A stretch of DNA of 64,000 nt, taken from NCBI RefSeq assembly GCF_001644665.1, contig NZ_CP011393.1, forward strand, positions 1,997,853-2,061,852, given 5' to 3'. A model generated the notes under the pieces. That model was not told where the DNA came from. It was given only the letters and a program-made list of their open reading frames with translations, and did not search any database. The translations under genes were made by a program, and so were the position numbers. The stretch is from Fervidobacterium pennivorans (GTDB taxonomy: Bacteria; Thermotogota; Thermotogae; Thermotogales; Fervidobacteriaceae). Below, one piece after another: positions 1 to 64,000 of the stretch. Position 1 is the stretch's first letter. The number at the start of each line of letters is the position of its first letter.

Positions 1-1
1 T

Positions 2-796
2 GTTGTGAAAAACTTTGCAACAGCACGAGGCGGAGATGTCGAAGTTGTTTCAGCAGCAGGCAAAGGAATAAAATTTATCGTCCATTTCCCAATCAAGACC
101 TTCTTGGTGAGAGTTCTCGTTGTAGAAGCTGATGAATTGCGGTTCTGCATCGATTTACAAGATATATTGGAAATCGTTAGCAAAGCGGAAATCAAAGATG
201 GACAGCTCAAGCACAAAGACAAATTGTACGATATAACCTTCAGTTGTACATTGCCACGGTTCGCAATCATTACGAAGAATAACAAAGCTCTTTTAGTGAG
301 CAATTTAATAGGCATCTTCGATGGGCAGGTTTCTAATGAAAGCTATGACATGATAAAAGGTTTCGTAAAGAATATCTTTGTCTATCCTTTGCCAATAATA
401 TCACCGGAGCAATTCCTTAAACTCCAGAAACCTTCGGAAAAAGTCCGCAAAGTCTTGGTTATAGACGATTCTGTGGTAACAAGAACTATACTCGGAAAAT
501 TCTTAGTAAACTTTGGTTACACCGTTTTCGAGGCGGAAAATGGAACTGAAGGCATTGAAATATTTAAAAAGGAAAACCCGGATGTTATTGTATGCGATGT
601 TGAAATGCCTGGCATTGATGGCTTTGAAACAACAAGGAGAATAAGGGAGCTAAACAAGAACGTGCCGATAATAATCTTTAGCACTCTTACAAGTGAACAA
701 CTCTCTAAGGGATTAGAAGTCGGAGCGAACGCGTACCTTTCAAAAGATGAACCACCTGAAAGATTGGTACGTTTGATTGAAAGGTTTATCCAGTAA
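2..796 (+). CDS. CheA-type histidine kinase, C-terminal part, with CheW-like and receiver domains (5' truncated)
   Basis: The reading frame is open to the left edge, so only the end of the protein is visible. The first ~30 residues look like the last piece of a CheA ATPase domain (glycine-rich GKG and a hydrophobic strand ending VHFP). Residues ~33-140 fit the CheW-like regulatory domain that docks CheW and receptors. Residues ~147-263 are a receiver domain with the acidic pair in VLVIDDS, the phospho-acceptor Asp in VIVCDVEMPG and the conserved Lys in LSKDE. A CheA fused to its own receiver is typical of chemosensory systems that do not control flagella, or that use the receiver as a phosphate sink. 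It leads a run of same-strand signalling genes. The apparent GTG at position 5 is probably an internal codon. Confidence 0.85.
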   Translation, partial: VVKNFATARGGDVEVVSAAGKGIKFIVHFPIKTFLVRVLVVEADELRFCIDLQDILEIVSKAEIKDGQLKHKDKLYDITFSCTLPRFAIITKNNKALLVSNLIGIFDGQVSNESYDMIKGFVKNIFVYPLPIISPEQFLKLQKPSEKVRKVLVIDDSVVTRTILGKFLVNFGYTVFEAENGTEGIEIFKKENPDVIVCDVEMPGIDGFETTRRIRELNKNVPIIIFSTLTSEQLSKGLEVGANAYLSKDEPPERLVRLIERFIQ

Positions 797-956
797 TGTT
801 TAAAACTGTGAGAAATTGTTGGGAAAAGGAAAATGTGAGAATTTCCGCGTGCAAGTTCTTGAACATCGTAGATTCTCAGCAAAGGACTAAAATAACTAAT
901 ATGAATTACCTTTGCGATATCTTAAATCATAATTCGTTCAATCAGGAGAATGTTAT

Positions 957-1550
957 ATGGCAAATGCAAAGAAAGTAATTATCGTCGGTTCAGCAGGAAG
1001 TCCTTCGCAAGCTGTTGAGATACTAAAACTCGGTGAGAAATTGAATTTTCCTGTCATAGTTAATATTCATTTTACAAGTAGTGCAATAGAAACTTTTGCA
1101 CAGCATATACGTTCTGAAACAAATCAAAAAGTCACAATAGTAAAAGGACCTGTTTTCTTAGAACCTGGAGTATACATACCAGAAGGCGGAAAAGACTTGA
1201 TTTTTCTAGGCAGTAATGCCGTTACTGTTGTTGATGAAACCACTTCAAAAGAAACGATTCATCCTTCCATATCTATTCTGTTCAGTTCAATGAAGAAATT
1301 CGCCAATAAAGATTTCGTAGTAATAGTCCTTGGCGGGTTAGGGGGCGATGGTGCAGAACATGTTAGTGAGCTGAAAAAGAAAGGTGTCTATTTCATAATA
1401 GAAAGAACCCCGAAATTTCCATACCTCCCTGAAAATATTGCTAAACAACTTGGAGAGCGGTACGAAAAACTGGAGATTGAAAAAATAAGGGAAATGCTTA
1501 AAATGTTTAACGCTGAGGCAAAACAACAAACAAAAGACACCAACGCATGA
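957..1550 (+). CDS. cheB: CheB-type receptor methylesterase, catalytic domain only
   Basis: This 197-residue protein matches the C-terminal methylesterase domain of CheB, which removes methyl groups from (or deamidates) glutamyl sites on chemoreceptors. A catalytic-type Ser lies in the N-terminal GSAGS motif, the His in VNIHF near residue 38, and the Asp in the late GGLGGDGA motif near residue 130. The usual N-terminal receiver is missing, so activity cannot be switched by phosphorylation of its own receiver. The ATG follows a CAGGAG ribosome site. It lies 160 bases after the CheA-receiver gene and before a second receiver protein, which suggests one adaptation module. The exact catalytic Ser is inferred from the family. 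Confidence 0.8.
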   Translation: MANAKKVIIVGSAGSPSQAVEILKLGEKLNFPVIVNIHFTSSAIETFAQHIRSETNQKVTIVKGPVFLEPGVYIPEGGKDLIFLGSNAVTVVDETTSKETIHPSISILFSSMKKFANKDFVVIVLGGLGGDGAEHVSELKKKGVYFIIERTPKFPYLPENIAKQLGERYEKLEIEKIREMLKMFNAEAKQQTKDTNA

Positions 1551-1587
1551 AAAGTTAAAAAAATAAGGGTAAAGGTGGTGACAATAA

Positions 1588-2898
1588 GTGAAAAAGGTTC
1601 TTGTTGTTGATGATTCTGCAGTTTGGAGAACCTATTTACAAAACCTTCTGGAAATTCACGGATACGCCGTTGAGGTTGCGAAAGACGGACTTGAAGGACT
1701 TAATAGATTTTTTTCTTTCCTTCCTGATACTGTTATCGTAGATTACGTGATGCCAAAATTAAATGGTGTCCATTTCACACGATTTATCAGGAGCTTTAGT
1801 ACATTTAAAAATGTTGGAATAATGATTCTCACAGGCGCTGAAGAAACTATAAACCCATTCTGGGCAAAGAAAAGTGGTGCTAACGCTTTTTTGAAAAAGA
1901 CAGCATCACAAAGTGAAATAGAAAGAACGGTTTTAGAATTCGTAGCTAAACCATTCTCCATGGAATGGTCGAGAGAGCTTTACGCACTTCACATTGAGCC
2001 ATTCGGAGAACTTGTTGATATACTTGAAGAAAGCCTTCGTGATTCAACTATAACAAAAGAAATTCTTCAACTTTCCGAGTACATTTACGACGAAAAACTG
2101 GTAATGAAGAAAATATACAACCTATTCACGGAGCTGTTTGAGTTTGATAACTTTTACGCTTGCGTCTCGACATACTCACATGCACGAGTTTATGCATTTG
2201 GAAACAAAGAGCTCTCAAATCCCAATTCGGTTTTCGAGAAAGCGAAAGAAATTAGATTCTTTAGTTATTTTAAATACATTGATGTTTACTATGAAGATAC
2301 GGAACGAAAGATAGAAAATGCTATAGGGGAAGTGATAACAAGAAAAGAAGAACCTATAGGTTTCATAATCATAGAAAATCCAAAAGTTCCAGAGGTTGCC
2401 GAAAGAATTCTTGCTCTTGCAAATTACAGTATCTCGCTGATTTTTGACCTGATAAACTATCATAAGCTACTCGGAAGTCAGAAAGAATTAGAAGAGATAA
2501 CCGGGGCTTACGACAGGCATGCGATAACTGGAAAAATAGTAAATTTAATCGATTTCTCAAAACGGAACCAACTGCCGCTTTCATTTGTCAGTATTAAGTT
2601 GCTAAACTTAAGAAAACTCTACACTTCGAAAGGCACAGATTACACAAACCAACTGCTGAGAACCTTCGTCAAATTCCTTGAAGAGCAACTTTCCGATACT
2701 ATCGCGAGGATAGAATTAGGCAAGTTCTTGGCTGTAATACTTGGAAAAAACGTAACACCAGTTCAAAAACAGTTAGAGTCATTCCAAATTATCTTTAATG
2801 AATCTGAAGAATATAAGAACTTAAAAGAAATTGAAGTGGAAACGAACCTATTTGTTTGGAATGGCGAAAGTGTCGGTGAAATCCTTGAGAAGTTGTAG
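1588..2898 (+). CDS. Response regulator with receiver domain and degenerate GGDEF-like C-terminus
   Basis: Residues 1-120 form a receiver: acidic pair in VLVVDDS, phospho-acceptor Asp in VIVDYVMP, conserved Thr in ILTGAEE and Lys in FLKKTA. The middle (~170-290) is an uncharacterised, perhaps GAF-like sensor segment. The last ~140 residues have the spacing of a GGDEF fold (EITGAYDRH start, a central strand SFVSIK), but the signature is replaced by ELGKF and the metal-binding residues are gone, so no cyclase activity is expected. It may bind nucleotide or act as an output adaptor. GTG start preceded by AAAGGTGGTG. It lies 37 bases after cheB in the same direction. Confidence 0.8.
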   Translation: MKKVLVVDDSAVWRTYLQNLLEIHGYAVEVAKDGLEGLNRFFSFLPDTVIVDYVMPKLNGVHFTRFIRSFSTFKNVGIMILTGAEETINPFWAKKSGANAFLKKTASQSEIERTVLEFVAKPFSMEWSRELYALHIEPFGELVDILEESLRDSTITKEILQLSEYIYDEKLVMKKIYNLFTELFEFDNFYACVSTYSHARVYAFGNKELSNPNSVFEKAKEIRFFSYFKYIDVYYEDTERKIENAIGEVITRKEEPIGFIIIENPKVPEVAERILALANYSISLIFDLINYHKLLGSQKELEEITGAYDRHAITGKIVNLIDFSKRNQLPLSFVSIKLLNLRKLYTSKGTDYTNQLLRTFVKFLEEQLSDTIARIELGKFLAVILGKNVTPVQKQLESFQIIFNESEEYKNLKEIEVETNLFVWNGESVGEILEKL

Positions 2899-2942
2899 CA
2901 AAAAATAGACAGGTTATTAAACTTACAAGGAGGGAACAGAGA

Positions 2943-4208
2943 ATGAAGAAGGTATGGCGGCTTTCTTGGAGTTACGCACTGACCGTTTCACTGTTCGTTA
3001 TAGCATGGAGTAGTATATTGCTTACGATAATTATTCCACGTGTCAACAAAATAGTCGAACAAGTGAGCACGAAATCCTTCTTGCAAGAAGTCGTTTCAAT
3101 CACAAATGCAGGCGTCTCACAAAAAGTCTTTGAAAGAGAACCAACTTTTGGTTATTACTATCTCATCGATGAAAACGGCATAACTGTTGAACACACAGAT
3201 AAGCAAAAGGTAGGCTTGGATGTTAGGAAAGCTGTTCCTGGTCTGTTTGAGTATATACAGTCAAATAAGGTTGGAATCTACTCGTACACATACCAAGGTG
3301 TTAAACGATACGTCGCTTTTGCTTTCGATGGAAAATACTATTTAGCTCATGCTGCTCGCCATGATGAACTATATGGTGAACTTGCAAGTTTCCTTTCAAG
3401 CTTTTTCAAATTCATTGTTCCAATACTTATCGTACTTACCTTTGTAGCTGGCTTTTTCGTTGCGGAATTACTTCTGAAAAGGCAGAGGTATCAACTTCAA
3501 GTTTCAAACAACCTTGTGAGAAATATCTCAGAAAATATCATTCATACATTCTCGTCTGTTTCTGAAATCAAGGCTATGGCTGAAAACACAGAAGGAGCAG
3601 CAACTCAGTTAGACCGTTCTCTTGAAGAGTTTGCCGCATATTTAGAAGAAAGTCGTGCAGAAACCGAGACAACAATCAACGGTCTCAACGAGTTCACCAA
3701 CACCATCGAACAGATTACCGAATACACTTCAAAACTCGCTATGCTTACGGAATCTCTTGGAAAACTAACCGATAAGATAACAGACATTTCAGATAGTATA
3801 ACCGTTTTAGCAATAAACGTATCTATCGAAACAAGCAAACAGAACATTGATAGAGAAGGTTTATCAAGGATTGCTGAGATGATTATGGAACTATCCAATT
3901 CTGCACGCAATCTTGCAAAAGAGGGTAGACAGTCACTTGAAAACGTAGAAAACATCGTTACATCAACAACGCTTATAACAGAAAAAATCACCAAAAGACT
4001 AACTTCAGTAAGAGAATCACTCAATACTATCCTGCAAGTATCACAAGCATCTACAACGAACGTTGAGAAAATAGTGAACGCATCTAGGACTGCACACGAA
4101 GCAGTTGAGGAGTTGTACTCTGGAATAGAACAACTGGAAGAAGCAATCTCCAACATAAAAGATGAAATTGAAAGATTCAAAGCAGAACTGGAAAGGTTTG
4201 TTATTTAA
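2943..4208 (+). CDS. Divergent methyl-accepting chemotaxis receptor with single Cache-like sensor
   Basis: The 421-residue protein has a membrane helix at ~11-31, an extracytoplasmic domain at ~35-150 with a Cache-like strand pattern (YYYLIDENG then GLDV), a second membrane helix at ~155-177, and a long cytoplasmic coiled coil. The chemoreceptor hairpin tip is recognisable at ~279-322 by heptad spacing and by the Asn and Glu in INVSIE, but the nearly invariant [18 protein letters not shown] is heavily altered, including loss of its Arg. It should form a receptor rod but probably docks to a non-standard CheA/CheW pair, plausibly the hybrid CheA encoded upstream. Strong ribosome site AAGGAGGG; 44 bases after the receiver protein. 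Confidence 0.82.
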   Translation: MKKVWRLSWSYALTVSLFVIAWSSILLTIIIPRVNKIVEQVSTKSFLQEVVSITNAGVSQKVFEREPTFGYYYLIDENGITVEHTDKQKVGLDVRKAVPGLFEYIQSNKVGIYSYTYQGVKRYVAFAFDGKYYLAHAARHDELYGELASFLSSFFKFIVPILIVLTFVAGFFVAELLLKRQRYQLQVSNNLVRNISENIIHTFSSVSEIKAMAENTEGAATQLDRSLEEFAAYLEESRAETETTINGLNEFTNTIEQITEYTSKLAMLTESLGKLTDKITDISDSITVLAINVSIETSKQNIDREGLSRIAEMIMELSNSARNLAKEGRQSLENVENIVTSTTLITEKITKRLTSVRESLNTILQVSQASTTNVEKIVNASRTAHEAVEELYSGIEQLEEAISNIKDEIERFKAELERFVI

Positions 4209-4229
4209 TTATTTTTAGGGGGAAATTGA

Positions 4230-4871
4230 ATGGACGAACAAGCAAAAAACATGGAGCATCACGGTGAATATGTGTTCTTCGAATATTCTCCAGTTTTCAG
4301 ACGCATGGCTATTCTCCAAGCTTTGTCAGAAGGTATAACAAAACATTCTGAATTAGCCTTGAAATCAGGGATCGTGCCTTCACTTGTGAATAAATACTTG
4401 AAGGACTTCGAGAAAGAAGGGTTAGTCGAAAAGGTAAATAGAACCTACAAATTAACTAACACAGGACTTATTCGGTTAAACTATCTGAGACTGGGTTACC
4501 TATCAGAAATTGCACAGATGTATAAGAATATCGAACTCAAGTTCGCAGACATCTTCCTGAAAATCGCTGGCAAAAGGGACCTATGTATCTACGGAGCAGG
4601 TGTTGTGGGCAAATTGTTGGTGCATTTAATTTCAACAAGGCAATCCCACAACATCGTTGCCTTCCTGGATGAGGATGAAAAAAAGATTGGAACCAAGATT
4701 GAGGGCATAGTTGTTTTACCTCTTGAAACAAGGATTTCAGCCGATGCTTACCTTGTTGCTTCATTCAAAAATGGCGAAATAATGGCAAAAAAGCTACTTG
4801 AACGTGGTTATAGAAACGTTTACACCATTGAATTTTCAAAAGACAAGTTAAAACTTGTGTGGAAAGGGTAA
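4230..4871 (+). CDS. Winged-helix regulator fused to a Rossmann-like nucleotide-binding domain
   Basis: Residues ~20-90 are a winged helix-turn-helix of MarR/ArsR style: a helix starting RMAILQALSEG, a recognition region around SLVNKYLKDFEKEGLV and a wing ending YKLTNTG. Residues ~113-205 form a Rossmann-type beta-alpha-beta unit with the glycine motif IYGAGVVGKLL and an acidic residue at the end of the next strand (AFLDED), as in sugar-nucleotide or CoA-binding folds. This resembles a ligand-sensing transcription factor that reads a dinucleotide or sugar nucleotide, but the ligand is unknown. It starts 21 bases after the receptor gene with AGGGGGAAA as ribosome site, so it is probably in the same operon. 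Confidence 0.7.
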   Translation: MDEQAKNMEHHGEYVFFEYSPVFRRMAILQALSEGITKHSELALKSGIVPSLVNKYLKDFEKEGLVEKVNRTYKLTNTGLIRLNYLRLGYLSEIAQMYKNIELKFADIFLKIAGKRDLCIYGAGVVGKLLVHLISTRQSHNIVAFLDEDEKKIGTKIEGIVVLPLETRISADAYLVASFKNGEIMAKKLLERGYRNVYTIEFSKDKLKLVWKG

Positions 4872-4877
4872 TGCAAG

Positions 4878-6209
4878 ATGGAAGAAAAAGAATACTTTGA
4901 CAAACTTTTCTCAGGCATTCAGGATGATATAAAAGAGGAATTTTTAACGATAAAGCGACTGCACGAAGAAAATTTCTCAGAATACAAAGAGCAATTCACT
5001 GAAGTATTTTGGAAAGTTTACGAAGCCATTGCGCAGAAATTAGAAGAAACATCTCATATCGAACAAAAGCTTTTCATACGCCTTGGATTAGTTGACCCAA
5101 GGTATCTAACCAGAGAAGACTTAGAAAGAATCAAAGAATGCATATCATCAGCTTCAGACGACACCTTTTACTACGTTGATGAATGGCTAATTTCGGCGAA
5201 AAGCGGAAAAATACCACCATCAACCTTCGAAGAAGTCATTCAGGACCAGCAACAAGAAAAGCGCACATTCGATTACACATGGATTGAGAAAGAATACGAG
5301 AGAAAACTTTTTGAAAGGAGCATAGAGGAAGAAAAACTGAGGGACCTTGTGAAAGGTGTGCAAGGCAAAGGTCCATACACAAAGGGTGTGTATACCATAT
5401 TTGATGAGATAATTAAAAGTATTGGGAAACTCAAAAAACTGGATAACGATATAAAAACTTTGAAAGAAACCCTCGACAAAGCAAAAGAACAAACTTCATC
5501 AATTCAGCAAATACCACAAACATCGAAAGATACAACCACTTCTCTTTTTACCGAACCACAAGTAATCAGGCAGATGGTTAAAAAGGCTATTGGGAAATTG
5601 GGCATCCAATATCCAGCACTCACGACAAATTACCTAAGGGAAGTCAATTCGATATTTTCAAAGAAATACTCACTAAAACTTTTCGAGGAATTTAAATTAC
5701 TTGACCCAACAACATTGAAAAGAACGATAAAAGGAACGGAAGTTTACATGCCACCTTATGTTATTTTGGTGCCAGGTTACGGAGAAAATGGTTTTTGCTG
5801 GGAACCTATTGAAGGGGTAAATATCTACGGACGAGGTCGAATTGTCGTTCCAATCTTCTCCAGAAAAGGCACAGACCCGTTTTTCCAGGCATTCGGAGAA
5901 TACAGATGGAAATTAGAAAAAGAACTTTCGTTCGGCAGATGGATGGAAGAAGGTTTAACAGGCGAATACTACCAATACCTTCAAGAAAACAAACTGAAAG
6001 GTCAACCAGCTGAATACTTCATTAAGGATTACATAATGTGGATTTCAAAAGAATCAAACGGTATACAGAAACTCGACAAACCAGTGCGTGAAATATTCTG
6101 GCGCTACTTGCCTTTTGATGAATCCGTGAAAGAAAAACTATCAAAAGTAAGCTATGTTTACCAACAACTCTGGGAAAGGGATTTGAGAAAGAGGCAAAAA
6201 GATAAATGA
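4878..6209 (+). CDS. Hypothetical protein, coiled-coil N-terminal half and conserved-looking C-terminal domain
   Basis: I do not recognise this 443-residue protein. It has no signal peptide or membrane segment. The N-terminal half is highly charged and helical, with a probable coiled coil around residues 150-215. From ~280 onward the sequence becomes compact and aromatic, with VILVPGYGENGFCWEP near 295 and several Trp, which looks like a folded globular domain. No metalloprotease HExxH, nucleotide-binding loop or other catalytic motif is visible. It starts six bases after the winged-helix gene (ribosome site AAAGGG), so it is almost certainly co-transcribed with the chemosensory genes. It may be an output or scaffold protein of that pathway; this is inference from position only. 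Confidence 0.75.
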   Translation: MEEKEYFDKLFSGIQDDIKEEFLTIKRLHEENFSEYKEQFTEVFWKVYEAIAQKLEETSHIEQKLFIRLGLVDPRYLTREDLERIKECISSASDDTFYYVDEWLISAKSGKIPPSTFEEVIQDQQQEKRTFDYTWIEKEYERKLFERSIEEEKLRDLVKGVQGKGPYTKGVYTIFDEIIKSIGKLKKLDNDIKTLKETLDKAKEQTSSIQQIPQTSKDTTTSLFTEPQVIRQMVKKAIGKLGIQYPALTTNYLREVNSIFSKKYSLKLFEEFKLLDPTTLKRTIKGTEVYMPPYVILVPGYGENGFCWEPIEGVNIYGRGRIVVPIFSRKGTDPFFQAFGEYRWKLEKELSFGRWMEEGLTGEYYQYLQENKLKGQPAEYFIKDYIMWISKESNGIQKLDKPVREIFWRYLPFDESVKEKLSKVSYVYQQLWERDLRKRQKDK

Positions 6210-6268
6210 AGCTATGAAAGATGTGAAATCATGAGAAAAATCGAAAGCTTAAAAAAGGGGGAGAAGTT

Positions 6269-7156
6269 GTGGCAAAGAACAAACTTTTTAGGTTTGTAGT
6301 TATTTTTGTTATCCTGCTGGCTGTCGTTTCTGCTTTGTTTTTATTTCTTAGAGAGGTTTTCTCAGGAAGACTGATTGTCAGAGACTATATCTTCCAAATT
6401 GGAAACTTTCGGCTTCGATGGTATAGTGTATGCATTGCTACTGGGATATTCACTGGCTACTTCCTTGCCAGAAGAAGACTAAAGAACTACCCTATAACCC
6501 CTGAAGACCTCGACGAGGGTTTATTCTGGGGGGTTATATTTGGAATCCTCGGAGCAAGGGTATACTATGTTGCTTTTAACTGGTCGTATTACTCGAGATA
6601 TCCTTCTGAGATATGGAAGATTTGGCATGGTGGTCTTGCGATACATGGAGCTTTTTTTGCTGCACTAATAACGATATACGTTTATTCAAAGTTGAAAAAA
6701 AGATTCAACTTTGTTCACGCTGCTGACCTTTTCACCTCCGTTCTCCCAGTTGCCCAAGCAATCGGAAGATGGGGAAATTTCTTCAATTACGAAGCCTATG
6801 GAAGACCTACTAACCTACCGTGGGGAATGTACGTTCCACCAGAAAAGAGAGTTCCTGGATTTGATATGAATACACATTTTCATCCCACATTCCTTTACGA
6901 AAGCCTTTGGGATTTGGCGGTCTTTGTAATACTATACTTCATCGTGGAAAAAAGAAAAAAACAGTTCGGAGAAACAACAGCACTTTACTTAGTTCTATAC
7001 TCCATTGGGAGATTTTGGATTGAGGGTCTAAGACTTGATAGCTTAATGGCAGGCAATCTTAGGGCGGCACAGATAGTGAGTATGATTCTTATAATCTTCG
7101 GTGCCTCGTGGTATGCATACCTAATGGGAAAAAATAAGAACGATGTTCAAAAATAA
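6269..7156 (+). CDS. lgt: Prolipoprotein diacylglyceryl transferase
   Basis: Lgt transfers diacylglycerol from phosphatidylglycerol to the lipobox cysteine of prolipoproteins in the cytoplasmic membrane. The 295-residue protein has about seven membrane segments. Family motifs are visible: the HGGLAIHGAF loop, the signature around GRWGNFFNYEAYGRP, and a late GRFWIEGLRLDSL segment with a conserved arginine. The GTG start follows GGGGGAG. This enzyme acts before LspA, encoded at the right end of the window. Likely clients here include the two lipobox-bearing subtilisins and their two companion lipoproteins. It is the last gene of the leftmost same-strand run. Confidence 0.95.
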   Translation: MAKNKLFRFVVIFVILLAVVSALFLFLREVFSGRLIVRDYIFQIGNFRLRWYSVCIATGIFTGYFLARRRLKNYPITPEDLDEGLFWGVIFGILGARVYYVAFNWSYYSRYPSEIWKIWHGGLAIHGAFFAALITIYVYSKLKKRFNFVHAADLFTSVLPVAQAIGRWGNFFNYEAYGRPTNLPWGMYVPPEKRVPGFDMNTHFHPTFLYESLWDLAVFVILYFIVEKRKKQFGETTALYLVLYSIGRFWIEGLRLDSLMAGNLRAAQIVSMILIIFGASWYAYLMGKNKNDVQK

Positions 7157-7339
7157 AGCTCAAGCTCAAAAATGAACTATTTCACACAAGTTTTTTACAA
7201 TTTTAAAATTTTCTTGAACGTTTTTCGAGAATGAAAGGTCTAAATTTATGGAAAAGATATCCAAAGAGTTTCTTTACATTAGGTGTAGATTTAAAGGCGG
7301 GGTCTCCATCTTGTGGTAGCTCAGTTAAGGGGGGATTGT

Positions 7340-7714
7340 ATGGAGAGCAGAGAAAAGATGTTAAGTTATGTAAAGTATGAACATGAACTTGAGACAGAAT
7401 ATCGCGAAAAACTTGCCGAAGCAAAGAGAAAAAGCGATGTCAGGGATGTGTTTGCAGAGTTTATTATAAAGCTTCTCAGGAAGATTAATCCAGACATCCC
7501 CGCTTCGCTACAAGAACAAATCCGTTTTGATGAAAAGGAATTCCAGTTTGAATTCGTTAATGAGCTCAAAAAAGTTGTAGATGAACTTTCGGAAGGAAGC
7601 GATTTAAGAGCGATAATAAACAGAATGTATGAGGCAGCAAGTCACAGATATAAAAAAATTGAACACGACGAAAATCTTGACTACTTTAGGATTGGTAACA
7701 ATGCAAAAAAATAA
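7340..7714 (+). CDS. Hypothetical small soluble protein
   Basis: This 124-residue, highly charged, mostly helical protein has no signal peptide and no motif I recognise. The ATG is chosen because AAGGGGGGA lies just upstream; the frame stays open a few codons further but without a better start. It follows a 183-base gap after lgt that holds no convincing gene or strong promoter, and it ends just before a strong hairpin shared with the convergent fapA gene. A structural or DUF-type role is possible, but nothing in the sequence decides it. Confidence 0.6.
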   Translation: MESREKMLSYVKYEHELETEYREKLAEAKRKSDVRDVFAEFIIKLLRKINPDIPASLQEQIRFDEKEFQFEFVNELKKVVDELSEGSDLRAIINRMYEAASHRYKKIEHDENLDYFRIGNNAKK

Positions 7715-7751
7715 ATTTCTCCCCCTCCCCATCCCCCAGTAAAAGACATTG

Positions 7752-7787
7752 TCCCGTGTGTTGGACTCCAACACACGGGAATTTTTT
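7752..7787. terminator. Bidirectional rho-independent terminator
   Basis: A 13-bp perfect inverted repeat (7752-7764 and 7768-7780, core CCCGTGTGTTGG) with a three-base loop is followed by six T on the plus strand. It sits between the 3' ends of the convergent genes at 7714 and 7789. The minus strand has only a weaker T-rich tail, so termination may be less complete in that direction. Confidence 0.85.
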
Positions 7788-7788
7788 C

Positions 7789-8181
7789 TCAGTATCCTTT
7801 GTTTTGATATTTTAACTCTTTTAGCGCTTGTAAGTTCAATGCCCTGGGACCTAACTCAAACGTGGTTTTATAAACCTCGCCAAGGATATTTATTGTGACA
7901 CCAGCAAAACAAGTCTCTTTGATTATAATCCTTGGATTCATTTTCAATACTTCCTGAACTGAAACGTGTTTCAAGACTTTTAACTTTTGCCTTAACTTGC
8001 TGATTTCGCTTATAATTTCCTCCCTCCTCGCTTCTAATTGAACAATAAGGCTTTTCAGTTGGTCCTTCTTAATCGTCGCTCCAGATATTTTTTCGAACGC
8101 AGTCCGCAGCTTAACAATATATCCGCTCACATCGTTCAATTCATCTAAAAGTAATTTCAGCCTTGGTTGTTTCATATTCAA
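7789..8181 (-). CDS. FapA (DUF342) C-terminal fragment, separated by a frameshift
   Basis: This frame encodes the missing tail of the DUF342 protein just upstream: a helical coiled coil (~residues 5-70), then a short beta segment with FAGVTINILGEVYK, which matches the typical end of FapA-type proteins. It overlaps the upstream frame by 41 bases in a different phase. Removing one T from the TTTT run near 8180 would give a continuous protein running VGIDLNMKQPRLK into this frame. It is therefore best read as part of one gene rather than an independent protein. An independent start at TTG 8181 or ATG 8175 with translational coupling cannot be excluded. Confidence 0.6.
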   Translation of the reverse strand: MNMKQPRLKLLLDELNDVSGYIVKLRTAFEKISGATIKKDQLKSLIVQLEARREEIISEISKLRQKLKVLKHVSVQEVLKMNPRIIIKETCFAGVTINILGEVYKTTFELGPRALNLQALKELKYQNKGY

Positions 8182-9418
8182 AATCTATACCAACTTCAAC
8201 ATTCGTTGCTAAGCCATATTTGTTACCAATACTTTTAACTTCTATAAGCTCAACTGCTTTCACATTACCTCCAACAATCAAACCTTCCCCAGTGACTTTA
8301 ACACTTCTTCCGGCTATCACATCAGAGTTCATTATGTAATCTTGCACATTCACATCCTTTTGCGCAATCACCAAACCTTCTGTAACGAACTGCACAGTAA
8401 CGCTCCCATCAGCAACTATGGCACCTTTACCTCTGCCAAAAAAACCACCTTTTATATACACGTCCCTACCTGCTTTTATTCTGACACTACCGGAAACCAA
8501 CCCATTCACCCTTAAATCCTTACCAGCGGTTATCTTAAAGGCTCCATCCAGATTGCATGTAATGATAATTGTTCCTGGAAAATTTATTTTCTGGCTTTTT
8601 TCCAAATCCCTTTCACCAATTACAAGAACGTCCCTTACATGCACCACTCCATTGTCATCAACACATGGCTGACCTTCGATGGTAGCTATTATTTTATTAT
8701 CAACCACCTTTGTGTTCTCGCCTGCATATTTCCTTAAATCAAAATCCTTACCTTTCCGGCTAGGCAATTCTTTTCCTGTCACGGTCTTACCTGGTTCTCC
8801 ATCTTTCGGAGGTACCTTCTCAGCAAGTACCTGTCCTTCACAGCATCTTGGAAATTCGTCAAAGCCTGTAAAATCTTTTGATGTATTGAATTTGTAATTT
8901 ATCATCGCATCCACTGGAGGAGTTGGCTCAACACCTTCTGCGACTATTATCTGTTGATATGTTAGCTTCTCTTCGACAATCTTTTCCAGCACGTCCTTCT
9001 TAATTCCATAAACCACTCCGGAATTAGTTAGGACTTTCATTAATTCTTCAACTGTAGGCACTTCTTTTTCAAAGCCCGGGATGATGGTTACGTATGCTTT
9101 CATTTCATCTTCACTTATCGTTACATGAATCCTCGGATTTTCATATTCTTTAAGTTTCTCCTCAAGATTTTCAATTTTAGGTAGCGTTTTTTGCAAATGT
9201 TCATCTTTCTTTTCTACTGTAAGTTCTGAAGAATATTCTTCACTCTTTGACTCTTTTACTTTAGAAACTTTGAAGATTGTCGGCGTCACTACTGCACGGA
9301 TAGTCCCATCTGTATCTGTATTAACGTCAACATGAACATGCTCATACCATTTCGGTCCGTATCGTTTCTCAAGCTCCTCGAAGACTTCTACAAGCTCTTT
9401 CACCTTAATAACTTCCAT
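8141..9418 (-). CDS. FapA family (DUF342) polymer-forming-like protein, main part
   Basis: DUF342/FapA proteins have a variable N-terminal region, a right-handed beta-helix and a C-terminal coiled coil; some are linked to polar localisation or to motility and flagellar regulation. Here the N-terminal ~110 residues are specific to this protein, residues ~110-215 form the first FapA domain (PTPPVDAMINYKF), and ~220-420 carry the repeated glycine- and valine-rich turns of the beta-helix. The frame stops right after the helix, exactly where the coiled coil should begin, and the next 130 codons lie in another phase. ATG 9418 is preferred because GGGAGTGAGGTG lies upstream. MinC encoded at ~20 kb has a related beta-helical fold. 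Confidence 0.8.
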   Translation of the reverse strand: MEVIKVKELVEVFEELEKRYGPKWYEHVHVDVNTDTDGTIRAVVTPTIFKVSKVKESKSEEYSSELTVEKKDEHLQKTLPKIENLEEKLKEYENPRIHVTISEDEMKAYVTIIPGFEKEVPTVEELMKVLTNSGVVYGIKKDVLEKIVEEKLTYQQIIVAEGVEPTPPVDAMINYKFNTSKDFTGFDEFPRCCEGQVLAEKVPPKDGEPGKTVTGKELPSRKGKDFDLRKYAGENTKVVDNKIIATIEGQPCVDDNGVVHVRDVLVIGERDLEKSQKINFPGTIIITCNLDGAFKITAGKDLRVNGLVSGSVRIKAGRDVYIKGGFFGRGKGAIVADGSVTVQFVTEGLVIAQKDVNVQDYIMNSDVIAGRSVKVTGEGLIVGGNVKAVELIEVKSIGNKYGLATNVEVGIDFEYETTKAEITFR

Positions 9419-9452
9419 GCACCTCACTCCCTGATTGCTTTTCCATCTTTTT

Positions 9453-10433
9453 TTACCTTTCACAACATGGGGCTTGATCAATTCTTTCTAAACGCATACC
9501 TTCTCTCACAAGTCCTCCATTTTTCGCGTCACTAAACCCTATCTTGCTTTTCCCTGGAAACTGGATATACTTTATCCACAGTGCATCTTTTCCACAAACA
9601 ATCAATCCTCCATTTGATTTGTCTACTGAAATTATCGTACCTGGTTTGTATGCACTATACTCATCATTTTGTTCTATCACGCAAGCGCCAAAGAGTTTGA
9701 CCTCCGTACCGTTTAACCTTGCTCTCACACCTGGAACTGGGTCATACGCCCGTATTTTGTTCCTTACCATCTCAGCCGGCATTGAGAAATCAACGTGCAA
9801 ATCATTCTTGTCTATCTTAGGGGCGTAGCTGGTTTGTGAGTGGTCTTGCGGAACGAGTGGCACCGGATATCTTTTCAAGAATTCGTCGAGTAATTCTGTT
9901 CCATAATTAATCATCTTTTCATACAATTCGCCAAGTGTTTCACATTCACCAATTTCAAACGGTTTTTGCAAAGCTATATCACCATCGTCCATCCCTTCAG
10001 AAATTTTAAATATCGTAACCCCTGTAATTTTTTCCCCTGCTTCCAGACATCTTTGCATAGGAGCTGCACCGCGGTATCTAGGTAAAAGAGAAGCATGAAC
10101 ATTATAGAATGGTATAGCATCTAAGAAAGGTTTCTTCAAAAGCCTGCCGTAGGCAACAACAATTCCGATATCAGGTTTGTATTTCTCGATTATCTCCGTT
10201 CCTTCCTTCACCAAGCTTTTGGGTTGAAAAACAGGGATATTATGCTTCAAAGCCACCTCCTTTACAGGAGTGGGCAACAACTTCTGACCCCTGCCACGTG
10301 GTTTGTCCGCCTGTGATATAACAGCTACCACATTGTAGCCTTTTTCCAGCAAAAATTCCAGATAACGTGCGGCAAATTCTGGAGTGCCAAGAAAAAGGAT
10401 CCTTAAATCATTTCTCGCATTTTTACTGCTCAT
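9453..10433 (-). CDS. fmt: Methionyl-tRNA formyltransferase
   Basis: Fmt transfers a formyl group from 10-formyltetrahydrofolate to initiator Met-tRNA. The 326-residue length is normal. The N-terminal Rossmann domain starts ILFLGTPEFAARYL; the formyl-folate site is seen in NVHASLLPRYRGAAPMQ (the catalytic-type Asn-His with SLLP) and in the conserved Asp of KISEGMDDGDI. The C-terminal OB-like domain carries NKIRAYDPVPG. It lies 35 bases upstream of fapA on the same strand. The formate-tetrahydrofolate ligase that feeds this cofactor pool is encoded at ~36 kb. Confidence 0.95.
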   Translation of the reverse strand: MSSKNARNDLRILFLGTPEFAARYLEFLLEKGYNVVAVISQADKPRGRGQKLLPTPVKEVALKHNIPVFQPKSLVKEGTEIIEKYKPDIGIVVAYGRLLKKPFLDAIPFYNVHASLLPRYRGAAPMQRCLEAGEKITGVTIFKISEGMDDGDIALQKPFEIGECETLGELYEKMINYGTELLDEFLKRYPVPLVPQDHSQTSYAPKIDKNDLHVDFSMPAEMVRNKIRAYDPVPGVRARLNGTEVKLFGACVIEQNDEYSAYKPGTIISVDKSNGGLIVCGKDALWIKYIQFPGKSKIGFSDAKNGGLVREGMRLERIDQAPCCER

Positions 10434-10530
10434 CTATTATAACCTCCACTCCCTTTTCCTAACTCAAGGTTGCTTTCATTCCAGTATCTATCAATTTTTA
10501 TTATACCACAAAAGCAAATTTCAAAATGTG

Positions 10531-10561
10531 TTGCAAAAATCCATAAAAGTTTTGATATAAT
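10531..10561 (+). promoter_or_regulatory. Candidate sigma-A promoter for the first TPR-like gene
   Basis: TTGCAA at 10531-10536 and TATAAT at 10556-10561 are separated by 19 bases, slightly long. It lies in the 196-base divergent gap between fmt and the exported TPR-like gene, ~69 bases before the start codon. Confidence 0.5.
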
Positions 10562-10629
10562 TTACAATGTTAGAAATGTAAAACTTTGAAAAGTGGCATA
10601 CACTGAAACCAAAACAGGGAGGGATAAGG

Positions 10630-11388
10630 ATGAGAAAGTTCGGGTGGATTTTTGTGGTAACGTTAGTTGCACTCTTACTGAGCACATTTACTTTTGCTGA
10701 AGTTAAAGCTCAAGATTTGAACAAGATGTTCTACGAAGCGAGAAGAGACCGAGATGTGAACAAGATACAGAACGTGATAAAAACGATAGAGTCAACACCA
10801 AATTTTGACAAAGATACAACACTCTTAACAATTCTCGCGGATGCATATTTGGAATACGGTCTGTGGGGAGTTAGCGACAAGGAAAAGGAAAAAACTTACG
10901 AAAAGGCCCGCCAATATGCTGAAACGGCATTGAAACTCGACCAAAAGAATGGAAGAGCGTCTTACATAGCAGGTGCCGCAATTGGTAGGCTCGCACAGTA
11001 CAAAGGCATTGTTCAAAGCCTATTCATGCTTGGAGATTTCGACAGATACATCGACAATGCAATTAAACTACTGAACGAAAACGACGAAGAGCAAAGATTA
11101 TATAAAACATTTGCTTACATCGCAGCCGGAATGAGGAATAGAGATGTCCCGTGGCCACTTTACAACTATAAAAAATCCGAAGAACAGCTGAATACAGCAG
11201 CTAAACTAACTCCTAACTACTCAAACATATACCTTGAACTTGGTTTTTTGTATCTAAAAACCGGAGATAAAACGAAAGCAAAGGAGATGTTTGAAAAAGT
11301 TATTTCAATGGGTCCACATCCATGGCTTGTAAAAACCCACGAAGAAGCTGTCAAAACTGCGCAAGAAGAACTGAAAAAACTAAAATAA
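10630..11388 (+). CDS. Exported TPR-like protein, paralogue 1
   Basis: A 252-residue protein with a clear signal peptide (hydrophobic residues ~6-22, cleavage likely near TFAEVKA, no lipobox Cys). The mature part is all-helical with TPR-like hairpins: ARQYAETALKLDQKNGRASY and IYLELGFLYLKTGDKTKAKEMFEKV. The overall pattern, with a long first helix block and LFMLGDFDRYIDNAIKLL in the middle, is reminiscent of the TatT periplasmic TPR component of TRAP transporters, but no TRAP permease is nearby, so this is only a suggestion. The next gene is a close paralogue of identical length. A terminator follows at ~11.42 kb. Confidence 0.75.
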   Translation: MRKFGWIFVVTLVALLLSTFTFAEVKAQDLNKMFYEARRDRDVNKIQNVIKTIESTPNFDKDTTLLTILADAYLEYGLWGVSDKEKEKTYEKARQYAETALKLDQKNGRASYIAGAAIGRLAQYKGIVQSLFMLGDFDRYIDNAIKLLNENDEEQRLYKTFAYIAAGMRNRDVPWPLYNYKKSEEQLNTAAKLTPNYSNIYLELGFLYLKTGDKTKAKEMFEKVISMGPHPWLVKTHEEAVKTAQEELKKLK

Positions 11389-11413
11389 GCATTATAATGA
11401 ATACAATAAGAAC

Positions 11414-11440
11414 GCCTCGCCTAATTATGGCGGGGCTTTT
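11414..11440 (+). terminator. Rho-independent terminator after paralogue 1
   Basis: GCCTCGCC (11414-11421) pairs with GGCGGGGC (11429-11436), with one G-T pair and a seven-base loop, followed by TTTTG and more T. It separates the two paralogous genes into different transcripts. Confidence 0.75.
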
Positions 11441-11608
11441 GTTTCATTTTTTAGAAGATTTCTTGCGAAAAAAGAAGCTACAAATTGCTCTTTTAGTTTA
11501 TAAAAGAAAAATTGCGAATAGAAATCATTAAACCGATGCAAGGATTTACACTTTGAACTGTATAATATCTTTGTAAATTACCACACTAACTCAAGGGGAG
11601 GTAGGGGT

Positions 11609-12367
11609 ATGAAAGGTTCGCGGTTGTTTTTTGTAACAAGTTTATTCATCGTCTTTCTTTTTATATCAGTTTTCGGTAACGTTACCAGTGAAGAACTAAA
11701 CAGGATGTTCTACGAAGCAAGAAGAGATTACGACGTAGAGAAGATTCTCAAAGTGATTAAGACTATCGAAGGGATTCCCGGTTACGACAAAGACGCAAGG
11801 CTTCTGACTATACTTGCAGATGCGTATATGGAATACGGTGTGTGGGGTGCAAGTGATAAGGAAAAGGAAAAAACGTACGAAAAAGCACGCCAATATGCTG
11901 AAATGGCATTGAAACTCGACCCAAAGAACGGTAGGGCTTCGTATATTGCTGGTTCTGCAATCGGGAGATTGGCAAAATACAAAGGTATTGTTCAAAGTCT
12001 ATTCATGCTAGGGGATTTTGACAAATACATCGACAACGCTATAAAACTTCTTAACGAAAACGACGAAGAGCAAAGACTTTATAAAACCTTCGCACTCATC
12101 GCGTCCGGTATGAGATACAGAGATGTCCCGTGGCCACTTTACAACTATAAAAAATCCGAAGAGCTTCTCAATGCCGCTTTAAAACTTACGCCAAATTATC
12201 CGAACATATATTTAGAGCTTGGTTATCTCTATCTTAAGACTGGAGAAAAAGCTAAGGCGAAAGAAATGTTTGAAAAAGTTGTCTCGGGTAAAGCTCACCC
12301 ATGGCTTATCAAAACACACGAGGATGCTGTAAAAAGTGCACAGGAGGAATTGAAAAATCTCAAATGA
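11609..12367 (+). CDS. Exported TPR-like protein, paralogue 2
   Basis: Same length (252 residues) and architecture as the preceding gene: signal peptide at ~1-25, then TPR-like helical hairpins. Long stretches are nearly identical to paralogue 1 (for example DVPWPLYNYKKSEE and the GRASYIAG segment), while signal peptides and C-terminal ends differ, so this is a tandem duplication that has diverged. Ribosome site AGGGGAGG. A TATAAT hexamer at 11561-11566 is a likely -10 element, but I see no convincing -35. Its stop codon overlaps the PfkB start in ATGA. Function unknown; binding of a small ligand in the periplasm is an inference from the fold. Confidence 0.75.
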   Translation: MKGSRLFFVTSLFIVFLFISVFGNVTSEELNRMFYEARRDYDVEKILKVIKTIEGIPGYDKDARLLTILADAYMEYGVWGASDKEKEKTYEKARQYAEMALKLDPKNGRASYIAGSAIGRLAKYKGIVQSLFMLGDFDKYIDNAIKLLNENDEEQRLYKTFALIASGMRYRDVPWPLYNYKKSEELLNAALKLTPNYPNIYLELGYLYLKTGEKAKAKEMFEKVVSGKAHPWLIKTHEDAVKSAQEELKNLK

Positions 12368-13239
12368 TTGTAACGTGTATTGGAAAGTTAAACATCGATT
12401 TCAACTACTCAGTAGACACTATAGAGATTGGCAAAAACCATGTATCCGAGAACGTAGAAACCTCTATTGGTGGTAAGGCAACAAATATCGCAGTTGCACT
12501 GCAAAAGCTTGGCATCCAGACTCAGCTCATTGCAAACATAGGAGATGATGAACTCGGCACAAGAGCAATTTCTCAACTACAGTCATTCGGCGTAATTCCT
12601 CTAATTAATGTGAAGCCCGGCACACGCACGGGCTTCACGTTTATCGTTGTTGAAGGCGATGGAAAAAACACAATGTTCAACTATCCTGGAGCAAATGGTA
12701 TGCTTTGCGCTGAAGACATTGCAATGCACGAAAAAACAGTAAAAAGTTCTGACCTTATCTTTTACCAAGTCGGTGCAGGAGAATCTGATGAAATAATATC
12801 ATATTTGAAGACCTTGGGTAAACCCATCTTTCTCGAATTGTGCGAGTATGTAGAACCGAAAATGCTTGGTGGGATAGACTTCGTTTCACTTAACGAAGAG
12901 GAGGCGTTGAAAATCACAAATACGCTAAATACATTTGAAGCCCTAAGCATACTCTTGAACCTTGGGATACAGAACATCTTCTTGAAACTTGGTTCGAAGG
13001 GAAGTGTATACGCCAGCAAAGAGAAGATAACGTATGGAGAACCATATACGGTAGATTCAATCGACACAACGGGTGCAGGAGATGCATTTAGTGCTGGGTG
13101 CATATATGGGATTCTAAACAATTTCTCGGTCGAAAACATTCTCTCTTTTGCTAATAAATGTGGTGCACTGACATGCACAAGAAAGGGCACGACAACTGCG
13201 TTTCCAACGATTGAGGAAGTGCAAAAGTTCAAAAATTAG
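12364..13239 (+). CDS. PfkB/ribokinase-family sugar kinase
   Basis: Transfers phosphate from ATP to a sugar or nucleoside hydroxyl. The 291-residue protein has the first PfkB signature region (glycine-rich SIGGKATNIAVALQKLG near residue 37) and the second (DTTGAGDAFSAG near 238) with the catalytic Asp and anion-hole Gly-Ala-Gly. The substrate cannot be told from sequence; ribokinase-like or adenosine-kinase-like enzymes are all possible. The start codon is the ATG in the ATGA overlap with the upstream gene; the frame is open further upstream, but that part is inside the TPR gene. Translational coupling with paralogue 2 is likely. Confidence 0.85.
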   Translation: MIVTCIGKLNIDFNYSVDTIEIGKNHVSENVETSIGGKATNIAVALQKLGIQTQLIANIGDDELGTRAISQLQSFGVIPLINVKPGTRTGFTFIVVEGDGKNTMFNYPGANGMLCAEDIAMHEKTVKSSDLIFYQVGAGESDEIISYLKTLGKPIFLELCEYVEPKMLGGIDFVSLNEEEALKITNTLNTFEALSILLNLGIQNIFLKLGSKGSVYASKEKITYGEPYTVDSIDTTGAGDAFSAGCIYGILNNFSVENILSFANKCGALTCTRKGTTTAFPTIEEVQKFKN

Positions 13240-13460
13240 AAAAATTTTCTCAGGTTCTTAAGTCGGCTAATTCTTCTTTTTTCTATATGACCTTTCTTGA
13301 TGCTATGCATACTTAACTCTGTAAATTGAGAATTGAAACACCCCCTCCAACCTTGTGCCTATCACAAGAATACGTAGAAGAAAAAAGTACGACTGAAATA
13401 AACCAAGTATTCCACCATTGGTTTGTGCCTTTATCCATTGAATGCAAAAGCAAGACATAT

Positions 13461-13493
13461 AAAAAAACCGACGGGGCTACACACCCCATCGGT
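13461..13493 (-). terminator. Terminator at the end of the subtilisin 1 transcript
   Basis: A hairpin (CCGACGGGG at 13468-13476 with CCCCATCGG at 13484-13492, one mismatch) is followed on the minus strand by seven T (A run 13461-13467). It lies 25 bases past the subtilisin stop. The rest of the 278-base gap from 13240 shows no convincing gene. Confidence 0.8.
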
Positions 13494-13517
13494 TTGGTGT
13501 TTTGTTAATTGTCGAAC

Positions 13518-15584
13518 TTAATTCTGTCCAAATACTGTCCACCAAGCAAAAGGCATCTCAAAATACATATTAGCAAAATAAGCTCCAATATCATCGAGTA
13601 CAAATCCCTCCGTTTCTCCCATTGGAATATTTACTCTAATTGGAAGTGCGTGACCATTAACCGTTGCGGTTCCTTCAAGAGTAATGTCGGTATCAGCTGG
13701 TGTGTCCAATGCTACAGAGAGAACAAGTAATCCGGATTCTGCCGAAAGGACCTTCTTGTTTGTATTGTATGGTAACTCATATGTATCGTTTGTTAGTAGG
13801 TTCTCGATCTTGAGCGAAGCACCTGAAAGCGGTGTGACGAATTGAACTGTAAACGTCGATGTGAACTTGTACGTCTTTGTCGCGTCCGCTGTGAGGTTGA
13901 TTGTATCGTTAACCTGCCTTTCCTCTGCCATTCTGAATGCTGTGTAATATGCCATGAATCCGTCTGGTGATTCACATCTTTCGTAGCTATCAGGTCCTCC
14001 GATTATTACTTCGTATTCACCTGTGTCAATCGCTGGGAAGTGGGCAATACCAAATGCATCTGTTTTTGCGTAATAGGCTTGGTATCTTCCGGAAATATTC
14101 TTCTTGAGAGTTACAAAGACTGAAGGAATCCCCCAGCTTTCGTAAGCATCGGTAACAACTATATCAAGTGTCGCTCCACCAGAGGTTGGAAGCGCACCGG
14201 CCGCAAATGCATTTTTAACATTGACCAATCCGTATCCTGAATAGTGGTCCCAACCCGGTTCATCAATATCCTTAGCTGTACTTTCAATAAGCTTTCTAAT
14301 CTGCCATGGTTTTGCATCTTTATATTTTTGGAGTAATAACGCAACAACACCTGTCACGTGTGGAGCTGCCATTGAAGTACCATTGTAGTAATCATATGTT
14401 CCGCCATTTTGTTCAGAGACTACAGATTCCCCCTCGTAACCAAGGCTTTTAGGAAGTGGAACTGTGGAAAGAATATTCACACCAGGTGCTCCAATAACTA
14501 CAGAATCAGCTTTTGTAGAAAATCCAGTTGTCTTGAATGTACCACCGTCGTATTCAACAGCTGCCACCCTGATGACTCCTGGGTAACCGCATGGATATTT
14601 AAATGCTGCTTTGTAGTAGTCGTTACCTGAAGAAACAACCATAACAACCCCATGGTCCATTGCATAATCAAATGCTGCTTTCATCGTATGGCTGTATCCG
14701 CTACCACCCCAAGAGTGGTTCATTACCTTTGCGCCATGGTCTGTTGCCCAGATTATACCTGCTGCAACATAGTCATCACCAACATAACCATTTCCACCAA
14801 CAAGAGCTGGGTCATCGAATATAACTATTGGCATTATCTTTGCACCGGGTGCCACACCAACGATACCTTTTCCATCTTTCTTTGCTGCAATCGTCCCGGC
14901 TACGTGTGTTCCGTGTGAACCACCGTAGGATGAGTCTGTGCCTGCTGGAAGTTCTTCATTAAATCTTGGTCTGTATCCTTTAATGACTTGCCCTTGCAAG
15001 TCTGGGTGTGTCCCATCGACACCAGAGTCAACAACGGCAACGATTACTCCTGTCCCTGAAGCTTCAGGCCAAACTTCTGTTGCACCGACTGCTTCGACAC
15101 CCCATAGCAACGAGCTAAATTCTTCGTTTCCTCTTGGATTTGTGCTTGTCAATCTTGGCTCGAATTTTGATGCCTTTTCAACATCACCCTTTATTGGGAG
15201 TGGTTCAATTAAGCTTCTCTTGTAGCTCGGCTCGACATATCTGATACCTTTTATTTTCGCTTGCTTTATTTTTGCATAAGCATCTGCAACCGTTCCATTG
15301 AATTTTATAGACACCATCTTTATCTGTGGCAGGTCTACTACTATCTTTCCGTTGAGCAACCTTGCAACTTCAAGCGCACTATCTTTTGATTCATAACCGA
15401 CAAGTAATTTTCCTTCAACATATTCATCTGGAATCAATTTTCCGAAAAGTATCGGCTGGTCAAATTTAGATGCTTTATTGTCATTCTTTGCTCCATTGTT
15501 AACCTGTGGTGTACATGCAAAGACAAAGAGAAATATCGCAACAATCGAAACGATTAATAATGCACTACTGAATTTTCTCATCAT
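13518..15584 (-). CDS. Subtilisin-like serine protease, lipoprotein, fervidolysin type (copy 1)
   Basis: Secreted S8-family endopeptidase of 688 residues. A signal peptide ends in a lipobox with Cys24 (FVFAC), so the precursor is probably lipid-anchored by Lgt and LspA. A propeptide (~40-150) acts as inhibitor/chaperone in this family. The catalytic triad is visible: Asp186 (VAVVDSGVDGTHPD), His224 (GGSHGTHVAGT) and Ser404 (NGTSMAAPHVTG), with oxyanion Asn321 (SSGND). Two beta-sandwich domains follow (~470-690). Layout and length match fervidolysin, the keratin-degrading protease of Fervidobacterium, from family knowledge. It lies 14 bases after the Ig-like lipoprotein gene, on the same transcript. 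A paralogue is at 28.7-30.8 kb. Confidence 0.92.
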   Translation of the reverse strand: MMRKFSSALLIVSIVAIFLFVFACTPQVNNGAKNDNKASKFDQPILFGKLIPDEYVEGKLLVGYESKDSALEVARLLNGKIVVDLPQIKMVSIKFNGTVADAYAKIKQAKIKGIRYVEPSYKRSLIEPLPIKGDVEKASKFEPRLTSTNPRGNEEFSSLLWGVEAVGATEVWPEASGTGVIVAVVDSGVDGTHPDLQGQVIKGYRPRFNEELPAGTDSSYGGSHGTHVAGTIAAKKDGKGIVGVAPGAKIMPIVIFDDPALVGGNGYVGDDYVAAGIIWATDHGAKVMNHSWGGSGYSHTMKAAFDYAMDHGVVMVVSSGNDYYKAAFKYPCGYPGVIRVAAVEYDGGTFKTTGFSTKADSVVIGAPGVNILSTVPLPKSLGYEGESVVSEQNGGTYDYYNGTSMAAPHVTGVVALLLQKYKDAKPWQIRKLIESTAKDIDEPGWDHYSGYGLVNVKNAFAAGALPTSGGATLDIVVTDAYESWGIPSVFVTLKKNISGRYQAYYAKTDAFGIAHFPAIDTGEYEVIIGGPDSYERCESPDGFMAYYTAFRMAEERQVNDTINLTADATKTYKFTSTFTVQFVTPLSGASLKIENLLTNDTYELPYNTNKKVLSAESGLLVLSVALDTPADTDITLEGTATVNGHALPIRVNIPMGETEGFVLDDIGAYFANMYFEMPFAWWTVFGQN

Positions 15585-15598
15585 CTATCCCCCCTTTC

Positions 15599-17587
15599 TC
15601 AATTAATGCCAGTTGTAAATGTGTAGTAAACAGAAGGTTTTATCGATAATGATGAACCAAGAAGAACGCCCGTATCATCTGCATGTATCGAATAAGCAAC
15701 CGATTTAAACTTCTTGTCTGGATCATTCAAACTCAAACCATTGTATATTTTCTGTGCCCAGGCATGTCTTAATGTCCAGCTAAATGTCTTGTTTGCCTGG
15801 AGCTTGTCGTATGGATAAGCATCTGCTAATCCAAAGTCAATCCAATATGGACCGTAAACCGGATCTTCAACATTGCCCTTGAAATAATCACTAAATTTGA
15901 CTTCTACTTCTTCTGTGTCTGTTAATAATCTATAGTAGTAGGCATTATTATTAGATGGATTAATGAATCCAAGACCGTAGTACGTTATGTCATTTTGAAT
16001 CCAGTCATATATCCACAAACTGTAAACATATTTAAGCGATGTTGTCGGAGATTCTTCATCCGTTGGTTTGTAAGCCTCAACACCAGCAAATTTCCATTTG
16101 AATATTGTATCTCTTGATACGTTCGTTGAGCCATTCTTCGGTGTTTCAACTTCTATATTCAGCAATGGAAGTGGTGTCACATAACCAATAACCGTTAGCG
16201 TTGCTTCGTAACCATCGTAAACCGAAGATACAGCATACCAGGTCTTCTTTCCAACTTCAAGAAGTGGGGAACTATCTCTGTAGTAATAGTAACTTTCTGG
16301 AAGCGTTGCTATTGCTGACCAGTTTTCGCCATCAAATGACCTGTAAACTCTGTAAGCTTTCGGTTGGGTAGTTCCTGATGCAGAGTACCATCTTCTCCAT
16401 CTTACCTCGATCCAGAGGTTAGAATCATCGTTTGGTGCACCTGCAGGTTCAAATGTATTACCATTTGCATCAACACCTTTTATATTCTCTGGTATTTTTG
16501 GCATTGAATAGTATTTAACGGCTTGTCTTCTTGTATATGCATAAATGTCATACTGAGTTGTGTAATATGCAGTGTTTCTTTGAACGATGTATGGAGTTAT
16601 ACCAGTTTGTGGTGTTCTCTTTACGTTAATCCAGAAAATCTTCTCAACTTTATTGTCGTTGTGGTCGTAAACATCAACAACTATCGGTATTTCACCTTCA
16701 AATTCTGCAAGTGATAAGGAACCTTCAAGAACGTTACTCGCTGCTGCGTACAACCTTGGGGCCGAGAAATAGCTTGCTCCCGGAATGCCATTTGCCTTCG
16801 CGTATATAATATTGATTCCACCATCAAATTCAACAGGTGTTGCTGTTACAACAATATAAATGCTGCTTAATGTAACATCAGTTGCAACGTCTACTGGATT
16901 ACCATTTTTACTATCATAGAATTTAACATCAACTTCAATAGGAACTTCCATTGTTGTCTGAGCTGCTGTGGCTTTTCTTAATGTCGTTGTAATTTCGGTC
17001 TTTTGGTCCCTTAAGCATTTCATTCCAAGTATCGATGTTCTTGCATACCCGTCTTTTGAGATTAAAACGTTAAGGAATTCTTTCTCAGCATCTGATCTGA
17101 AGAGCACAGTTGCAATACCCTTGCTATCGCTGTATCCTACACCTCTTAAGTTCCCGTTTGAATCTTTGACTTCAACCTTTGCACCTTCTACAACCGGACC
17201 TGAGGTGTATTGTGCGATGTTTACAACGAGTGTTCCAGAGTTCTGAACAACAACCTTAAACGTCTTTTCTGCCTTTGCACCTGCTTTGTCGATAGCTTCA
17301 ACAGTTATTGTGTACTCTCCTACTTCGGTTGGTGTCCAAGTATAAACACCGTTCGATATGGTTCCCTTACCCGTTGTTTTGAGCACAATATCCTGGAGGT
17401 TGTTGTCTGGATCACTAACGTACCCTTTCAAATCCACCGTAACTGTTTGACCTTTAAGAATAGTTTGGTCTGGAATGTTTTGCCACACAGGTGGTTTGTT
17501 GAACAAGTTGCCTACTTGCTCACACCCACTCAGTGTGAGAATGAGCAAAAGCACTAAACCGATAGTTAAAAATACCGCTTTCTTCAC
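15599..17587 (-). CDS. Multi-domain Ig/fibronectin-like surface lipoprotein (partner of subtilisin 1)
   Basis: A 662-residue secreted protein with lipobox Cys22 (LTLSGC). Residues ~30-115 resemble a cadherin-like/Ig domain (PPVWQNIPDQTILKG ... EYTITVEAIDKAG). A carboxypeptidase-regulatory-like domain follows (~118-200, GPVVEGAKVEVKD ... GIATVLFR), then fibronectin-III-like modules (~390-470, YRVYRSFDGENW ... KTWYAVSSVYDG) and a final Ig-like domain (NGSTNVSRDTIFKWKF). No catalytic motif is seen. It may help bind or present proteinaceous substrate to the co-transcribed protease; this is inferred from linkage and from a second such pair at 27.1-30.8 kb. GTG start with GGGGGG upstream. Confidence 0.8.
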   Translation of the reverse strand: MKKAVFLTIGLVLLLILTLSGCEQVGNLFNKPPVWQNIPDQTILKGQTVTVDLKGYVSDPDNNLQDIVLKTTGKGTISNGVYTWTPTEVGEYTITVEAIDKAGAKAEKTFKVVVQNSGTLVVNIAQYTSGPVVEGAKVEVKDSNGNLRGVGYSDSKGIATVLFRSDAEKEFLNVLISKDGYARTSILGMKCLRDQKTEITTTLRKATAAQTTMEVPIEVDVKFYDSKNGNPVDVATDVTLSSIYIVVTATPVEFDGGINIIYAKANGIPGASYFSAPRLYAAASNVLEGSLSLAEFEGEIPIVVDVYDHNDNKVEKIFWINVKRTPQTGITPYIVQRNTAYYTTQYDIYAYTRRQAVKYYSMPKIPENIKGVDANGNTFEPAGAPNDDSNLWIEVRWRRWYSASGTTQPKAYRVYRSFDGENWSAIATLPESYYYYRDSSPLLEVGKKTWYAVSSVYDGYEATLTVIGYVTPLPLLNIEVETPKNGSTNVSRDTIFKWKFAGVEAYKPTDEESPTTSLKYVYSLWIYDWIQNDITYYGLGFINPSNNNAYYYRLLTDTEEVEVKFSDYFKGNVEDPVYGPYWIDFGLADAYPYDKLQANKTFSWTLRHAWAQKIYNGLSLNDPDKKFKSVAYSIHADDTGVLLGSSLSIKPSVYYTFTTGIN

Positions 17588-17675
17588 CTTAATCCCCCCT
17601 CTTTTGAGATGTGGTATTACGGGCTAATTTAAGGATTTTAACCCCCCTAAAAGGTGGTACGTGACGTCATATTAA

Positions 17676-17705
17676 ATTATACAATTTTTTGTAAGGTTAT
17701 GTCAA
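17676..17705 (-). promoter_or_regulatory. Strong promoter for the lipoprotein 1/subtilisin 1 operon, with a palindrome at the start site
   Basis: Read on the minus strand, a consensus TTGACA (17700-17705) and TATAAT (17676-17681) are 18 bases apart. The 8-bp perfect palindrome TGACGTCA (17662-17669) lies at the expected transcription start and could be an operator. The whole gap between the M42 peptidase stop and this operon is 142 bases. Confidence 0.8.
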
Positions 17706-17729
17706 TATTTCCCAAAGCGCAACCGAATG

Positions 17730-18740
17730 TTAAAAATCAGTTCTTCTAAGAAATCCTTTCAGCAAAGCAATGGTATACTCATAATCTTTCTTGTTAATTA
17801 CAGAAACAGGCGAGTGTATATACCTTGCTGGCACTGAAACAACACCAGCTGGAATGCCTGTGAGCGCGTATCTTCGCGCGTTTGTTCCACCCACTGTGCG
17901 CATTTTGTATTGGAATGGTATGTTCAACTGTTTTGCCGTTTCGATGAGTTTTTCAAAAATTGTTTGATGGACAACATATCCACTGTGCATAAATGTGATA
18001 GCTGGTCCATCACCAAGGTGTGTCGACCACAGTTGCTTTTCAAGCTCTGGATCATCTCCGCTTGTTGTTGTCTCAACTGCAATTGCAATATCTGCTTTGA
18101 GTTGTTCCGCGATTATCGCTGGTCCCCTAAGTCCTGTCTCTTCTTGGACTGTGAATGCGAAGTATATGTCATTTTCTGTTTCAATATTTTCGTCTATTAA
18201 GTCCATCAACACACTGCATCCACACCTATCATCCAACGCCTTTGCGATGATATACTCACCTTGTTCTTCGTAAGGTGTGATAAATGAAACATAGTCTCCT
18301 ATTTTAACTTGTTTTTCAGCTTCTGCTTTTGATTTCGCTCCGATGTCTATTTTCAGTTCACTGTACTTTGGTGTGTTCGTGTATCCGTCTTTCTGCAGGT
18401 GTATAGCCTTGTAACCTATCACACCAACAACTTCTTTTCCAACCCTTACCTTTTTTCCAATGATAACCCTTGTGTCTACTCCACCAACTGGTGCAAAGGA
18501 AAGTGTTCCATCTTCATTGATGTTGGTGATCATAAATCCTACTTCGTCCATATGTGCATCGAGTAAAATTTTCTTCCCATTGCCTTTACCTTTTTTAAGA
18601 GCAATTAAGTTTCCCATTCTATCGACAAAAAGTTCGTCAACTTTTCCTGATATTATTGATTTTATAAACTCTCTGACATTATCCTCGTTACCAGATGGTC
18701 CACTGAGTTCCGTTAGTTCTTTTAGGTACTTAAGCATCAT
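17730..18740 (-). CDS. M42-family metallo-aminopeptidase (copy A)
   Basis: Cytoplasmic di-metal aminopeptidase of the M42 (FrvX/TET) family, which trims peptides in large self-compartmentalised assemblies. The 336-residue protein shows the metal ligands and catalytic acids: His and Asp in LLDAHMDEVGF, bridging Asp in ALDDRCGC, the Glu-Glu pair in VQEETGLRG, a later metal Asp/Glu region, and the final His in RYIHSPVSV. The ATG overlaps the stop of the upstream paralogue (ATGA), so the two are translationally coupled. Two neighbouring M42 genes suggest enzymes of different residue specificity working on peptides produced by the secreted proteases. Confidence 0.93.
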   Translation of the reverse strand: MMLKYLKELTELSGPSGNEDNVREFIKSIISGKVDELFVDRMGNLIALKKGKGNGKKILLDAHMDEVGFMITNINEDGTLSFAPVGGVDTRVIIGKKVRVGKEVVGVIGYKAIHLQKDGYTNTPKYSELKIDIGAKSKAEAEKQVKIGDYVSFITPYEEQGEYIIAKALDDRCGCSVLMDLIDENIETENDIYFAFTVQEETGLRGPAIIAEQLKADIAIAVETTTSGDDPELEKQLWSTHLGDGPAITFMHSGYVVHQTIFEKLIETAKQLNIPFQYKMRTVGGTNARRYALTGIPAGVVSVPARYIHSPVSVINKKDYEYTIALLKGFLRRTDF

Positions 18741-19813
18741 TCTCCCTCCCTGACTGAGCCAATGCTTTGCAATTCTTCATATTCGATTTCTGGCAAGTGC
18801 ACTGCGGAAAATGCAAGCAGTTTAGCCGTATCTTCAACATCTTTAACGATAATTTTTTCGTAAGGGTTATGCATGTATTTTAATGGGATAGAAATCAATG
18901 CTGTCTTCACACCTATTCTTGTTAGTTGAACTTCATCGGTATCTGTACCTGACCTTCCTGCAATCGGTTCTACTTGTACTTTTATATTGTATTTTCCAGA
19001 TATTTTATTAATATGTTCTACAAATCTTCTGTTTGTCACCGGTCCAACGGCAACAGCAGGTCCTTCACCCATTTTGATTCTTGGATATCCTGGAATATCT
19101 TCATCTCCGTGCGTTACGTCGATAACTATCCCATATTCGATTTCCGATATATACGCCCCACTTCTTGCACCCGGTCCACCAATTTCTTCTTGTGTTGAGA
19201 ATACATGGTAAACTTCCGCATCTGTCTTTATTTTGCTAAGTAATTCCGCTGCTTTTATTATCGCAACACAGCTTGCCCTGTTATCGAGCGCTGGTGCAAA
19301 GATTGTTCCGTTCTTTTCAAAACCTTCAACATCGAGTGTTACCAAATCTCCGATAGATATGTTTTTCCAGTTCGGGTTCATCGTCACATCAACAAAGAGA
19401 TGGTCGTAATCTGGCACTTTTTTTGATTCTTCCGTTGTTTGCAAGTGAGGAGGCATGAACCCAACAACGCCTCTGAGCCTGCCGTTTTTAGTGTGAACCC
19501 AAACTTTCTGGCTAATTACTGTCTTTGGGTCCCAACCACCAACTCCTGAAAGTCTCAGAAAACCATCCTCGTAGATTTTTGTAACAACGAATGCAATTTG
19601 GTCTGCATGCGCAAAAAAGCCTATTTTTGGTCCCGTACCTTTCTTCACACATACCAAACTTCCCATAGGGGTTCTGAAACATTCATCAACAAAAGGCTTC
19701 ATTATCTGCTCAATTTCCTTTAATACCTCGTCTTCGTATCCAGAAGGTCCCGGAATCGAAGTTAATCTCAAAAGCAGTTCATTTGTTTTCAGTTCCATCT
19801 GCTTATTAGCCAA
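18737..19813 (-). CDS. M42-family metallo-aminopeptidase (copy B)
   Basis: Second M42 peptidase, 358 residues, with the same ligand set: His and Asp in GFFAHADQIAF, Asp in ALDNRASC, Glu-Glu in STQEEIGGPGARSG, Asp in VIDVTHGDE and His in KYMHNPYEK. It is clearly diverged from copy A, so the duplication is not recent. The likely start is the TTG that follows GGAGGG, and the coding region overlaps the end of minC by eight bases. The family forms tetrahedral dodecamers; the substrate preference cannot be read from the sequence. Confidence 0.92.
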   Translation of the reverse strand: MANKQMELKTNELLLRLTSIPGPSGYEDEVLKEIEQIMKPFVDECFRTPMGSLVCVKKGTGPKIGFFAHADQIAFVVTKIYEDGFLRLSGVGGWDPKTVISQKVWVHTKNGRLRGVVGFMPPHLQTTEESKKVPDYDHLFVDVTMNPNWKNISIGDLVTLDVEGFEKNGTIFAPALDNRASCVAIIKAAELLSKIKTDAEVYHVFSTQEEIGGPGARSGAYISEIEYGIVIDVTHGDEDIPGYPRIKMGEGPAVAVGPVTNRRFVEHINKISGKYNIKVQVEPIAGRSGTDTDEVQLTRIGVKTALISIPLKYMHNPYEKIIVKDVEDTAKLLAFSAVHLPEIEYEELQSIGSVREGE

Positions 19814-20450
19814 GTTCTATCCCTCCTATCTTACTGTCGTATTTTCCAACCTCTATTCGTCCTGCTTTTACATGGAGAACAACTGGATAGTTGAATTTCT
19901 CAGTAAACGTTCCTTTCAAATCTGAGATTTGGACAAAAGGTGCCTCAAAGCTCAGAGCGATGATAACAGATTCCCTGCCTTCGTTTATCCCCGCCCTCAC
20001 TGTGCCTTGGCAACGTCCAAAGATAACGACACTACCACCAGCGACAATTTCAGCACCTGCATGCAAGTTGCCTACCAAGATAACATCACCAGAATGGATA
20101 ATACTCTGCCCACTTCTCAGATTTTTCTTTACCAGCTTGGTTCCAGAACGTGTATCACCTTGATTGACCATATCGACTTTCTTTCTAATAATCACATCAT
20201 TTTTCCCTTCGGACCCCATTAAAACATGAGAGATAGTGAGTCCAAGTTCTTGGACCCTTGCAACGATTTTCGGGATATCTGAGATGTGTTTTTCGTGCTC
20301 TTCCACAAGTAACATGATTTTGTCGCCTTTGGCAAAGAAATTGCCCATAGCTTTTACTTTGTCCTCTATTTTTTGAAGTACATCAACAATATCCGTGTAA
20401 TCCTTTATGTACAACACAAGACCATCTTTTGTCATCTTGAAATCTACCAT
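19806..20450 (-). CDS. minC: Septum site-determining protein MinC
   Basis: MinC inhibits FtsZ polymerisation away from mid-cell. The protein has an N-terminal domain (~1-95) and a C-terminal right-handed beta-helix (~100-214) with the repeats SGDVILVGNLHAGAEIVAGG and VIFGRCQGTVRAGINEG, a MinC hallmark that also mediates MinD binding. About 214 residues is normal for Thermotogota MinC. ATG 20450 is preferred over ATG 20456 because AAAGGGG is too close to the latter. MinD and MinE are not in the window. It shares an overlapping arrangement with two peptidase genes, which is probably economy of space rather than function. Confidence 0.9.
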   Translation of the reverse strand: MVDFKMTKDGLVLYIKDYTDIVDVLQKIEDKVKAMGNFFAKGDKIMLLVEEHEKHISDIPKIVARVQELGLTISHVLMGSEGKNDVIIRKKVDMVNQGDTRSGTKLVKKNLRSGQSIIHSGDVILVGNLHAGAEIVAGGSVVIFGRCQGTVRAGINEGRESVIIALSFEAPFVQISDLKGTFTEKFNYPVVLHVKAGRIEVGKYDSKIGGIELG

Positions 20451-20472
20451 CGCCATACCCCTTTGCTTTATT

Positions 20473-21558
20473 TTAGAATATTATCGTTTCTATCTCATCA
20501 ATCCACTCAGAGACATCTATCGGAGAGATTTCTTTAACCAACCGCTTGAAGTTAAAGAAATTTTCTCTGAAGATATCTATCTTGTTACCCGAGTTGATTT
20601 CAACAGCGCATTCCAAAAGCGCAGCCAGATAATCCGCTGTGCGCACAATTATACCTGTCTCTCCAGAAAATGGTTCAACAGCATAGTCGACGTATTCTTT
20701 AAGTGGTGCTAAAGCTTCGCAACCACTAATCCATTCGACAGTCATTTCTTTTTCCACATTTGCCACAAGCTCGTCAAGGCCTGCCACCTTTTTCTTCGTG
20801 GGGGTTATTACGTCACCTGTGAACGCTTCAGGAAGGTCATGGAGTAGGCCCTTAGTGATTATTTCTTCAACAGGCTCAGATTTTAAAAGCTTGGCAATCA
20901 AGTAAGCTATCGTGACCACGACGAAAGAATGTCCGCTTACACTTGTGCGAACGTTTCTGTGCGTTCGATTCCAACGAACCATGGAAGTGAGGTTGAGAAG
21001 GGGTGTCCAAACATATTGAGCAATTTCCCAGTATTTTTTCAGCTCTGTTTGTGGAATTGTTTGAGATATGCTGTTTATCTTCTCCTTAAGTTCTTTCAAC
21101 GGTTGGCTATAATCGTATAGTTTGCCGTTTTCTTGCGCCTCGAGGTAGCTAATGTAAAGATCAGCAAGTTTATCCAAAGGGTTACACTCTTGTGTTTCTG
21201 ATACAAGAAGTTTTACAGTTTCTTCATCTGCGATGTTTTTTAAATCATCGAGTGCCTTTTTCCTAACTTCGCTCCACACATGTGGTGCAAACCGTTCTAT
21301 ACGTTCTTTCAACTGCAAAGAGACATCGGAAAGAACGATTTTCGGTAGTTCACGGGATAACCGCCAGCGCAGACTATTTTCAAGCGCTTGACTCCTGTTC
21401 AAACTATCCGAGTTTTGAACTGCAACAAAAACAAACGAAAGGAAGAGTGTATTAAAAGAATTATCCGCCTCTGTGAATCTCAACAAGGCAGGACGGTTGT
21501 TCCAACGTTGGATGGTAAACAGATTGGTTAAAGAAAATAAAAATGTTCCCTTCCCCAA
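20473..21558 (-). CDS. HD-domain hydrolase, YfbR/HDDC2-like, possibly duplicated
   Basis: About 361 residues. The C-terminal half carries an HD metal-binding core: His in SVSGHSFVVV, His-Asp in LLHDLPEAFTGDVITP and a later Asp in RTADYLAALLE. This pattern fits the HD_3 group that includes 5'-deoxynucleotidase YfbR. The N-terminal half (~1-170) lacks these residues but has a similar helical length, so it may be a degenerate copy. The start is uncertain: TTG 21558 has GAGGGGTGG five bases upstream, while GTG 21567 is also open. A TATAAT lies at 21589-21594 on the minus strand. A nucleotide phosphohydrolase role is an inference. Confidence 0.75.
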   Translation of the reverse strand: MGKGTFLFSLTNLFTIQRWNNRPALLRFTEADNSFNTLFLSFVFVAVQNSDSLNRSQALENSLRWRLSRELPKIVLSDVSLQLKERIERFAPHVWSEVRKKALDDLKNIADEETVKLLVSETQECNPLDKLADLYISYLEAQENGKLYDYSQPLKELKEKINSISQTIPQTELKKYWEIAQYVWTPLLNLTSMVRWNRTHRNVRTSVSGHSFVVVTIAYLIAKLLKSEPVEEIITKGLLHDLPEAFTGDVITPTKKKVAGLDELVANVEKEMTVEWISGCEALAPLKEYVDYAVEPFSGETGIIVRTADYLAALLECAVEINSGNKIDIFRENFFNFKRLVKEISPIDVSEWIDEIETIIF

Positions 21559-21702
21559 ATAAACCACCCCTCAGCTTTCTTAATTTAGATTATACCACAA
21601 GGTGGTTGGGAAATGGAACATTTACTATTCAACAATATAAGTCAATCATCCCAAGTTTAAACACGATCGCGCTTAATTTTTTTAAAACTCTTAAGAATTT
21701 GT

Positions 21703-22515
21703 CTATATAACCATCAAAGTATTACTCGACTTTGCATGAGATTTTTTATTCTTTTCTTTGTACATACGTTCATCAGCAAGTTTTAGGATTTCATATAAAC
21801 TTCGGTCATTTTCGATAGGAACTATCCCATACGAGAAGCTGATAGCAGATAGGTTTTTAATCCTTTCAAGAAGCATCTCCGGATTTCCGGAATCAACGAA
21901 GAGAAGAAATTCGTCTCCACCGTATCTAATAAGCATGTCTGTTTTTCTCATACTTTTTATGCACGCTTGTGCGAACGATTTGAGCACCTCGTCACCTTTT
22001 AAATGGCCATATTCATCGTTGATTTTCTTCAGATTGTCGATATCTATAAAAACGATAAATGAATCTCTGCCGGTCCGCTTAACACTTTCTACAGCACTTT
22101 CCAACAATTTTAAACCTGCTGCTTTTGAATATGCTCCCGTAAGTGAATCATAAAGTGCCATATTGGACATTTCTTGGTATTTGAGAATATTTTTGTAATG
22201 CGTTTCGGCAACGCTTGAAACTAAGTTTAACACTGCAATGTCTTTATTGTTTTGGCCTGAAAAATAAACGCTTATTCTCACATGTTCGGAAGAGAAATTA
22301 TACAGGACCCCTATTGTGGTGCCTAATATTTTAACAAAGTTAGGGGTCATAACCCTCACACCGCTGGCTCTTGTGTGCATGTAAATAGATTTTGCAAGCT
22401 TATCTACAAAATTCCACTCGCCTAATTCACTCAAAAAATTCACAAGATTGACGACAAAATCTATTGGCAAAGTAGGTATTTCTTGAGCCAAAAATGTGTC
22501 AACTTTTTCCACCAT
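21703..22515 (-). CDS. Diguanylate cyclase (GGDEF) with helical/GAF-like N-terminus
   Basis: Makes cyclic di-GMP from two GTP. The C-terminal ~165 residues are a complete GGDEF domain: DSLTGAYSK start, FIDIDNLKKINDEYGH metal/GTP site, and the active-site loop YGGDEF. An RxxD inhibitory site (RKTD) stands five residues before GGDEF, so product feedback is expected. The N-terminal ~110 residues have no membrane segment and may be a small sensor domain. ATG 22515 is chosen because AGAGG is well spaced; GTG 22521 is also possible. It is transcribed away from the pilin-like genes that begin 100 bases to its right. Confidence 0.9.
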   Translation of the reverse strand: MVEKVDTFLAQEIPTLPIDFVVNLVNFLSELGEWNFVDKLAKSIYMHTRASGVRVMTPNFVKILGTTIGVLYNFSSEHVRISVYFSGQNNKDIAVLNLVSSVAETHYKNILKYQEMSNMALYDSLTGAYSKAAGLKLLESAVESVKRTGRDSFIVFIDIDNLKKINDEYGHLKGDEVLKSFAQACIKSMRKTDMLIRYGGDEFLLFVDSGNPEMLLERIKNLSAISFSYGIVPIENDRSLYEILKLADERMYKEKNKKSHAKSSNTLMVI

Positions 22516-22619
22516 GCTCACCTCTTTTCATCCTTCCTAAACGATTTATCGGAAAAATGGGTCTAAATTTTTAGAAGGCATTGTATAATAGTTGAGTAAG
22601 TAAAAAGGGAGGTTTGAAG

Positions 22620-23012
22620 ATGAGCATTCAGACAAAACTTAGGCCCGCTTATTCGTTAGTTGAAACACTCGTAGCACTTTTGCTTATAAGTATCGTCTTT
22701 ATGATAATCACAACTGGTATCTCAAGTGTTCTCCAATCTCTTTCATCTATCCAAAACCAGCAAAAGGTGATAGAGCTCCAAAATTTTCTTGCGCGGTATA
22801 TCTACATCCAAGGGTCCGTCGGGCAAACCACAATCAATTTGGACGAAATTAACAGAGGTTTTCACAAATCAAACGGAACTCAAGTCGCTTATCCGAAAGT
22901 TGTAAGTTTCTCATCAACAACAACACCTTTTTTTGTTAAATTCGTTTTTACAATAGAACGAATTCCCGGAAGAACCGAACAATTTATTGTTTACCAATAC
23001 AAGGCATACTAA
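22620..23012 (+). CDS. Type IV pilin-like (minor pseudopilin) protein 1
   Basis: A 130-residue protein with a prepilin-like N-terminus: a short basic leader, then AYSLVETLVALLLISIVF, with the Glu at position five after the probable cleavage and a long hydrophobic helix, as recognised by PilD-type peptidases. The expected Gly before the cleavage site is replaced by Ala or Pro-Ala. The rest is a small beta-rich domain. ATG 22620 follows GGGAGG; an upstream TTG is too close to it. It is the first of three tandem genes with similar ends, probably minor pilins for a type IV pilus or type II-like secretion machine. TATAAT at 22584-22589 is a likely -10. Confidence 0.75.
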   Translation: MSIQTKLRPAYSLVETLVALLLISIVFMIITTGISSVLQSLSSIQNQQKVIELQNFLARYIYIQGSVGQTTINLDEINRGFHKSNGTQVAYPKVVSFSSTTTPFFVKFVFTIERIPGRTEQFIVYQYKAY

Positions 23013-23039
23013 CCTATCAACGAGAAGGCAGGTGGTCAT

Positions 23040-23570
23040 ATGGAATTAACACTTTCTGGTTTAATTGCAAGTATGGTCATAATGGTGTTTGTTATAGCGA
23101 TGTTAGGTCTAATATTCAACCTAACACTAAATGTGCTCAATCAACAGCAAGAATACGCCGCCTTTTATGCGGAAGTTCAAAGTGTAACAGACATATTAGA
23201 CAACATTTTGACACAAAGCGTATGGAACGATGAATTGGTGGATGCACAAGGTAGACCCCGGACTACGGAAATTGCCCCAGATGGTAAGTTTGTGTATCTA
23301 AAATTCTTTTCACCAGTTGGTATGAATGTCGTTACTGTTAAGAAAAAACTTGAATTTGTGTCAGTAGGCGACAGTGTGATAATACGGTTTGACGGCAAAG
23401 ACTTGGTCAGGACATCTAAGATAAAATACGTTTCGATTTCACTCCAGACTAAGAAAGAACCCTCAGGTTTAATAATAGACCCAAAATTTCTTGAAGTCAC
23501 ATTCATTCACAATAATGGAAAAATAAAATATTCTGTTCCATTGCTTACTGCTTTAAGCAGTTCTTCTTGA
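23040..23570 (+). CDS. Pilin-like membrane-anchored protein 2
   Basis: A 176-residue protein starting with a very short leader and a hydrophobic helix at ~6-30 (LSGLIASMVIMVFVIAMLG), followed by a beta-rich domain. The N-terminal helix with a Gln/Asn-rich continuation (NVLNQQQEYAAFYAEVQ) looks like PilW/GspJ-type minor pilins, but the classic cleavage motif is degenerate, so processing is uncertain. It begins 28 bases after the first pilin-like gene, after AGGCAGGTGG, and belongs to the same operon. Confidence 0.65.
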   Translation: MELTLSGLIASMVIMVFVIAMLGLIFNLTLNVLNQQQEYAAFYAEVQSVTDILDNILTQSVWNDELVDAQGRPRTTEIAPDGKFVYLKFFSPVGMNVVTVKKKLEFVSVGDSVIIRFDGKDLVRTSKIKYVSISLQTKKEPSGLIIDPKFLEVTFIHNNGKIKYSVPLLTALSSSS

Positions 23571-23604
23571 CCTTTGGCAAGAAAATTTGAGGAGGGATTC
23601 ATAC

Positions 23605-25266
23605 ATGCAAACAAGAAAAGGTTTTATGACAGCTTTAGTGCTGATTTTCTTGACGGTGGCCAGCATCATGCTTTTGACTCTCTATCAACTCGTTGGTAAC
23701 TACAGAACAAATGCTATCAGAATGCAAGTCTCATCACAACTTGAGATAGATGCTATCAACCTCTTGAACGTTGGAGCTGGATTTTTGCGAAATCGTTCTG
23801 CTGGGATTTTAGGCTTCAACATCCCGTATCAAACAGGCTTACCTTCTTGGTATAACGATTTCAAATCAAAACTCAGCAGGGAATGGAGAGATTTTTTGGA
23901 AATCTACGCAGATAACAAATCTTTCTTAATTGCTGAAATAACAGCAAGTGGAAGCTTTGCTACCGACAACCAAATACGTGACGAGTTGGTTGGATATTTG
24001 TCAAATAGGAAGCTCTCTAATATCTCCATATACGCTATCAAGTCAAAAAGCCCGTTTTCAGTTCTAATTGTTGCAAGGGCTGAAAAAGTAGGGAAACTTG
24101 TATACAGTTATGGGATAGTCACCTCAAAAATCTTAAACCAATACGTTTACTTCACAAATAGAGAACGTCGTCCTGACGGGGTTACAATATATTTCATAAA
24201 GGGCGAACTTATCGATGGACCAGTTAGGTCGCACGATTATATAAACATAAACAACGAAGGTGGAAAACCAACGTTCACATCACCAATAGAGATCGTTGGA
24301 ATAAAAGACAGAAACGGAAACATAGTAAATCCTGCTGATTATAGCAATTTTGCAAACTTGTTAGGAAATCCACCATACAGGTTATTAACATCAACAGATA
24401 TAGCCGCACTTGATTTTAACGCGATAAAAAATGAGTATAAAAATTCCATAAATACACTTGTGAGAAATTACACTGACATCCGTTCAGAACCTTTGGTGCT
24501 TAGCGGAATAAAATTCAACGGTGATGTCACTATCAGTTTTGCCCATGGGCAATCTGGGAGTAACTACGATATAAAAATTTCCCAAGGTAACACCGATTAC
24601 ATCATCTCGTGGAACCCAGCTCCACCGGATGCCAGGATAAGAAAACAAGGTGGCGGTCCAGCAGAGGAATTTAATATAAAGTTTAACGGCGTAGTTTACG
24701 CAATTGGAAATATAACTATCGACGGTCCGACTCAACTTTCAACTTATAAAGGAAATTACACTCTTTTCTCTGAAAATGACATCATCATTAAAGACCGTCT
24801 TATTCCTTATAATACTTTCGCAAGTCAGTTCACCAACAATGAAGATGGTAACAACGGCGATCCGGTTAGTGAAAGTGTTAGTGTAAGTAAGCTTGCTAGT
24901 ATAAAGAATTTTGTAAACACACAGGAAACATCTTCATTAAACTTGGTTGCCATCAACAATGTAAGAGTTGGTGAAAAACTAAGAAATATGAAGATTTTCG
25001 CAAGCTTGTTTGCATTTGATGGTTCCTTCATGGTTGATAATCACAATACTGGCAGTCCCTCTGGGCAACTCTTTGTGTTTGGAAGCATCATGCAAAACTA
25101 TAGAGGTCCTGTCGGTACCTTCAACCCAAGAACTGGTGAAACACTTACAGGATATTACAAAACATACGCATACGACCCGAGGATATTGACAGGGGCACAT
25201 CAGCCCTACGGAACTCCAGCACGTTCTCAGACGGTTTCTGTTAAGGTTGTTGGAATTGCGAAATAA
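23605..25266 (+). CDS. Large PilX-like/pilus-assembly-associated protein 3
   Basis: A 553-residue protein with an N-terminal KGFMTALVLIFLTVASIMLL segment, as in PilX-type minor pilins, then a large beta-rich extracytoplasmic region. Several parts repeat short glycine- and asparagine-rich turns (KFNGVVYAIGNITIDGPTQLS), which suggests a beta-solenoid or bactofilin-like stretch around 370-450. It resembles the uncharacterised DUF4900-type proteins of Thermotogota, but I cannot confirm that. ATG 23605 is preferred over an upstream start because GAGGAGGG lies between them. Third gene of the pilin-like operon. Confidence 0.7.
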   Translation: MQTRKGFMTALVLIFLTVASIMLLTLYQLVGNYRTNAIRMQVSSQLEIDAINLLNVGAGFLRNRSAGILGFNIPYQTGLPSWYNDFKSKLSREWRDFLEIYADNKSFLIAEITASGSFATDNQIRDELVGYLSNRKLSNISIYAIKSKSPFSVLIVARAEKVGKLVYSYGIVTSKILNQYVYFTNRERRPDGVTIYFIKGELIDGPVRSHDYININNEGGKPTFTSPIEIVGIKDRNGNIVNPADYSNFANLLGNPPYRLLTSTDIAALDFNAIKNEYKNSINTLVRNYTDIRSEPLVLSGIKFNGDVTISFAHGQSGSNYDIKISQGNTDYIISWNPAPPDARIRKQGGGPAEEFNIKFNGVVYAIGNITIDGPTQLSTYKGNYTLFSENDIIIKDRLIPYNTFASQFTNNEDGNNGDPVSESVSVSKLASIKNFVNTQETSSLNLVAINNVRVGEKLRNMKIFASLFAFDGSFMVDNHNTGSPSGQLFVFGSIMQNYRGPVGTFNPRTGETLTGYYKTYAYDPRILTGAHQPYGTPARSQTVSVKVVGIAK

Positions 25267-25368
25267 AATTTTGATAAAAATCACTATTTATAGAGTATTT
25301 GTGATAGAATTGTATAGCATAACGACAGATAGAAAGATAGACGAAACTATTAAGTTGGAGGTATGTGC

Positions 25369-27093
25369 ATGAATCTGGCAGAAAACGAAAAGAACACTAT
25401 ATTGAAAAAACTCTCTATCCTACCTGTTATTGCGGTCACGGTTATCGATTTACCCGCACTCTTGTTTAGTTACTATGTTTTTGCGGGTATTGGAAATTAC
25501 CCAATTGTGAACATACTTCTTGGATATCTAATCGATTTGGTTGTGCTACTTCCCGTTGTACTGTTTTTGATTAGGGCTAACGTAAGAAAGGCGTTTGAGG
25601 GCAAAGGGTTTAACGTCCCAATATACATGTCTGTGGTATTGTTCACAGCAAACATAGTTGCAGCAACTATCGTCGGACTTTTTGCAAGTAAATTGGCTCC
25701 GCTTCCTGAAAGCGTACTTATGCTCAGATTGTCTGGTGCACTTGCGATAAATATGGATATAATTGCACTAGTGTTGTATATTTATTCGAGGATGAACGTT
25801 GCTCAAGTGGTTGAAAGTAAGCTGTTTCATAAATTCATGATTCCAACTACCACAAAGTTGAGCGTTGGCGTCATGGCTGTATCACTTTGGATTGGTCCCG
25901 CACTGCTAAAATATGCAACACTCGCCTTTGAGATTGAAAATTCTGTGCAATTCAAACTTGTGTTAATAAGCATTGTGCTGAATATTGTAATCGCAGTAGT
26001 CACCATCGTTCTTGCAAGAGGTGTTCTAAAAGGTCTGCCGTCGCTCAAACAAGCATTTGAAAAGATTGCATCTGGTGATTTGACATACAGGGTTGAGGTT
26101 AAATCTATAGACGAATTCTGGCAAATCAATTCGCTACTTAATCATGCGACGGAAAGTATTTCAAGGCTTATCTCTGAGTCAAAGAACGCTTCCGAAATGA
26201 CAGAAAACTCACTGGAAACGTTTGAAAAAACTTTCAATAACTTCGAAAATATGTCAATTTCTTTCTCTAAAGCTATTGAGAAACAGCAAGAAGATATTTC
26301 CCGTATCTCCGCATCTATCGAAGAGATAAATGCAACTATCGAAGAACTTTCAAGCCAATCACAAGGTCTGAGTAACCTTGCTGCCCAGGCGGCAGAATTA
26401 GCAAAGACGCTTGAAGAAAGAGCGACGTTTGGAAGTAAGGAGCTTGAAAATGTCAGGAACATTACCAGTGGATTTGTGAGAGAATACGAAGAATTAAGAA
26501 ACGGAATTAGAGACCTGAGTTCCGCAACAAAGAACATAGGCAGTATTATCGAAACTGTAAGACAAATAGCAGAACAAACCAATTTGCTCGCTCTGAACGC
26601 AGCTATTGAGGCAGCAAGGGCTGGGGAAGCTGGAAGAGGTTTTGCAGTTGTTGCCGATGAGATAAGAAAATTGGCAGAACAAACAAAGTCTTCAACCGAT
26701 ACGATAAACTCAACGATATCGGCCGTGGATACGTATTCCAAAGCTCTGGAAAGTCAGATAGAAAAGCTTTACACGGAAGTTGAACAAACCGAGCAAGGCT
26801 ACAAGAAAGTTTCAGAAAGTTTTGAACAGATAGCCAGGTCTATATCAGAATTAACGAATGTAATAGACAACGTAGCAGCACATTCACAAGAACAGACAGC
26901 AAGCGCGGAAGAGATGAGTTCCGCATCCACAGAGATAGTCCACAGTATACAGGCAATCGAAGAAAGTGGTTCGTATATACTTGAAAGAATGAGAACGAGC
27001 GTTGAAGAAATTGGGAATATCCGAAGACAGATTGAGCAACTTAGGGATGTTGTTGACAGATTAGTTTCCGAACTCAACAAATTCAAGGTGTAA
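25369..27093 (+). CDS. Methyl-accepting chemotaxis protein with multi-pass membrane sensor
   Basis: A 574-residue chemoreceptor. The N-terminal ~235 residues contain about six membrane segments instead of an external ligand domain, suggesting it senses a membrane or intracellular condition. A HAMP-like linker (~225-275, [20 protein letters not shown]) leads into the coiled coil. The hairpin tip [19 protein letters not shown] near residue 402 is fully canonical, followed by [18 protein letters not shown], so it should couple to a standard CheA/CheW. Potential methylation helices flank the tip. ATG 25369 has TTGGAGG upstream; the ATG six bases earlier is too close. Confidence 0.95.
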
Positions 27094-27115
27094 AAAAATT
27101 CGAAACAGCAAAATA

Positions 27116-27142
27116 AGCTCCCCAGATGGGGAGCTATTTTAT
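27116..27142. terminator. Bidirectional terminator between the chemoreceptor and lipoprotein 2
   Basis: AGCTCCCC (27116-27123) and GGGGAGCT (27128-27135) form an 8-bp perfect stem with a four-base loop, followed by ATTTTATT on the plus strand. It is shared by two convergent genes. Confidence 0.82.
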
Positions 27143-28689
27143 TCATCGCTTGTTACAAAAAGATAGTATTTCTCAGGTGCAATAACCACGGGTGAAATTC
27201 TGAAGTTGTAATCACAGTTTACACTGAGCGATAAGGAATTATTTTCATTATCATCCCACATCACTGCTATCAACTCCGGTGCCCATTCGTATGGTTTTCC
27301 CGGTTGAAGCTTTCCATCAGGCAAGTCTTTCCAAACGTAGCTACTCATGTTGATTGTTACAATTGATGAATCACTTGTAAAATAGGGAATATCGATAAGT
27401 GGGTAATGAAAAACACCACTATTAACGGTTAGGTCGTATATCCACATATCGTAAAGATACTTGATTTTCCCTTCATACTTCTCCACACCAGATATTTTCC
27501 AGCTAAATGTAGGAGATAAAGAGACATCTGTTGCTCCATCCAACGGGGAAACATCTGTTATCTCAACCATAGGCAACGGTTCTACACTACCAAGGAATAC
27601 TTTTGGTCCTTCCATTCCACCGTATTTCGAAGATATAGAATACCAGACTCTACTTCCCGGTCTAATATCACTTGTATCATAGTAAGTATTTTGCCTTGAA
27701 CTCACAACTGTAAGCTTTTGATACTCTTTGCCATCGTATGACTTATAGATAACGTATCCGTCGGGTTCATCCGTTTTGTTTCTCTGCGAGCTTTCAGACC
27801 ATCTTTTCCAGGAGAGTTTAACGTATAAGTTTGTAGGACTTTTGCTTTGGTTTGGCATGCTACTATCCTGGGTTGAGTAATATTTTATAGTCGTGTTCAG
27901 ATTGTATGCGTAAACTGCAGGTTGATTGGCTTCTACCACATAAGGATTGATTTTCAAATTTGTAAATTTGGTCACTGTAAGGGGCACAACAACTTCGTAT
28001 CTGTTGTCGTTCACATCGTAAGCATCGATGAAGAGATATAGCTTCCCTGAGAAAGGTCTTAAATCTAACTCTCCCTCAAGAATATTAGACTCAGCAAACA
28101 ACCTTGGAGAAGTAAGATATTCAGCACCTGGCGGAGTGCCAAGTTTGGCATACATGAAAGATACTGGGAAATTTGAAGTTGTGCTTTTCGCCGAAATATA
28201 GATATAAGACAGTCCAAGAATGTTGTATATAGAGCTGTCATCGGAGAGTAATTTAGAAATCTTGTTTTTTGAAGTATAGATATCAAACGATAAGTCCATT
28301 TCGTTTTGATTTTGTTCTGATGATAATAACTTTGTCCTCCTTAATGTTGTATTAAGCACAAGTGGTGAATGGATGTTTAGAATCTTTATGGTTGTCTTCG
28401 CGTGGCCACTTTTCGAGATTTTTACTAAGTATGGTCCTGAGTACAATTTGACGTTAAAACGTGCCTTCCCGTCAATTGTCTGTTTTGTATCAACAACATG
28501 TCCATCTCTGAGAAGTTCTACAGTGGCACCATCGACTGCTGGACCACTGTTGTACTCAGATACATACAACGCAATCTCAACACTTTCTGTATCTGGCTTT
28601 GTAATGATACATGAGCTAAGTAACAGTGACAACAGTATAATTACTGATAAAAAGAATTTATACATCCCTGCTTTAGTCATTCGTTCCAC
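27139..28689 (-). CDS. Multi-domain surface lipoprotein, partner of subtilisin 2
   Basis: Paralogue of the 15.6-17.6 kb lipoprotein, shorter (~516 residues) because it lacks the first cadherin/Ig-like domain. The lipobox Cys lies in LSLLLSSC. It keeps the carboxypeptidase-regulatory-like domain (GPAVDGATVELLRDG), the fibronectin-like module (GYVIYKSYDGKEY ... SRVWYSISSKYGG) and the final Ig-like domain (DGATDVSLSPTFSWKI). The start is probably GTG 28689, since GGGGAG stands nine bases upstream; the longer open frame would overlap the protease. It follows the protease by 43 bases, in the opposite order to the first module. Confidence 0.78.
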   Translation of the reverse strand: MERMTKAGMYKFFLSVIILLSLLLSSCIITKPDTESVEIALYVSEYNSGPAVDGATVELLRDGHVVDTKQTIDGKARFNVKLYSGPYLVKISKSGHAKTTIKILNIHSPLVLNTTLRRTKLLSSEQNQNEMDLSFDIYTSKNKISKLLSDDSSIYNILGLSYIYISAKSTTSNFPVSFMYAKLGTPPGAEYLTSPRLFAESNILEGELDLRPFSGKLYLFIDAYDVNDNRYEVVVPLTVTKFTNLKINPYVVEANQPAVYAYNLNTTIKYYSTQDSSMPNQSKSPTNLYVKLSWKRWSESSQRNKTDEPDGYVIYKSYDGKEYQKLTVVSSRQNTYYDTSDIRPGSRVWYSISSKYGGMEGPKVFLGSVEPLPMVEITDVSPLDGATDVSLSPTFSWKISGVEKYEGKIKYLYDMWIYDLTVNSGVFHYPLIDIPYFTSDSSIVTINMSSYVWKDLPDGKLQPGKPYEWAPELIAVMWDDNENNSLSLSVNCDYNFRISPVVIAPEKYYLFVTSDE

Positions 28690-28732
28690 AAATTCACACT
28701 CCCCAATTAATTCGTCGCTATTTTCAAGTCTT

Positions 28733-30820
28733 TTAATCCGACTTACCAAAAAGTGTCCACCATGCATACGGACCATTGCTATCGTAAATGTAAGTTTCTG
28801 TCGCATCTTCCAGAATCTTCCCACCAATCGGTATATGTGTTCCGTTGATTGTTAGAGTTCCAGAAACAGAAATGCTTTCGTAGGCTTTTTGTGACAGTCT
28901 CAGTTTAATTAGGTAACGTCCACTCAGCTCTGAGAAATCAACGGTATTGCTTGTCAAATCCTTTGTTATCTCGTATCCAGTTTCCGTTGGTAGCTTTGTC
29001 ACATCAAGAAAAACGATCTGTGGATTCACGCCAACTTCTGGTATATCTATTTCCAGGGAAGCCTGAGAGGAAAACCTTACGATATCGGACTTACTTTCGT
29101 TTAAAGTCTGATGAAAAGTCAACGTCCGTTCCTCTGCCTTTCTGTGAGCTATGCGCATCAGTCCTTCAGAATTTTCTTTCGAATCCGGCCCACTGACTAT
29201 TACATCGTAATCACCTGCATCTATACTTATAAATTTCGCAATACCTTCTGCATTCGTTTTGGCAAAATACCGAATATTTCGCCCGTTGCTTGCAACTCCT
29301 ACAAGTGAAACACTCACAGAAGGCACATTCCACTTTCCATACGCATCTGTAACAGTTAAGCGATAATCTAACCCTCCGTCTACTGGTAAATTCTGATTGA
29401 CTGCGCTGGCATTTACCAAACCGTAACCAGCTTTTTCATCGTAGCCCTTTTCACCTATGTCAACAGCACTTTCTTCAAGTATCTTTCTTATTTGCCAAGG
29501 CTTTGCGTTTGGATATTTCTGCAGCAATAATGCCACCAATCCAGAAACGTGTGGTGTTGCCATGGATGTGCCGGTCATGTAACCATAATAGCCGTTGTTT
29601 TCCGCCAAAGCAAAGCTCCTTCTGTCGTATCCTCGTGAACCTTCCTGAGGCATTGTTGAAATAATCGACACTCCAGGTGCACACACACTTATCATTGGGC
29701 TACCGCTGGAAAAGTCTGCAACAGTATAGTCTCCACCGTTGAACTCCACAGCACCCACTTGTATAACACCAGGATAATTCGCCGGATATTGGTAAGATTG
29801 TATAGCTTTTGAATTACCGGCCGCTGCGACTACAACCACCCCTCTTTCGAGTGCATAGTCAAATGCATCTTTAAGTGTCTGTGAATACCCAGCCCCGCCC
29901 CACGAATTGTTCAATATCTTTGCTCCATGATTAACTGCCCAAATTATCCCTTTTGCTGCGTAATCGTCTCCTACATACCAACCTCCGTTATCGAACAAAA
30001 CCACAGGCATCACTTTTGCACCTGGTGCTACGCCTACAATTCCCTTTCCATCAGACTTTGCAACAATCGTACCTGCCACGTGCGTTCCATGTGAACCCCC
30101 AAAGGATGAGTCAGTGCCCTCTGCAAGAACTTCATCCGTAGATGGTCGGTAGCCTTCTACAACTTGCCCTTGCAAATCCGGATGGGTTCCATCAACACCG
30201 GTATCGAGAACGGCGACAATAACCCCTTCGCCTCTGTGTCCATCGCTCCATGTATCTTTAATCTTAATAGCCCTGAGCCCCCACAGATACAGGTCAAGAG
30301 ACTCTCCTGAGTAGTTGGTGTATTCAGAGAGAGTGGCAACTAACTTTTTCGTTTCATAGTTATCTGGTCGAGTATTTATCTCAAATGGAACCAGCTTCCT
30401 AACATAAACATATTCCGCATATCTTATTCCATATTTTCCTCTTATCAGTTCGTTTCCCAAAAGTTGGAGTGTTTTATCCACGTTTTCAACCTTTACAGAG
30501 ATTACTTTAATCTCCGGAATATGAACAACCAGCTTTCCGTTAAGTAAATTCAAAATACTATTGATTTTCTCCTCATCAGAATAACCAATGAGAATACGGT
30601 CAGCGTAATATTCGTTACCGTTTTCTTCAAAAGAAATTGGAGATTCCGAAGGCAGATTTTCCTTGGCATGAGTTTCTTTGTGCAGGCAAGAAGTTAAAGA
30701 AAGTGATAGTAGAACAAGAAAAAGCGAAGAAAAGAACAAGAAAGAAAAAATTAAGCTCGCAAAAGACGTGCTTAATTGCTTTAGAATAATGAACGCTTTA
30801 AACCTTTGAAACTTTTTCAT
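28733..30820 (-). CDS. Subtilisin-like serine protease, lipoprotein, fervidolysin type (copy 2)
   Basis: Second S8 protease, 695 residues. The N-terminus is long and hydrophobic, with lipobox Cys45 (LSLTSC). Catalytic triad: Asp206 (VAVLDTGVDGTHPD), His244 (GGSHGTHVAGT) and Ser419 (TGTSMATPHVSG), with oxyanion Asn336 (AAAGN). A propeptide (~65-150) and two C-terminal beta-sandwich domains are in the same places as in copy 1, so the proteins are full paralogues. Ribosome site GGAAGGAG. The 42-base gap to the upstream diguanylate cyclase leaves little room for a promoter, so it is probably co-transcribed with it, unlike copy 1, which has its own strong promoter upstream of its partner gene. Confidence 0.92.
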   Translation of the reverse strand: MKKFQRFKAFIILKQLSTSFASLIFSFLFFSSLFLVLLSLSLTSCLHKETHAKENLPSESPISFEENGNEYYADRILIGYSDEEKINSILNLLNGKLVVHIPEIKVISVKVENVDKTLQLLGNELIRGKYGIRYAEYVYVRKLVPFEINTRPDNYETKKLVATLSEYTNYSGESLDLYLWGLRAIKIKDTWSDGHRGEGVIVAVLDTGVDGTHPDLQGQVVEGYRPSTDEVLAEGTDSSFGGSHGTHVAGTIVAKSDGKGIVGVAPGAKVMPVVLFDNGGWYVGDDYAAKGIIWAVNHGAKILNNSWGGAGYSQTLKDAFDYALERGVVVVAAAGNSKAIQSYQYPANYPGVIQVGAVEFNGGDYTVADFSSGSPMISVCAPGVSIISTMPQEGSRGYDRRSFALAENNGYYGYMTGTSMATPHVSGLVALLLQKYPNAKPWQIRKILEESAVDIGEKGYDEKAGYGLVNASAVNQNLPVDGGLDYRLTVTDAYGKWNVPSVSVSLVGVASNGRNIRYFAKTNAEGIAKFISIDAGDYDVIVSGPDSKENSEGLMRIAHRKAEERTLTFHQTLNESKSDIVRFSSQASLEIDIPEVGVNPQIVFLDVTKLPTETGYEITKDLTSNTVDFSELSGRYLIKLRLSQKAYESISVSGTLTINGTHIPIGGKILEDATETYIYDSNGPYAWWTLFGKSD

Positions 30821-30862
30821 CTTAGCGTCTTCTCCTTCCTTATTATCTTTTTACAGCATTTG

Positions 30863-32344
30863 TTATGTATTGCTTGTTTTACTCTTCTTCATCTCGTACA
30901 TCCTTTTATCGACTTCTTTGTAAACATCATCTATCGTCTCAAATTCTGAGATTTCTAACATACCATACGATATAGAAATATTCTTTTCTTTCAACGATTC
31001 CACTATTCTTTTCATTACCAATTCGGCGTTCTCAACTGTTGTTTCTGGAAAAACAAGCACAAATTCATCGCCACCGTATCTGGCAACTAAATCCATGACT
31101 CTTATGTTTTTAAATATTGTTTCAACTAAGGTCTTTAACACTCCGTCTCCATACACATGCCCGTATGTGTCGTTAATCTTTTTAAATTCGTTAACATCCA
31201 GGAACACAACCGTTGTCTTAGAGTTTGTTCGCCTACATTTGCTCAACTCTTTTTCTAAAAATTGTTCTAAAAACCGCCTGCTATACGCTCCAGTAAGATA
31301 GTCCTTTATCGATAGTTCGAAAAGTTTCGTCCTTTCTGTGTTCAATTCATCCAGTATTTCGATAAACCTTAGTGCAAGGGATATGAAATGAGCTATCTTG
31401 TCAAAAATAGCAAGTGTCGATTTTGAAAATTGGTCTTCGCCTTGCTTTTCGAACAAAATAACTCCTTTAGTTAATCCACGAAATGACACCGGAACACCGT
31501 AAATTGTGAAGCCCTTGGTTGTGAATCGCCTTATATAGTAAAAGTTGTAACCATCACTAAAAGAAGTGTCTTTTTCAGAATTTCTGATATGGACTTTCAG
31601 ACCTTTGTCAACTATATACCTGGACAGGGTTTTTTCCTCGGGCTTTATAACAAAACCACTTCTATCATCTTCGTCTGTATACTTAAAGTACGGAAAGTAG
31701 AGTTCTCCTGTCGGTTTTAGCAGACCTATTCCAAAGATATCAACAAGTCCGTAGTTAGCAAGTATTTTCTTGATAGCTTCACCAAGTTCATACAAGTTTA
31801 TACTTTCTTTTGAAAAATGTTCATTGAAAATCTCGCTGAGCTCGGCTAGTATAGTTACTTCTAAGTTCGATAACTCATTAGATACATCTCTGGTTGTTAG
31901 CACAGCGTATTTCTTATCGTTGAGGTGTTTTTTAAAATATTTAATCTCAAAATATTTCTGACCAATTTCTTTTCTCCAAACTCCAGAATAATCTGATGCT
32001 TTTGCCTCGCGTTGTTTTTTAATCTCGGTTAGGATATCGTAAAACACTAAATACCTCTCCGGGTGAGAAAACAACTCATCTAAGTTTTTTTTATTTCTTA
32101 TATCAATCCCTGCAACATCTGTATGCTCAAGTAAGATACTATTGATATACACCAGCTCATCATCAATCCAGATTGCAATTCCCAGTTTTTCACCTTCTAA
32201 AACTATGCCCAGTCCGCTGATAAATTCATTCAGTGATTTTTCATTCTTTGCTTTTCCTCTTAGTTTTCGTCTATTTGTCACAAAAAGAACAAACAAGATA
32301 GCGATAAGTAAGAAACAAACAGCGAAAATCACCTTCAGCAGCAC
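30863..32344 (-). CDS. Membrane-anchored diguanylate cyclase (GGDEF)
   Basis: About 493 residues from the preferred GTG start. An N-terminal membrane helix (~3-23, VIFAVCFLLIAILFVLFV) is followed by a PAS-like region (~50-160), a GAF-like region (~170-320) and a C-terminal GGDEF domain with DYLTGAYSRR, FLDVNEFKKINDTYGH and YGGDEF. The RxxD inhibitory site (RVMD) is present. GTG 32344 follows GAGGGAG by eight bases; a longer frame to 32443 runs back through a terminator hairpin and lacks a ribosome site. It precedes subtilisin 2 and lipoprotein 2 closely, linking c-di-GMP synthesis with a secreted protease operon. Confidence 0.88.
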   Translation of the reverse strand: MLLKVIFAVCFLLIAILFVLFVTNRRKLRGKAKNEKSLNEFISGLGIVLEGEKLGIAIWIDDELVYINSILLEHTDVAGIDIRNKKNLDELFSHPERYLVFYDILTEIKKQREAKASDYSGVWRKEIGQKYFEIKYFKKHLNDKKYAVLTTRDVSNELSNLEVTILAELSEIFNEHFSKESINLYELGEAIKKILANYGLVDIFGIGLLKPTGELYFPYFKYTDEDDRSGFVIKPEEKTLSRYIVDKGLKVHIRNSEKDTSFSDGYNFYYIRRFTTKGFTIYGVPVSFRGLTKGVILFEKQGEDQFSKSTLAIFDKIAHFISLALRFIEILDELNTERTKLFELSIKDYLTGAYSRRFLEQFLEKELSKCRRTNSKTTVVFLDVNEFKKINDTYGHVYGDGVLKTLVETIFKNIRVMDLVARYGGDEFVLVFPETTVENAELVMKRIVESLKEKNISISYGMLEISEFETIDDVYKEVDKRMYEMKKSKTSNT

Positions 32345-32360
32345 TTTACTCACTCCCTCG

Positions 32361-32405
32361 AAAAAAAATAATGCCAAGGTTTTTAAAAAACCCCTTGGCA
32401 TTATT
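32361..32405 (-). terminator. Terminator of the ABC exporter gene, adjacent to the next ribosome site
   Basis: AATAATGCCAAGG (32367-32379) and CCTTGGCATTATT (32393-32405) form a 13-bp perfect stem, followed on the minus strand by eight T (A run 32361-32368, which overlaps the stem foot). The T run ends two bases before the GAGGGAG ribosome site of the diguanylate cyclase, so no promoter fits between them. Confidence 0.8.
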
Positions 32406-32452
32406 TTATCACAAATATTTGAATTTTGATAACACATCAACACTTACCATTG

Positions 32453-34174
32453 TTACTCATCTATAACCAACTGCTTTTTATACATCCTCGCATACAATCC
32501 ATCGTTTTTCAAAAGCTCGTAATGGGTCCCTTTTTCTAATACCATGCCCTGGTCAAGAACGTAAATAACGTCAGCGCTTTGGAGTACCTTAAGTCTGTGA
32601 GTTATTATTATCATCGTCGAACCTTTCATCTTGCTTCTTAGAGTTTGAATAATTTCTTCTTCGGTTTCCGGGTCAACTGCAGACAAACAATCGTCAAATA
32701 TGTAGACATCTGCCTTTTTCATCAATGCTCTTGCTATTGTCAACCTCTGTCTCTGACCACCAGAAAGCATCACACCGCGTTGTCCAACGATTGTATCGTA
32801 TTTGTCGGGGAATTTTTCAACATCTTCTTCAACTGCTGATAATTTGATGTATTCTTTCACCTCTTCCAAGTCAAATTGCTCCATAGCAAATGCAACATTC
32901 TTCGCCACAGAGTCAGAGAAAAGAAAACTCTCCTGTGGGACATAAGAAATAAGTTCGCGGATATCGTATGAATGAATATCGTTGATATCTATCCCGTTGA
33001 TAAAGACCTTTCCTCTGTCGACAGGGTAAAGTTTGCTGATGATTTTTACCAAAGTTGATTTCCCACTCCCTACAGTTCCGACAATACCAACGAACTGACC
33101 ACGTTTCACCTCAAAATCAACGCCTTTTAATACATATCTCTCCGTTCCAGGGTATTTGAACCAGAGGTCTTTAACAGATATATCATCTATTTGATGTATT
33201 TTGACAGGCTTTTCTGGTTCTACCACTATTGGTTGCGCGTTGCTTATCTCTTTTAGCCTTTGCAGAGAGGCTCGTCCTTGTTGAATAACATTCATAACCA
33301 TACCGTAAGCAGTAAGGGGCCAAATTAACATCCCTATGTAACTGTTGAAAGCAACGTAGTCACCAAGTGTAACCGTGCCTTTTATAACCATCGGTCCACC
33401 GACACTAAGTGCCAAGAAAAATGCAAGCGTTCCTATGAAATGAACCAGGGGCCACATAATACCCCATACGCGTATCAAAGACATCGTTGCTTTGAAATGT
33501 TCTTTTGCTTTTTTATCGAAAAGTTCTTCTATCTTTGGTAAAATAGAAAAGCTCTTTATTATCTTTATGCCATCCATAGTCTCTTCCGTATACCCACTTA
33601 GTTCCATGTAAACATCCTGTGCGTACCTCGACCTTCTAAAGATAAGCCTTCCGAAAAGCAGTGAGACCAAGATTATTCCCGGCAGTGGAATTAACGCAGT
33701 CAGTGTTAATCTCCAATTCGTAGATGTTGCCATGAAGAATATCGTCATTGAGCTCATAAAGAGAGCATCTGTTAATTGGACAACTCCTATTCCAAGCATC
33801 CTTTCTACTGTGCTCACATCGTTTGTAAAATATGCCATTATATCTCCCGAACGGTGTTTATCAAAAAAATGCATATCCAAACTCAGAATCTTATCAAAAA
33901 GGTTCTTCTTTGCATAATAGTCAAAATAACGAGCACTTCCCATTATAAAATAACGCCACCAAAATCTACCAAATAGCATACCTAACGCAAGTGCAAGTAT
34001 ATCAAGGACAAAAAATCGCACTTCAGAAACATCTTTTATTGTCTGAAGCGCGTTAATGGCTTTCGCTATAGCTTTTGGGACAAAAAGTTGGAGCATATCT
34101 ATTACGATAAGCGATATGATGCCAAAAATGTAAAAATGCCACCTTTTTTTCAGAAATTCTCTGAACATGCGCAT
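32453..34174 (-). CDS. ABC-type multidrug/lipid exporter half-transporter
   Basis: A fused membrane-plus-ATPase exporter subunit (~573 residues) with about six membrane helices (~1-310) and a nucleotide-binding domain: Walker A GTVGSGKST, Q-loop in SYVPQESFLFSD, signature LSGGQRQR, and Walker B VYIFDDCLSAVD. The catalytic Glu after Walker B is Asp here, as in the degenerate-site subunit of heterodimeric exporters such as the Thermotoga TM287/TM288 pair. No partner subunit lies next to it. Start ATG 34174 has GGGAG four bases upstream; ATG 34168 is equally plausible. Substrate unknown. Confidence 0.88.
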   Translation of the reverse strand: MRMFREFLKKRWHFYIFGIISLIVIDMLQLFVPKAIAKAINALQTIKDVSEVRFFVLDILALALGMLFGRFWWRYFIMGSARYFDYYAKKNLFDKILSLDMHFFDKHRSGDIMAYFTNDVSTVERMLGIGVVQLTDALFMSSMTIFFMATSTNWRLTLTALIPLPGIILVSLLFGRLIFRRSRYAQDVYMELSGYTEETMDGIKIIKSFSILPKIEELFDKKAKEHFKATMSLIRVWGIMWPLVHFIGTLAFFLALSVGGPMVIKGTVTLGDYVAFNSYIGMLIWPLTAYGMVMNVIQQGRASLQRLKEISNAQPIVVEPEKPVKIHQIDDISVKDLWFKYPGTERYVLKGVDFEVKRGQFVGIVGTVGSGKSTLVKIISKLYPVDRGKVFINGIDINDIHSYDIRELISYVPQESFLFSDSVAKNVAFAMEQFDLEEVKEYIKLSAVEEDVEKFPDKYDTIVGQRGVMLSGGQRQRLTIARALMKKADVYIFDDCLSAVDPETEEEIIQTLRSKMKGSTMIIITHRLKVLQSADVIYVLDQGMVLEKGTHYELLKNDGLYARMYKKQLVIDE

Positions 34175-34237
34175 ATCACTCCCATTCAAAAGAACTAAGA
34201 AAGTTTGTTTTGCGAACGATATTATACCACACATTGT

Positions 34238-34268
34238 AAAAAAATGGAGCCCCAAAAATGGGGCTCCA
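34238..34268 (-). terminator. Terminator of the glutamate dehydrogenase gene
   Basis: TGGAGCCCC (34245-34253) and GGGGCTCCA (34260-34268) form a 9-bp stem with a six-base loop. On the minus strand it is followed by a T run (A run 34238-34244). Confidence 0.85.
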
Positions 34269-34290
34269 GCGATTTTTTTGTCAAATTTAA

Positions 34291-35574
34291 TTACATTGGG
34301 TAGTATCCTCTTTCTTTGACAGCGTTAGCAACTCTGCTAATTGCAACGATATATGCTGCAGTTCTCATGTCCGTATTATATTTTTCCTTTGTCTTGTAAA
34401 CTTCTGCGAATGCGTTGACCATCATCTTTGTGAGTTTCTTTCTGATATCGTCAATGTCCCAGAAGAATGTTTGCAAGTCTTGGACCCATTCGAAGTAGGA
34501 GACCGTAACACCACCAGCGTTTGCAAGGATATCAGGAACTATAAGCACGCCTTTCTTTATGAGTATTTCCTCTGCCTCTGGGGTTGTTGGACCGTTTGCA
34601 CCTTCGACAATGATTTTTGCTTTGATGTTGTCTGCGTTCTTTTCTGTGATTGCATTTTCAAGTGCTGCGGGAACAAGGATATCAACATCGAGCTCGAGGA
34701 GTTCTTCGTTTGTAATTGGTTTAGCTTTTGGATATCCTTTGATAAGTCCTTTGTTTGCATCACGGTAAGCAATGAGGTCATCGATATCAAGACCGTTTTC
34801 GTTGTAAAGTCCACCACTAACGTCACTGACAGCAACAACCTTTGCACCAAATTCTTCACTAAGAATCTTTGCACTGAATGAACCAACGTTACCAAATCCT
34901 TGAACTGCTACTGTTGCTTTGGATATGTCTTTGCCAAGGGCTTTACATGCTTCGTTTGCAACGATAGATACACCACGACCTGTTGCTTCCGGTCTACCCT
35001 CTGAACCACCGAGGTCAAGTGGTTTTCCAGTCACAACACCGAGTGCTGTGTAACCAACGTTCATACTGTAGGTGTCCATATACCATGCCATTATCTTTGC
35101 ATTTGTGTTTACATCTGGTGCTGGAATGTCCTTCTGTGGTCCAACCATCATTTGAATTTCTGAGAAGAACCTTCTGCTGAGTCTTTCGAGTTCCTTTTCT
35201 GATAATTTTGTAACATCTACCCTAACGCCACCTTTTCCGCCACCATATGGGAGGTTCATAACAGCACATTTCCAGGTCATCCAGAAAGCAAGAGATGCAA
35301 CTTCGTCGAGGTTCGTGTCAGGGTGATACCTGATACCACCTTTTGCTGGTCCTCTGGCTGTGTTGTGCTGGACCCTGTAACCTTCGAATATTTCTACTCT
35401 TCCATCGTCCATTACCACTGGGAAGTGAACTTCCAAAATCCTCTGTGGCCAAAGCAGGAAGTTACCGATGTTTGGGTCAAGTTCCATGAGGTCTGCCGCT
35501 TTTAAGAACTGTTTTTGTGCATTTTCATAGAGTGGTCCAAACGGTTTAAGGTTTCCCATCGTGCTCAGTTTCAT
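34291..35574 (-). CDS. gdhA: Glutamate dehydrogenase (Glu/Leu/Phe/Val family)
   Basis: Interconverts glutamate and 2-oxoglutarate plus ammonia with NAD(P). The 427-residue protein matches hexameric GDH: substrate-binding Lys in YGGGKGGVRVD, catalytic Lys/Asp region PAPDVNTNAKIMAWYMD, and the Rossmann dinucleotide site AVQGFGNVGSFSAKIL. Leu or Val dehydrogenase specificity is less likely given the length and the PLDLGGSEGRPEATGRG loop. ATG 35574 follows GGGAGG; a longer frame to 35658 starts upstream of the predicted transcription start and is rejected. It probably feeds ammonia release and alanine formation during peptide fermentation. Confidence 0.93.
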   Translation of the reverse strand: MKLSTMGNLKPFGPLYENAQKQFLKAADLMELDPNIGNFLLWPQRILEVHFPVVMDDGRVEIFEGYRVQHNTARGPAKGGIRYHPDTNLDEVASLAFWMTWKCAVMNLPYGGGKGGVRVDVTKLSEKELERLSRRFFSEIQMMVGPQKDIPAPDVNTNAKIMAWYMDTYSMNVGYTALGVVTGKPLDLGGSEGRPEATGRGVSIVANEACKALGKDISKATVAVQGFGNVGSFSAKILSEEFGAKVVAVSDVSGGLYNENGLDIDDLIAYRDANKGLIKGYPKAKPITNEELLELDVDILVPAALENAITEKNADNIKAKIIVEGANGPTTPEAEEILIKKGVLIVPDILANAGGVTVSYFEWVQDLQTFFWDIDDIRKKLTKMMVNAFAEVYKTKEKYNTDMRTAAYIVAISRVANAVKERGYYPM

Positions 35575-35662
35575 CTTTTCACAACCTCCCTGGTTTTTAA
35601 TGCTGGCGTGCCAATCTACCAGCGTTTCCCAATGTTTTGATACGTTTATCATTTCCAAGTCT

Positions 35663-35691
35663 ATTATCTTTTAGCTTGATAAAACTATCAA
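35663..35691 (-). promoter_or_regulatory. Promoter of the glutamate dehydrogenase gene
   Basis: On the minus strand TTGATA (35686-35691) and GATAAT (35663-35668) are exactly 17 bases apart. The implied start of transcription, near 35655, leaves a leader of ~80 bases before ATG 35574. Confidence 0.7.
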
Positions 35692-35822
35692 CTTTCATTT
35701 TGTGAAGGGTATCACATTTAGATTGAAAAAAGCCTAAAAATCTTCTTTTTTCTCTTAGATGTTTATTTATCTTTGTTTATGCATCTAAATGCTATAGTTG
35801 TTTGGAACCGATGTAAAATAAT

Positions 35823-37490
35823 TTAGAACAGACCAATAATTTCCCCATTTTCGTTTATATCTATATTTACAGCAGCTGGCACTTTTGGAAGACCTGGCAT
35901 AAGCATAATTTCTCCTGCTAAGGCAACCACAAATCCTGCACCGGCACTGATTTGGAAGTCTCTGATTGTAAATTCGTACCCTTTTGGTGCGTTTATCTTC
36001 TTTGGATCATCTGAAATGCTGTTTTGTGTTTTCGCTATTATAACTGGGTAATTTCCAAACCCATTCTTTTTGAGCATGCTCAATTTTGACTTTGCTGTTT
36101 CTGTGTATGTAACCTTTCCTGCGCGATATATTTCTTTCGCTATCAGCTCTATTTTCTGCTCAACTGGTAAATCCATAGGAACCAGTGGCTTATAATTACT
36201 TGGTGTATTTTCTGCTATCTCCTCAACAGCTTTTGCAAGTTCGATAGCACCTTCTGAACCTTTTGCGTATACTTCATTAACCACACATTTAACCGGGCTG
36301 TTTTCCATCACGGCATCTATCTCTGCTTGAGTATCACTTTCAAATTTGTTGAGGGCAACAACAACAGGAACTCCGTATTTTTGCAAATTTTCAACGTGAA
36401 CCTTTAAATTCTCCATACCTTTTATCACAGCTTCCACATCTTCTTTAGAAAGTTCTTCTTTAGCAATTCCACCGTGGTATTTCAGTGCTCTAATAGAAGC
36501 AACCAGAACAACTGCATCAACAAATAAACCTCCAGTCGGCGCCACGAAGTCCAAGAATTTTTGAGCACCGAGGTCCGCTGCAAATCCGGCTTCAGTCACA
36601 ACGTAATCGGAAAGCAGAAGTGCAAGTTTGGTTGCTATAAGCGTGTTAGTTCCATGGGCTATATTAGCAAAAGGTCCGCCATGAACAAAAGCCGGTGTGT
36701 TTTCAATAGTTTGAACAAGGTTCGGATTAATGGCATCTTTTAGTAAAGCAGCTACTGCACCTTGTACGCCAAGGTCTTTCACTCTGATAAGCCCTTTCTT
36801 TTCACTTTGTGCAATAACAATCTCTCCGATTCTTCTTTTTAAATCAGCAATGTCAGAGGCAAGACACAATGTTGCCATTATCTCGGAAGCGGCGGTGATT
36901 AAGAATCCATCTTCTCTTGGATATCCGTTCGCACTTCCGCCTAACCCCACCACAATTTGCCTAAGTGCCCTGTCGTTCATATCCATAGCACGTTTCCAGT
37001 ATACCTTTCTTATATCTATTCCCAATTCATTACCGTGATTTATATGCGCATCTATCATTGCTGAAATTAAATTGTGTGCTGTTGTAACTGCATGTATGTC
37101 TCCTGTAAAATGCAGATTTATGTCCTCCATAGGTAAGACCTGCGAGTATCCCCCACCGGCTGCCCCACCTTTAACTCCAAAAACAGGACCTAACGACGGT
37201 TCTCTCAACGTAACTATCGATTTTTTGCCAATTTTGTTAAGTGCCATTGACAATCCTATACTCGTTGTTGTCTTTCCCTCTCCAGCTGGAGTCGGTGTGA
37301 TTGCGGTAACAAGTATCAATTTTCCCTTTTTCTTTCCTTGCTGCTCAAGTTCTTTTAAATACTTATGGTCAACCTTAGCAATGTAATTTCCGTAAAGTTT
37401 CAACCTCTCCTCAGGAATACCCAAACTAAAAGCTATTTGTCTTATATCTTTCAACTTTGCACTCTTCGCAATTTCAATATCTGACAGCAT
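35823..37490 (-). CDS. fhs: Formate-tetrahydrofolate ligase
   Basis: Joins formate to tetrahydrofolate with ATP to give 10-formyltetrahydrofolate. The 555-residue length is standard. The ATP loop [13 protein letters not shown] lies near residue 65, followed by [24 protein letters not shown], a family signature, and the folate-side motif [15 protein letters not shown]. The end of the protein is complete. A strong ribosome site (CGGAGGTGATAAC) precedes the ATG. It supplies the one-carbon units used by Fmt and by purine synthesis, both encoded in the window. A perfect 8-bp inverted repeat lies 31 bases upstream of the start. Confidence 0.95.
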
Positions 37491-37520
37491 GTTATCACCT
37501 CCGTTTTTAAGTTTACCACA

Positions 37521-37539
37521 CTTTTATTGTTAATAAAAG
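37521..37539. promoter_or_regulatory. Inverted repeat in the fhs/PP-loop divergent gap
   Basis: CTTTTATT GTT AATAAAAG is a perfect 8-bp inverted repeat with a three-base spacer, AT-rich and without a T run on either side, so it is more like an operator or promoter element than a terminator. The whole gap between the divergent genes is 189 bases. Confidence 0.4.
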
Positions 37540-37679
37540 CTCAGAAAGTTCCAACGAAAGTGTTTTTTCATGCTTTTTTTCGTGTGTTCTTCACAATATG
37601 TATATGCTATTCAATTTTGCTTTCAGATATGGTAAAATATTGGAAAACAAAGAAGAATAAGAAACAGGAGGCTTGGTTC

Positions 37680-38747
37680 ATGGCTGTAAAAACAAAAGAA
37701 GAAATCTTAAATGAAATAAAGCAAGTTGCCAGCGAGTACGGTAAAGATTTTGTTATAGCATTTTCGGGAGGAATGGACAGCACAGCAGCAGCATTACTTT
37801 GCGCCGAAGCGTTGGGAAAAGAACACGTTGAACTTGTTCACGTTGTATATGGTCCTTACACATATTCAAATGCTTTAAAGATTGTTTCTGATTTTGCTCA
37901 AAAGTACGGCTTTAAACTTACTTTCGTAGAAAATCTTGGACAAGAAAAGATTTGGAAAACGGGTCCATCTTGCAATATGTGCACGAAAACAGTTAAAATG
38001 GGGACTGTCTTGAGTTATGCAAATGGTCGTATAGTGGTCACTGGTTCAAACTCGTCAGATACTTGGGGTAAAACCGGGCTAAGGGTATTCAACGGGATGT
38101 ATGCTCCACTTGGAGATTTAAGCAAAGACGAAATACGGGAAATTCTTAAAAGCTATGGAGTTACCATAAGAAGGATAGGGGAACATTCGACAAGAGAAGG
38201 ATGTAAATTAAAACATCTATTAAAGCCAATGACTAATCCCTCTTACCACGGGCAAGCAACAGCTATTGCAAACGAGTTGGTTTTGAAATATTTTCCAGAG
38301 GGAAACGAGATTGCAAATGTTAAGATAGTTGGTCCTTTGTCAAAGAACATCGCAGTCATAAACGTTAAACCATTCAGGAATGAGGTCCACGACCTTGCTG
38401 ACGAGTTAAGAAAAGTGGAAGTTATCGATGAAGTAGTTGTTGCCGATAAGCCATTGATTTTAGTAGTGGTCGCAAATCCTTCGATTTACAGAGTCGAAGA
38501 ATCAAAATTTTGGATAGCCGAAGGTAAACTTAAACCTGAATTTGCAGTGCCTATCAAAATAGAATGGCATGAATCAAAAAACAACAAACTCAGGACTTTT
38601 CATGTTGTGGAGGTGCGTGAATGGACGACTTACGAGAACGAGAAAGAAGAATACTGGGAGAATTACAAGAAAAACTTGGATATCATTTCAAAAATCCAAT
38701 GCTCTTGTACAATGCCCTCTGTCACTCCAGCTACGCGTACGAAGTAA
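37680..38747 (+). CDS. PP-loop ATPase, tRNA-thiolation/LarE-like superfamily (3' end probably frameshifted)
   Basis: The N-terminal PP-loop IAFSGGMDSTAAAL marks an ATP pyrophosphatase that adenylates a substrate, as in ThiI, TilS, ExsB and LarE. A Cys pair CNMCTKTVKMG near residue 100 and CKLKHLLKP near 180 hint at sulfur or metal chemistry. The exact reaction is unknown. The ATG follows AGGAGG. The frame runs 127 bases into rnc, which is unusual. One extra A in the A6 run near 38578 would end the protein in ...KKQQTQDFSCCGGA, with the stop abutting the rnc ATG. The last ~55 residues as read are therefore doubtful. Confidence 0.75.
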   Translation: MAVKTKEEILNEIKQVASEYGKDFVIAFSGGMDSTAAALLCAEALGKEHVELVHVVYGPYTYSNALKIVSDFAQKYGFKLTFVENLGQEKIWKTGPSCNMCTKTVKMGTVLSYANGRIVVTGSNSSDTWGKTGLRVFNGMYAPLGDLSKDEIREILKSYGVTIRRIGEHSTREGCKLKHLLKPMTNPSYHGQATAIANELVLKYFPEGNEIANVKIVGPLSKNIAVINVKPFRNEVHDLADELRKVEVIDEVVVADKPLILVVVANPSIYRVEESKFWIAEGKLKPEFAVPIKIEWHESKNNKLRTFHVVEVREWTTYENEKEEYWENYKKNLDIISKIQCSCTMPSVTPATRTK

Positions 38748-39358
38748 ATCAACTTGGGAGGGATGTGAAAAACAACGAAAGGTTGGAGTTTTTGGGTGAT
38801 GCGGTGGTTGAACTTGTGGTCTGTGATATACTATATAACAAATATCCGGACGCAACAGAAGGTGAAATGGCAAAAACAAAAGGAGCCGTTGCCAGCGAAG
38901 AAGTTCTTACCGAGATTGCGAGCCAGTATGAACTCGGTAAGTACATCTTCCTTGGCAAAGGCGAAGAAAAGACTGGTGGAAGAACACGAAGTAGTATAAT
39001 AGCAGACACGTTCGAAGCGGTTTGTGCAGCAATTTACCTTGACGGTGGATTAACAAAAGTGATGGAAGTGTTTGGGGAAAAGTTCGAAAAAGCCATAGAA
39101 GTTTTCCTAACCGGTCAACGCATCTTTGATTACAAAACGGCTTTGCAAGAGATAACCCAAGAAAAGTATAGAGAATTGCCCGAGTATAGAACGGTTAAAC
39201 AAGATGAAAATGGAAGGTTTGTTGTTGAACTGTATCTCCAAGGTCAAAAAGTTTCAACTGGTACTGGAGCATCGAAAAAAGATGCGGAAAAAGATGCAGC
39301 AAAAAAAGCCTACGAAATATTGACAGCTACTGGTGAAAGTTCTTCTAATTCCAATTAG
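38621..39358 (+). CDS. rnc: Ribonuclease III
   Basis: Cleaves double-stranded RNA in rRNA and mRNA processing. The 245-residue protein has the N-terminal endonuclease domain with signature NNERLEFLGDAVVELVV and the second acidic site ADTFEAVCAAIYLDGG, followed by a double-stranded RNA-binding domain (~160-235, DYKTALQEITQEKYRELPEY ... ASKKDAEKDAAKKAYEIL). The ATG has GGAGGTG upstream. The start codon lies inside the upstream PP-loop frame as read, but that overlap is probably an error in the upstream gene. Confidence 0.95.
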   Translation: MDDLRERERRILGELQEKLGYHFKNPMLLYNALCHSSYAYEVNQLGRDVKNNERLEFLGDAVVELVVCDILYNKYPDATEGEMAKTKGAVASEEVLTEIASQYELGKYIFLGKGEEKTGGRTRSSIIADTFEAVCAAIYLDGGLTKVMEVFGEKFEKAIEVFLTGQRIFDYKTALQEITQEKYRELPEYRTVKQDENGRFVVELYLQGQKVSTGTGASKKDAEKDAAKKAYEILTATGESSSNSN

Positions 39359-39417
39359 ATGATACCGATTAAAGATATTGATAACAACTGGGGTGATAAA
39401 AAATCGACATTGGAGCG

Positions 39418-40266
39418 TTGCTGAAAACTTTCGAAGACTATCTGACACATGTAAGAAGAAGTTCCGAGAATACAGTTAAAGCATATATGAAAGACATAAA
39501 AAGGTTTTTTGAGTACTTGGGAAAGTCTCCCAAGCAAATAGAACGAGCTGATGTTGAACGTTTCATAAAAGCACTCTCCAAAGGCGAAATCACTGGAGAG
39601 CTAGTTACTGAATCGACCGTCTCAAGGTATATCTCGTCTCTTAGGACTTTTTTCGATTACCTCGAACTCATCGGTGTTGTTGAGGAAAATCCCATGGAAA
39701 GAGTCCGTCATCCACGGCTGAGGAAAAAAATACCAAGCTTTTTGACACTTGAGGAAGTCAAGGCACTTCTTTCCGTTTACGATGAGGAAAAAAAGCTAAA
39801 ATATAAAGCCATACTTTCACTTTTATATTTCTGCGGGCTAAGGGTAAGTGAACTTTGCAACTTACGTGTTGAGGATGTTTCATTCTACCCACCGTATGTC
39901 AAAGTTGTAATGGGTAAGGGAAACAAAGATAGACTCGTTCCAATAAGTGAAAACATCGTTCCGCTTCTTGAAAAATACGTGGAGAAATACAAACCAAAGA
40001 TTTATTTTTTTGAAAACAAAGGTCAACCACTGCATCCATCAACAGTTTTCAGAATCGTCAAACGAGCTGCACAAAAAGCAGGGATAACAAAACACATACA
40101 TCCACACACACTGAGACATACATTTGCTACACATTTGGTCATGAATAATGTTAACGTGAAAATCGTTCAGGAATTACTTGGGCATGCAAATCTAAGTACT
40201 ACTAGTATTTATCTACATGTTGCGGACAAAGAGAAATTCGATGCAGTTAAAAAGTTGGTTATATGA
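39418..40266 (+). CDS. Tyrosine recombinase XerC/XerD/XerA type
   Basis: Resolves chromosome dimers at dif. The 282-residue protein has a SAM-like N-terminal core-binding domain (~1-90) and a catalytic domain with Arg near 142 (CGLRVSELCNL), Lys in MGKGNKDRLVPI, the HxxR box in HPHTLRHTFATHL, His in LLGHANLSTTS and the nucleophile Tyr in IYLHV. All catalytic residues are present. As read, the first usual start is TTG 39418 with GGAG only two bases upstream, which is poor; an in-frame stop at 39397 limits any upstream extension, leaving rare ATC or ATT codons as alternatives. No dif site was recognised in the window. Confidence 0.9.
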   Translation: MLKTFEDYLTHVRRSSENTVKAYMKDIKRFFEYLGKSPKQIERADVERFIKALSKGEITGELVTESTVSRYISSLRTFFDYLELIGVVEENPMERVRHPRLRKKIPSFLTLEEVKALLSVYDEEKKLKYKAILSLLYFCGLRVSELCNLRVEDVSFYPPYVKVVMGKGNKDRLVPISENIVPLLEKYVEKYKPKIYFFENKGQPLHPSTVFRIVKRAAQKAGITKHIHPHTLRHTFATHLVMNNVNVKIVQELLGHANLSTTSIYLHVADKEKFDAVKKLVI

Positions 40267-40291
40267 AAAGTGAAGAAAGAGGGTATTATCT

Positions 40292-42523
40292 TTGGACAAG
40301 CGGGAAATCGGGAAAAGCTCGCATGAGCTAGAGATTATCGATAAGGCAAACCCACGAGTGACCCAAAAAACCGAAGCTTTTGAAGAACCTGGAAAATACG
40401 ATTCCGAAAGGTTCATATCAGAAATAGAAACGCTCCTTGGAAGACAGATTACTGACAAGGAGAAAGATGTATTGTACCGTGCTTTCGATATGGCAGAAGT
40501 CGCTTACCAAGGTCTTTACAGAAAGTCAGGTGAACCTTTCATAACACATCCAATAGAGGTGGCAAAAATCATAGCCGCATTGAAACTCGACGTTGATAGC
40601 ATAGTGGCTGCACTATTGCACGATGCCATCGAAGATAGTGAAGGTCGAGTAACTTATGAGATGATAGAAAAGAATTTCGGAAAAGAAATTGCTCAGATAG
40701 TTGACGGAGTCACAAAGGTTAGTAGAATAAACGCTCCGGTTGGAAATGTCGAGCAAAAGAAAAAACTTGAAACTATCCAGAAAATGCTTTTTGCAATGGC
40801 AGAAGATATAAGGGTGATATTTGTCAAGCTCGCAGACAGACTCCACAATATGCGCACAATAGATTTCGTCGAAGACGAGGAGAAAAAGAGATACAAAGCG
40901 ATGGAGACACTCGAGGTATATGCACCTATCGCCCACAAACTTGGTATAAACGTTATTAAGTCTGAGCTAGAAGACCTAAGTTTCAAGGTTCTCCACTACG
41001 ATGAATATCAAAAGATAAAACAATTGGTAGCACAAAAGAAAGTTGAAAGAGAGGAGAGGCTAAAGAGTTACATCCAGCAACTACAGACTGCTTTTCAAGA
41101 ACATAACATCGATGCACTAGTCGAAGGAAGGTATAAACACTACTACAGCATCTGGAAAAAGATGATTCAGAAAGGCAAAGACTTTAACGAGCTTTACGAT
41201 TTAATGGGATTGCGCGCTATTGTTTCAGATGTTACAACATGCTATACCGCTGTTGGTGTTGTTCACAACCTTTGGGTTCCACTACCCGGAAGGTTTAAAG
41301 ATTATATTGCCGCTCCAAAATCGAATGGCTATAGGTCTATCCATACAACCGTCATTACCCAATTTGGAGAACCATTGGAAATCCAGATTCGCGATAAACA
41401 CATGCACGAAGAAGCAGAATATGGTCTTATCGCCCATTGGGCATACAAAAGTGGTGAAGGGATTGTAGATATAAAACAAAAATGGATTTTAAGGCTTGCC
41501 GAATGGCGTAAAGAACTTTCACAGGGCTATGCCAGTCTGGAAGATTTAAAAAAGGAACTGCAAATGTCAGAAGTCTTTGTTCTAACACCAAAAGGCGAAA
41601 TCATTCACCTCCCGTACGGTGCAACCCCTATAGATTTTGCTTACGCAATCCACACAGAAATAGGTCACCATTTCGCAGGAGCGAAGGTGAACGGGAAGAT
41701 AGTACCTATCGATTATCAATTAAACAACGGAGATGTTGTGGAAATCATAGTCAACAAATCATCACCAGGTCCGAGCCTTGATTGGCTTAGATATGCAAAA
41801 AGCCCGAGAACTAAAGCAAAAATTAAGAGGTTCTTTAAAGAAAAAGAAAGAGAACAACTTATTGAAAGAGGAAAAGACGTTCTTCGAAGGGTAGCAAAGA
41901 AGTTGAACGTCTCTATCGAAGAACTTTTACAAAAACCAGAGATTAAGAAATACTTGACCACACATCAAATCGACGAGGAAGAATTTATTATCAGGCTCGG
42001 AGATAAAACAATCACCCAAGAAGAATTGATGCTGATAGTAGGCTTCAAAGAACAACCCAAAAAGAAGATAACAACGGCAAAGAAAAAATCACCAGCATCA
42101 CTTGTGGTTGTCGATGGGCTCGAAAGCCTTGAAACACTATTTGCAAAATGCTGTAATCCAATCCCAGGCGATAAAATAGTCGGAGTTGCAAGTAAAAGGG
42201 GTATCGTAATACATAGGTCCAATTGTCAAAATGTTGTAGGACATGGACCGGATAGAAAATTTCCAGCTCTTTGGCGTTCAGATGTAACAGCTCAATTTGG
42301 TGTGTTAGTAAGAATGGAACTTGATAAAAAAGAAAGAGTTCCAGAGTTGCTTTCGAAGACTATGGAAAGAAAAATCGAAGTAAAAAACTTCAAGTTTGAA
42401 ACAATAGAAGACGATTTTGTGATAATATCACTTAGCGTCATCGTTAAGTCGCTTGATGAACTCGAACAAATAATGGATTACTTCAAATCATCACCAGGTG
42501 TTAGAAAGGTGGTTCGAGGATAG
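40292..42523 (+). CDS. Bifunctional (p)ppGpp synthetase/hydrolase
   Basis: Controls the stringent response. The 743-residue RelA/SpoT homologue has an HD hydrolase domain (~75-210, LLHDAIEDS and [12 protein letters not shown]), a synthetase domain (~260-385, [17 protein letters not shown] and [21 protein letters not shown]), a TGS domain (~430-490, [14 protein letters not shown]), a Cys-containing conserved region and a C-terminal ACT domain (~670-743). Hydrolase residues His-Asp are intact, so both activities are expected. The start TTG follows AAGAGGG. It is followed by dtd after two bases. Confidence 0.93.
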
Positions 42524-42525
42524 AT

Positions 42526-42975
42526 ATGCGCGCTGTTGTTCAAAGAGTTACAAAAGCGAGTGTTAGCGTAGACAACGAGGTTGTTGGAAAAATTTCAAAT
42601 GGTATAGTTATTTTGCTGGGAGTGGGAAAGGATGACACTGAGGAAGATGCCAAATACTTGGCAGAAAAAATCGTGAACCTCAGAATTTTCGACGATGAAG
42701 ATGGTAAAATGAATCTTTCATTGTTAGATGTTAAAGGGCGAGCACTTATTATTTCTCAGTTCACACTTTACGGTGATTGCCGCAGAGGGCGCAGACCTTC
42801 GTATTCTGACAGCGCTCCACCAGATTTGGCAAAGGCTTTATATGAAAAATTCATCGAATTGGTAAAAAACTACGATGTTCATGTGGAAACTGGAATATTT
42901 GCTGCGCATATGCTTGTGGAAATACATAACGATGGTCCGGTGACTTTGTTACTTGATTCAAAAAAGGTATTTTGA
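42526..42975 (+). CDS. dtd: D-aminoacyl-tRNA deacylase
   Basis: Removes D-amino acids (and Gly from tRNA-Ala) from mischarged tRNA. The 149-residue length is normal and family motifs are present: [13 protein letters not shown] at the start, the [21 protein letters not shown] segment, and the Gly-cis-Pro-like [12 protein letters not shown] motif at the end. The pairing with relA/spoT just upstream is common in bacteria. Two bases separate the genes, so they are co-transcribed. Confidence 0.95.
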
Positions 42976-43005
42976 AATCATCTTTGGTGTCTCTAGGAGG
43001 ACTAT

Positions 43006-43638
43006 ATGCCTGAATACTCGCATAGCAATAAAAACAACTTTTCTGTCGAAAACGATGTGAAGAATTGTCATCTACTGCATGTATGTTGTGCACCCGATTT
43101 GGCAATTTCTTATTTGTCCGGTGCACGTGGTGATATTTTCTTTTACAATCCTAACATACATCCAAAAGCTGAATATGAGAAACGATACGCCGAAGTGATT
43201 AAAATTGCTGCACTCTTTAAAATGAATGTTCTGAAAGTTCCTTATAATCCTGACCTGTTCTTCAAGCTTACTAAAGGATTACAAAATGAACCTGAAGGCG
43301 GGACAAGGTGCGAGATTTGTATAAGAATGCGACTAGAAAAAACAATGGAATACGCGAAAGAAAATGGCTACAAGAGTGTTTCCACAACGCTGACAGCCTC
43401 TCCAAAGAAAAATGTAGCGATGATTGTGAAGATAGGAAAAGAGCTGGAAAAAAAATACGGTGTGGAATTTTTGCCTAATGTGTACCGCAAAAGTCCGCTT
43501 TACAACGATGCGCAAAAGCTTATAAGGAAAATGGGTATTTACAGACAAAACTACTGTGGTTGTATTTTCTCAATAAGAAATTCCGTTATAGTAGCCACTC
43601 AAGAAACTAAAACTGTAAAAAGTGGGGTCGAAGTATGA
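43006..43638 (+). CDS. queH: Epoxyqueuosine reductase QueH
   Basis: QueH (DUF208) reduces epoxyqueuosine to queuosine in tRNA, the last step of queuosine synthesis, replacing the cobalamin enzyme QueG. The 210-residue protein shows the cysteine set of the family: HVCCAPD near residue 26, CEICIRMRLE near 104 and YRQNYCGC near 182, which bind the iron-sulfur cluster and metal. Ribosome site AGGAGG. Other queuosine genes are not in the window. Its stop overlaps the start of the next unknown gene (ATGA). Confidence 0.93.
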   Translation: MPEYSHSNKNNFSVENDVKNCHLLHVCCAPDLAISYLSGARGDIFFYNPNIHPKAEYEKRYAEVIKIAALFKMNVLKVPYNPDLFFKLTKGLQNEPEGGTRCEICIRMRLEKTMEYAKENGYKSVSTTLTASPKKNVAMIVKIGKELEKKYGVEFLPNVYRKSPLYNDAQKLIRKMGIYRQNYCGCIFSIRNSVIVATQETKTVKSGVEV

Positions 43639-44408
43639 AAATATACCACAATTTAGAAGAAGTTGAAGAACCTAAGCGGTCGTATGCATCAATTGCTTTT
43701 TCATCGAAAGTCAGGGTTGAATATGAACATGCTGGCGAAAAACTTGCCCTCATCCCTGTAACTATTGGAGACCTTACGGTGGTTATCGAAATTGACGATG
43801 ATAGAGAAGTATTCAATACTTTGTTGAACGAGCACATCAAAAACTCTATCCTGAAACAGTTTCCGTATCCGGAAGAGATTAGAGAGTTAGCCAGACATTT
43901 TCGCACAGAATTGAAGAATTTCAGAATTTTGGTTGTAAAATACAATAGTGTCGAAGAAAAGGAATTCTCAAGGTATTCACTGTCTAATATAACATTCGGT
44001 GTGGTGTCATATAATAAATTTGATGTCCATTTGTTACCAAGTAATGTAAAAGTCAGACCGAAGCCAGGATACTGTCTTTCACATGTTGTCCAAAAGCCTG
44101 AAGAAGGTATCAGGCAAGCATTTTTGATAGCCCGGTGGTTTGGTGGTGGAAGCTACGACCAACTGCCCAAATTAGCGCTTGAAAGCACTGACATTGACCT
44201 TGGGAAGTGGACAAATATAGTCAAATACATTGTTCTGTCAGATTTTGAAGAGAGGTATTTTTCTGGTATAATAAAAAAGCTAAACGAATTTAGAAGCGAG
44301 ACATATTTTGACCCATTTGCTAGGCTTGAAACAATATCACTTGGCATAATACTCGCCAGGTCAGAGGGAGGAGGTAACTTTGAACCAGACAGTCACGATA
44401 TCATTTAG
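43635..44408 (+). CDS. Hypothetical protein between queH and an RsbW-like kinase
   Basis: I do not recognise this 257-residue protein. It has no signal peptide, membrane segment or known catalytic motif. An N-terminal beta-rich part (~15-55) is followed by helical segments; a conserved-looking GYCLSHVVQKPEEG and ARWFGGGSYDQLPKL occur in the middle. Its start overlaps the queH stop in ATGA and its end overlaps the next gene by 29 bases, so it is translationally coupled in a four-gene run. It could be a partner or target of the RsbW-like protein; this is inference from position. Confidence 0.7.
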   Translation: MKIYHNLEEVEEPKRSYASIAFSSKVRVEYEHAGEKLALIPVTIGDLTVVIEIDDDREVFNTLLNEHIKNSILKQFPYPEEIRELARHFRTELKNFRILVVKYNSVEEKEFSRYSLSNITFGVVSYNKFDVHLLPSNVKVRPKPGYCLSHVVQKPEEGIRQAFLIARWFGGGSYDQLPKLALESTDIDLGKWTNIVKYIVLSDFEERYFSGIIKKLNEFRSETYFDPFARLETISLGIILARSEGGGNFEPDSHDII

Positions 44409-44841
44409 AGCACTTACTGAAAATATAAAATTAGCACGAGTTGTTATACATACTTTTCTAACATTCCGAGGAGTGTTCGATAAAGATATATTCGATACGG
44501 AATTGGCTGTAAACGAAGCGATTGCAAACATTATTCAGCATACATACAAAGGTGAACCAAACTACATTGTGATGACGCTCAATTGGATAGAACCTGATAC
44601 ACTCGAGGTGTTACTCCGCGATTTTGGTCCGAAAGTGGACCCAACGAAAATCAAACCACGAGATTTAGATGATATCAGACCAGGAGGACTCGGAGTTTAT
44701 ATAATTCAACGCATCTTCGACATTATGGAATTCCGAAACGTGAGTCATGGAAATTTACTTTATCTAAAACGCTTCTTCTTAATACCTCCTAAAAAGCAGG
44801 AGCTTGGTAATTCAAATAATGAACCCTATCGAGAATATTGA
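44380..44841 (+). CDS. RsbW/SpoIIAB-like serine kinase (anti-sigma type ATPase)
   Basis: A 153-residue GHKL-type ATPase as in anti-sigma factors. The N box is NEAIANIIQHTY, the G1 box DFGPKVD and the G2 box RPGGLGVYIIQ, with a final strand YLKRFFL. Such proteins phosphorylate an anti-sigma-factor antagonist or bind a sigma factor; in Thermotogota the partner is not obvious, and no STAS antagonist or sigma factor lies nearby. The TTG start has GGAGGAGG upstream and lies inside the end of the preceding unknown gene. Confidence 0.85.
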   Translation: MNQTVTISFRALTENIKLARVVIHTFLTFRGVFDKDIFDTELAVNEAIANIIQHTYKGEPNYIVMTLNWIEPDTLEVLLRDFGPKVDPTKIKPRDLDDIRPGGLGVYIIQRIFDIMEFRNVSHGNLLYLKRFFLIPPKKQELGNSNNEPYREY

Positions 44842-44872
44842 GAAAACCGTCAAAACGGGGGAAAGAAGACAA

Positions 44873-45235
44873 ATGGGCTTGCTCACAGGTTTGACAAAAA
44901 ATCCATCTTTCATGTCTGCATTTTTTGGCTTTTTGGCAGCACAATTTTTGAAAGTGGTGATATACAAAGACTTCCGCGTATTTGGTAGGTACGGTGGTAT
45001 GCCCAGTGCTCATGTTGCAACAACCTCAGCATTAGCTTGGGCTGTTGGTTACACTACAGGTTTTGATTCACCGCTTACAGCCATCGCTGCAATTTTCCTT
45101 GCTATTACAACAGCTGATGCTGTTGGTTTACGAAGAAATGTCGACCCCAATAAAGGACATACGCTAATGGAAGCTATCTATGGCTTCTTACTTGGGTGGA
45201 TAGTCGCTCTGCTTACGGTTAAATTGTATCGATAA
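44873..45235 (+). CDS. DUF212/PAP2-like membrane protein
   Basis: A ~120-residue membrane protein of the divergent PAP2 (YuiD-like) family. The signature GGMPSAHVATTSALAWAVG and later AVGLRRNVDPNKGHTLMEA are typical. Three or four membrane segments. The phosphatase-like residues suggest lipid phosphate hydrolysis, but no activity is established for the family. ATG 44873 gives the usual length; ATG 44819 would add 18 residues that overlap the upstream gene and has a poorer ribosome site. Confidence 0.8.
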   Translation: MGLLTGLTKNPSFMSAFFGFLAAQFLKVVIYKDFRVFGRYGGMPSAHVATTSALAWAVGYTTGFDSPLTAIAAIFLAITTADAVGLRRNVDPNKGHTLMEAIYGFLLGWIVALLTVKLYR

Positions 45236-45310
45236 TTTTGAATGAGTTGTAGTGAAATAGCCCAAGTCTTTTTTCGCAATTACATCATAATGCCAGGAGG
45301 GTAATTTACA

Positions 45311-46051
45311 ATGTTTTTTAGATTACCGTTTAAAATTTTTGTTTTTGCAGTTTTGTTGCTTGCCATCTCGTTAACAAGTGTTGTTAGTTTTGGACAAGAT
45401 GGTGAGCAGATAAAAACACCAAATTGGTTTAGAGGTGCGGTGATTAAGAAAAGAGCTGGTATGAATCTAAAGACCGCCCCAGAGTTTGTAGCTGACCTAT
45501 GGAATGCGATATACACTATAGGCACAAAATACAACGTTCCCCCAACGCTTATAGCTGCTGTCATTTCTGTAGAAAGCAACTTCGCCAACGTGAAAGGTGC
45601 TGGAGACGTGGTAGGAATGATGCAAATTTCTATCTCCACAGCCAAAAATATATCGAAACTCCTCGGTCTCGAACAACCAAAAAACGGTTGGGATGAGCTC
45701 CTCACAAATTATTGGTTGAATATAACTTACGGTACTGCATACATCGCTTATCTTTACAAAAAGCATGGAACTTTTCAGAAAGCGCTCGAAGAATACAACA
45801 ACGGAAAAAATAAAACTAAATACGCCCAGCTGATACTACAACAATACAACCTATACGAGAGCCTCCATTCTGCTGAAATAAGAAATAAACAGCAATTGGA
45901 TACAAATAATTCTCCGACATCTTCTGAAGCAACAGATACTTTGAATACAACCAGTGCAACAAATTCACAACCAACATCAGATGCATCAAATACATCAGTT
46001 AACACTTCAGAAATCAAGGTCCCGCCTCTTTTCGGAGTTGCAGGTTATTAA
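45311..46051 (+). CDS. Exported lytic transglycosylase (SLT domain)
   Basis: Cleaves peptidoglycan glycan strands. A signal peptide (~1-29, cleavage near SFGQ) is followed by an SLT domain (~55-185). The catalytic Glu lies in AAVISVESNFANVKGAGDVVGMMQIS, in the usual ES-N-GMMQI arrangement, and the later Tyr-Asn-Gly region LEEYNNGKNKTKYAQ is conserved. The last ~50 residues are a low-complexity Ser/Thr/Asn linker. Ribosome site AGGAGGG. It may open the wall for a trans-envelope machine. Confidence 0.88.
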   Translation: MFFRLPFKIFVFAVLLLAISLTSVVSFGQDGEQIKTPNWFRGAVIKKRAGMNLKTAPEFVADLWNAIYTIGTKYNVPPTLIAAVISVESNFANVKGAGDVVGMMQISISTAKNISKLLGLEQPKNGWDELLTNYWLNITYGTAYIAYLYKKHGTFQKALEEYNNGKNKTKYAQLILQQYNLYESLHSAEIRNKQQLDTNNSPTSSEATDTLNTTSATNSQPTSDASNTSVNTSEIKVPPLFGVAGY

Positions 46052-46092
46052 GATATTTTTCGGTAGTTACTTAGGAATGTGGGGTGCATAGT

Positions 46093-46878
46093 TTGAAAGA
46101 TGAAAAAATGAAAACTGAAACGATAGTAAAAATTGAACATTTATCTTTTTCTTACCCGAGTTTCAGTCTCAAAGATGTAAGTTTTGAGGTTCGGAAGGGA
46201 AGTTTCTTCGGCATTATTGGACCAAATGGTTCGGGAAAAACCACGCTACTCTCACTCATTATGAAATTCCAAAAGCCAAAAAGTGGGAAAATAACAGTTT
46301 ATGGGAACGATGTGCTCAGGCTATCTCACAAAAAACTTGCACAGCTTATAGCTTACATCGCTCAAGACTTTAACCCTGCATACGATTTCACAGTTGAAGA
46401 ATTGGTCGAGATGGGAGGAATCCCCCGCTCACCACATTTTTTCGAAACACCTGTTTACGAGGAAGAATTAGAAAATACTCTCAAAACAGTTGATTTGCTT
46501 GAATACCGAAAAAGAATATTCTCCACTCTTAGTGGAGGACAACAGCGCAGAGTCTTGATTGCACGCGCAATCTATCAAAACACACCTATCATCATTGCTG
46601 ATGAATTGGTTAATCACTTGGATTTAGGGCAAGCAATTAAAGTGTTAGATTATCTAAAACAACTTACCGAACGTGGAAAGACGATAATTGGGACATTCCA
46701 TGATATAACGTTAGCAGCGAAGTATTGTGATGAAATCGCTGTGATGAAAGATGGAAAAATAATCGCTATCGGTAAACCTTTAGACGTTGTAAATAGAGAG
46801 ATTCTAAGCAATGTTTATGGGGTATCTCTGAATGTAATTAGGCATCCGGACAAAGGCTACCCAGTAATTTTAATTTAA
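46093..46878 (+). CDS. ABC transporter ATP-binding protein, iron-siderophore/cobalamin type (FecE-like)
   Basis: A 261-residue stand-alone ATPase with Walker A GPNGSGKTT, Q-loop YIAQDFNPAYDFTVEELV (typical of FecE/BtuD types), signature LSGGQQRR, and Walker B IIIADELVNHLD, in which the usual Pro-Thr is Leu-Val. The H-loop is GTFHDITLAA. Permease and binding-protein genes are not adjacent, so it is an orphan here. TTG 46093 has GTGGGG upstream; GTG 46084 is also open. No clear terminator follows in the 199-base gap. Confidence 0.82.
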   Translation: MKDEKMKTETIVKIEHLSFSYPSFSLKDVSFEVRKGSFFGIIGPNGSGKTTLLSLIMKFQKPKSGKITVYGNDVLRLSHKKLAQLIAYIAQDFNPAYDFTVEELVEMGGIPRSPHFFETPVYEEELENTLKTVDLLEYRKRIFSTLSGGQQRRVLIARAIYQNTPIIIADELVNHLDLGQAIKVLDYLKQLTERGKTIIGTFHDITLAAKYCDEIAVMKDGKIIAIGKPLDVVNREILSNVYGVSLNVIRHPDKGYPVILI

Positions 46879-46985
46879 ATTAGATTATCACTTAGATTGA
46901 AAAACGCATAGCCATAATTTGCTAACCTATCATTATTTCAAGAGTTCTTAGTACGTTTTGTTACATTTGTCTTTGTTTCTTAACG

Positions 46986-47015
46986 TTGACTTTTTAAAAG
47001 TGCTTGTGGTAATAT
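46986..47015 (+). promoter_or_regulatory. Promoter of the uracil permease/purine operon
   Basis: TTGACT (46986-46991) and TAATAT (47010-47015) with an 18-base spacer, preceding a short leader to ATG 47078. It is the only strong promoter visible upstream of uraA and the pur genes. Confidence 0.7.
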
Positions 47016-47043
47016 AAGGTTGTAAGACCTCAAAAACCTTTAA

Positions 47044-47070
47044 ACTCGCCCAGTGAGGCGAGAAAGGAGG
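47044..47070 (+). promoter_or_regulatory. uraA: PyrR-like binding hairpin adjoining the uraA ribosome site
   Basis: CTCGCC (47045-47050) and GGCGAG (47057-47062) form a six-bp stem; its loop and right arm read CCAGTGAGGC (47050-47059), which fits the CCNGNGAGGY core of PyrR-binding RNA known from pyrimidine genes. The ribosome site AAAGGAGG (47063-47070) starts on the next base, so a bound regulator could block translation. No T run is present, so attenuation by termination is unlikely. Confidence 0.5.
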
Positions 47071-47077
47071 CGAAAAG

Positions 47078-48325
47078 ATGGAAAAAGACGTTATTTTTGG
47101 TAATTCTGAACTCGAAAAGGCTGCTATTTCTAGTTCTCGTTTAGACCTACCTGCCTCGAAAAGGTTCCTCCTATCTCTCCAGCATTTTGTAGCGATGTTT
47201 GGTGCCACCGTTTTGGTTCCTCTTCTAACAGGATTAGACCCTCTTGTTGCTTTGTTTACCGCAGGACTTGGAACTTTGTTATTCCACTACATAACTGGTG
47301 GTATCGTTCCTGTCTTTCTGGGTTCCAGTTTTGCCTTTATAGCACCTGTTATAATTGTTAAAGAAAAATACGGAGACATACGTTATTCACTCGGCGGTAT
47401 CGTAGTTGCAGGCACGGTATATTTGGTGTTCTCGTTAATTGTGAAACTGCTGGGAACGAACGTTATCAAAAAGCTCTTCCCACCTGTTGTAACCGGTCCC
47501 ATGATAATGGTTATAGGCCTTGGTTTAAGCCCCGTTGCCGTTAATATGGCTTCCTCAAATTGGACGATTGCATTTGTAGTGATTATAACGGTTATCGCAT
47601 CCGCAACGATATTCAAAGGTTTCTTCTCACTCATCCCTGTTCTTACCGGAGTTTTTGTCGGGTATATTACCTCCATCCTTTCTGGAATTGTTGATTTCAC
47701 CCCTATAACAACTGCTGCTTGGTTTTCAACTCCGAACTTCACATTCCCAAAGTTCGATGCTGGAGCAATTAGCTTGATAGCTCCTGTTGCATTCGTTACA
47801 GTTATGGAGCACATAGGCGATATAACAACCAATGGAGCAGTCGTTGGAAAAAATTTCTTCGAAAAACCTGGTATCCACAGAACACTTCTTGGTGATGGAC
47901 TTGCGACAATGGTTGCAGGTTTACTGGGAGGACCTGCCAACACAACATACAGTGAAAATACAGGAGTGCTAGCCATTACAAAAGTTTATGACCCTTCCAT
48001 TTTGCGTGGCGCTGCCCTTCTTGCAATGCTGGTTGCTTTCTTCTCAAAATTCGGTGCTGTGCTGCAGACAATCCCCACACCTGTAATTGGCGGAGTGAGT
48101 TTAATACTATTTGGTATGATAGCTTCAATAGGTGTGAGAACATTGGTAGAAGCAAAAGTAGATTTCTCGAAATCCAGAAACCTTATTATTGCTGCATTAA
48201 TCCTCACACTCGGTATCGGAGGAGCGAGCATCAAAATCGGTGTAGTGGAACTCAAAGGCATGGCACTAGCTGCAATCGTAGGTATTATCGCTAATCTTAT
48301 AATTCCAGAGAAACTGGAAAAATAA
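47078..48325 (+). CDS. uraA: Uracil/xanthine permease (NCS2 family)
   Basis: A membrane symporter for uracil or another nucleobase. The 415-residue protein has about 14 membrane segments, with NCS2 motifs QHFVAMFGATVLVPLLTGL near residue 31, the substrate-site Glu in APVAFVTVMEHIGDI and the NTTYSENTGVLAITKV motif. The latter with Glu suggests uracil rather than xanthine, and the PyrR-like leader supports that. The pur genes follow 36 bases downstream. Confidence 0.9.
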   Translation: MEKDVIFGNSELEKAAISSSRLDLPASKRFLLSLQHFVAMFGATVLVPLLTGLDPLVALFTAGLGTLLFHYITGGIVPVFLGSSFAFIAPVIIVKEKYGDIRYSLGGIVVAGTVYLVFSLIVKLLGTNVIKKLFPPVVTGPMIMVIGLGLSPVAVNMASSNWTIAFVVIITVIASATIFKGFFSLIPVLTGVFVGYITSILSGIVDFTPITTAAWFSTPNFTFPKFDAGAISLIAPVAFVTVMEHIGDITTNGAVVGKNFFEKPGIHRTLLGDGLATMVAGLLGGPANTTYSENTGVLAITKVYDPSILRGAALLAMLVAFFSKFGAVLQTIPTPVIGGVSLILFGMIASIGVRTLVEAKVDFSKSRNLIIAALILTLGIGGASIKIGVVELKGMALAAIVGIIANLIIPEKLEK

Positions 48326-48361
48326 AGGAAAGACCGCATAAAGCCGTGGGGGGATTAACTA

Positions 48362-49564
48362 ATGGTAAGCTCAACAGAGAAAAGCATATATACCTTTCCT
48401 ATCAAAGCCGTGGGGGTTATTGGAGGGGGACAGCTTGGAAAGATGTTAACATTGAAAGCAAAAGAAATGGGGTTCAAGGTTATCGCACTTGATAAAGACC
48501 CTAGCTGTCCTGTTTCTTCAATTTGCGATGAGTTGATAATCGGCTCATTGTACGATACGGAAAAACTACACGAACTTGCGAAAAAATCTGAGGTGGTCAC
48601 ATACGAAATAGAACATACAAATACGGAAGTTCTTAGACATCTCGAAAAAATCGGCACCAAAATTCTTCCTTCACCAGCACTCCTAGAATTGGTAAACGAC
48701 AAACTACAGCAAAAATCTCACCTAATAAAGTATGGTATACCCACATCAAAATTAGTACGCGAAGTGACAAAGACTGACTCTATTGAGTACAAGTCACGCA
48801 TGAAAGAACTCCCGCCATTTCCGTTTGTTCAAAAAGCACGGAAAGGTGGTTATGATGGAAAGGGTGTTGCAGTAATAAAGAGTGAAAAAGACGTAGATAA
48901 AATTTTGGAAACCGATTCATTTTTCGAAGAATTCGTGGAGATAGAAAAAGAAATCTCCGTTTTGGTTGCAAGGGATATTAAAGGGAATATAGTTTCATAC
49001 CCTGTTGTTGAAATGGTTTTCGACGCTAGGTCAAATATCCTTGATATGCTCATTTCTCCAGCAAGAATACCAGAAGACACATCGCAGAAGGCAATTAGTA
49101 TAGCCTATGATGTTATCAACTCTTTCGTTTCTTCTAATTTAAAAGCCGTGGGGGTTTTTGCTGTTGAGATGTTCATTACCAAAAGTGGAGACATCCTTGT
49201 TAACGAAATAGCCCCTCGCGTTCATAATTCTGGTCATCATACAATCGAGTCGTGTCTCACAAGTCAATTCGAACAACACCTTCGCGCTATAACTGGTCTT
49301 CCATTAGGTTCCACTAAACAGCACACTCCAGCTGTTATGATAAACCTCCTTGGTGAACCTGGATACACAGGCAAACCTGTTATAACTGGCCTTGAAGAAG
49401 TTTTGAAAATGGAAGGAGCACATCTACATTGGTATGGTAAATCAACAACTGCTCCTTTCAGAAAAATGGGACACATCACAATAATCGACGAAGATTTGAA
49501 TTCAGCAATTCAAAAGGCTAAAATTCTTAGAGAGAGAGTTAAAATTATTTCCGAAAATACTTGA
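48362..49564 (+). CDS. purK: N5-carboxyaminoimidazole ribonucleotide synthase
   Basis: ATP-grasp enzyme that carboxylates aminoimidazole ribonucleotide at N5. The 400-residue protein has the N-terminal VIGGGQLGKMLTLKAKEMG, ATP-grasp residues in FVQKARKGGYDGKGV and the catalytic metal region VNEIAPRVHNSGHHTIE. It is followed by purE, its partner in the two-step bacterial route. The ribosome region repeats 13 bases that also occur twice inside the gene. Confidence 0.95.
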   Translation: MVSSTEKSIYTFPIKAVGVIGGGQLGKMLTLKAKEMGFKVIALDKDPSCPVSSICDELIIGSLYDTEKLHELAKKSEVVTYEIEHTNTEVLRHLEKIGTKILPSPALLELVNDKLQQKSHLIKYGIPTSKLVREVTKTDSIEYKSRMKELPPFPFVQKARKGGYDGKGVAVIKSEKDVDKILETDSFFEEFVEIEKEISVLVARDIKGNIVSYPVVEMVFDARSNILDMLISPARIPEDTSQKAISIAYDVINSFVSSNLKAVGVFAVEMFITKSGDILVNEIAPRVHNSGHHTIESCLTSQFEQHLRAITGLPLGSTKQHTPAVMINLLGEPGYTGKPVITGLEEVLKMEGAHLHWYGKSTTAPFRKMGHITIIDEDLNSAIQKAKILRERVKIISENT

Positions 49565-49588
49565 ATTTATCTCATGAGGTGAAAAATT

Positions 49589-50122
49589 ATGGGGAATGGA
49601 AATCCTCTCGTTGGAATAATAATGGGTAGCGATTCAGACCTCATTGTTATGAAAGACGCTGCACAAGTTCTCGAAGAGTTTGGTGTCCCTTACGAAATCA
49701 CAATAGTCTCCGCACATAGAACTCCCGAAAGAATGTTCGAATACGCAAAAAAGGCTGAAGAAAGAGGAATAGAAGTAATAATAGCTGGCGCCGGTGGCGC
49801 AGCACACTTGCCTGGGATGACTGCATCAATAACAACTTTACCCGTCATAGGTGTGCCAGTCAAAGCCTCAAATTTGGAAGGACTAGACTCTCTCCTTTCG
49901 ATTGTACAAATGCCAAAAGGCATACCTGTAGCCACGGTTGCAATTAACAACGCCAAAAACGCCGGTCTACTTGCTGTCTCAATCCTTGGGATAAAGTATC
50001 CGCAGCTGCGAGAAAAATTAAAGATGTATAGAGAACGTATGAAACAGGAAGTTTTAACAAAGGCTGACGAATTAGAAAATAATGGATACACCAACTATCT
50101 AAAATCCCATTTCCAGAGGTGA
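49589..50122 (+). CDS. purE: N5-carboxyaminoimidazole ribonucleotide mutase
   Basis: Moves the carboxyl group from N5 to C4 of the imidazole. The 177-residue class I PurE has the GSDSDL start (active-site Ser-Asp), the SAHRTPERM motif with the catalytic His, and the loop [12 protein letters not shown]. It overlaps no gene; purC starts six bases after the stop. Confidence 0.95.
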
Positions 50123-50127
50123 AAAAA

Positions 50128-50835
50128 ATGGGTGGAACTCTTTTATACGAAGGAAAAACAAAAATTGTAGAACTCTCAGAAGATGGTCAAAGTGTCATAC
50201 TAACGTTTAAAGATGATATCACCGCAGGCGATGGTGCTAAACACGATGTGCTAGCTTTAAAAGGTCAATACTGCTCAGAGATTACTGCACGATTGATGCA
50301 TTATCTAAACACAAAAGGCATCTACACAATGTTTCTTAACTACATACCTCCCAACAAAATTCGAGCTCGCAAGCTTAAAATGATACCTCTTGAAGTTATC
50401 GTAAGGTTTAAAAAAGCTGGCTCTTTTGTGCGACGTTACGGTGGAACCGAAGGGGAAGATTTACCAGTTCCCCTTGTTGAATTCACATACAAAAGTGATG
50501 TTATGCATGACCCTCTAATGTGTATCGAACATCTTGAAGTGCTCGGTATTTTAAGCATGCAACACGCTACAATAATCATTGACGAAGCAAAAAAAGCAGC
50601 AACGCTCCTAAAAGAACTCTTTACCTTACACGGATTCGAACTCTGGGATATAAAATTTGAGTATGGATTCGATGAATCAGGTAACATCTGCCTTGGTGAT
50701 GAGATTTCACCTGATACGATGCGTTTAAGGAAAGCCGGAGAGATATTCGATAAGGATATCTACAGACGAAATCTTGGGAATCCAATAGAAAAATACGAGG
50801 TGGTGCTGAACTTATGCAGAAGTATACTTTTGTAA
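50128..50835 (+). CDS. purC: Phosphoribosylaminoimidazole-succinocarboxamide synthase
   Basis: SAICAR synthetase joins aspartate to CAIR using ATP. About 235 residues: N-terminal LLYEGKTKIVE, the ATP-site region TFKDDITAGDGAKHD, and the conserved DEISPDTMRL near the end. ATG 50128 follows AGAGGTG; the GTG at 50119 is part of that ribosome site. Its end overlaps purS by 22 bases. Confidence 0.95.
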   Translation: MGGTLLYEGKTKIVELSEDGQSVILTFKDDITAGDGAKHDVLALKGQYCSEITARLMHYLNTKGIYTMFLNYIPPNKIRARKLKMIPLEVIVRFKKAGSFVRRYGGTEGEDLPVPLVEFTYKSDVMHDPLMCIEHLEVLGILSMQHATIIIDEAKKAATLLKELFTLHGFELWDIKFEYGFDESGNICLGDEISPDTMRLRKAGEIFDKDIYRRNLGNPIEKYEVVLNLCRSILL

Positions 50836-51062
50836 TCGATATCCAATACAAAAGCAACGTACGTGACCCAAGGGGAGAAACGATAAAAAGGGTGCTCAAC
50901 GAAGAATATTCTATTCCAGTAAGTTCTCTAAGGTTAGGCAAATCCATACATCTTGAGGTTGAAGCTGAAAGCGAAGAACAAGCAAGGCAACTTGTTGAAA
51001 AGGCCTGCAGTGAACTTTTAGTAAACCCGGTTACTGAAACGTATGAGGTGAGAAAGCTATGA
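50814..51062 (+). CDS. purS: Phosphoribosylformylglycinamidine synthase subunit PurS
   Basis: An 82-residue small subunit that bridges PurQ and PurL and channels ammonia. The family features, an N-terminal strand YTFVIDIQYKSNVRDPRGET and the C-terminal VNPVTETYEV strand, are present. It overlaps both purC and purQ, so the three-subunit enzyme is translationally coupled. Confidence 0.93.
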   Translation: MQKYTFVIDIQYKSNVRDPRGETIKRVLNEEYSIPVSSLRLGKSIHLEVEAESEEQARQLVEKACSELLVNPVTETYEVRKL

Positions 51063-51718
51063 CTCTTCCAAAAGCCCAGGTAGTTGTGTACCCTGGGAGT
51101 AACTGTGATAGGGATGCCCTTTGGGCATGTAAATACGTAGGATTTGATGCAGAATTCATAGATATCTATTCTGATATAGATGCTGACTTATTGGTCCTAC
51201 CTGGTGGTTTTTCATACGGAGATTACCTTCGTGTTGGAGCTGTAGCTGCCCGTGAACCAATTGCTCAAAAGATAAAAGAGTTTGTGAGCCGTGGGGGGCT
51301 TGTTATTGGTATTTGCAACGGCTTCCAGATACTTGTCGAAATGGGGCTCTTAGATGGCGCTCTTCTTCAAAATTCTAATGGAAAGTTCATCTGCAAGATT
51401 GTAGATTTGGAAATTGTGGACAACTCAACGCCTTTCACCAGCTATTACTTAAAGGGCGAACGTATCAGATTACCTATTGCTCACGGGTTCGGCAGATATG
51501 TAAAGACTAACGATGTCAATGTAGCCCTTAGATACGTAGAAGACGTTAACGGCAGTGACCAGTTGATAGCCGGAATAACTAACACCAATAAGAACGTTTT
51601 TGGTTTGATGCCACACCCTGAACGTGCAATGGAAAAGATACTCGGCTCGGATGATGGATTGAGGGTATTTTTATCTGCGTTCAACTATATCAAAAATAAC
51701 GGTGGTGTTAGGGGATGA
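51059..51718 (+). CDS. purQ: Phosphoribosylformylglycinamidine synthase subunit PurQ
   Basis: Glutaminase that supplies ammonia to PurL. The 219-residue class I amidotransferase has the nucleophile Cys in GICNGFQIL (near 86), the oxyanion region GGFSYGDYLR and the His-x-Glu pair in LMPHPERA. Start overlaps the purS stop (ATGA); stop overlaps the purL start. Confidence 0.95.
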   Translation: MTLPKAQVVVYPGSNCDRDALWACKYVGFDAEFIDIYSDIDADLLVLPGGFSYGDYLRVGAVAAREPIAQKIKEFVSRGGLVIGICNGFQILVEMGLLDGALLQNSNGKFICKIVDLEIVDNSTPFTSYYLKGERIRLPIAHGFGRYVKTNDVNVALRYVEDVNGSDQLIAGITNTNKNVFGLMPHPERAMEKILGSDDGLRVFLSAFNYIKNNGGVRG

Positions 51719-53514
51719 AGTACTTAGATATCCTTGAAACGAGGTTGGGTAGAAAAGCAACAAGAGAGGAAATAGAAGCGTTCACAGTGATGTGGAGTGA
51801 GCATTGCGGTTATTCTCATACAAAAGGTTACATAAGGCAATTGCCAAAAGTGGGAACTGGTGGTAACGCAGGAGTCGTACCACTTGATGATTACCATTTC
51901 TTAGCGTTCAAAGTTGAGAGCCACAACCATCCCAGTGCTATTGAACCTTTTAACGGAGCAGCAACAGGTGTAGGTGGAATTATACGAGATGTGCTCGCTA
52001 TGGGCGCCAGACCTACAGCAATACTTGATTCACTGCACATGGATAAAGTAATCGATGGGATTATCGAAGGAATTTCCGACTACGGTAATTCCATAGGCGT
52101 GCCTACCGTGGGTGGAGAGTTAAGGATTTCAGATTTTTACAAACACAACCCTCTTGTTAACGTAATGGCAGTTGGGGTTGGGAAAAACGAGCACCTAATA
52201 CCTTCAAAAGCTACAAAACCCGGTCAGGTTATCGTTATCTTCGGAGGTGCAACCGGAAGGGACGGTATCCACGGTGCTTCATTTGCTTCGGAAGATTTAA
52301 CAGGCGAAAAAGCTACGAAACTTTCCATCCAAGTGGGAGACCCATTTGCTGAAAAATTGCTTATCGAGGCTTTCCTGGAAATGGTTGAGAAAGGACTTGT
52401 CGAAGGAGCACAAGACCTTGGTGCAGGAGGAGTTCTATCCGCCACAAGCGAACTTGTCGCACGTAGTGGATTAGGTGCTATTGTGCACCTTGAAAAGGTT
52501 CCACTCCGTGAACCAGATATGCTGCCAATTGAAATTTTGATAAGCGAAAGCCAGGAACGGATGGCTGTAGTTACATCGCCAGAAAAAGCTGAAGAAGTTC
52601 TCAAAATAGCGAAAAAACACTTGCTCTTCGGAGCTGTCGTTGCTGAAGTTACAAATACCGGTAGATACGTGGTAAAATACCACGACCAAATCATCATAGA
52701 TGTGCCTGCAAAACTCCTCGAAGATTCCCCTGAAGAACCTATCCACGACTATACCCCATCACCGCTCAAAAAATTCAGATGGATAAGATTCAAAGACGTT
52801 GATGCACACAACGTGTTTGAAAGATACGACTATATGGTGGGAACAGACACTATACTACCACCTGGTTTCGGTCCAGCAGTGATGAGGGTGAAAAATTCCA
52901 TTGGATATTCATTGACAATACATAGTCGTGCCGATATAGGAACTCAGGACCCATACTGGGGAGCTTACATAACTGTTTTAGAGGCTATCAGAAAAACTCT
53001 GTCTGTTGGAGCAAATCCTGTTGCAATAACTGATGGTATAAACTACGCAGACCCTGATATTGAACCTCTTGGACTCGCAGGTCAAATGAAAGGTTTAAAA
53101 GATGCGTGCGAACAATTCAGCGTGCCTGTTGCTTCAGGTAATGCTTCACTTTACAATACCTATAAAAGGAAAGGAATCCCACCAACACTCGTCGTTGGTA
53201 TGGTTGGAAAAGTGGAAAACTTAAATATCCCTAAACCATCTAAAGGACCTGTCTACGCTGTTGGGTATCCTGATTTTTCAATTGCGCAAGAGAGAAAGTT
53301 ACAAGAAGAAATCGTAAGATTGGTAAAAAATGGGCATTTTGTTCTTTCAATGCACGACTATTCCAGAATTACAACATTTAAAACCGCTTTGGCAAAACTC
53401 GGACTGAATTTGAGAATTCAAATCCCAAGAACTGAGCCTGTGCACCAATTGATTATTGTTTTTGGCGAACCGAAGACAAACTTGCCTGTTCGAAAAATAG
53501 GATTTTGCTACTAA
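51715..53514 (+). CDS. purL: Phosphoribosylformylglycinamidine synthase subunit PurL (small type)
   Basis: ATP-dependent synthetase of the fourth step of purine synthesis. The 599-residue small PurL shows MWSEHCGYSHTK near 25, FKVESHNHPSAIEPFNGAATGVGG (metal/ATP site, near 67) and IFGGATGRDGIHGASFASE. It needs PurS and PurQ, both encoded just upstream. Overlapping ATGA with purQ. It is the last gene of the pur operon here; purF, purM, purN, purH and purB are not in the window. Confidence 0.95.
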   Translation: MKYLDILETRLGRKATREEIEAFTVMWSEHCGYSHTKGYIRQLPKVGTGGNAGVVPLDDYHFLAFKVESHNHPSAIEPFNGAATGVGGIIRDVLAMGARPTAILDSLHMDKVIDGIIEGISDYGNSIGVPTVGGELRISDFYKHNPLVNVMAVGVGKNEHLIPSKATKPGQVIVIFGGATGRDGIHGASFASEDLTGEKATKLSIQVGDPFAEKLLIEAFLEMVEKGLVEGAQDLGAGGVLSATSELVARSGLGAIVHLEKVPLREPDMLPIEILISESQERMAVVTSPEKAEEVLKIAKKHLLFGAVVAEVTNTGRYVVKYHDQIIIDVPAKLLEDSPEEPIHDYTPSPLKKFRWIRFKDVDAHNVFERYDYMVGTDTILPPGFGPAVMRVKNSIGYSLTIHSRADIGTQDPYWGAYITVLEAIRKTLSVGANPVAITDGINYADPDIEPLGLAGQMKGLKDACEQFSVPVASGNASLYNTYKRKGIPPTLVVGMVGKVENLNIPKPSKGPVYAVGYPDFSIAQERKLQEEIVRLVKNGHFVLSMHDYSRITTFKTALAKLGLNLRIQIPRTEPVHQLIIVFGEPKTNLPVRKIGFCY

Positions 53515-53542
53515 TAACTTTTCATAAATTCTCTCAAGGTTC

Positions 53543-53566
53543 TGGCGCAAAGGCGCCATTTTTTTA
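53543..53566 (+). terminator. Terminator of the uraA-pur operon
   Basis: TGGCGC (53543-53548) and GCGCCA (53553-53558) with a four-base loop, followed by eight or nine T. It lies 29 bases past purL. Confidence 0.85.
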
Positions 53567-53587
53567 TTTGAGACAGACTAAAATTTG

Positions 53588-53619
53588 TTGGAACTTTTTT
53601 AGAAGTTCCGTTGTATAAT
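53588..53619 (+). promoter_or_regulatory. Promoter with an inverted repeat in the spacer
   Basis: TATAAT at 53614-53619 is a perfect -10. The best -35 is TTGGAA (53588-53593), with a long 20-base spacer. GGAACTT (53590-53596) and AAGTTCC (53603-53609) form a perfect 7-bp inverted repeat overlapping the -35 and spacer, a good position for a repressor or activator. Confidence 0.5.
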
Positions 53620-53674
53620 AATATCAAGTTTGAAGACCAAGCTTTTTCCAAATCTTCGAAAAGGGGGGATTTTG

Positions 53675-54604
53675 ATGAGAAAGTTAGTTACTGTTGTTGC
53701 GGTTTTCATACTAATAGCGTTCCTACAGCTTCCGATATTTGCCGAAACCAGTTCTGGGCATCAACACGAAGAAGGTGAAGAGTGTGCTTGTGAAGTCGCT
53801 GAGACAAAGGATATAACCATATCTGTAGAAGAATTGCAAACTACTGATGAGGAGCTCAGAGAACGGCTTTCAAATCTTGAAGAAATAACAAACATGCTGT
53901 ACGAATTGATTGGTAGTAAACTTAGCAGTGAAGATTTTGAGGCTTTTTCTTACGAATTGGAAAACAGGCTTGCTAATATTGAACAAGAGCTTCTGAATTT
54001 AAAGGCAACCGTAGAAACAGGACTTCCAGCTGTTCGTGATATGATTTACGAGCTCTCTTCAAACTTGGCTTCATTGGAGAACAGATTAACAGAATACATC
54101 AATCTTGCTGTCGCAGAAGCAAGTGAAGAATTAAAATCAAATATCTTGGAAGAAATCAACCAAAAAATTTCAGATATTGAAGTAACTCTCGATATCCATG
54201 ACTCGGACATCTTAAAACTCTACGATATAACCTCTACGTTAACCAACAAGATAGAAAAAATAGAAGCGTCCATACCCGACGTTTCTCCACTACAAGAATC
54301 TATAGAAACTATCTCTTTGAGAGTAGACTTGCACGATCAAGATATTGTAAATATATTCGATACCCTCAACACCAAAGCATCATTCGAAGATGTTGAGCAA
54401 ATGATTGTTCCTCTCAAAGAAGAAATGAACAATATCTCATCAGCTTTGCGATCCATTACCACTAAAGTCAACTCACAAGATATAGATATAATCAAATTAT
54501 ACAATTCTATCGCTCAACTCAGCGAAGAACTACAAAGATTGGCTGGTAGGTTGTCACTAATAGAAACAATAGTTCGGGAATTGTATCAAAAGTCAGGAAA
54601 ATAA
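53675..54604 (+). CDS. Exported coiled-coil protein with His/Cys-rich N-terminus
   Basis: A 309-residue protein with a signal peptide (~1-22, cleavage near IFAET), then a short metal-binding-like stretch SSGHQHEEGEECACEV, and ~250 residues of long coiled coil in heptads with repeated segments (LDIHDSDILKLYDI, VDLHDQDIVNIFDT, VNSQDIDIIKLYNS). It resembles the rod part of Thermotogota outer-envelope spacer proteins (Omp-alpha), but the SLH anchor is missing. Function is inferred as structural. ATG 53675 follows AAGGGGGGA. A strong terminator follows at 54627. Confidence 0.75.
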   Translation: MRKLVTVVAVFILIAFLQLPIFAETSSGHQHEEGEECACEVAETKDITISVEELQTTDEELRERLSNLEEITNMLYELIGSKLSSEDFEAFSYELENRLANIEQELLNLKATVETGLPAVRDMIYELSSNLASLENRLTEYINLAVAEASEELKSNILEEINQKISDIEVTLDIHDSDILKLYDITSTLTNKIEKIEASIPDVSPLQESIETISLRVDLHDQDIVNIFDTLNTKASFEDVEQMIVPLKEEMNNISSALRSITTKVNSQDIDIIKLYNSIAQLSEELQRLAGRLSLIETIVRELYQKSGK

Positions 54605-54626
54605 ATTAGCAAACAAAAAACCAACA

Positions 54627-54654
54627 AAAGCCCGGGAAACCCCGGGCTTTTTTT
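54627..54654 (+). terminator. Terminator of the coiled-coil protein gene
   Basis: AAAGCCCGGG (54627-54636) and CCCGGGCTTT (54641-54650) form a 10-bp perfect stem with a four-base loop, ending in seven T. Confidence 0.9.
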
Positions 54655-54677
54655 AGCTTAAAAGTCTTCCTATCAAC

Positions 54678-54754
54678 TGGTCTGGGCGGTGGGACTTGAA
54701 CCCACGACCACCAGATCCCGATTCTGGCGTTCTAGCCATCTGAACTACGCCCAG
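54678..54754 (-). tRNA. tRNA-Pro (anticodon CGG)
   Basis: On the minus strand a 77-base cloverleaf: acceptor CTGGGCG/CGCCCAG, D stem GTTC/GAAC, anticodon stem CCAGA/TCTGG with loop ATCGGGA (anticodon CGG at window 54718-54720), T stem GTGGG/CCCAC with TTCAAGT loop, discriminator A and an encoded CCA end. C1-G72 with A73 fits bacterial proline tRNA. Confidence 0.93.
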
Positions 54755-54852
54755 ATTACAAAATCACCAAGAATCACCAAACCCAAACTTTATTTTATCA
54801 CATATAGTAGGATTTATCAAGTTTGTTTTCACAACCATACCTCAAAACATAT

Positions 54853-56220
54853 CTACCTTCTGTTGTTGATCTCCTCCCAGACGCGCTTTATCTCTTCGCT
54901 GTTTTCTCTAAGTATTTCTAACACCCTAGGGTCAAAGTGTTCAGGTTTTGTTCTGCCGTCACCTTCAAAAATAATTTTTAAAGCCTCCTCATGGGATAAG
55001 GCTTTTTTATACGGTCTTTCTGACCTCAACGCATCGTATATATCAGCAAGCGCCACAATCCTTGCTTCTATTGGTATCTCTTCTCCCTTCAGTCCTTTCA
55101 AATAACCGCTACCATCGTATTTTTCATGGTGATAAAGTGCTATATTTCGTGCTATTTCAAAATACTCGGAATCACCAAGAAGTTTACCAGCATACTCAAC
55201 ATGTTTTTTCATAATCTCAAATTCTTCATCGGTCAGCTTACCAGGTTTGTTGAGTATATCATTTGGAACTAGTATCTTTCCAATGTCATGGAGCGGAGCA
55301 AAAGCCCGGATTTTATTTATTTTTTCTGGCTCAAGACCTAACTTTTCCGCAAACCACGCCGACAATTTACCAACCCGTTCAATATGGTTACCGGTCGTCT
55401 CATCGTAACTTTCTGCAATAACAGATAGTTGGTGCGCAAATGACAAGTAAGACTCCTCTATCTCTCTTTCAAGTTCTAACAATTTGTTGAAGGAATTTTC
55501 CAAAGCTTTGTTCATTGCAAGCATTTCTTCAAATGAAGCAGCTATTTCCTGAGCGAGCTCGTTATATTCATTTGCAATTTCTTCTATCTCTTGGATATCA
55601 GTTTTTACAGGATAGGGGTTGTAAGTTTTATTTATGAGGAACTCTTTCATGGAGGATATCAATGGTCCAAATGGAGAAGTAACTGCTTCCGCTATCTTTT
55701 TGCTACCCTGTGCAACAAAGAATATGGCACCAAAATTGACAGCAAGTATTAATATGAGCGTCACCACAATGGGTGTCAGATAACGATTAATTGTGTATTC
55801 AACATAAAAGTATACAGGGGTAAATATGCTGTTTCTTCCAATATCTACAGTGAGTCTTCTAAATACGTAAACTTTGTGTAGACTCATTTTTTCCAAATAG
55901 TTACTGTCTGACGGCAACTTTTTAGTGAGAGGCTTTAGTCGTGTAATATACTCCTGCATTTTATCGTCTGGTATTTGTTTCAAGTCTTTGTCGACACTGT
56001 ATATTGCTTCGCCTTTCGAATCCAACACGATAAGCTTATTAGCTCCAAGGCTTGCCAGCATTTTCGCTATTTTGTCTAAAACCCCTTGGGCGTAGATTTT
56101 TGAAACTCTTGCCTCGAATATATCACCGTTGACAATCAGATAAATACTCTTTAGTATTCCGTACGACTTTAATTCATTGTATATGTAGTAACTGTAATTG
56201 TATTTTTTAACATCCTCCAA
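54853..56220 (-). CDS. HD-GYP phosphodiesterase with membrane sensor, main part (5' end in another frame)
   Basis: The frame encodes the rest of an extracytoplasmic sensor (~1-145), a membrane helix (~149-171), a HAMP-like coiled coil, and a C-terminal HD-GYP domain (~265-440) with HDIGKILVPNDILNKPGKL and HHEKYDGSGYLKG. HD-GYP enzymes hydrolyse c-di-GMP; the signature Pro is Leu here (GYL), which may still be active. Upstream codons in this frame stay open through ILRFSKVDN to about 56330, where the N-terminal part lies in another phase. The TTG at 56220 is not a real start. One extra A in the run near 56328 would fuse both parts into one ~570-residue protein. Confidence 0.85.
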   Translation of the reverse strand: MEDVKKYNYSYYIYNELKSYGILKSIYLIVNGDIFEARVSKIYAQGVLDKIAKMLASLGANKLIVLDSKGEAIYSVDKDLKQIPDDKMQEYITRLKPLTKKLPSDSNYLEKMSLHKVYVFRRLTVDIGRNSIFTPVYFYVEYTINRYLTPIVVTLILILAVNFGAIFFVAQGSKKIAEAVTSPFGPLISSMKEFLINKTYNPYPVKTDIQEIEEIANEYNELAQEIAASFEEMLAMNKALENSFNKLLELEREIEESYLSFAHQLSVIAESYDETTGNHIERVGKLSAWFAEKLGLEPEKINKIRAFAPLHDIGKILVPNDILNKPGKLTDEEFEIMKKHVEYAGKLLGDSEYFEIARNIALYHHEKYDGSGYLKGLKGEEIPIEARIVALADIYDALRSERPYKKALSHEEALKIIFEGDGRTKPEHFDPRVLEILRENSEEIKRVWEEINNRR

Positions 56221-56294
56221 AGATAAAAACCTCGGAACATTGTCTACCTTGGAAAATCTTAATATTCCGAATTCCCCAACGTAAAGATCGTTTT

Positions 56295-56567
56295 TTAGCG
56301 CTTGTGAAAGAAGCGAATAAGGTAAACCCCTTTTAAACCCTCCAAATACATTTCAGTAATCCGAGATATAATCTCATCATCTTTCTTAAGCTCCGACAAT
56401 GTTTCTTCAACTCTGTTCTCATAAATACTCTGCTGGATATTACGGATATTCAACACAGAGACGTACATTATGTAAATCCCCGACACCATCACAACTACTG
56501 CTAACAATATCATTGTTACAATAAAAAGTTTTGTTACTTTTTTGCTAATGAGCTCACTTAACTTCAC
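56295..56567 (-). CDS. N-terminal fragment of the membrane HD-GYP protein, frameshifted
   Basis: Ninety residues with an N-terminal membrane helix (~13-35, LFIVTMILLAVVVMVSGIYIMYV) followed by a helical sensor segment ending TEMYLEGLKG; the remaining ~10 residues before the stop are out of phase. One added base in TTTAAAAGGGG gives a continuous reading into the HD-GYP frame (EGLKRGLPYSLLSQALKND). It is therefore the 5' end of the same gene, not a separate protein. Confidence 0.7.
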   Translation of the reverse strand: MKLSELISKKVTKLFIVTMILLAVVVMVSGIYIMYVSVLNIRNIQQSIYENRVEETLSELKKDDEIISRITEMYLEGLKGVYLIRFFHKR

Positions 56568-56793
56568 TTACCTTCCATTCCCTTTCCACCCCTGTTTTGG
56601 ATAGTTTTAAGTATTCGTTTATAATTATATCACCTTTCCTATCCTCGGAAATGTCCTAAATAGAAAATTTCAGTTCAATAACTTCTATGATATGATATGT
56701 TTGTGAAGTTAACGTCTCTTTCTTGTGAAATCTTTTAAAAGCGATTGGACTTTTTGTTATCTGTTGCCAACTATCACTTTTGGAGGTCTGCGT

Positions 56794-58152
56794 ATGGAAA
56801 GAACAAAAGTTATGATTGTTGATGATTCCAAAACAGTCCATGCAGAACTTTCATCAATATTAAGCGAGCTCATTTGGAATGGTAAAGATTTAGATATTGA
56901 ACACACTTACGGATACGAGGAGTTCAAAAAAATCTTTGTCCCCGAAAAATACGCGCTTGTGATAACCGATTTAGTAATGGAGAGCGATGACGCGGGAATT
57001 AAAGTTATAAACCACATCAGACACACGTGCAATGATAAAAAAACGAGGATAATCTTGATGACTGCGAATCCTGAGAAAATTCCAACTGATTTGCTTACAA
57101 GAGACTACGATATAAATGCTTATATAGAGAAGGAAAGTCTTTCCCCATTTTCAACAAAACTCACAGTTTTGTCGCTTCTCAAAACTTACCAAGATATAAC
57201 GTCACTTGAACAAGCAATCGTTACCTTAGAAAATGTTGCAGCAAACGCTTCCGAAATGAGTCTTCCAGAGCTGCTTATAAATACCTTTCTCCAGGTGCGC
57301 ACGTTTTTGTGCTTAAAACTTCCGGATATTAAACTCACCGGAGAAATCTTCGTGAACAACGAGCGTATTTTCCCACCAAAGTTTATGAACAGCGAACATT
57401 TGGAATATAGATACGATTTTCACACAAAAGTTCAAAAGGACAATATTCTTTTTGTGGTCTATTCACCAAAACAACTGAACTCACTTGAAACATCATACAT
57501 AAGAAGCCTTTTGAAAAACCTTCAAACGTCCCTTATTTCCACAAAACGTTCAGATATTGAGGAAGAATTTGTTATCATGCTTTCTAAAGTTATTGAGGCA
57601 AGATCAGCAGACACCGGAGACCATGTGAATCGCGTTGCCGAACTATCTTGTTATTTGGCAGAATACCTCGGTTTTAGCTCCAGTGATGCAAAGTTAATCA
57701 AGAAAGCCTCAGCATTACACGACATTGGAAAAGTCGGAGTGCCTGATTACATATTAAACAAACCGGGGAAACTCGATGAGAAGGAATTTTCAATTATAAA
57801 AGAGCATACCTTAATCGGTTTCGAAATTCTTAGGAATTCTACGTTAAACATCTTTGAGATAGGTGCGGTCGTCGCTCTGGAACACCACGAAAGGTGGGAC
57901 GGAAGTGGCTATCCCTATGGCCTTCAAGGCGAGGAGATAGCAGTAGAAGCACGAATAGTTCAAGTCGCCGATGTTTTTGAAGCTTTAACACACGATAGGT
58001 GCTATCGTCCCGCCTGGTCCGTTGAAAAGGCAGTTGAATACATGAACGATATGAAAGGCAGGCAATTCGACCCAATGGTGATTGATGCGTTCAACAAACA
58101 CTTAAAAGACATGATTGCTATAGTGAAATCCAACTATAGCGAAGAAGTTTGA
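56794..58152 (+). CDS. Response regulator with receiver and HD-GYP domains
   Basis: A 452-residue RpfG-like regulator. The receiver (~1-130) has VMIVDDSKTVH, the phospho-acceptor Asp in LVITDLVMES, and Lys in YIEKES. A linker domain (~140-260) is followed by a full HD-GYP domain with ALHDIGKVGVPDYILNKPGKL and HHERWDGSGYPYG, so c-di-GMP hydrolysis under phosphorylation control is expected. ATG 56794 follows GGAGG; the longer frame lacks a ribosome site. It is divergent from the membrane HD-GYP gene across a 226-base gap, so the two may share regulation. Confidence 0.93.
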   Translation: MERTKVMIVDDSKTVHAELSSILSELIWNGKDLDIEHTYGYEEFKKIFVPEKYALVITDLVMESDDAGIKVINHIRHTCNDKKTRIILMTANPEKIPTDLLTRDYDINAYIEKESLSPFSTKLTVLSLLKTYQDITSLEQAIVTLENVAANASEMSLPELLINTFLQVRTFLCLKLPDIKLTGEIFVNNERIFPPKFMNSEHLEYRYDFHTKVQKDNILFVVYSPKQLNSLETSYIRSLLKNLQTSLISTKRSDIEEEFVIMLSKVIEARSADTGDHVNRVAELSCYLAEYLGFSSSDAKLIKKASALHDIGKVGVPDYILNKPGKLDEKEFSIIKEHTLIGFEILRNSTLNIFEIGAVVALEHHERWDGSGYPYGLQGEEIAVEARIVQVADVFEALTHDRCYRPAWSVEKAVEYMNDMKGRQFDPMVIDAFNKHLKDMIAIVKSNYSEEV

Positions 58153-58165
58153 GAATTTTCGAATC

Positions 58166-59200
58166 TTATGGTTTTGCCTCCAAGAAATCTTGGATGTTTT
58201 TTATCGCTCTGGCAAAATCTTCTGGTAGTCTTGCTATGAATTTTACACGTTCACCAGTTCTTGGATGGAAAAATGAAAGGCTGAGTGCATGGAGCATCTG
58301 TCTGTGAATATCAAATTTCTCATCTTCTTTAGCTTTTCCGTAAACTTCATCACCCATAAGTGGATGACCGATGTATTTCATATGAACCCTAATCTGGTGC
58401 GTTCTTCCAGTTTTGGGCCACGCAAAAACTAAGGAAGCCAAGTTCCCAAACTTTCTTATGACTTTGTAATGTGTGAGTGCTGGTTTGCCATATGTACTCT
58501 GAGTTACTGTCATCTTAACTCTGAGCACAGGATTTCTGGCGATGCTTACATCGATATCTCCTTCGTTTTTTTCAGGCACACCTTTAACTAAGCATACATA
58601 CAGTTTTTCTGTGACCCTGTCTTTGAACTGTTTAGTGAGCGATTGATGTGCTAAGTCATTCTTTGCAATTACCATCACACCACTTGTATCTTTATCAAGC
58701 CTATGGACAATACCAGGTCTCAGCACCCCGCCAACACCTTGTAAATCTTTACAATGATACAAGACTGCGTTGACAATGGTTCCCGAGGTGTGGGATGGAA
58801 TGGGGTGGGTTATTATTCCTGGTTGTTTGTTGATTACCAATATATCACGGTCTTCGTATATTATGTCCAGCGGTATGTTCTCAGGCAGGATTTCCGGAAT
58901 CTGGGGCTTCTGAGGTACCATCAAGGTAATTGTATCCCCAGACTTCACCTTGTAGCTCGGCTTCTTCAAAGTTCCATTCACCAGAACCTCGCCATTCTTT
59001 ATTGCTTTCTGGATGAATGTTCTTGAAATCCAGTCTGGAGTCTTTTCCATGACGAATTTGTCCAGGCGCCAGCCATCTTCCCTGTTCGTTACCTGTATAT
59101 CCATTTTTTCCAGTTGAGGAGTTGGTTGTTCTAATTCCTCCATCTCTTCTATCTCTTCCATCTCTTCCATATTCTCGAACTCTTCCATAAATTCCCTCAT
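58166..59200 (-). CDS. rluD: Large ribosomal subunit pseudouridine synthase RluD type
   Basis: Makes pseudouridine in 23S rRNA. The 344-residue protein has an S4 RNA-binding domain (~45-100, DGWRLDKFVMEKTPDW) and the catalytic domain with RLDKDTSGVMVIAKN containing the catalytic Asp, then HQIRVHMKYIGHPLMGDEVYG. The first ~32 residues are a Glu/Met-rich low-complexity repeat encoded by a CTTCCAT-like microsatellite. ATG 59200 has AAAGGA upstream, but ATG 59104 (MDIQVTNRED) would give a normal length without the repeat. lspA reads through this start in another phase, as discussed for that gene. Confidence 0.9.
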   Translation of the reverse strand: MREFMEEFENMEEMEEIEEMEELEQPTPQLEKMDIQVTNREDGWRLDKFVMEKTPDWISRTFIQKAIKNGEVLVNGTLKKPSYKVKSGDTITLMVPQKPQIPEILPENIPLDIIYEDRDILVINKQPGIITHPIPSHTSGTIVNAVLYHCKDLQGVGGVLRPGIVHRLDKDTSGVMVIAKNDLAHQSLTKQFKDRVTEKLYVCLVKGVPEKNEGDIDVSIARNPVLRVKMTVTQSTYGKPALTHYKVIRKFGNLASLVFAWPKTGRTHQIRVHMKYIGHPLMGDEVYGKAKEDEKFDIHRQMLHALSLSFFHPRTGERVKFIARLPEDFARAIKNIQDFLEAKP

Positions 59201-59684
59201 ATATTCCTTTATTTTCCCTCCGGTTGTCTATATTTTCATCATTTTCTATTTGTTTCTTGGCTTTCGATTCAGCGATAAGCATTTGAATCATAATCCCTAT
59301 GCTACCAATGAAGATAAAGATGTCCGCAACGTTTATTATCGTCGGCCAGTAGTCGAACGTAAGGAAGTCAACAACATAACCGTATCTTATACGGTCAACC
59401 AAGTTTCCTAAGGCTCCACCAACGATGAAACCAATAAACATCTCTGTCAGCTTGCTAACTTTGAACAGCAAAGGCACCAAGGAAGTGATAACAATAATTA
59501 GCAAGGTGAGGTAAATAACCGCTTCTTTGACTCCTGGAAACAGTCCAAAAGCAATTCCCCTGTTAGTTGCATACGTAAAATGGAAGAATCCAAATAGGTT
59601 TTTTATCTCTCCAAAACGAAGGTATAACGTCGCTAAATGTTTTGTAATCTGGTCCAACGTTAGTGAAAGAACTATCCAGAACAT
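58881..59684 (-). CDS. lspA: Lipoprotein signal peptidase (stop lost, reads into rluD)
   Basis: LspA removes the signal peptide from lipid-modified prolipoproteins. Residues ~1-158 are a normal LspA with four membrane segments and catalytic Asp residues in GNLVDRIRYGYVVDFL and INVADIFIFIGS. The frame then continues ~107 codons through rluD in a different phase, producing a nonsense tail. One extra A in GGGAAAATAAAGG (59207-59219 region) would stop the frame at TAA next to the rluD ribosome site. The true 3' end is therefore probably ~59209. Likely clients are the subtilisin and companion lipoproteins. Confidence 0.85.
   Translation of the reverse strand: MFWIVLSLTLDQITKHLATLYLRFGEIKNLFGFFHFTYATNRGIAFGLFPGVKEAVIYLTLLIIVITSLVPLLFKVSKLTEMFIGFIVGGALGNLVDRIRYGYVVDFLTFDYWPTIINVADIFIFIGSIGIMIQMLIAESKAKKQIENDENIDNRRENKGIYEGIYGRVREYGRDGRDRRDGGIRTTNSSTGKNGYTGNEQGRWLAPGQIRHGKDSRLDFKNIHPESNKEWRGSGEWNFEEAELQGEVWGYNYLDGTSEAPDSGNPA
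59139..59195. repeat. Low-complexity CTTCCAT/CTCTTC microsatellite
   Basis: Imperfect tandem copies of CTCTTCCAT-like units encode a Glu/Met-rich stretch at the rluD N-terminus. Such a tract is prone to copy-number change and to alignment error. Confidence 0.6.
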
Positions 59685-59705
59685 CTTATCATTCCTTATC
59701 AGTTT

Positions 59706-60560
59706 TTACTTGACCTTCTTATAGATAAACGGTGAAGCAACTTCTAATCCAAGGTTTCTGTAGTTGAATATTCTTTCCGTGTTTCCTACAAAGAGTAACC
59801 CACCAACGCGAAGACTTTCAGCGAACTTTTTGTAAAGTTGTTCTTTTGCTTCCATCTCAAAGTAAATAACAACATTGCGGCACAATATTAAGTCAAAGCC
59901 CTTTTCAAACGGGTCTTGCAGTAGGTTGTGCCTTTTAAACTGGACACGTGCTTTTACATTTGGCTTTACTATGTATTTTCCATCTCGAACGATGAAGTAT
60001 TTTTTGATGTATTCAGGTGGTGTGCTAGCCATTGAGCGCTGTTCATACTCACCTATCTGTGCTCTTGTGAGTACGCCAATATCTATGTCGGTAGCTAAAA
60101 TTTTAGCTGTTGGAGGCGCTTTGAGCTCTTCAAGTAGTATCGCTAACGAGTATGGCTCTTCTCCCGAAGAACACCCAGCACTCCAAGCTTTAAACCTTGG
60201 TCCACTTTCTTGGAGAAGTTGTGGAAGAAATACCTTTTTGAGCTCTTCCCATTTTTCTGGATTTCTGAAGAACTCTGTGACATTGATAGTGAGCTTATCT
60301 AAGAACTCATCACGCTTTTTGGTGTCTTTTGAAATAAGGTCTAAGTATTCTTTATAGCTTTTGCAATTGTATTTTCTTATAAGCATCTCTATGCGCCTTT
60401 TCATCCTTTCCGGTTTGTATCCGGAAAGGTCTAATCCCATAGTCTCTTTTATTTTTTCAACAAACCATTCGAATTGGTCCCAAGGAAGCTCTTGAATATC
60501 ACCAGATTGGAAATTCGAAATCCAAGCGAACTTCTTTTCCTTGAAGTCGTCCAACGACAT
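59706..60560 (-). CDS. cheR: Chemotaxis receptor methyltransferase CheR
   Basis: Methylates glutamates of chemoreceptors using S-adenosylmethionine. About 284 residues: N-terminal helical CheR domain (~1-95, [15 protein letters not shown]), [15 protein letters not shown], the SAM motif [21 protein letters not shown] and the [11 protein letters not shown] strand, all typical. ATG 60560 follows GGGTGA; GTG 60569 is also open. It is separated by >50 kb from the CheA/CheB genes at the left edge and lies in a housekeeping cluster next to lspA, so it may serve the standard receptor (25.4 kb) as well as others. Confidence 0.93.
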
Positions 60561-60843
60561 ATAAATCACCCACTTTCAAGGTAATTTTACCTGCAATAGT
60601 CTTCTGACCATCTATTTCATCGTTTATCAAATTGATTTCCAGATTATCGGCCTTGAGAGTGAAACCAAACTTTGATGAAAGGCTACCGTTTTCATAAAAA
60701 ACAAGTGTGTATACAATGAACGAGTTGTCACTCAGTAAAACTCCGAGTCCTGTCTTTTCACCAATAAACAAGTATGTTTTATTGCCAGCTCCTAAAGTAA
60801 TTCCATTTGGTGAATTTTCAAAAAAGATGTCCAAACCATACAT
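60499..60843 (-). CDS. C-terminal part of an unknown exported protein (frameshifted)
   Basis: A beta-rich segment with no family I recognise ([18 protein letters not shown]). It overlaps the preceding frame by 26 bases. One A fewer in the A5 run near 60845 would join them as ...[12 protein letters not shown]. Its own 3' end runs 62 bases into cheR; one more A in AAAA near 60585 would instead stop it at TGA shortly before the cheR ATG. Both oddities point to base-calling errors rather than overlapping genes. Confidence 0.55.
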
Positions 60844-61312
60844 TTTTGAACGTTAGGTTGGTACGTGACACATCACTGAGGATTGAAAAATAGTCGTTTT
60901 TGTGTATATACCCATTTGAGAAATAGCCTGTGTTAACCCATGTTGCATACCAACCCTTTTTAGCCGGATTGGCAAATGTTGTAAACGGAATGTCGATGTT
61001 TAAATCAGAATAGGTGACTCTGTAGGGGTCATTTATAAACTCAAAATACTCAAAGACATCAGCAAATTTGGGAGTGATTTTTATAAAACCTTGCTTCTGT
61101 GCGAGTTCAACATCGACTTTGAACTTGGTTTTGAATTTCCAAAATGAAAAATCATATCGGGTTGATAGTTTGTACGTAGTATCAAATGGAGAGACGCCAA
61201 AAAAGAGCGTCTCTCCCATTAAAAGTGTATTGATGGTGAGAATAAAAACAGTTGCGAGTAGCAGATGTATCCTAAAAGTTGGAGCTCTGTTCTCCAATGT
61301 TTTCAGCTCCAT
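60818..61312 (-). CDS. N-terminal part of an unknown exported protein (frameshifted)
   Basis: A signal peptide (~10-28, IHLLLATVFILTINTLLMG) is followed by a beta-rich domain with aromatic strands (KLSTRYDFSFWKFKTKFKVDVE; GWYATWVNTGYFSNGYI), which suggests a beta-barrel or envelope protein. No family recognised. The frame ends shortly after LTFKN, where a one-base correction would continue it into the next frame for a total of ~250 residues. It lies between yebC and cheR on the same strand. Confidence 0.6.
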   Translation of the reverse strand: MELKTLENRAPTFRIHLLLATVFILTINTLLMGETLFFGVSPFDTTYKLSTRYDFSFWKFKTKFKVDVELAQKQGFIKITPKFADVFEYFEFINDPYRVTYSDLNIDIPFTTFANPAKKGWYATWVNTGYFSNGYIHKNDYFSILSDVSRTNLTFKNVWFGHLF

Positions 61313-61366
61313 TCTCAAAATTTATACTTTCTGTCAATCAATACGAACATCGAGCTTCTCAACTAC

Positions 61367-62125
61367 TTACCCTTCCAATTTTGCCATTATCGCTTCAAGT
61401 TCTGCATCATCGATGTCGAAGTTGCCAAATACTTCTTGAACATCGTCGTTATCTTCAAGTGCATCTATAAGTTTCAGCACTTTTTCCGCATCAGAACCGC
61501 TGACTTTGACACTGTTCTTTGGCTTGTACGTGATTTTCGCAGTTCCTTCGAAACCGTTCTTTGCTAGATTTTCTCTCAATGTCGTCAAGTTTTCAGGAGC
61601 AGTGTAAACAAGAACTGGGTCTCCCTCTTCAATGTCTTCCGCACCAGCATCAATAGCCAACAATGTAAACTCATCCATATCAGCTATTTTTTCTCTGGGA
61701 ATTTCTACAACACCTTTTCTTTCAAATATCCAAGCAACGGAACCGCTTTCTGCAAGTGAACCACCATTTTTGCTGAGTATGTGTCTCAATTCTTGAGCGG
61801 TCCTATTTTTGTTATCTGTCAAAGCTAATATGTAAAGTGCAACTCCACCTGGCGCGTATGCTTCGTAGATAACTTCTTCGTACTTTTCACCTTCTAACTC
61901 TCCGGTACCTTTCTTAATGGATCTTTCAATTGTATCTTTTGGCATGTTTGCTTCTCTTGCTTTTTTCAAGAACTGCTCTTAGTCTTGGGTTTGTTTCTGG
62001 ATTTCCGCCACCTTCTCTTGCAGCAACAATGATTTCCCTGATAATCTTCGTAAATATCTTAGACCTCTTCGCATCCTGGGCAGCCTTCCTGTGCTTAATG
62101 TTTGCCACTTATTGTGACCTGACAT
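61367..62125 (-). pseudogene. yebC: YebC/PmpR-family regulator, two frame breaks (probably intact gene)
   Basis: YebC-type proteins help translate polyproline-like stretches or act as transcription regulators. Three phases together give a full-length protein: MSGHNKW from ATG 62125, then [20 protein letters not shown] (break at a GG run near 62108, one G missing), then [20 protein letters not shown] (break at the T6/A6 run near 61971, one extra base). The C-terminal ~200 residues are continuous and normal. Both breaks lie in homopolymers, so base-calling error is likelier than decay. Confidence 0.88.
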
Positions 62126-62187
62126 ACTCTCTTCTTCCCTACTTAGATTTCTCGTTTTTTAAACGCTAACGAATTGACTTTTGTTTT

Positions 62188-62808
62188 CTATCTTTCTCCA
62201 GGCATAATCACCTTGTCTATATATACCATATTCCTGTGCCTCTTGTGCACTCATGAAGAAATCTCTATCGGTGTCTTTTTCTATCTTTTCTATGGGTTGT
62301 CCAGTGTGTTTGCTGAGAATTTCGTTTATGAGATGTTTAATTCTTAAAAGCTCTTTTGTCAGTATTTCTACATCCTTGGCAGTTCCCTCAGCACCACCGA
62401 GTGGTTGGTGAATCATTATACGACTATTTGGAAGCGAAAATCTCTTTCCTTTTGTACCCGCCGCCAAAAGCACCGCAGCCATCGATGCCGCCTGACCAAT
62501 ACAGATAGTTGCAACATCACATTTTACATATTGCATCGTATCGTATATTGCAAGCCCAGCTGTTACTAAGCTCCCGGTGAGTTGATGTAAAGTTGTATAT
62601 CTTTGTCTGGGTTCTCTGCCTCCAAGAATAATAATTGTGCTACAACCAAATTCGCTACATGGTCGTCTATAGCGCTACCAAGGAATATAATCCTATCTTT
62701 TAGTAACCTTGAATAAATATCGTAAGCACGTTCATATCTACCGGTTGTTTCGATAACTATTGGAACATATTGGTCAAGTATTTTTTTCATTTCTTTATCC
62801 ATATCCAT
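62188..62808 (-). pseudogene. clpP: ATP-dependent Clp protease proteolytic subunit, two frame breaks (probably intact gene)
   Basis: Serine protease core of Clp. The first frame (62566-62808) ends at LYINSPG; the next (62159-62536) starts at [30 protein letters not shown], carrying the catalytic Ser, and goes on to [11 protein letters not shown] with the catalytic His. One G lost in GGAGGC near 62568 explains the first break. Near 62217 a second one-base insertion replaces the usual end GIIDKV; removing it gives [12 protein letters not shown] and a stop at 62188, a textbook ClpP end. With both corrections the length is about 206 residues. Confidence 0.88.
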
Positions 62809-62876
62809 AAGTTCTCATCTCCCCAAAGGTCTTAAAGGTGTTACTGGATTATTCTGATTGTTCCTTTTCAAACTTC

Positions 62877-64000
62877 TTACTTATTTTCTTGCTCTTTAAA
62901 TGATACTTCCTCTATTTGTGCTTTTTCTGCAAGGATTTTTGCAACCTTTGACTCTACTATCTCCATAACTACTTCGTTTCTTATATCCTGTCTGCTCCTT
63001 AATTATCGCTTCCGCTCTGTCGGGACTTACTCCCCATTCAACTGAAACTCTTTCTGCATAAGTTTTTATATCTTCCGTATCGACTTTGATATTGTTCTCT
63101 TCAGCAATTTTCTTTACAACTAAATTTTCTTTATCATATTCAAATAGTAATTTCTGAGCTCTTCGATAAGCTTCTCCTCACTGCCGTAAGTTCTGAACAT
63201 ATGAATTCGTATTTTCCGTCTTCTTTTAGATTATCTATGATGTTCTCAACAGCCCTTTCTAATTGTCTTCTCACTGATTTCTATCTCAGTAATTTCCGGA
63301 ATTTGAGCTATTATTTGTGCACGGTAGGATTCCGCTAATTCTCTATCGTATATCTCCTTGCCTTCGGTTCTGAACTTTTCTTTGAGTTGCTCAGTTGTTT
63401 CTACATTCTCGATTGCTAAGGATTTTACGAACTCGTCTGTAAACTCTGGAAGAATTCTCTTGTAAACTTCCTCTACCTCAAGGATGTATTTGTAAACAAT
63501 TTTGTCATCGCCTTTTTCGAAAGTTCTTTCGAATTTTACAACATCGCCTTTTTCCTACCAAAGAGTTGCTTTACAACTTCTCTTTCATCATCCTTCGAAA
63601 GAACGTATTCTCTTTCTTCTGCATCTCTGAGTTTCTTTTCTCCGAGCATAACTGTTTCTTTTACTTTGACCAGGTCGCCTTCCTCAGCCTGTCCATCTTT
63701 TGGCTCAAGTATGGCATTTTCCTCTATGATATATTTTACCCTCATATCTACGTAACCATCGAGGACTTCTTCTTCTTTGCCTTTCTCAATTTGAGTTTTG
63801 TGGGCTCAAACTTAACCTCTGGTTCTGTATGGAGTTCAACAACAACTTTTCCATTTTCGGCAGAGAACTTGGCATCTGCAATTTACTGGTGGGAGGAGCA
63901 GTTGAAGTTCTTCTTTGTCAAGTCTATTCTCTATTTCTTTAATTGCCTCGTTTGCGACGTAGATTTCATAGAAGGCATCTTTTAATCTTAGCTTGTAAAC
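62877..64000 (-). pseudogene. tig: Trigger factor, interrupted by several frame breaks (runs off the right edge)
   Basis: Ribosome-bound chaperone and prolyl isomerase. No long frame exists, but pieces in different phases align in order: FYEIYVANEAIKEIENRLD near 63950, then FSAENGKVVVELHTEPEVKF, KYIIEENAILEPKDGQAEEGD near 63700, a middle region, and the end VSVEWGVSPDRAEAIIK, VVMEIVESKVAKILAEKAQI with a stop at 62877. This is the order of the trigger-factor N-terminal, PPIase and C-terminal domains, and tig-clpP is a common gene pair. At least five phase changes are needed in ~1.1 kb, more than gene decay would usually show while the protein sequence remains well conserved. Confidence 0.8.

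Follow-up and report, generated by a model that had tools for sequence, protein, structure and literature searches.

Six-gene order at the locus

The window analysed here, a stretch of 64,000 nucleotides of the Fervidobacterium pennivorans genome, opens inside a cheA gene, and the cluster to which this gene belongs starts about 3.0 kb further left (L003:14873; C1:1994872 in the genome). A sequence-only reading of the DNA had proposed that the left flank be searched for the rest of CheA and for CheW and CheY. In the complete genome, this flank holds the missing half of the cluster, namely a cheR-TPR gene, the gene of a 258-aa adaptor with a CheW fold, and the beginning of the gene for a 585-aa CheA-REC hybrid, whose start lies 962 bp to the left of the window (L003:16892); a CheY gene is absent from the cluster. 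The core is composed of six genes, encoding CheR-TPR, the adaptor, CheA-REC, a CheB without receiver, a REC-GGDEF response regulator and a receptor (Table 1). Gaps between neighbouring genes in this part of the window, wHTH and ORF443 included, range from 6 to 160 nt. The 160-nt gap between cheA and cheB was inspected as the scar of an additional receptor gene, which G068 carries at this place, but no convincing remnant was seen. About 3 kb to the left, on the opposite strand, lie two genes that by eye resemble flagellar rod genes.

Table 1. Positions of the features in the left part of the window and the basis for each.
Feature	Position	Strand	Basis
C-terminal portion (residues 322-585 of 585) of the CheA-REC hybrid kinase	2..796	+	Pfam Response_reg 2.4e-28
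CheB methylesterase domain alone, without receiver	957..1550	+	CheB_methylest 3e-21; S12, H38 and Asp of GGLGxDG kept
Response regulator with a receiver (D52) that looks active, a middle region and a degenerate GGDEF	1588..2898	+	GGDEF sub-threshold, 18.5 bits (cut-off 23.8)
Degenerate GGDEF portion (residues 301-436)	2488..2898	+	Catalytic GG[D/E]EF and RxxD inhibitory site both gone
Membrane chemoreceptor: two TM, small periplasmic sensor (Cache-like by eye), private signalling hairpin	2943..4208	+	MCP signal domain sub-threshold, 28.8 bits (cut-off 34.6)
Receptor hairpin tip (about residues 280-312), DISDSITVLAINVSIETSKQNIDREGLSRIAEM replacing the canonical tip sequence	3780..3878	+	Tip comparison
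Winged-helix/Rossmann-like protein (wHTH), neighbouring module outside the conserved pathway	4230..4871	+	Domain matches, cross-genome gene order
443-aa protein (ORF443), almost confined to one family; module with wHTH and lgt	4878..6209	+	Cross-genome gene order
lgt-type neighbour (prolipoprotein diacylglyceryl transferase by eye), bounds the module	6269..7156	+	Position

The core recurs across Thermotogota. All six genes keep their order in Fervidobacterium- and Thermosipho-type (f1), Marinitoga-type (f10) and G002 genomes, five of them do so in f3 genomes, and the genes flanking the conserved order across genomes are unrelated housekeeping genes. This comparison, also proposed with the sequence-only reading, redraws the cluster in part. 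The six genes described there for the window are indeed present at the coordinates given, and the first four of them belong to the conserved system, but the winged-helix and 443-aa genes do not. No significant Pfam or NCBIfam match was obtained for the 443-aa protein and no family was found for it; its matches in the PDB were to coiled coils only.

Kinase, adaptor and receptor

Of CheA, the window encodes the last part of the ATPase domain, a P5/CheW-like domain that has diverged, and a receiver with the phospho-acceptor D520, while the HPt histidine, H42, is encoded in the left flank. H42 and the N and G boxes are invariant across the family, and D520 is kept. HPt, HATPase and Response_reg domains were detected in 20/20 members, whereas Pfam H-kinase_dim matched 0/20 and the CheW model only 1/20 (E 0.05). 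Homology to the CheA family nevertheless spans P1, P3 (in part), P4 and P5, with the catalytic residues kept; an hhalign comparison with canonical Thermotogota CheAs gave 3.8e-54 over 441 columns, and CheA from the PDB matched P3-P5 as one stretch. These are the domains shared with the CheA of the canonical CheA-CheW-CheY set of Thermotoga maritima, from which the cluster kinase differs in having no P2, a shortened P3, an added receiver and a different P5. In a CheA phylogeny, a check likewise proposed earlier, the cluster kinases form their own clade (support 95/84) apart from the canonical CheAs (100/99); the clade has long branches, and the outside rows of the tree are unlabelled best matches, many with a multi-HPt Tfp-like layout, rather than labelled references of Che classes. 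A sister family of Thermotogota CheAs of ~450 aa (L064, L066, L067, L075, L159) groups with the cluster CheA and has a short CheW-like partner gene alongside, but it has no receiver domain and its neighbours differ from those of the cluster.

A sequence profile of the adaptor gave no match to PDB sequences, whereas fold comparison of a predicted model did. The N-terminal half has a CheW fold (pLDDT 85), and CheW or CheA-P5 structures fill the first 11 places, the best of them reaching Z = 12.7 (123 residues, 2.8 Å); the next unrelated row has a Z-score of 4.0. CheR-TPR contains a clear CheR domain (3e-30) and a helical tail that is conserved in all lineages and aligns only weakly with the TPR model (residues 308-369, 5e-5). 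CheB is a single domain of roughly 180-200 aa in all lineages. In an alignment of 27 sequences, the His and Asp of its triad are present in all, and the Ser in every copy with a recovered N-terminus.

The receptor tip had been read as eroded; instead, it carries a different, strongly conserved consensus, and tip sequences bear out the distinction from the canonical receptor at 25.4 kb. Receptors with this private tip occur in exactly 27/103 genomes, identical to the 27 that carry the cluster, and in six of these the receptor gene is unlinked. The best score of the private-tip search in the T. maritima-like genome G090, which is without the cluster, was 1e-9.

A canonical CheA-CheW-CheY set is located at C1:884-887 kb, with ordinary receptors elsewhere in the genome; a CheB-REC of canonical type lies at 1,838 kb and an additional CheW at 1,764 kb. 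The arrangement expected of a main chemotaxis system, a flagellar left flank next to the only kinase of the genome, was thus not found. Because this canonical set and the ordinary receptors lie elsewhere, and the two CheAs fall into separate clades, the earlier view of a pathway separate from flagellar chemotaxis is supported.

Likeness to Wsp and ACF systems

The cluster resembles the Wsp system of Pseudomonas (WspA-F, WspR; gene composition in PMC9758175), in that an MCP, a CheW-type adaptor, a CheR with a putative TPR tail, a CheA-REC hybrid, CheB and REC-GGDEF are encoded together. The C-terminal receiver of CheA, a feature of WspE, was found in 20/20 members, and relatives of the Fervidobacterium cluster have an intact GGDEF. 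Differences are that Wsp has two CheWs (WspB, WspD) and the present cluster one adaptor of double length; that WspF has a receiver, which is missing from CheB here; that WspR is a diguanylate cyclase, whereas the GGDEF is dead in the window and in all f1 genomes; and that the receptor tip and coupling domains have diverged as a set. Among plasmids, a search for a Wsp kinase to serve as reference returned matches of only 25-36%. With the ACF class, for which CheR-TPR is typical (PMC3447774), the cluster shares the putative CheR-TPR, a CheA with a C-terminal receiver, a multidomain response regulator and the absence of CheY. However, the CheW and H-kinase_dim models with which CheAs are usually found miss its kinase, and the likeness is one of gene content. 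Judged by its sequences, the cluster is probably an alternative-function chemosensory system of a variant kind; we found no description of this system in Thermotogota in the open-access literature searched.

The private receptor is accompanied by an adaptor of CheW fold, likewise private, and by a CheA whose coupling domains have diverged. The genes probably encode a chemosensory pathway of Wsp-like type that has a receptor-kinase complex to itself, one that is probably insulated. The receptor would sense a small extracellular cue and control CheA autophosphorylation. Phosphate would then pass from CheA to the receiver of REC-GGDEF and to CheA's own receiver, which may act as a sink or brake, while CheR-TPR and a CheB ungated by phosphorylation would set receptor sensitivity. 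The ancestral output would be c-di-GMP synthesis, as presumably still in Marinitoga- and Pseudothermotoga-like genomes.

The degenerate GGDEF domain and the output of the pathway

In all f1 copies of the response regulator, neither the catalytic motif nor the inhibitory site of the GGDEF survives; the domain is intact (GGEEF) in the orthologues from Marinitoga-like and Pseudothermotoga-like genomes (f10, f3 and G002). Beside the degenerate domain, the receiver, the kinase, the CheB triad and the receptor stay conserved in f1 genomes. Identity within Fervidobacterium is 76% for the receiver and 36% for the GGDEF, compared to 75% and 69% within f10. A paper on RomR, consulted for a comparable degenerate GGDEF, offered no parallel. 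The gene is missing from two Thermosipho-type genomes (G077 and G079) and is therefore dispensable there. As far as sequence can tell, the c-di-GMP output of the pathway is dead in the Fervidobacterium/Thermosipho lineage, and the pathway itself is retained.

That the cluster parts serve the flagellar chemotaxis array as an accessory kinase and receptor is extremely unlikely: both are present in the same cell and the rod-like genes lie nearby, but tip, adaptor and P5 differ from their canonical counterparts as a set and co-occur exactly, the CheA clade is separate and the cluster has no CheY. The sequence-only reading had favoured gene regulation by the winged-helix/Rossmann protein, perhaps together with the 443-aa protein. 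Both genes are on the same strand with a spacing of 6-59 nt, they are adjacent to the pathway in all Fervidobacterium-type genomes compared, and G074 (L082) has an extra private receptor between ORF443 and wHTH. Across genomes, however, module and pathway are separable in both directions. A wHTH-MnhB-like-ORF443-lgt arrangement lies at another locus in g3 and g5 genomes, G085 has the wHTH-ORF443 module with only a truncated CheA, and f10, f3 and G002 carry the pathway without wHTH or ORF443; moreover, wHTH has no receiver. A transcriptional output through wHTH is thus very improbable.

A slow decay, in which the enzymatic output was lost first and a system without output in these species is now disappearing from the family, would agree with the dead GGDEF of all f1 genomes and the gene losses in G077 and G079, as well as with a frameshifted cheA in G080, the truncated CheA of G085, a broken copy in G041 and the lack of any trace in g4. 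We judge it distinctly unlikely, since the Fervidobacterium-type genomes compared have six open frames with intact signalling residues, dN/dS, where it could be measured, lies at 0.03-0.18, with a value of about 0.065 for the dead GGDEF in G075/G076, and additional private receptors have been gained in G068, G074 and G069. Alternatively, the dead REC-GGDEF might still act on c-di-GMP, either as a receptor for c-di-GMP or GTP, of which PopA of Caulobacter is an example, or by pairing with an active cyclase in a dominant-negative manner. The genome has 17 GGDEF places, of which 10 have a recognisable motif, and two PilZ places. Moreover, a measurement of c-di-GMP in Fervidobacterium islandicum (PMC13157175) shows that the messenger did not simply vanish from the lineage, and WspR of Lysobacter works via a direct partner, RpfG (PMC9758175). 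Yet the RxxD inhibitory site was lost along with the catalytic motif, and the usual c-di-GMP receptor route is therefore gone, and this reading is unlikely. Most likely, we infer, the dead REC-GGDEF of the Fervidobacterium/Thermosipho lineage has become a regulator that acts by phosphorylation-dependent protein contact, possibly pairing with another cyclase.

The cluster would represent a chemosensory c-di-GMP pathway that retained its machinery after the loss of the enzyme. Since standard models of the CheW and dimerisation domains overlook its CheA, chemosensory systems may be more numerous than domain-based censuses show. The family also bears on how two homologous chemosensory arrays are kept apart in one cell, as all its contact surfaces have changed together. 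We suggest tentatively, at somewhat less than even odds, that this is a naturally orthogonal array, in which one phylum recast the tip, the adaptor and the coupling domains of the kinase to match one another, so that a second array runs insulated beside an ordinary one, and in which the cyclase of one family became a non-enzymatic, phosphorylation-controlled contact protein. Among the 103 genomes the system is naturally present in some and missing from others, and its heat-stable proteins would be suited to reconstitution.

Composition of a separate chemosensory pathway

All six genes that the sequence-only reading had listed at the start of the window were found where it placed them, with the domains it described, by gene calls and a domain search. 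The left flank (L003), where the reading had advised looking, holds the rest of CheA, together with a CheR of 390 residues that has a helical, weakly TPR-like tail and a 258-residue protein with no match among Pfam or NCBIfam models. CheA comprises 585 residues, in which Pfam recognises the HPt, HATPase and receiver domains and neither a dimerisation nor a CheW domain. A 160-nt gap with no open frame (window 797-956) separates cheA from cheB; the genes touch or lie close together in most relatives.

The cluster is a separate pathway, as had been proposed. The window (C1:1997853-2061852) comes from a complete 2.06 Mb genome, in which a second CheA is found with CheW and CheY at C1:884-887 kb, beside a gene that reads as fliP; the genome also encodes a CheB with a receiver (1,838 kb) and one more CheW (1,764 kb). 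Across the whole genome, the dimerisation-domain and CheW profiles match only the canonical copies, and seven other receptors exceed the MCP cut-off, all with the usual tip or close variants. The canonical CheA-CheW-CheY set elsewhere speaks against a role as the main chemotaxis system, despite two flagellar rod-like genes (by eye) on the opposite strand ~3 kb to the left.

A search of 103 Thermotogota genomes, combined with a reading of the flanks, recovered the order CheR, adaptor (the 258-residue protein), CheA-REC, CheB, REC-GGDEF and receptor in genera g1, g2 and g3 of the Fervidobacterium/Thermosipho-type family f1, in genus g32 of the Marinitoga-like family f10, and in genome G002, whose contig ends before CheR; REC-GGDEF is absent from the g3 genomes G077 and G079. 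The first five genes stand in order in genera g10, g11 and g14 of family f3, which we take from kinship to be Pseudothermotoga-like. Genes read beyond the unit are housekeeping genes (by eye), and two copies (L097, L098) were confirmed for the phylum by named records. In g14, a run of Mnh/Mrp-antiporter-like genes (by eye) directly follows the cluster.

The winged-helix/Rossmann-like gene (wHTH) and the gene for the 443-residue protein (ORF443), which the earlier reading had counted as members, lie outside the pathway: in genera g3 and g5 they flank an MnhB-like gene (by eye) at a separate locus that also holds lgt, and the pathways of f10, f3 and G002 have neither. At that locus the module is on the strand opposite to an adjoining multi-gene cluster. 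Genome G085 has the module, yet just a truncated CheA of the cluster's family. ORF443 is nearly confined to f1, and its predicted structure (pLDDT 81) matches only coiled coils, at residues 127-216. Window 780-5950 is 99.3-100% identical to relative G070, with flanks on either side mostly at 84-97%; the tract, from cheB to ORF443, looks like a recent homologous replacement.

Coordinates of pathway genes and related features
Feature	Genome or genus	Position
CheR		L003:14873-16045
258-aa protein		L003:16066-16842
CheA, first 321 residues		from L003:16892
cheA, frameshifted	G080	L089:9245-11033
Cluster, multiply broken	G041	L065:6839-12151
Lone truncated CheA	G085	L090:8959-10065
Antiporter-like run	g14	L060:13048-16866, L061:5367-9146
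Sister CheA		L064:10201-11622, L066:2118-3488, L067:9747-11090, L075:6820-8190
Extra private-tip receptor	G068	L078:6776-8449
Extra private-tip receptor	G074	L082:3138-4976
Extra private-tip receptor	G069	C1:830075-830752
wHTH, MnhB-like, ORF443, lgt	g3, g5	L068:6821-10258, L069:6473-9884, L070:6134-9590, L071:6103-9493, L072:6825-10261

Co-occurrence of private kinase, adaptor and receptor parts

The contact surfaces of CheA, adaptor and receptor have changed together. None of 20 CheA members matches H-kinase_dim and one of 20 matches CheW (E 0.05). In a profile-profile comparison, the family aligns with canonical Thermotogota CheAs over 441 columns (E 3.8e-54) that include P1, part of P3, P4 and P5, and P3 and P5 are therefore diverged, not absent. 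The CheW model is reached by 6 of the 19 adaptor members, and the N-terminal half of the window genome's adaptor is predicted to fold as CheW. The receptor tip reads DxI[ST]VLAIN[AV]SIETSKxxIDREGL in f1, with close variants in f10, G002 and f3.

A profile of this private signalling domain, which has a consensus of its own, identified receptors in 27 of the 103 genomes (E <1e-20), and these coincide exactly with the genomes that have the cluster, G041 being included though its copy is broken. An exact test of the co-occurrence gave 2e-25, which ignores shared ancestry and indicates scale only. No private receptor was found in G085 by profile search. The receptor gene lies outside the cluster in six genomes of f3, where a single private receptor per genome stands out (1e-46 to 1e-54); the next matches are 1e-18 or weaker, except for a second private copy in G097. 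Extra private-tip receptors were gained inside the operon in G068 and G074 and elsewhere in G069.

Cluster CheAs and a sister CheA family form one clade (95/84), which is separated both from the canonical CheAs of Thermotogota (100/99) and from the genome scan's best outside matches. Over the same species, cluster CheA has branches several-fold longer than canonical CheA does. Placement in a class (ACF, Tfp, F1-F17) is limited by the long branches and by the lack of class labels on the outside rows. Sister CheAs have ~450 residues, no receiver and an adjoining CheW-like gene of 105-135 residues.

Conserved signalling residues and a cyclase motif missing from family f1

All 20 CheA members have H42, the ATPase boxes and receiver D520 unchanged, the alignment retains D52 in the receiver of REC-GGDEF, and the Ser-His-Asp set of CheB is present in every copy with a recovered N-terminus; dN/dS is 0.03-0.18 for pathway genes with measurable rates. 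The receptor would control CheA, and phosphate would flow to D52 and to D520, with CheA's own receiver as a sink. Adaptation may proceed through CheR-TPR and an ungated CheB, the whole probably insulated from the flagellar array.

In family f1 the output domain has died: every copy of the response regulator there has lost both the GGEEF motif and the RxxD site, and in f10, f3 and G002 GGEEF is intact with the RxxD site upstream. Among Fervidobacterium-type genomes, the receiver averages 76% identity and the GGDEF part 36%, compared with 75% and 69% in f10 and 65% for both in f3. The dead domain is constrained, though less than the receiver, since the frame is open in 10 of 10 f1 copies read and dN/dS between G075 and G076 is ~0.065 against 0.032, rough values as dS exceeds 1.

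The weakest step of the scheme is output, for which we favour protein contacts made by the dead REC-GGDEF. Slow decay is the main rival; it is favoured by the loss of REC-GGDEF in G077 and G079 and by the damaged copies in G080, G085 and G041, to be set beside the open frames and the constraint on the dead domain. Next comes a residual c-di-GMP-related role: of the 17 GGDEF places that the genome keeps, 10 show a recognisable motif, two PilZ places are also present, and a published measurement of c-di-GMP exists for Fervidobacterium islandicum (PMC13157175). The identity of the pathway is independent of which reading of its output is right.

Relation to known systems

In the Wsp system, WspA is the receptor, WspB and WspD are adaptors, WspC is a CheR-TPR methyltransferase, WspE a CheA with a receiver, WspF a CheB with a receiver and WspR a REC-GGDEF protein (PMC9758175; PMC3447774). 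The cluster's gene content is alike, most clearly in f10 and G002, and its ancestral form would work like the Wsp pathway. We do not file the cluster as a Wsp system, because three defining features (a CheB receiver, a live GGDEF and two adaptors) are missing from the window and the TPR is uncertain, the CheR tail being weakly TPR-like.

A 2023 census identified CheA by HATPase_c plus CheW, models that it termed highly sensitive (PMC10782961); the CheA family described here would mostly escape this rule.
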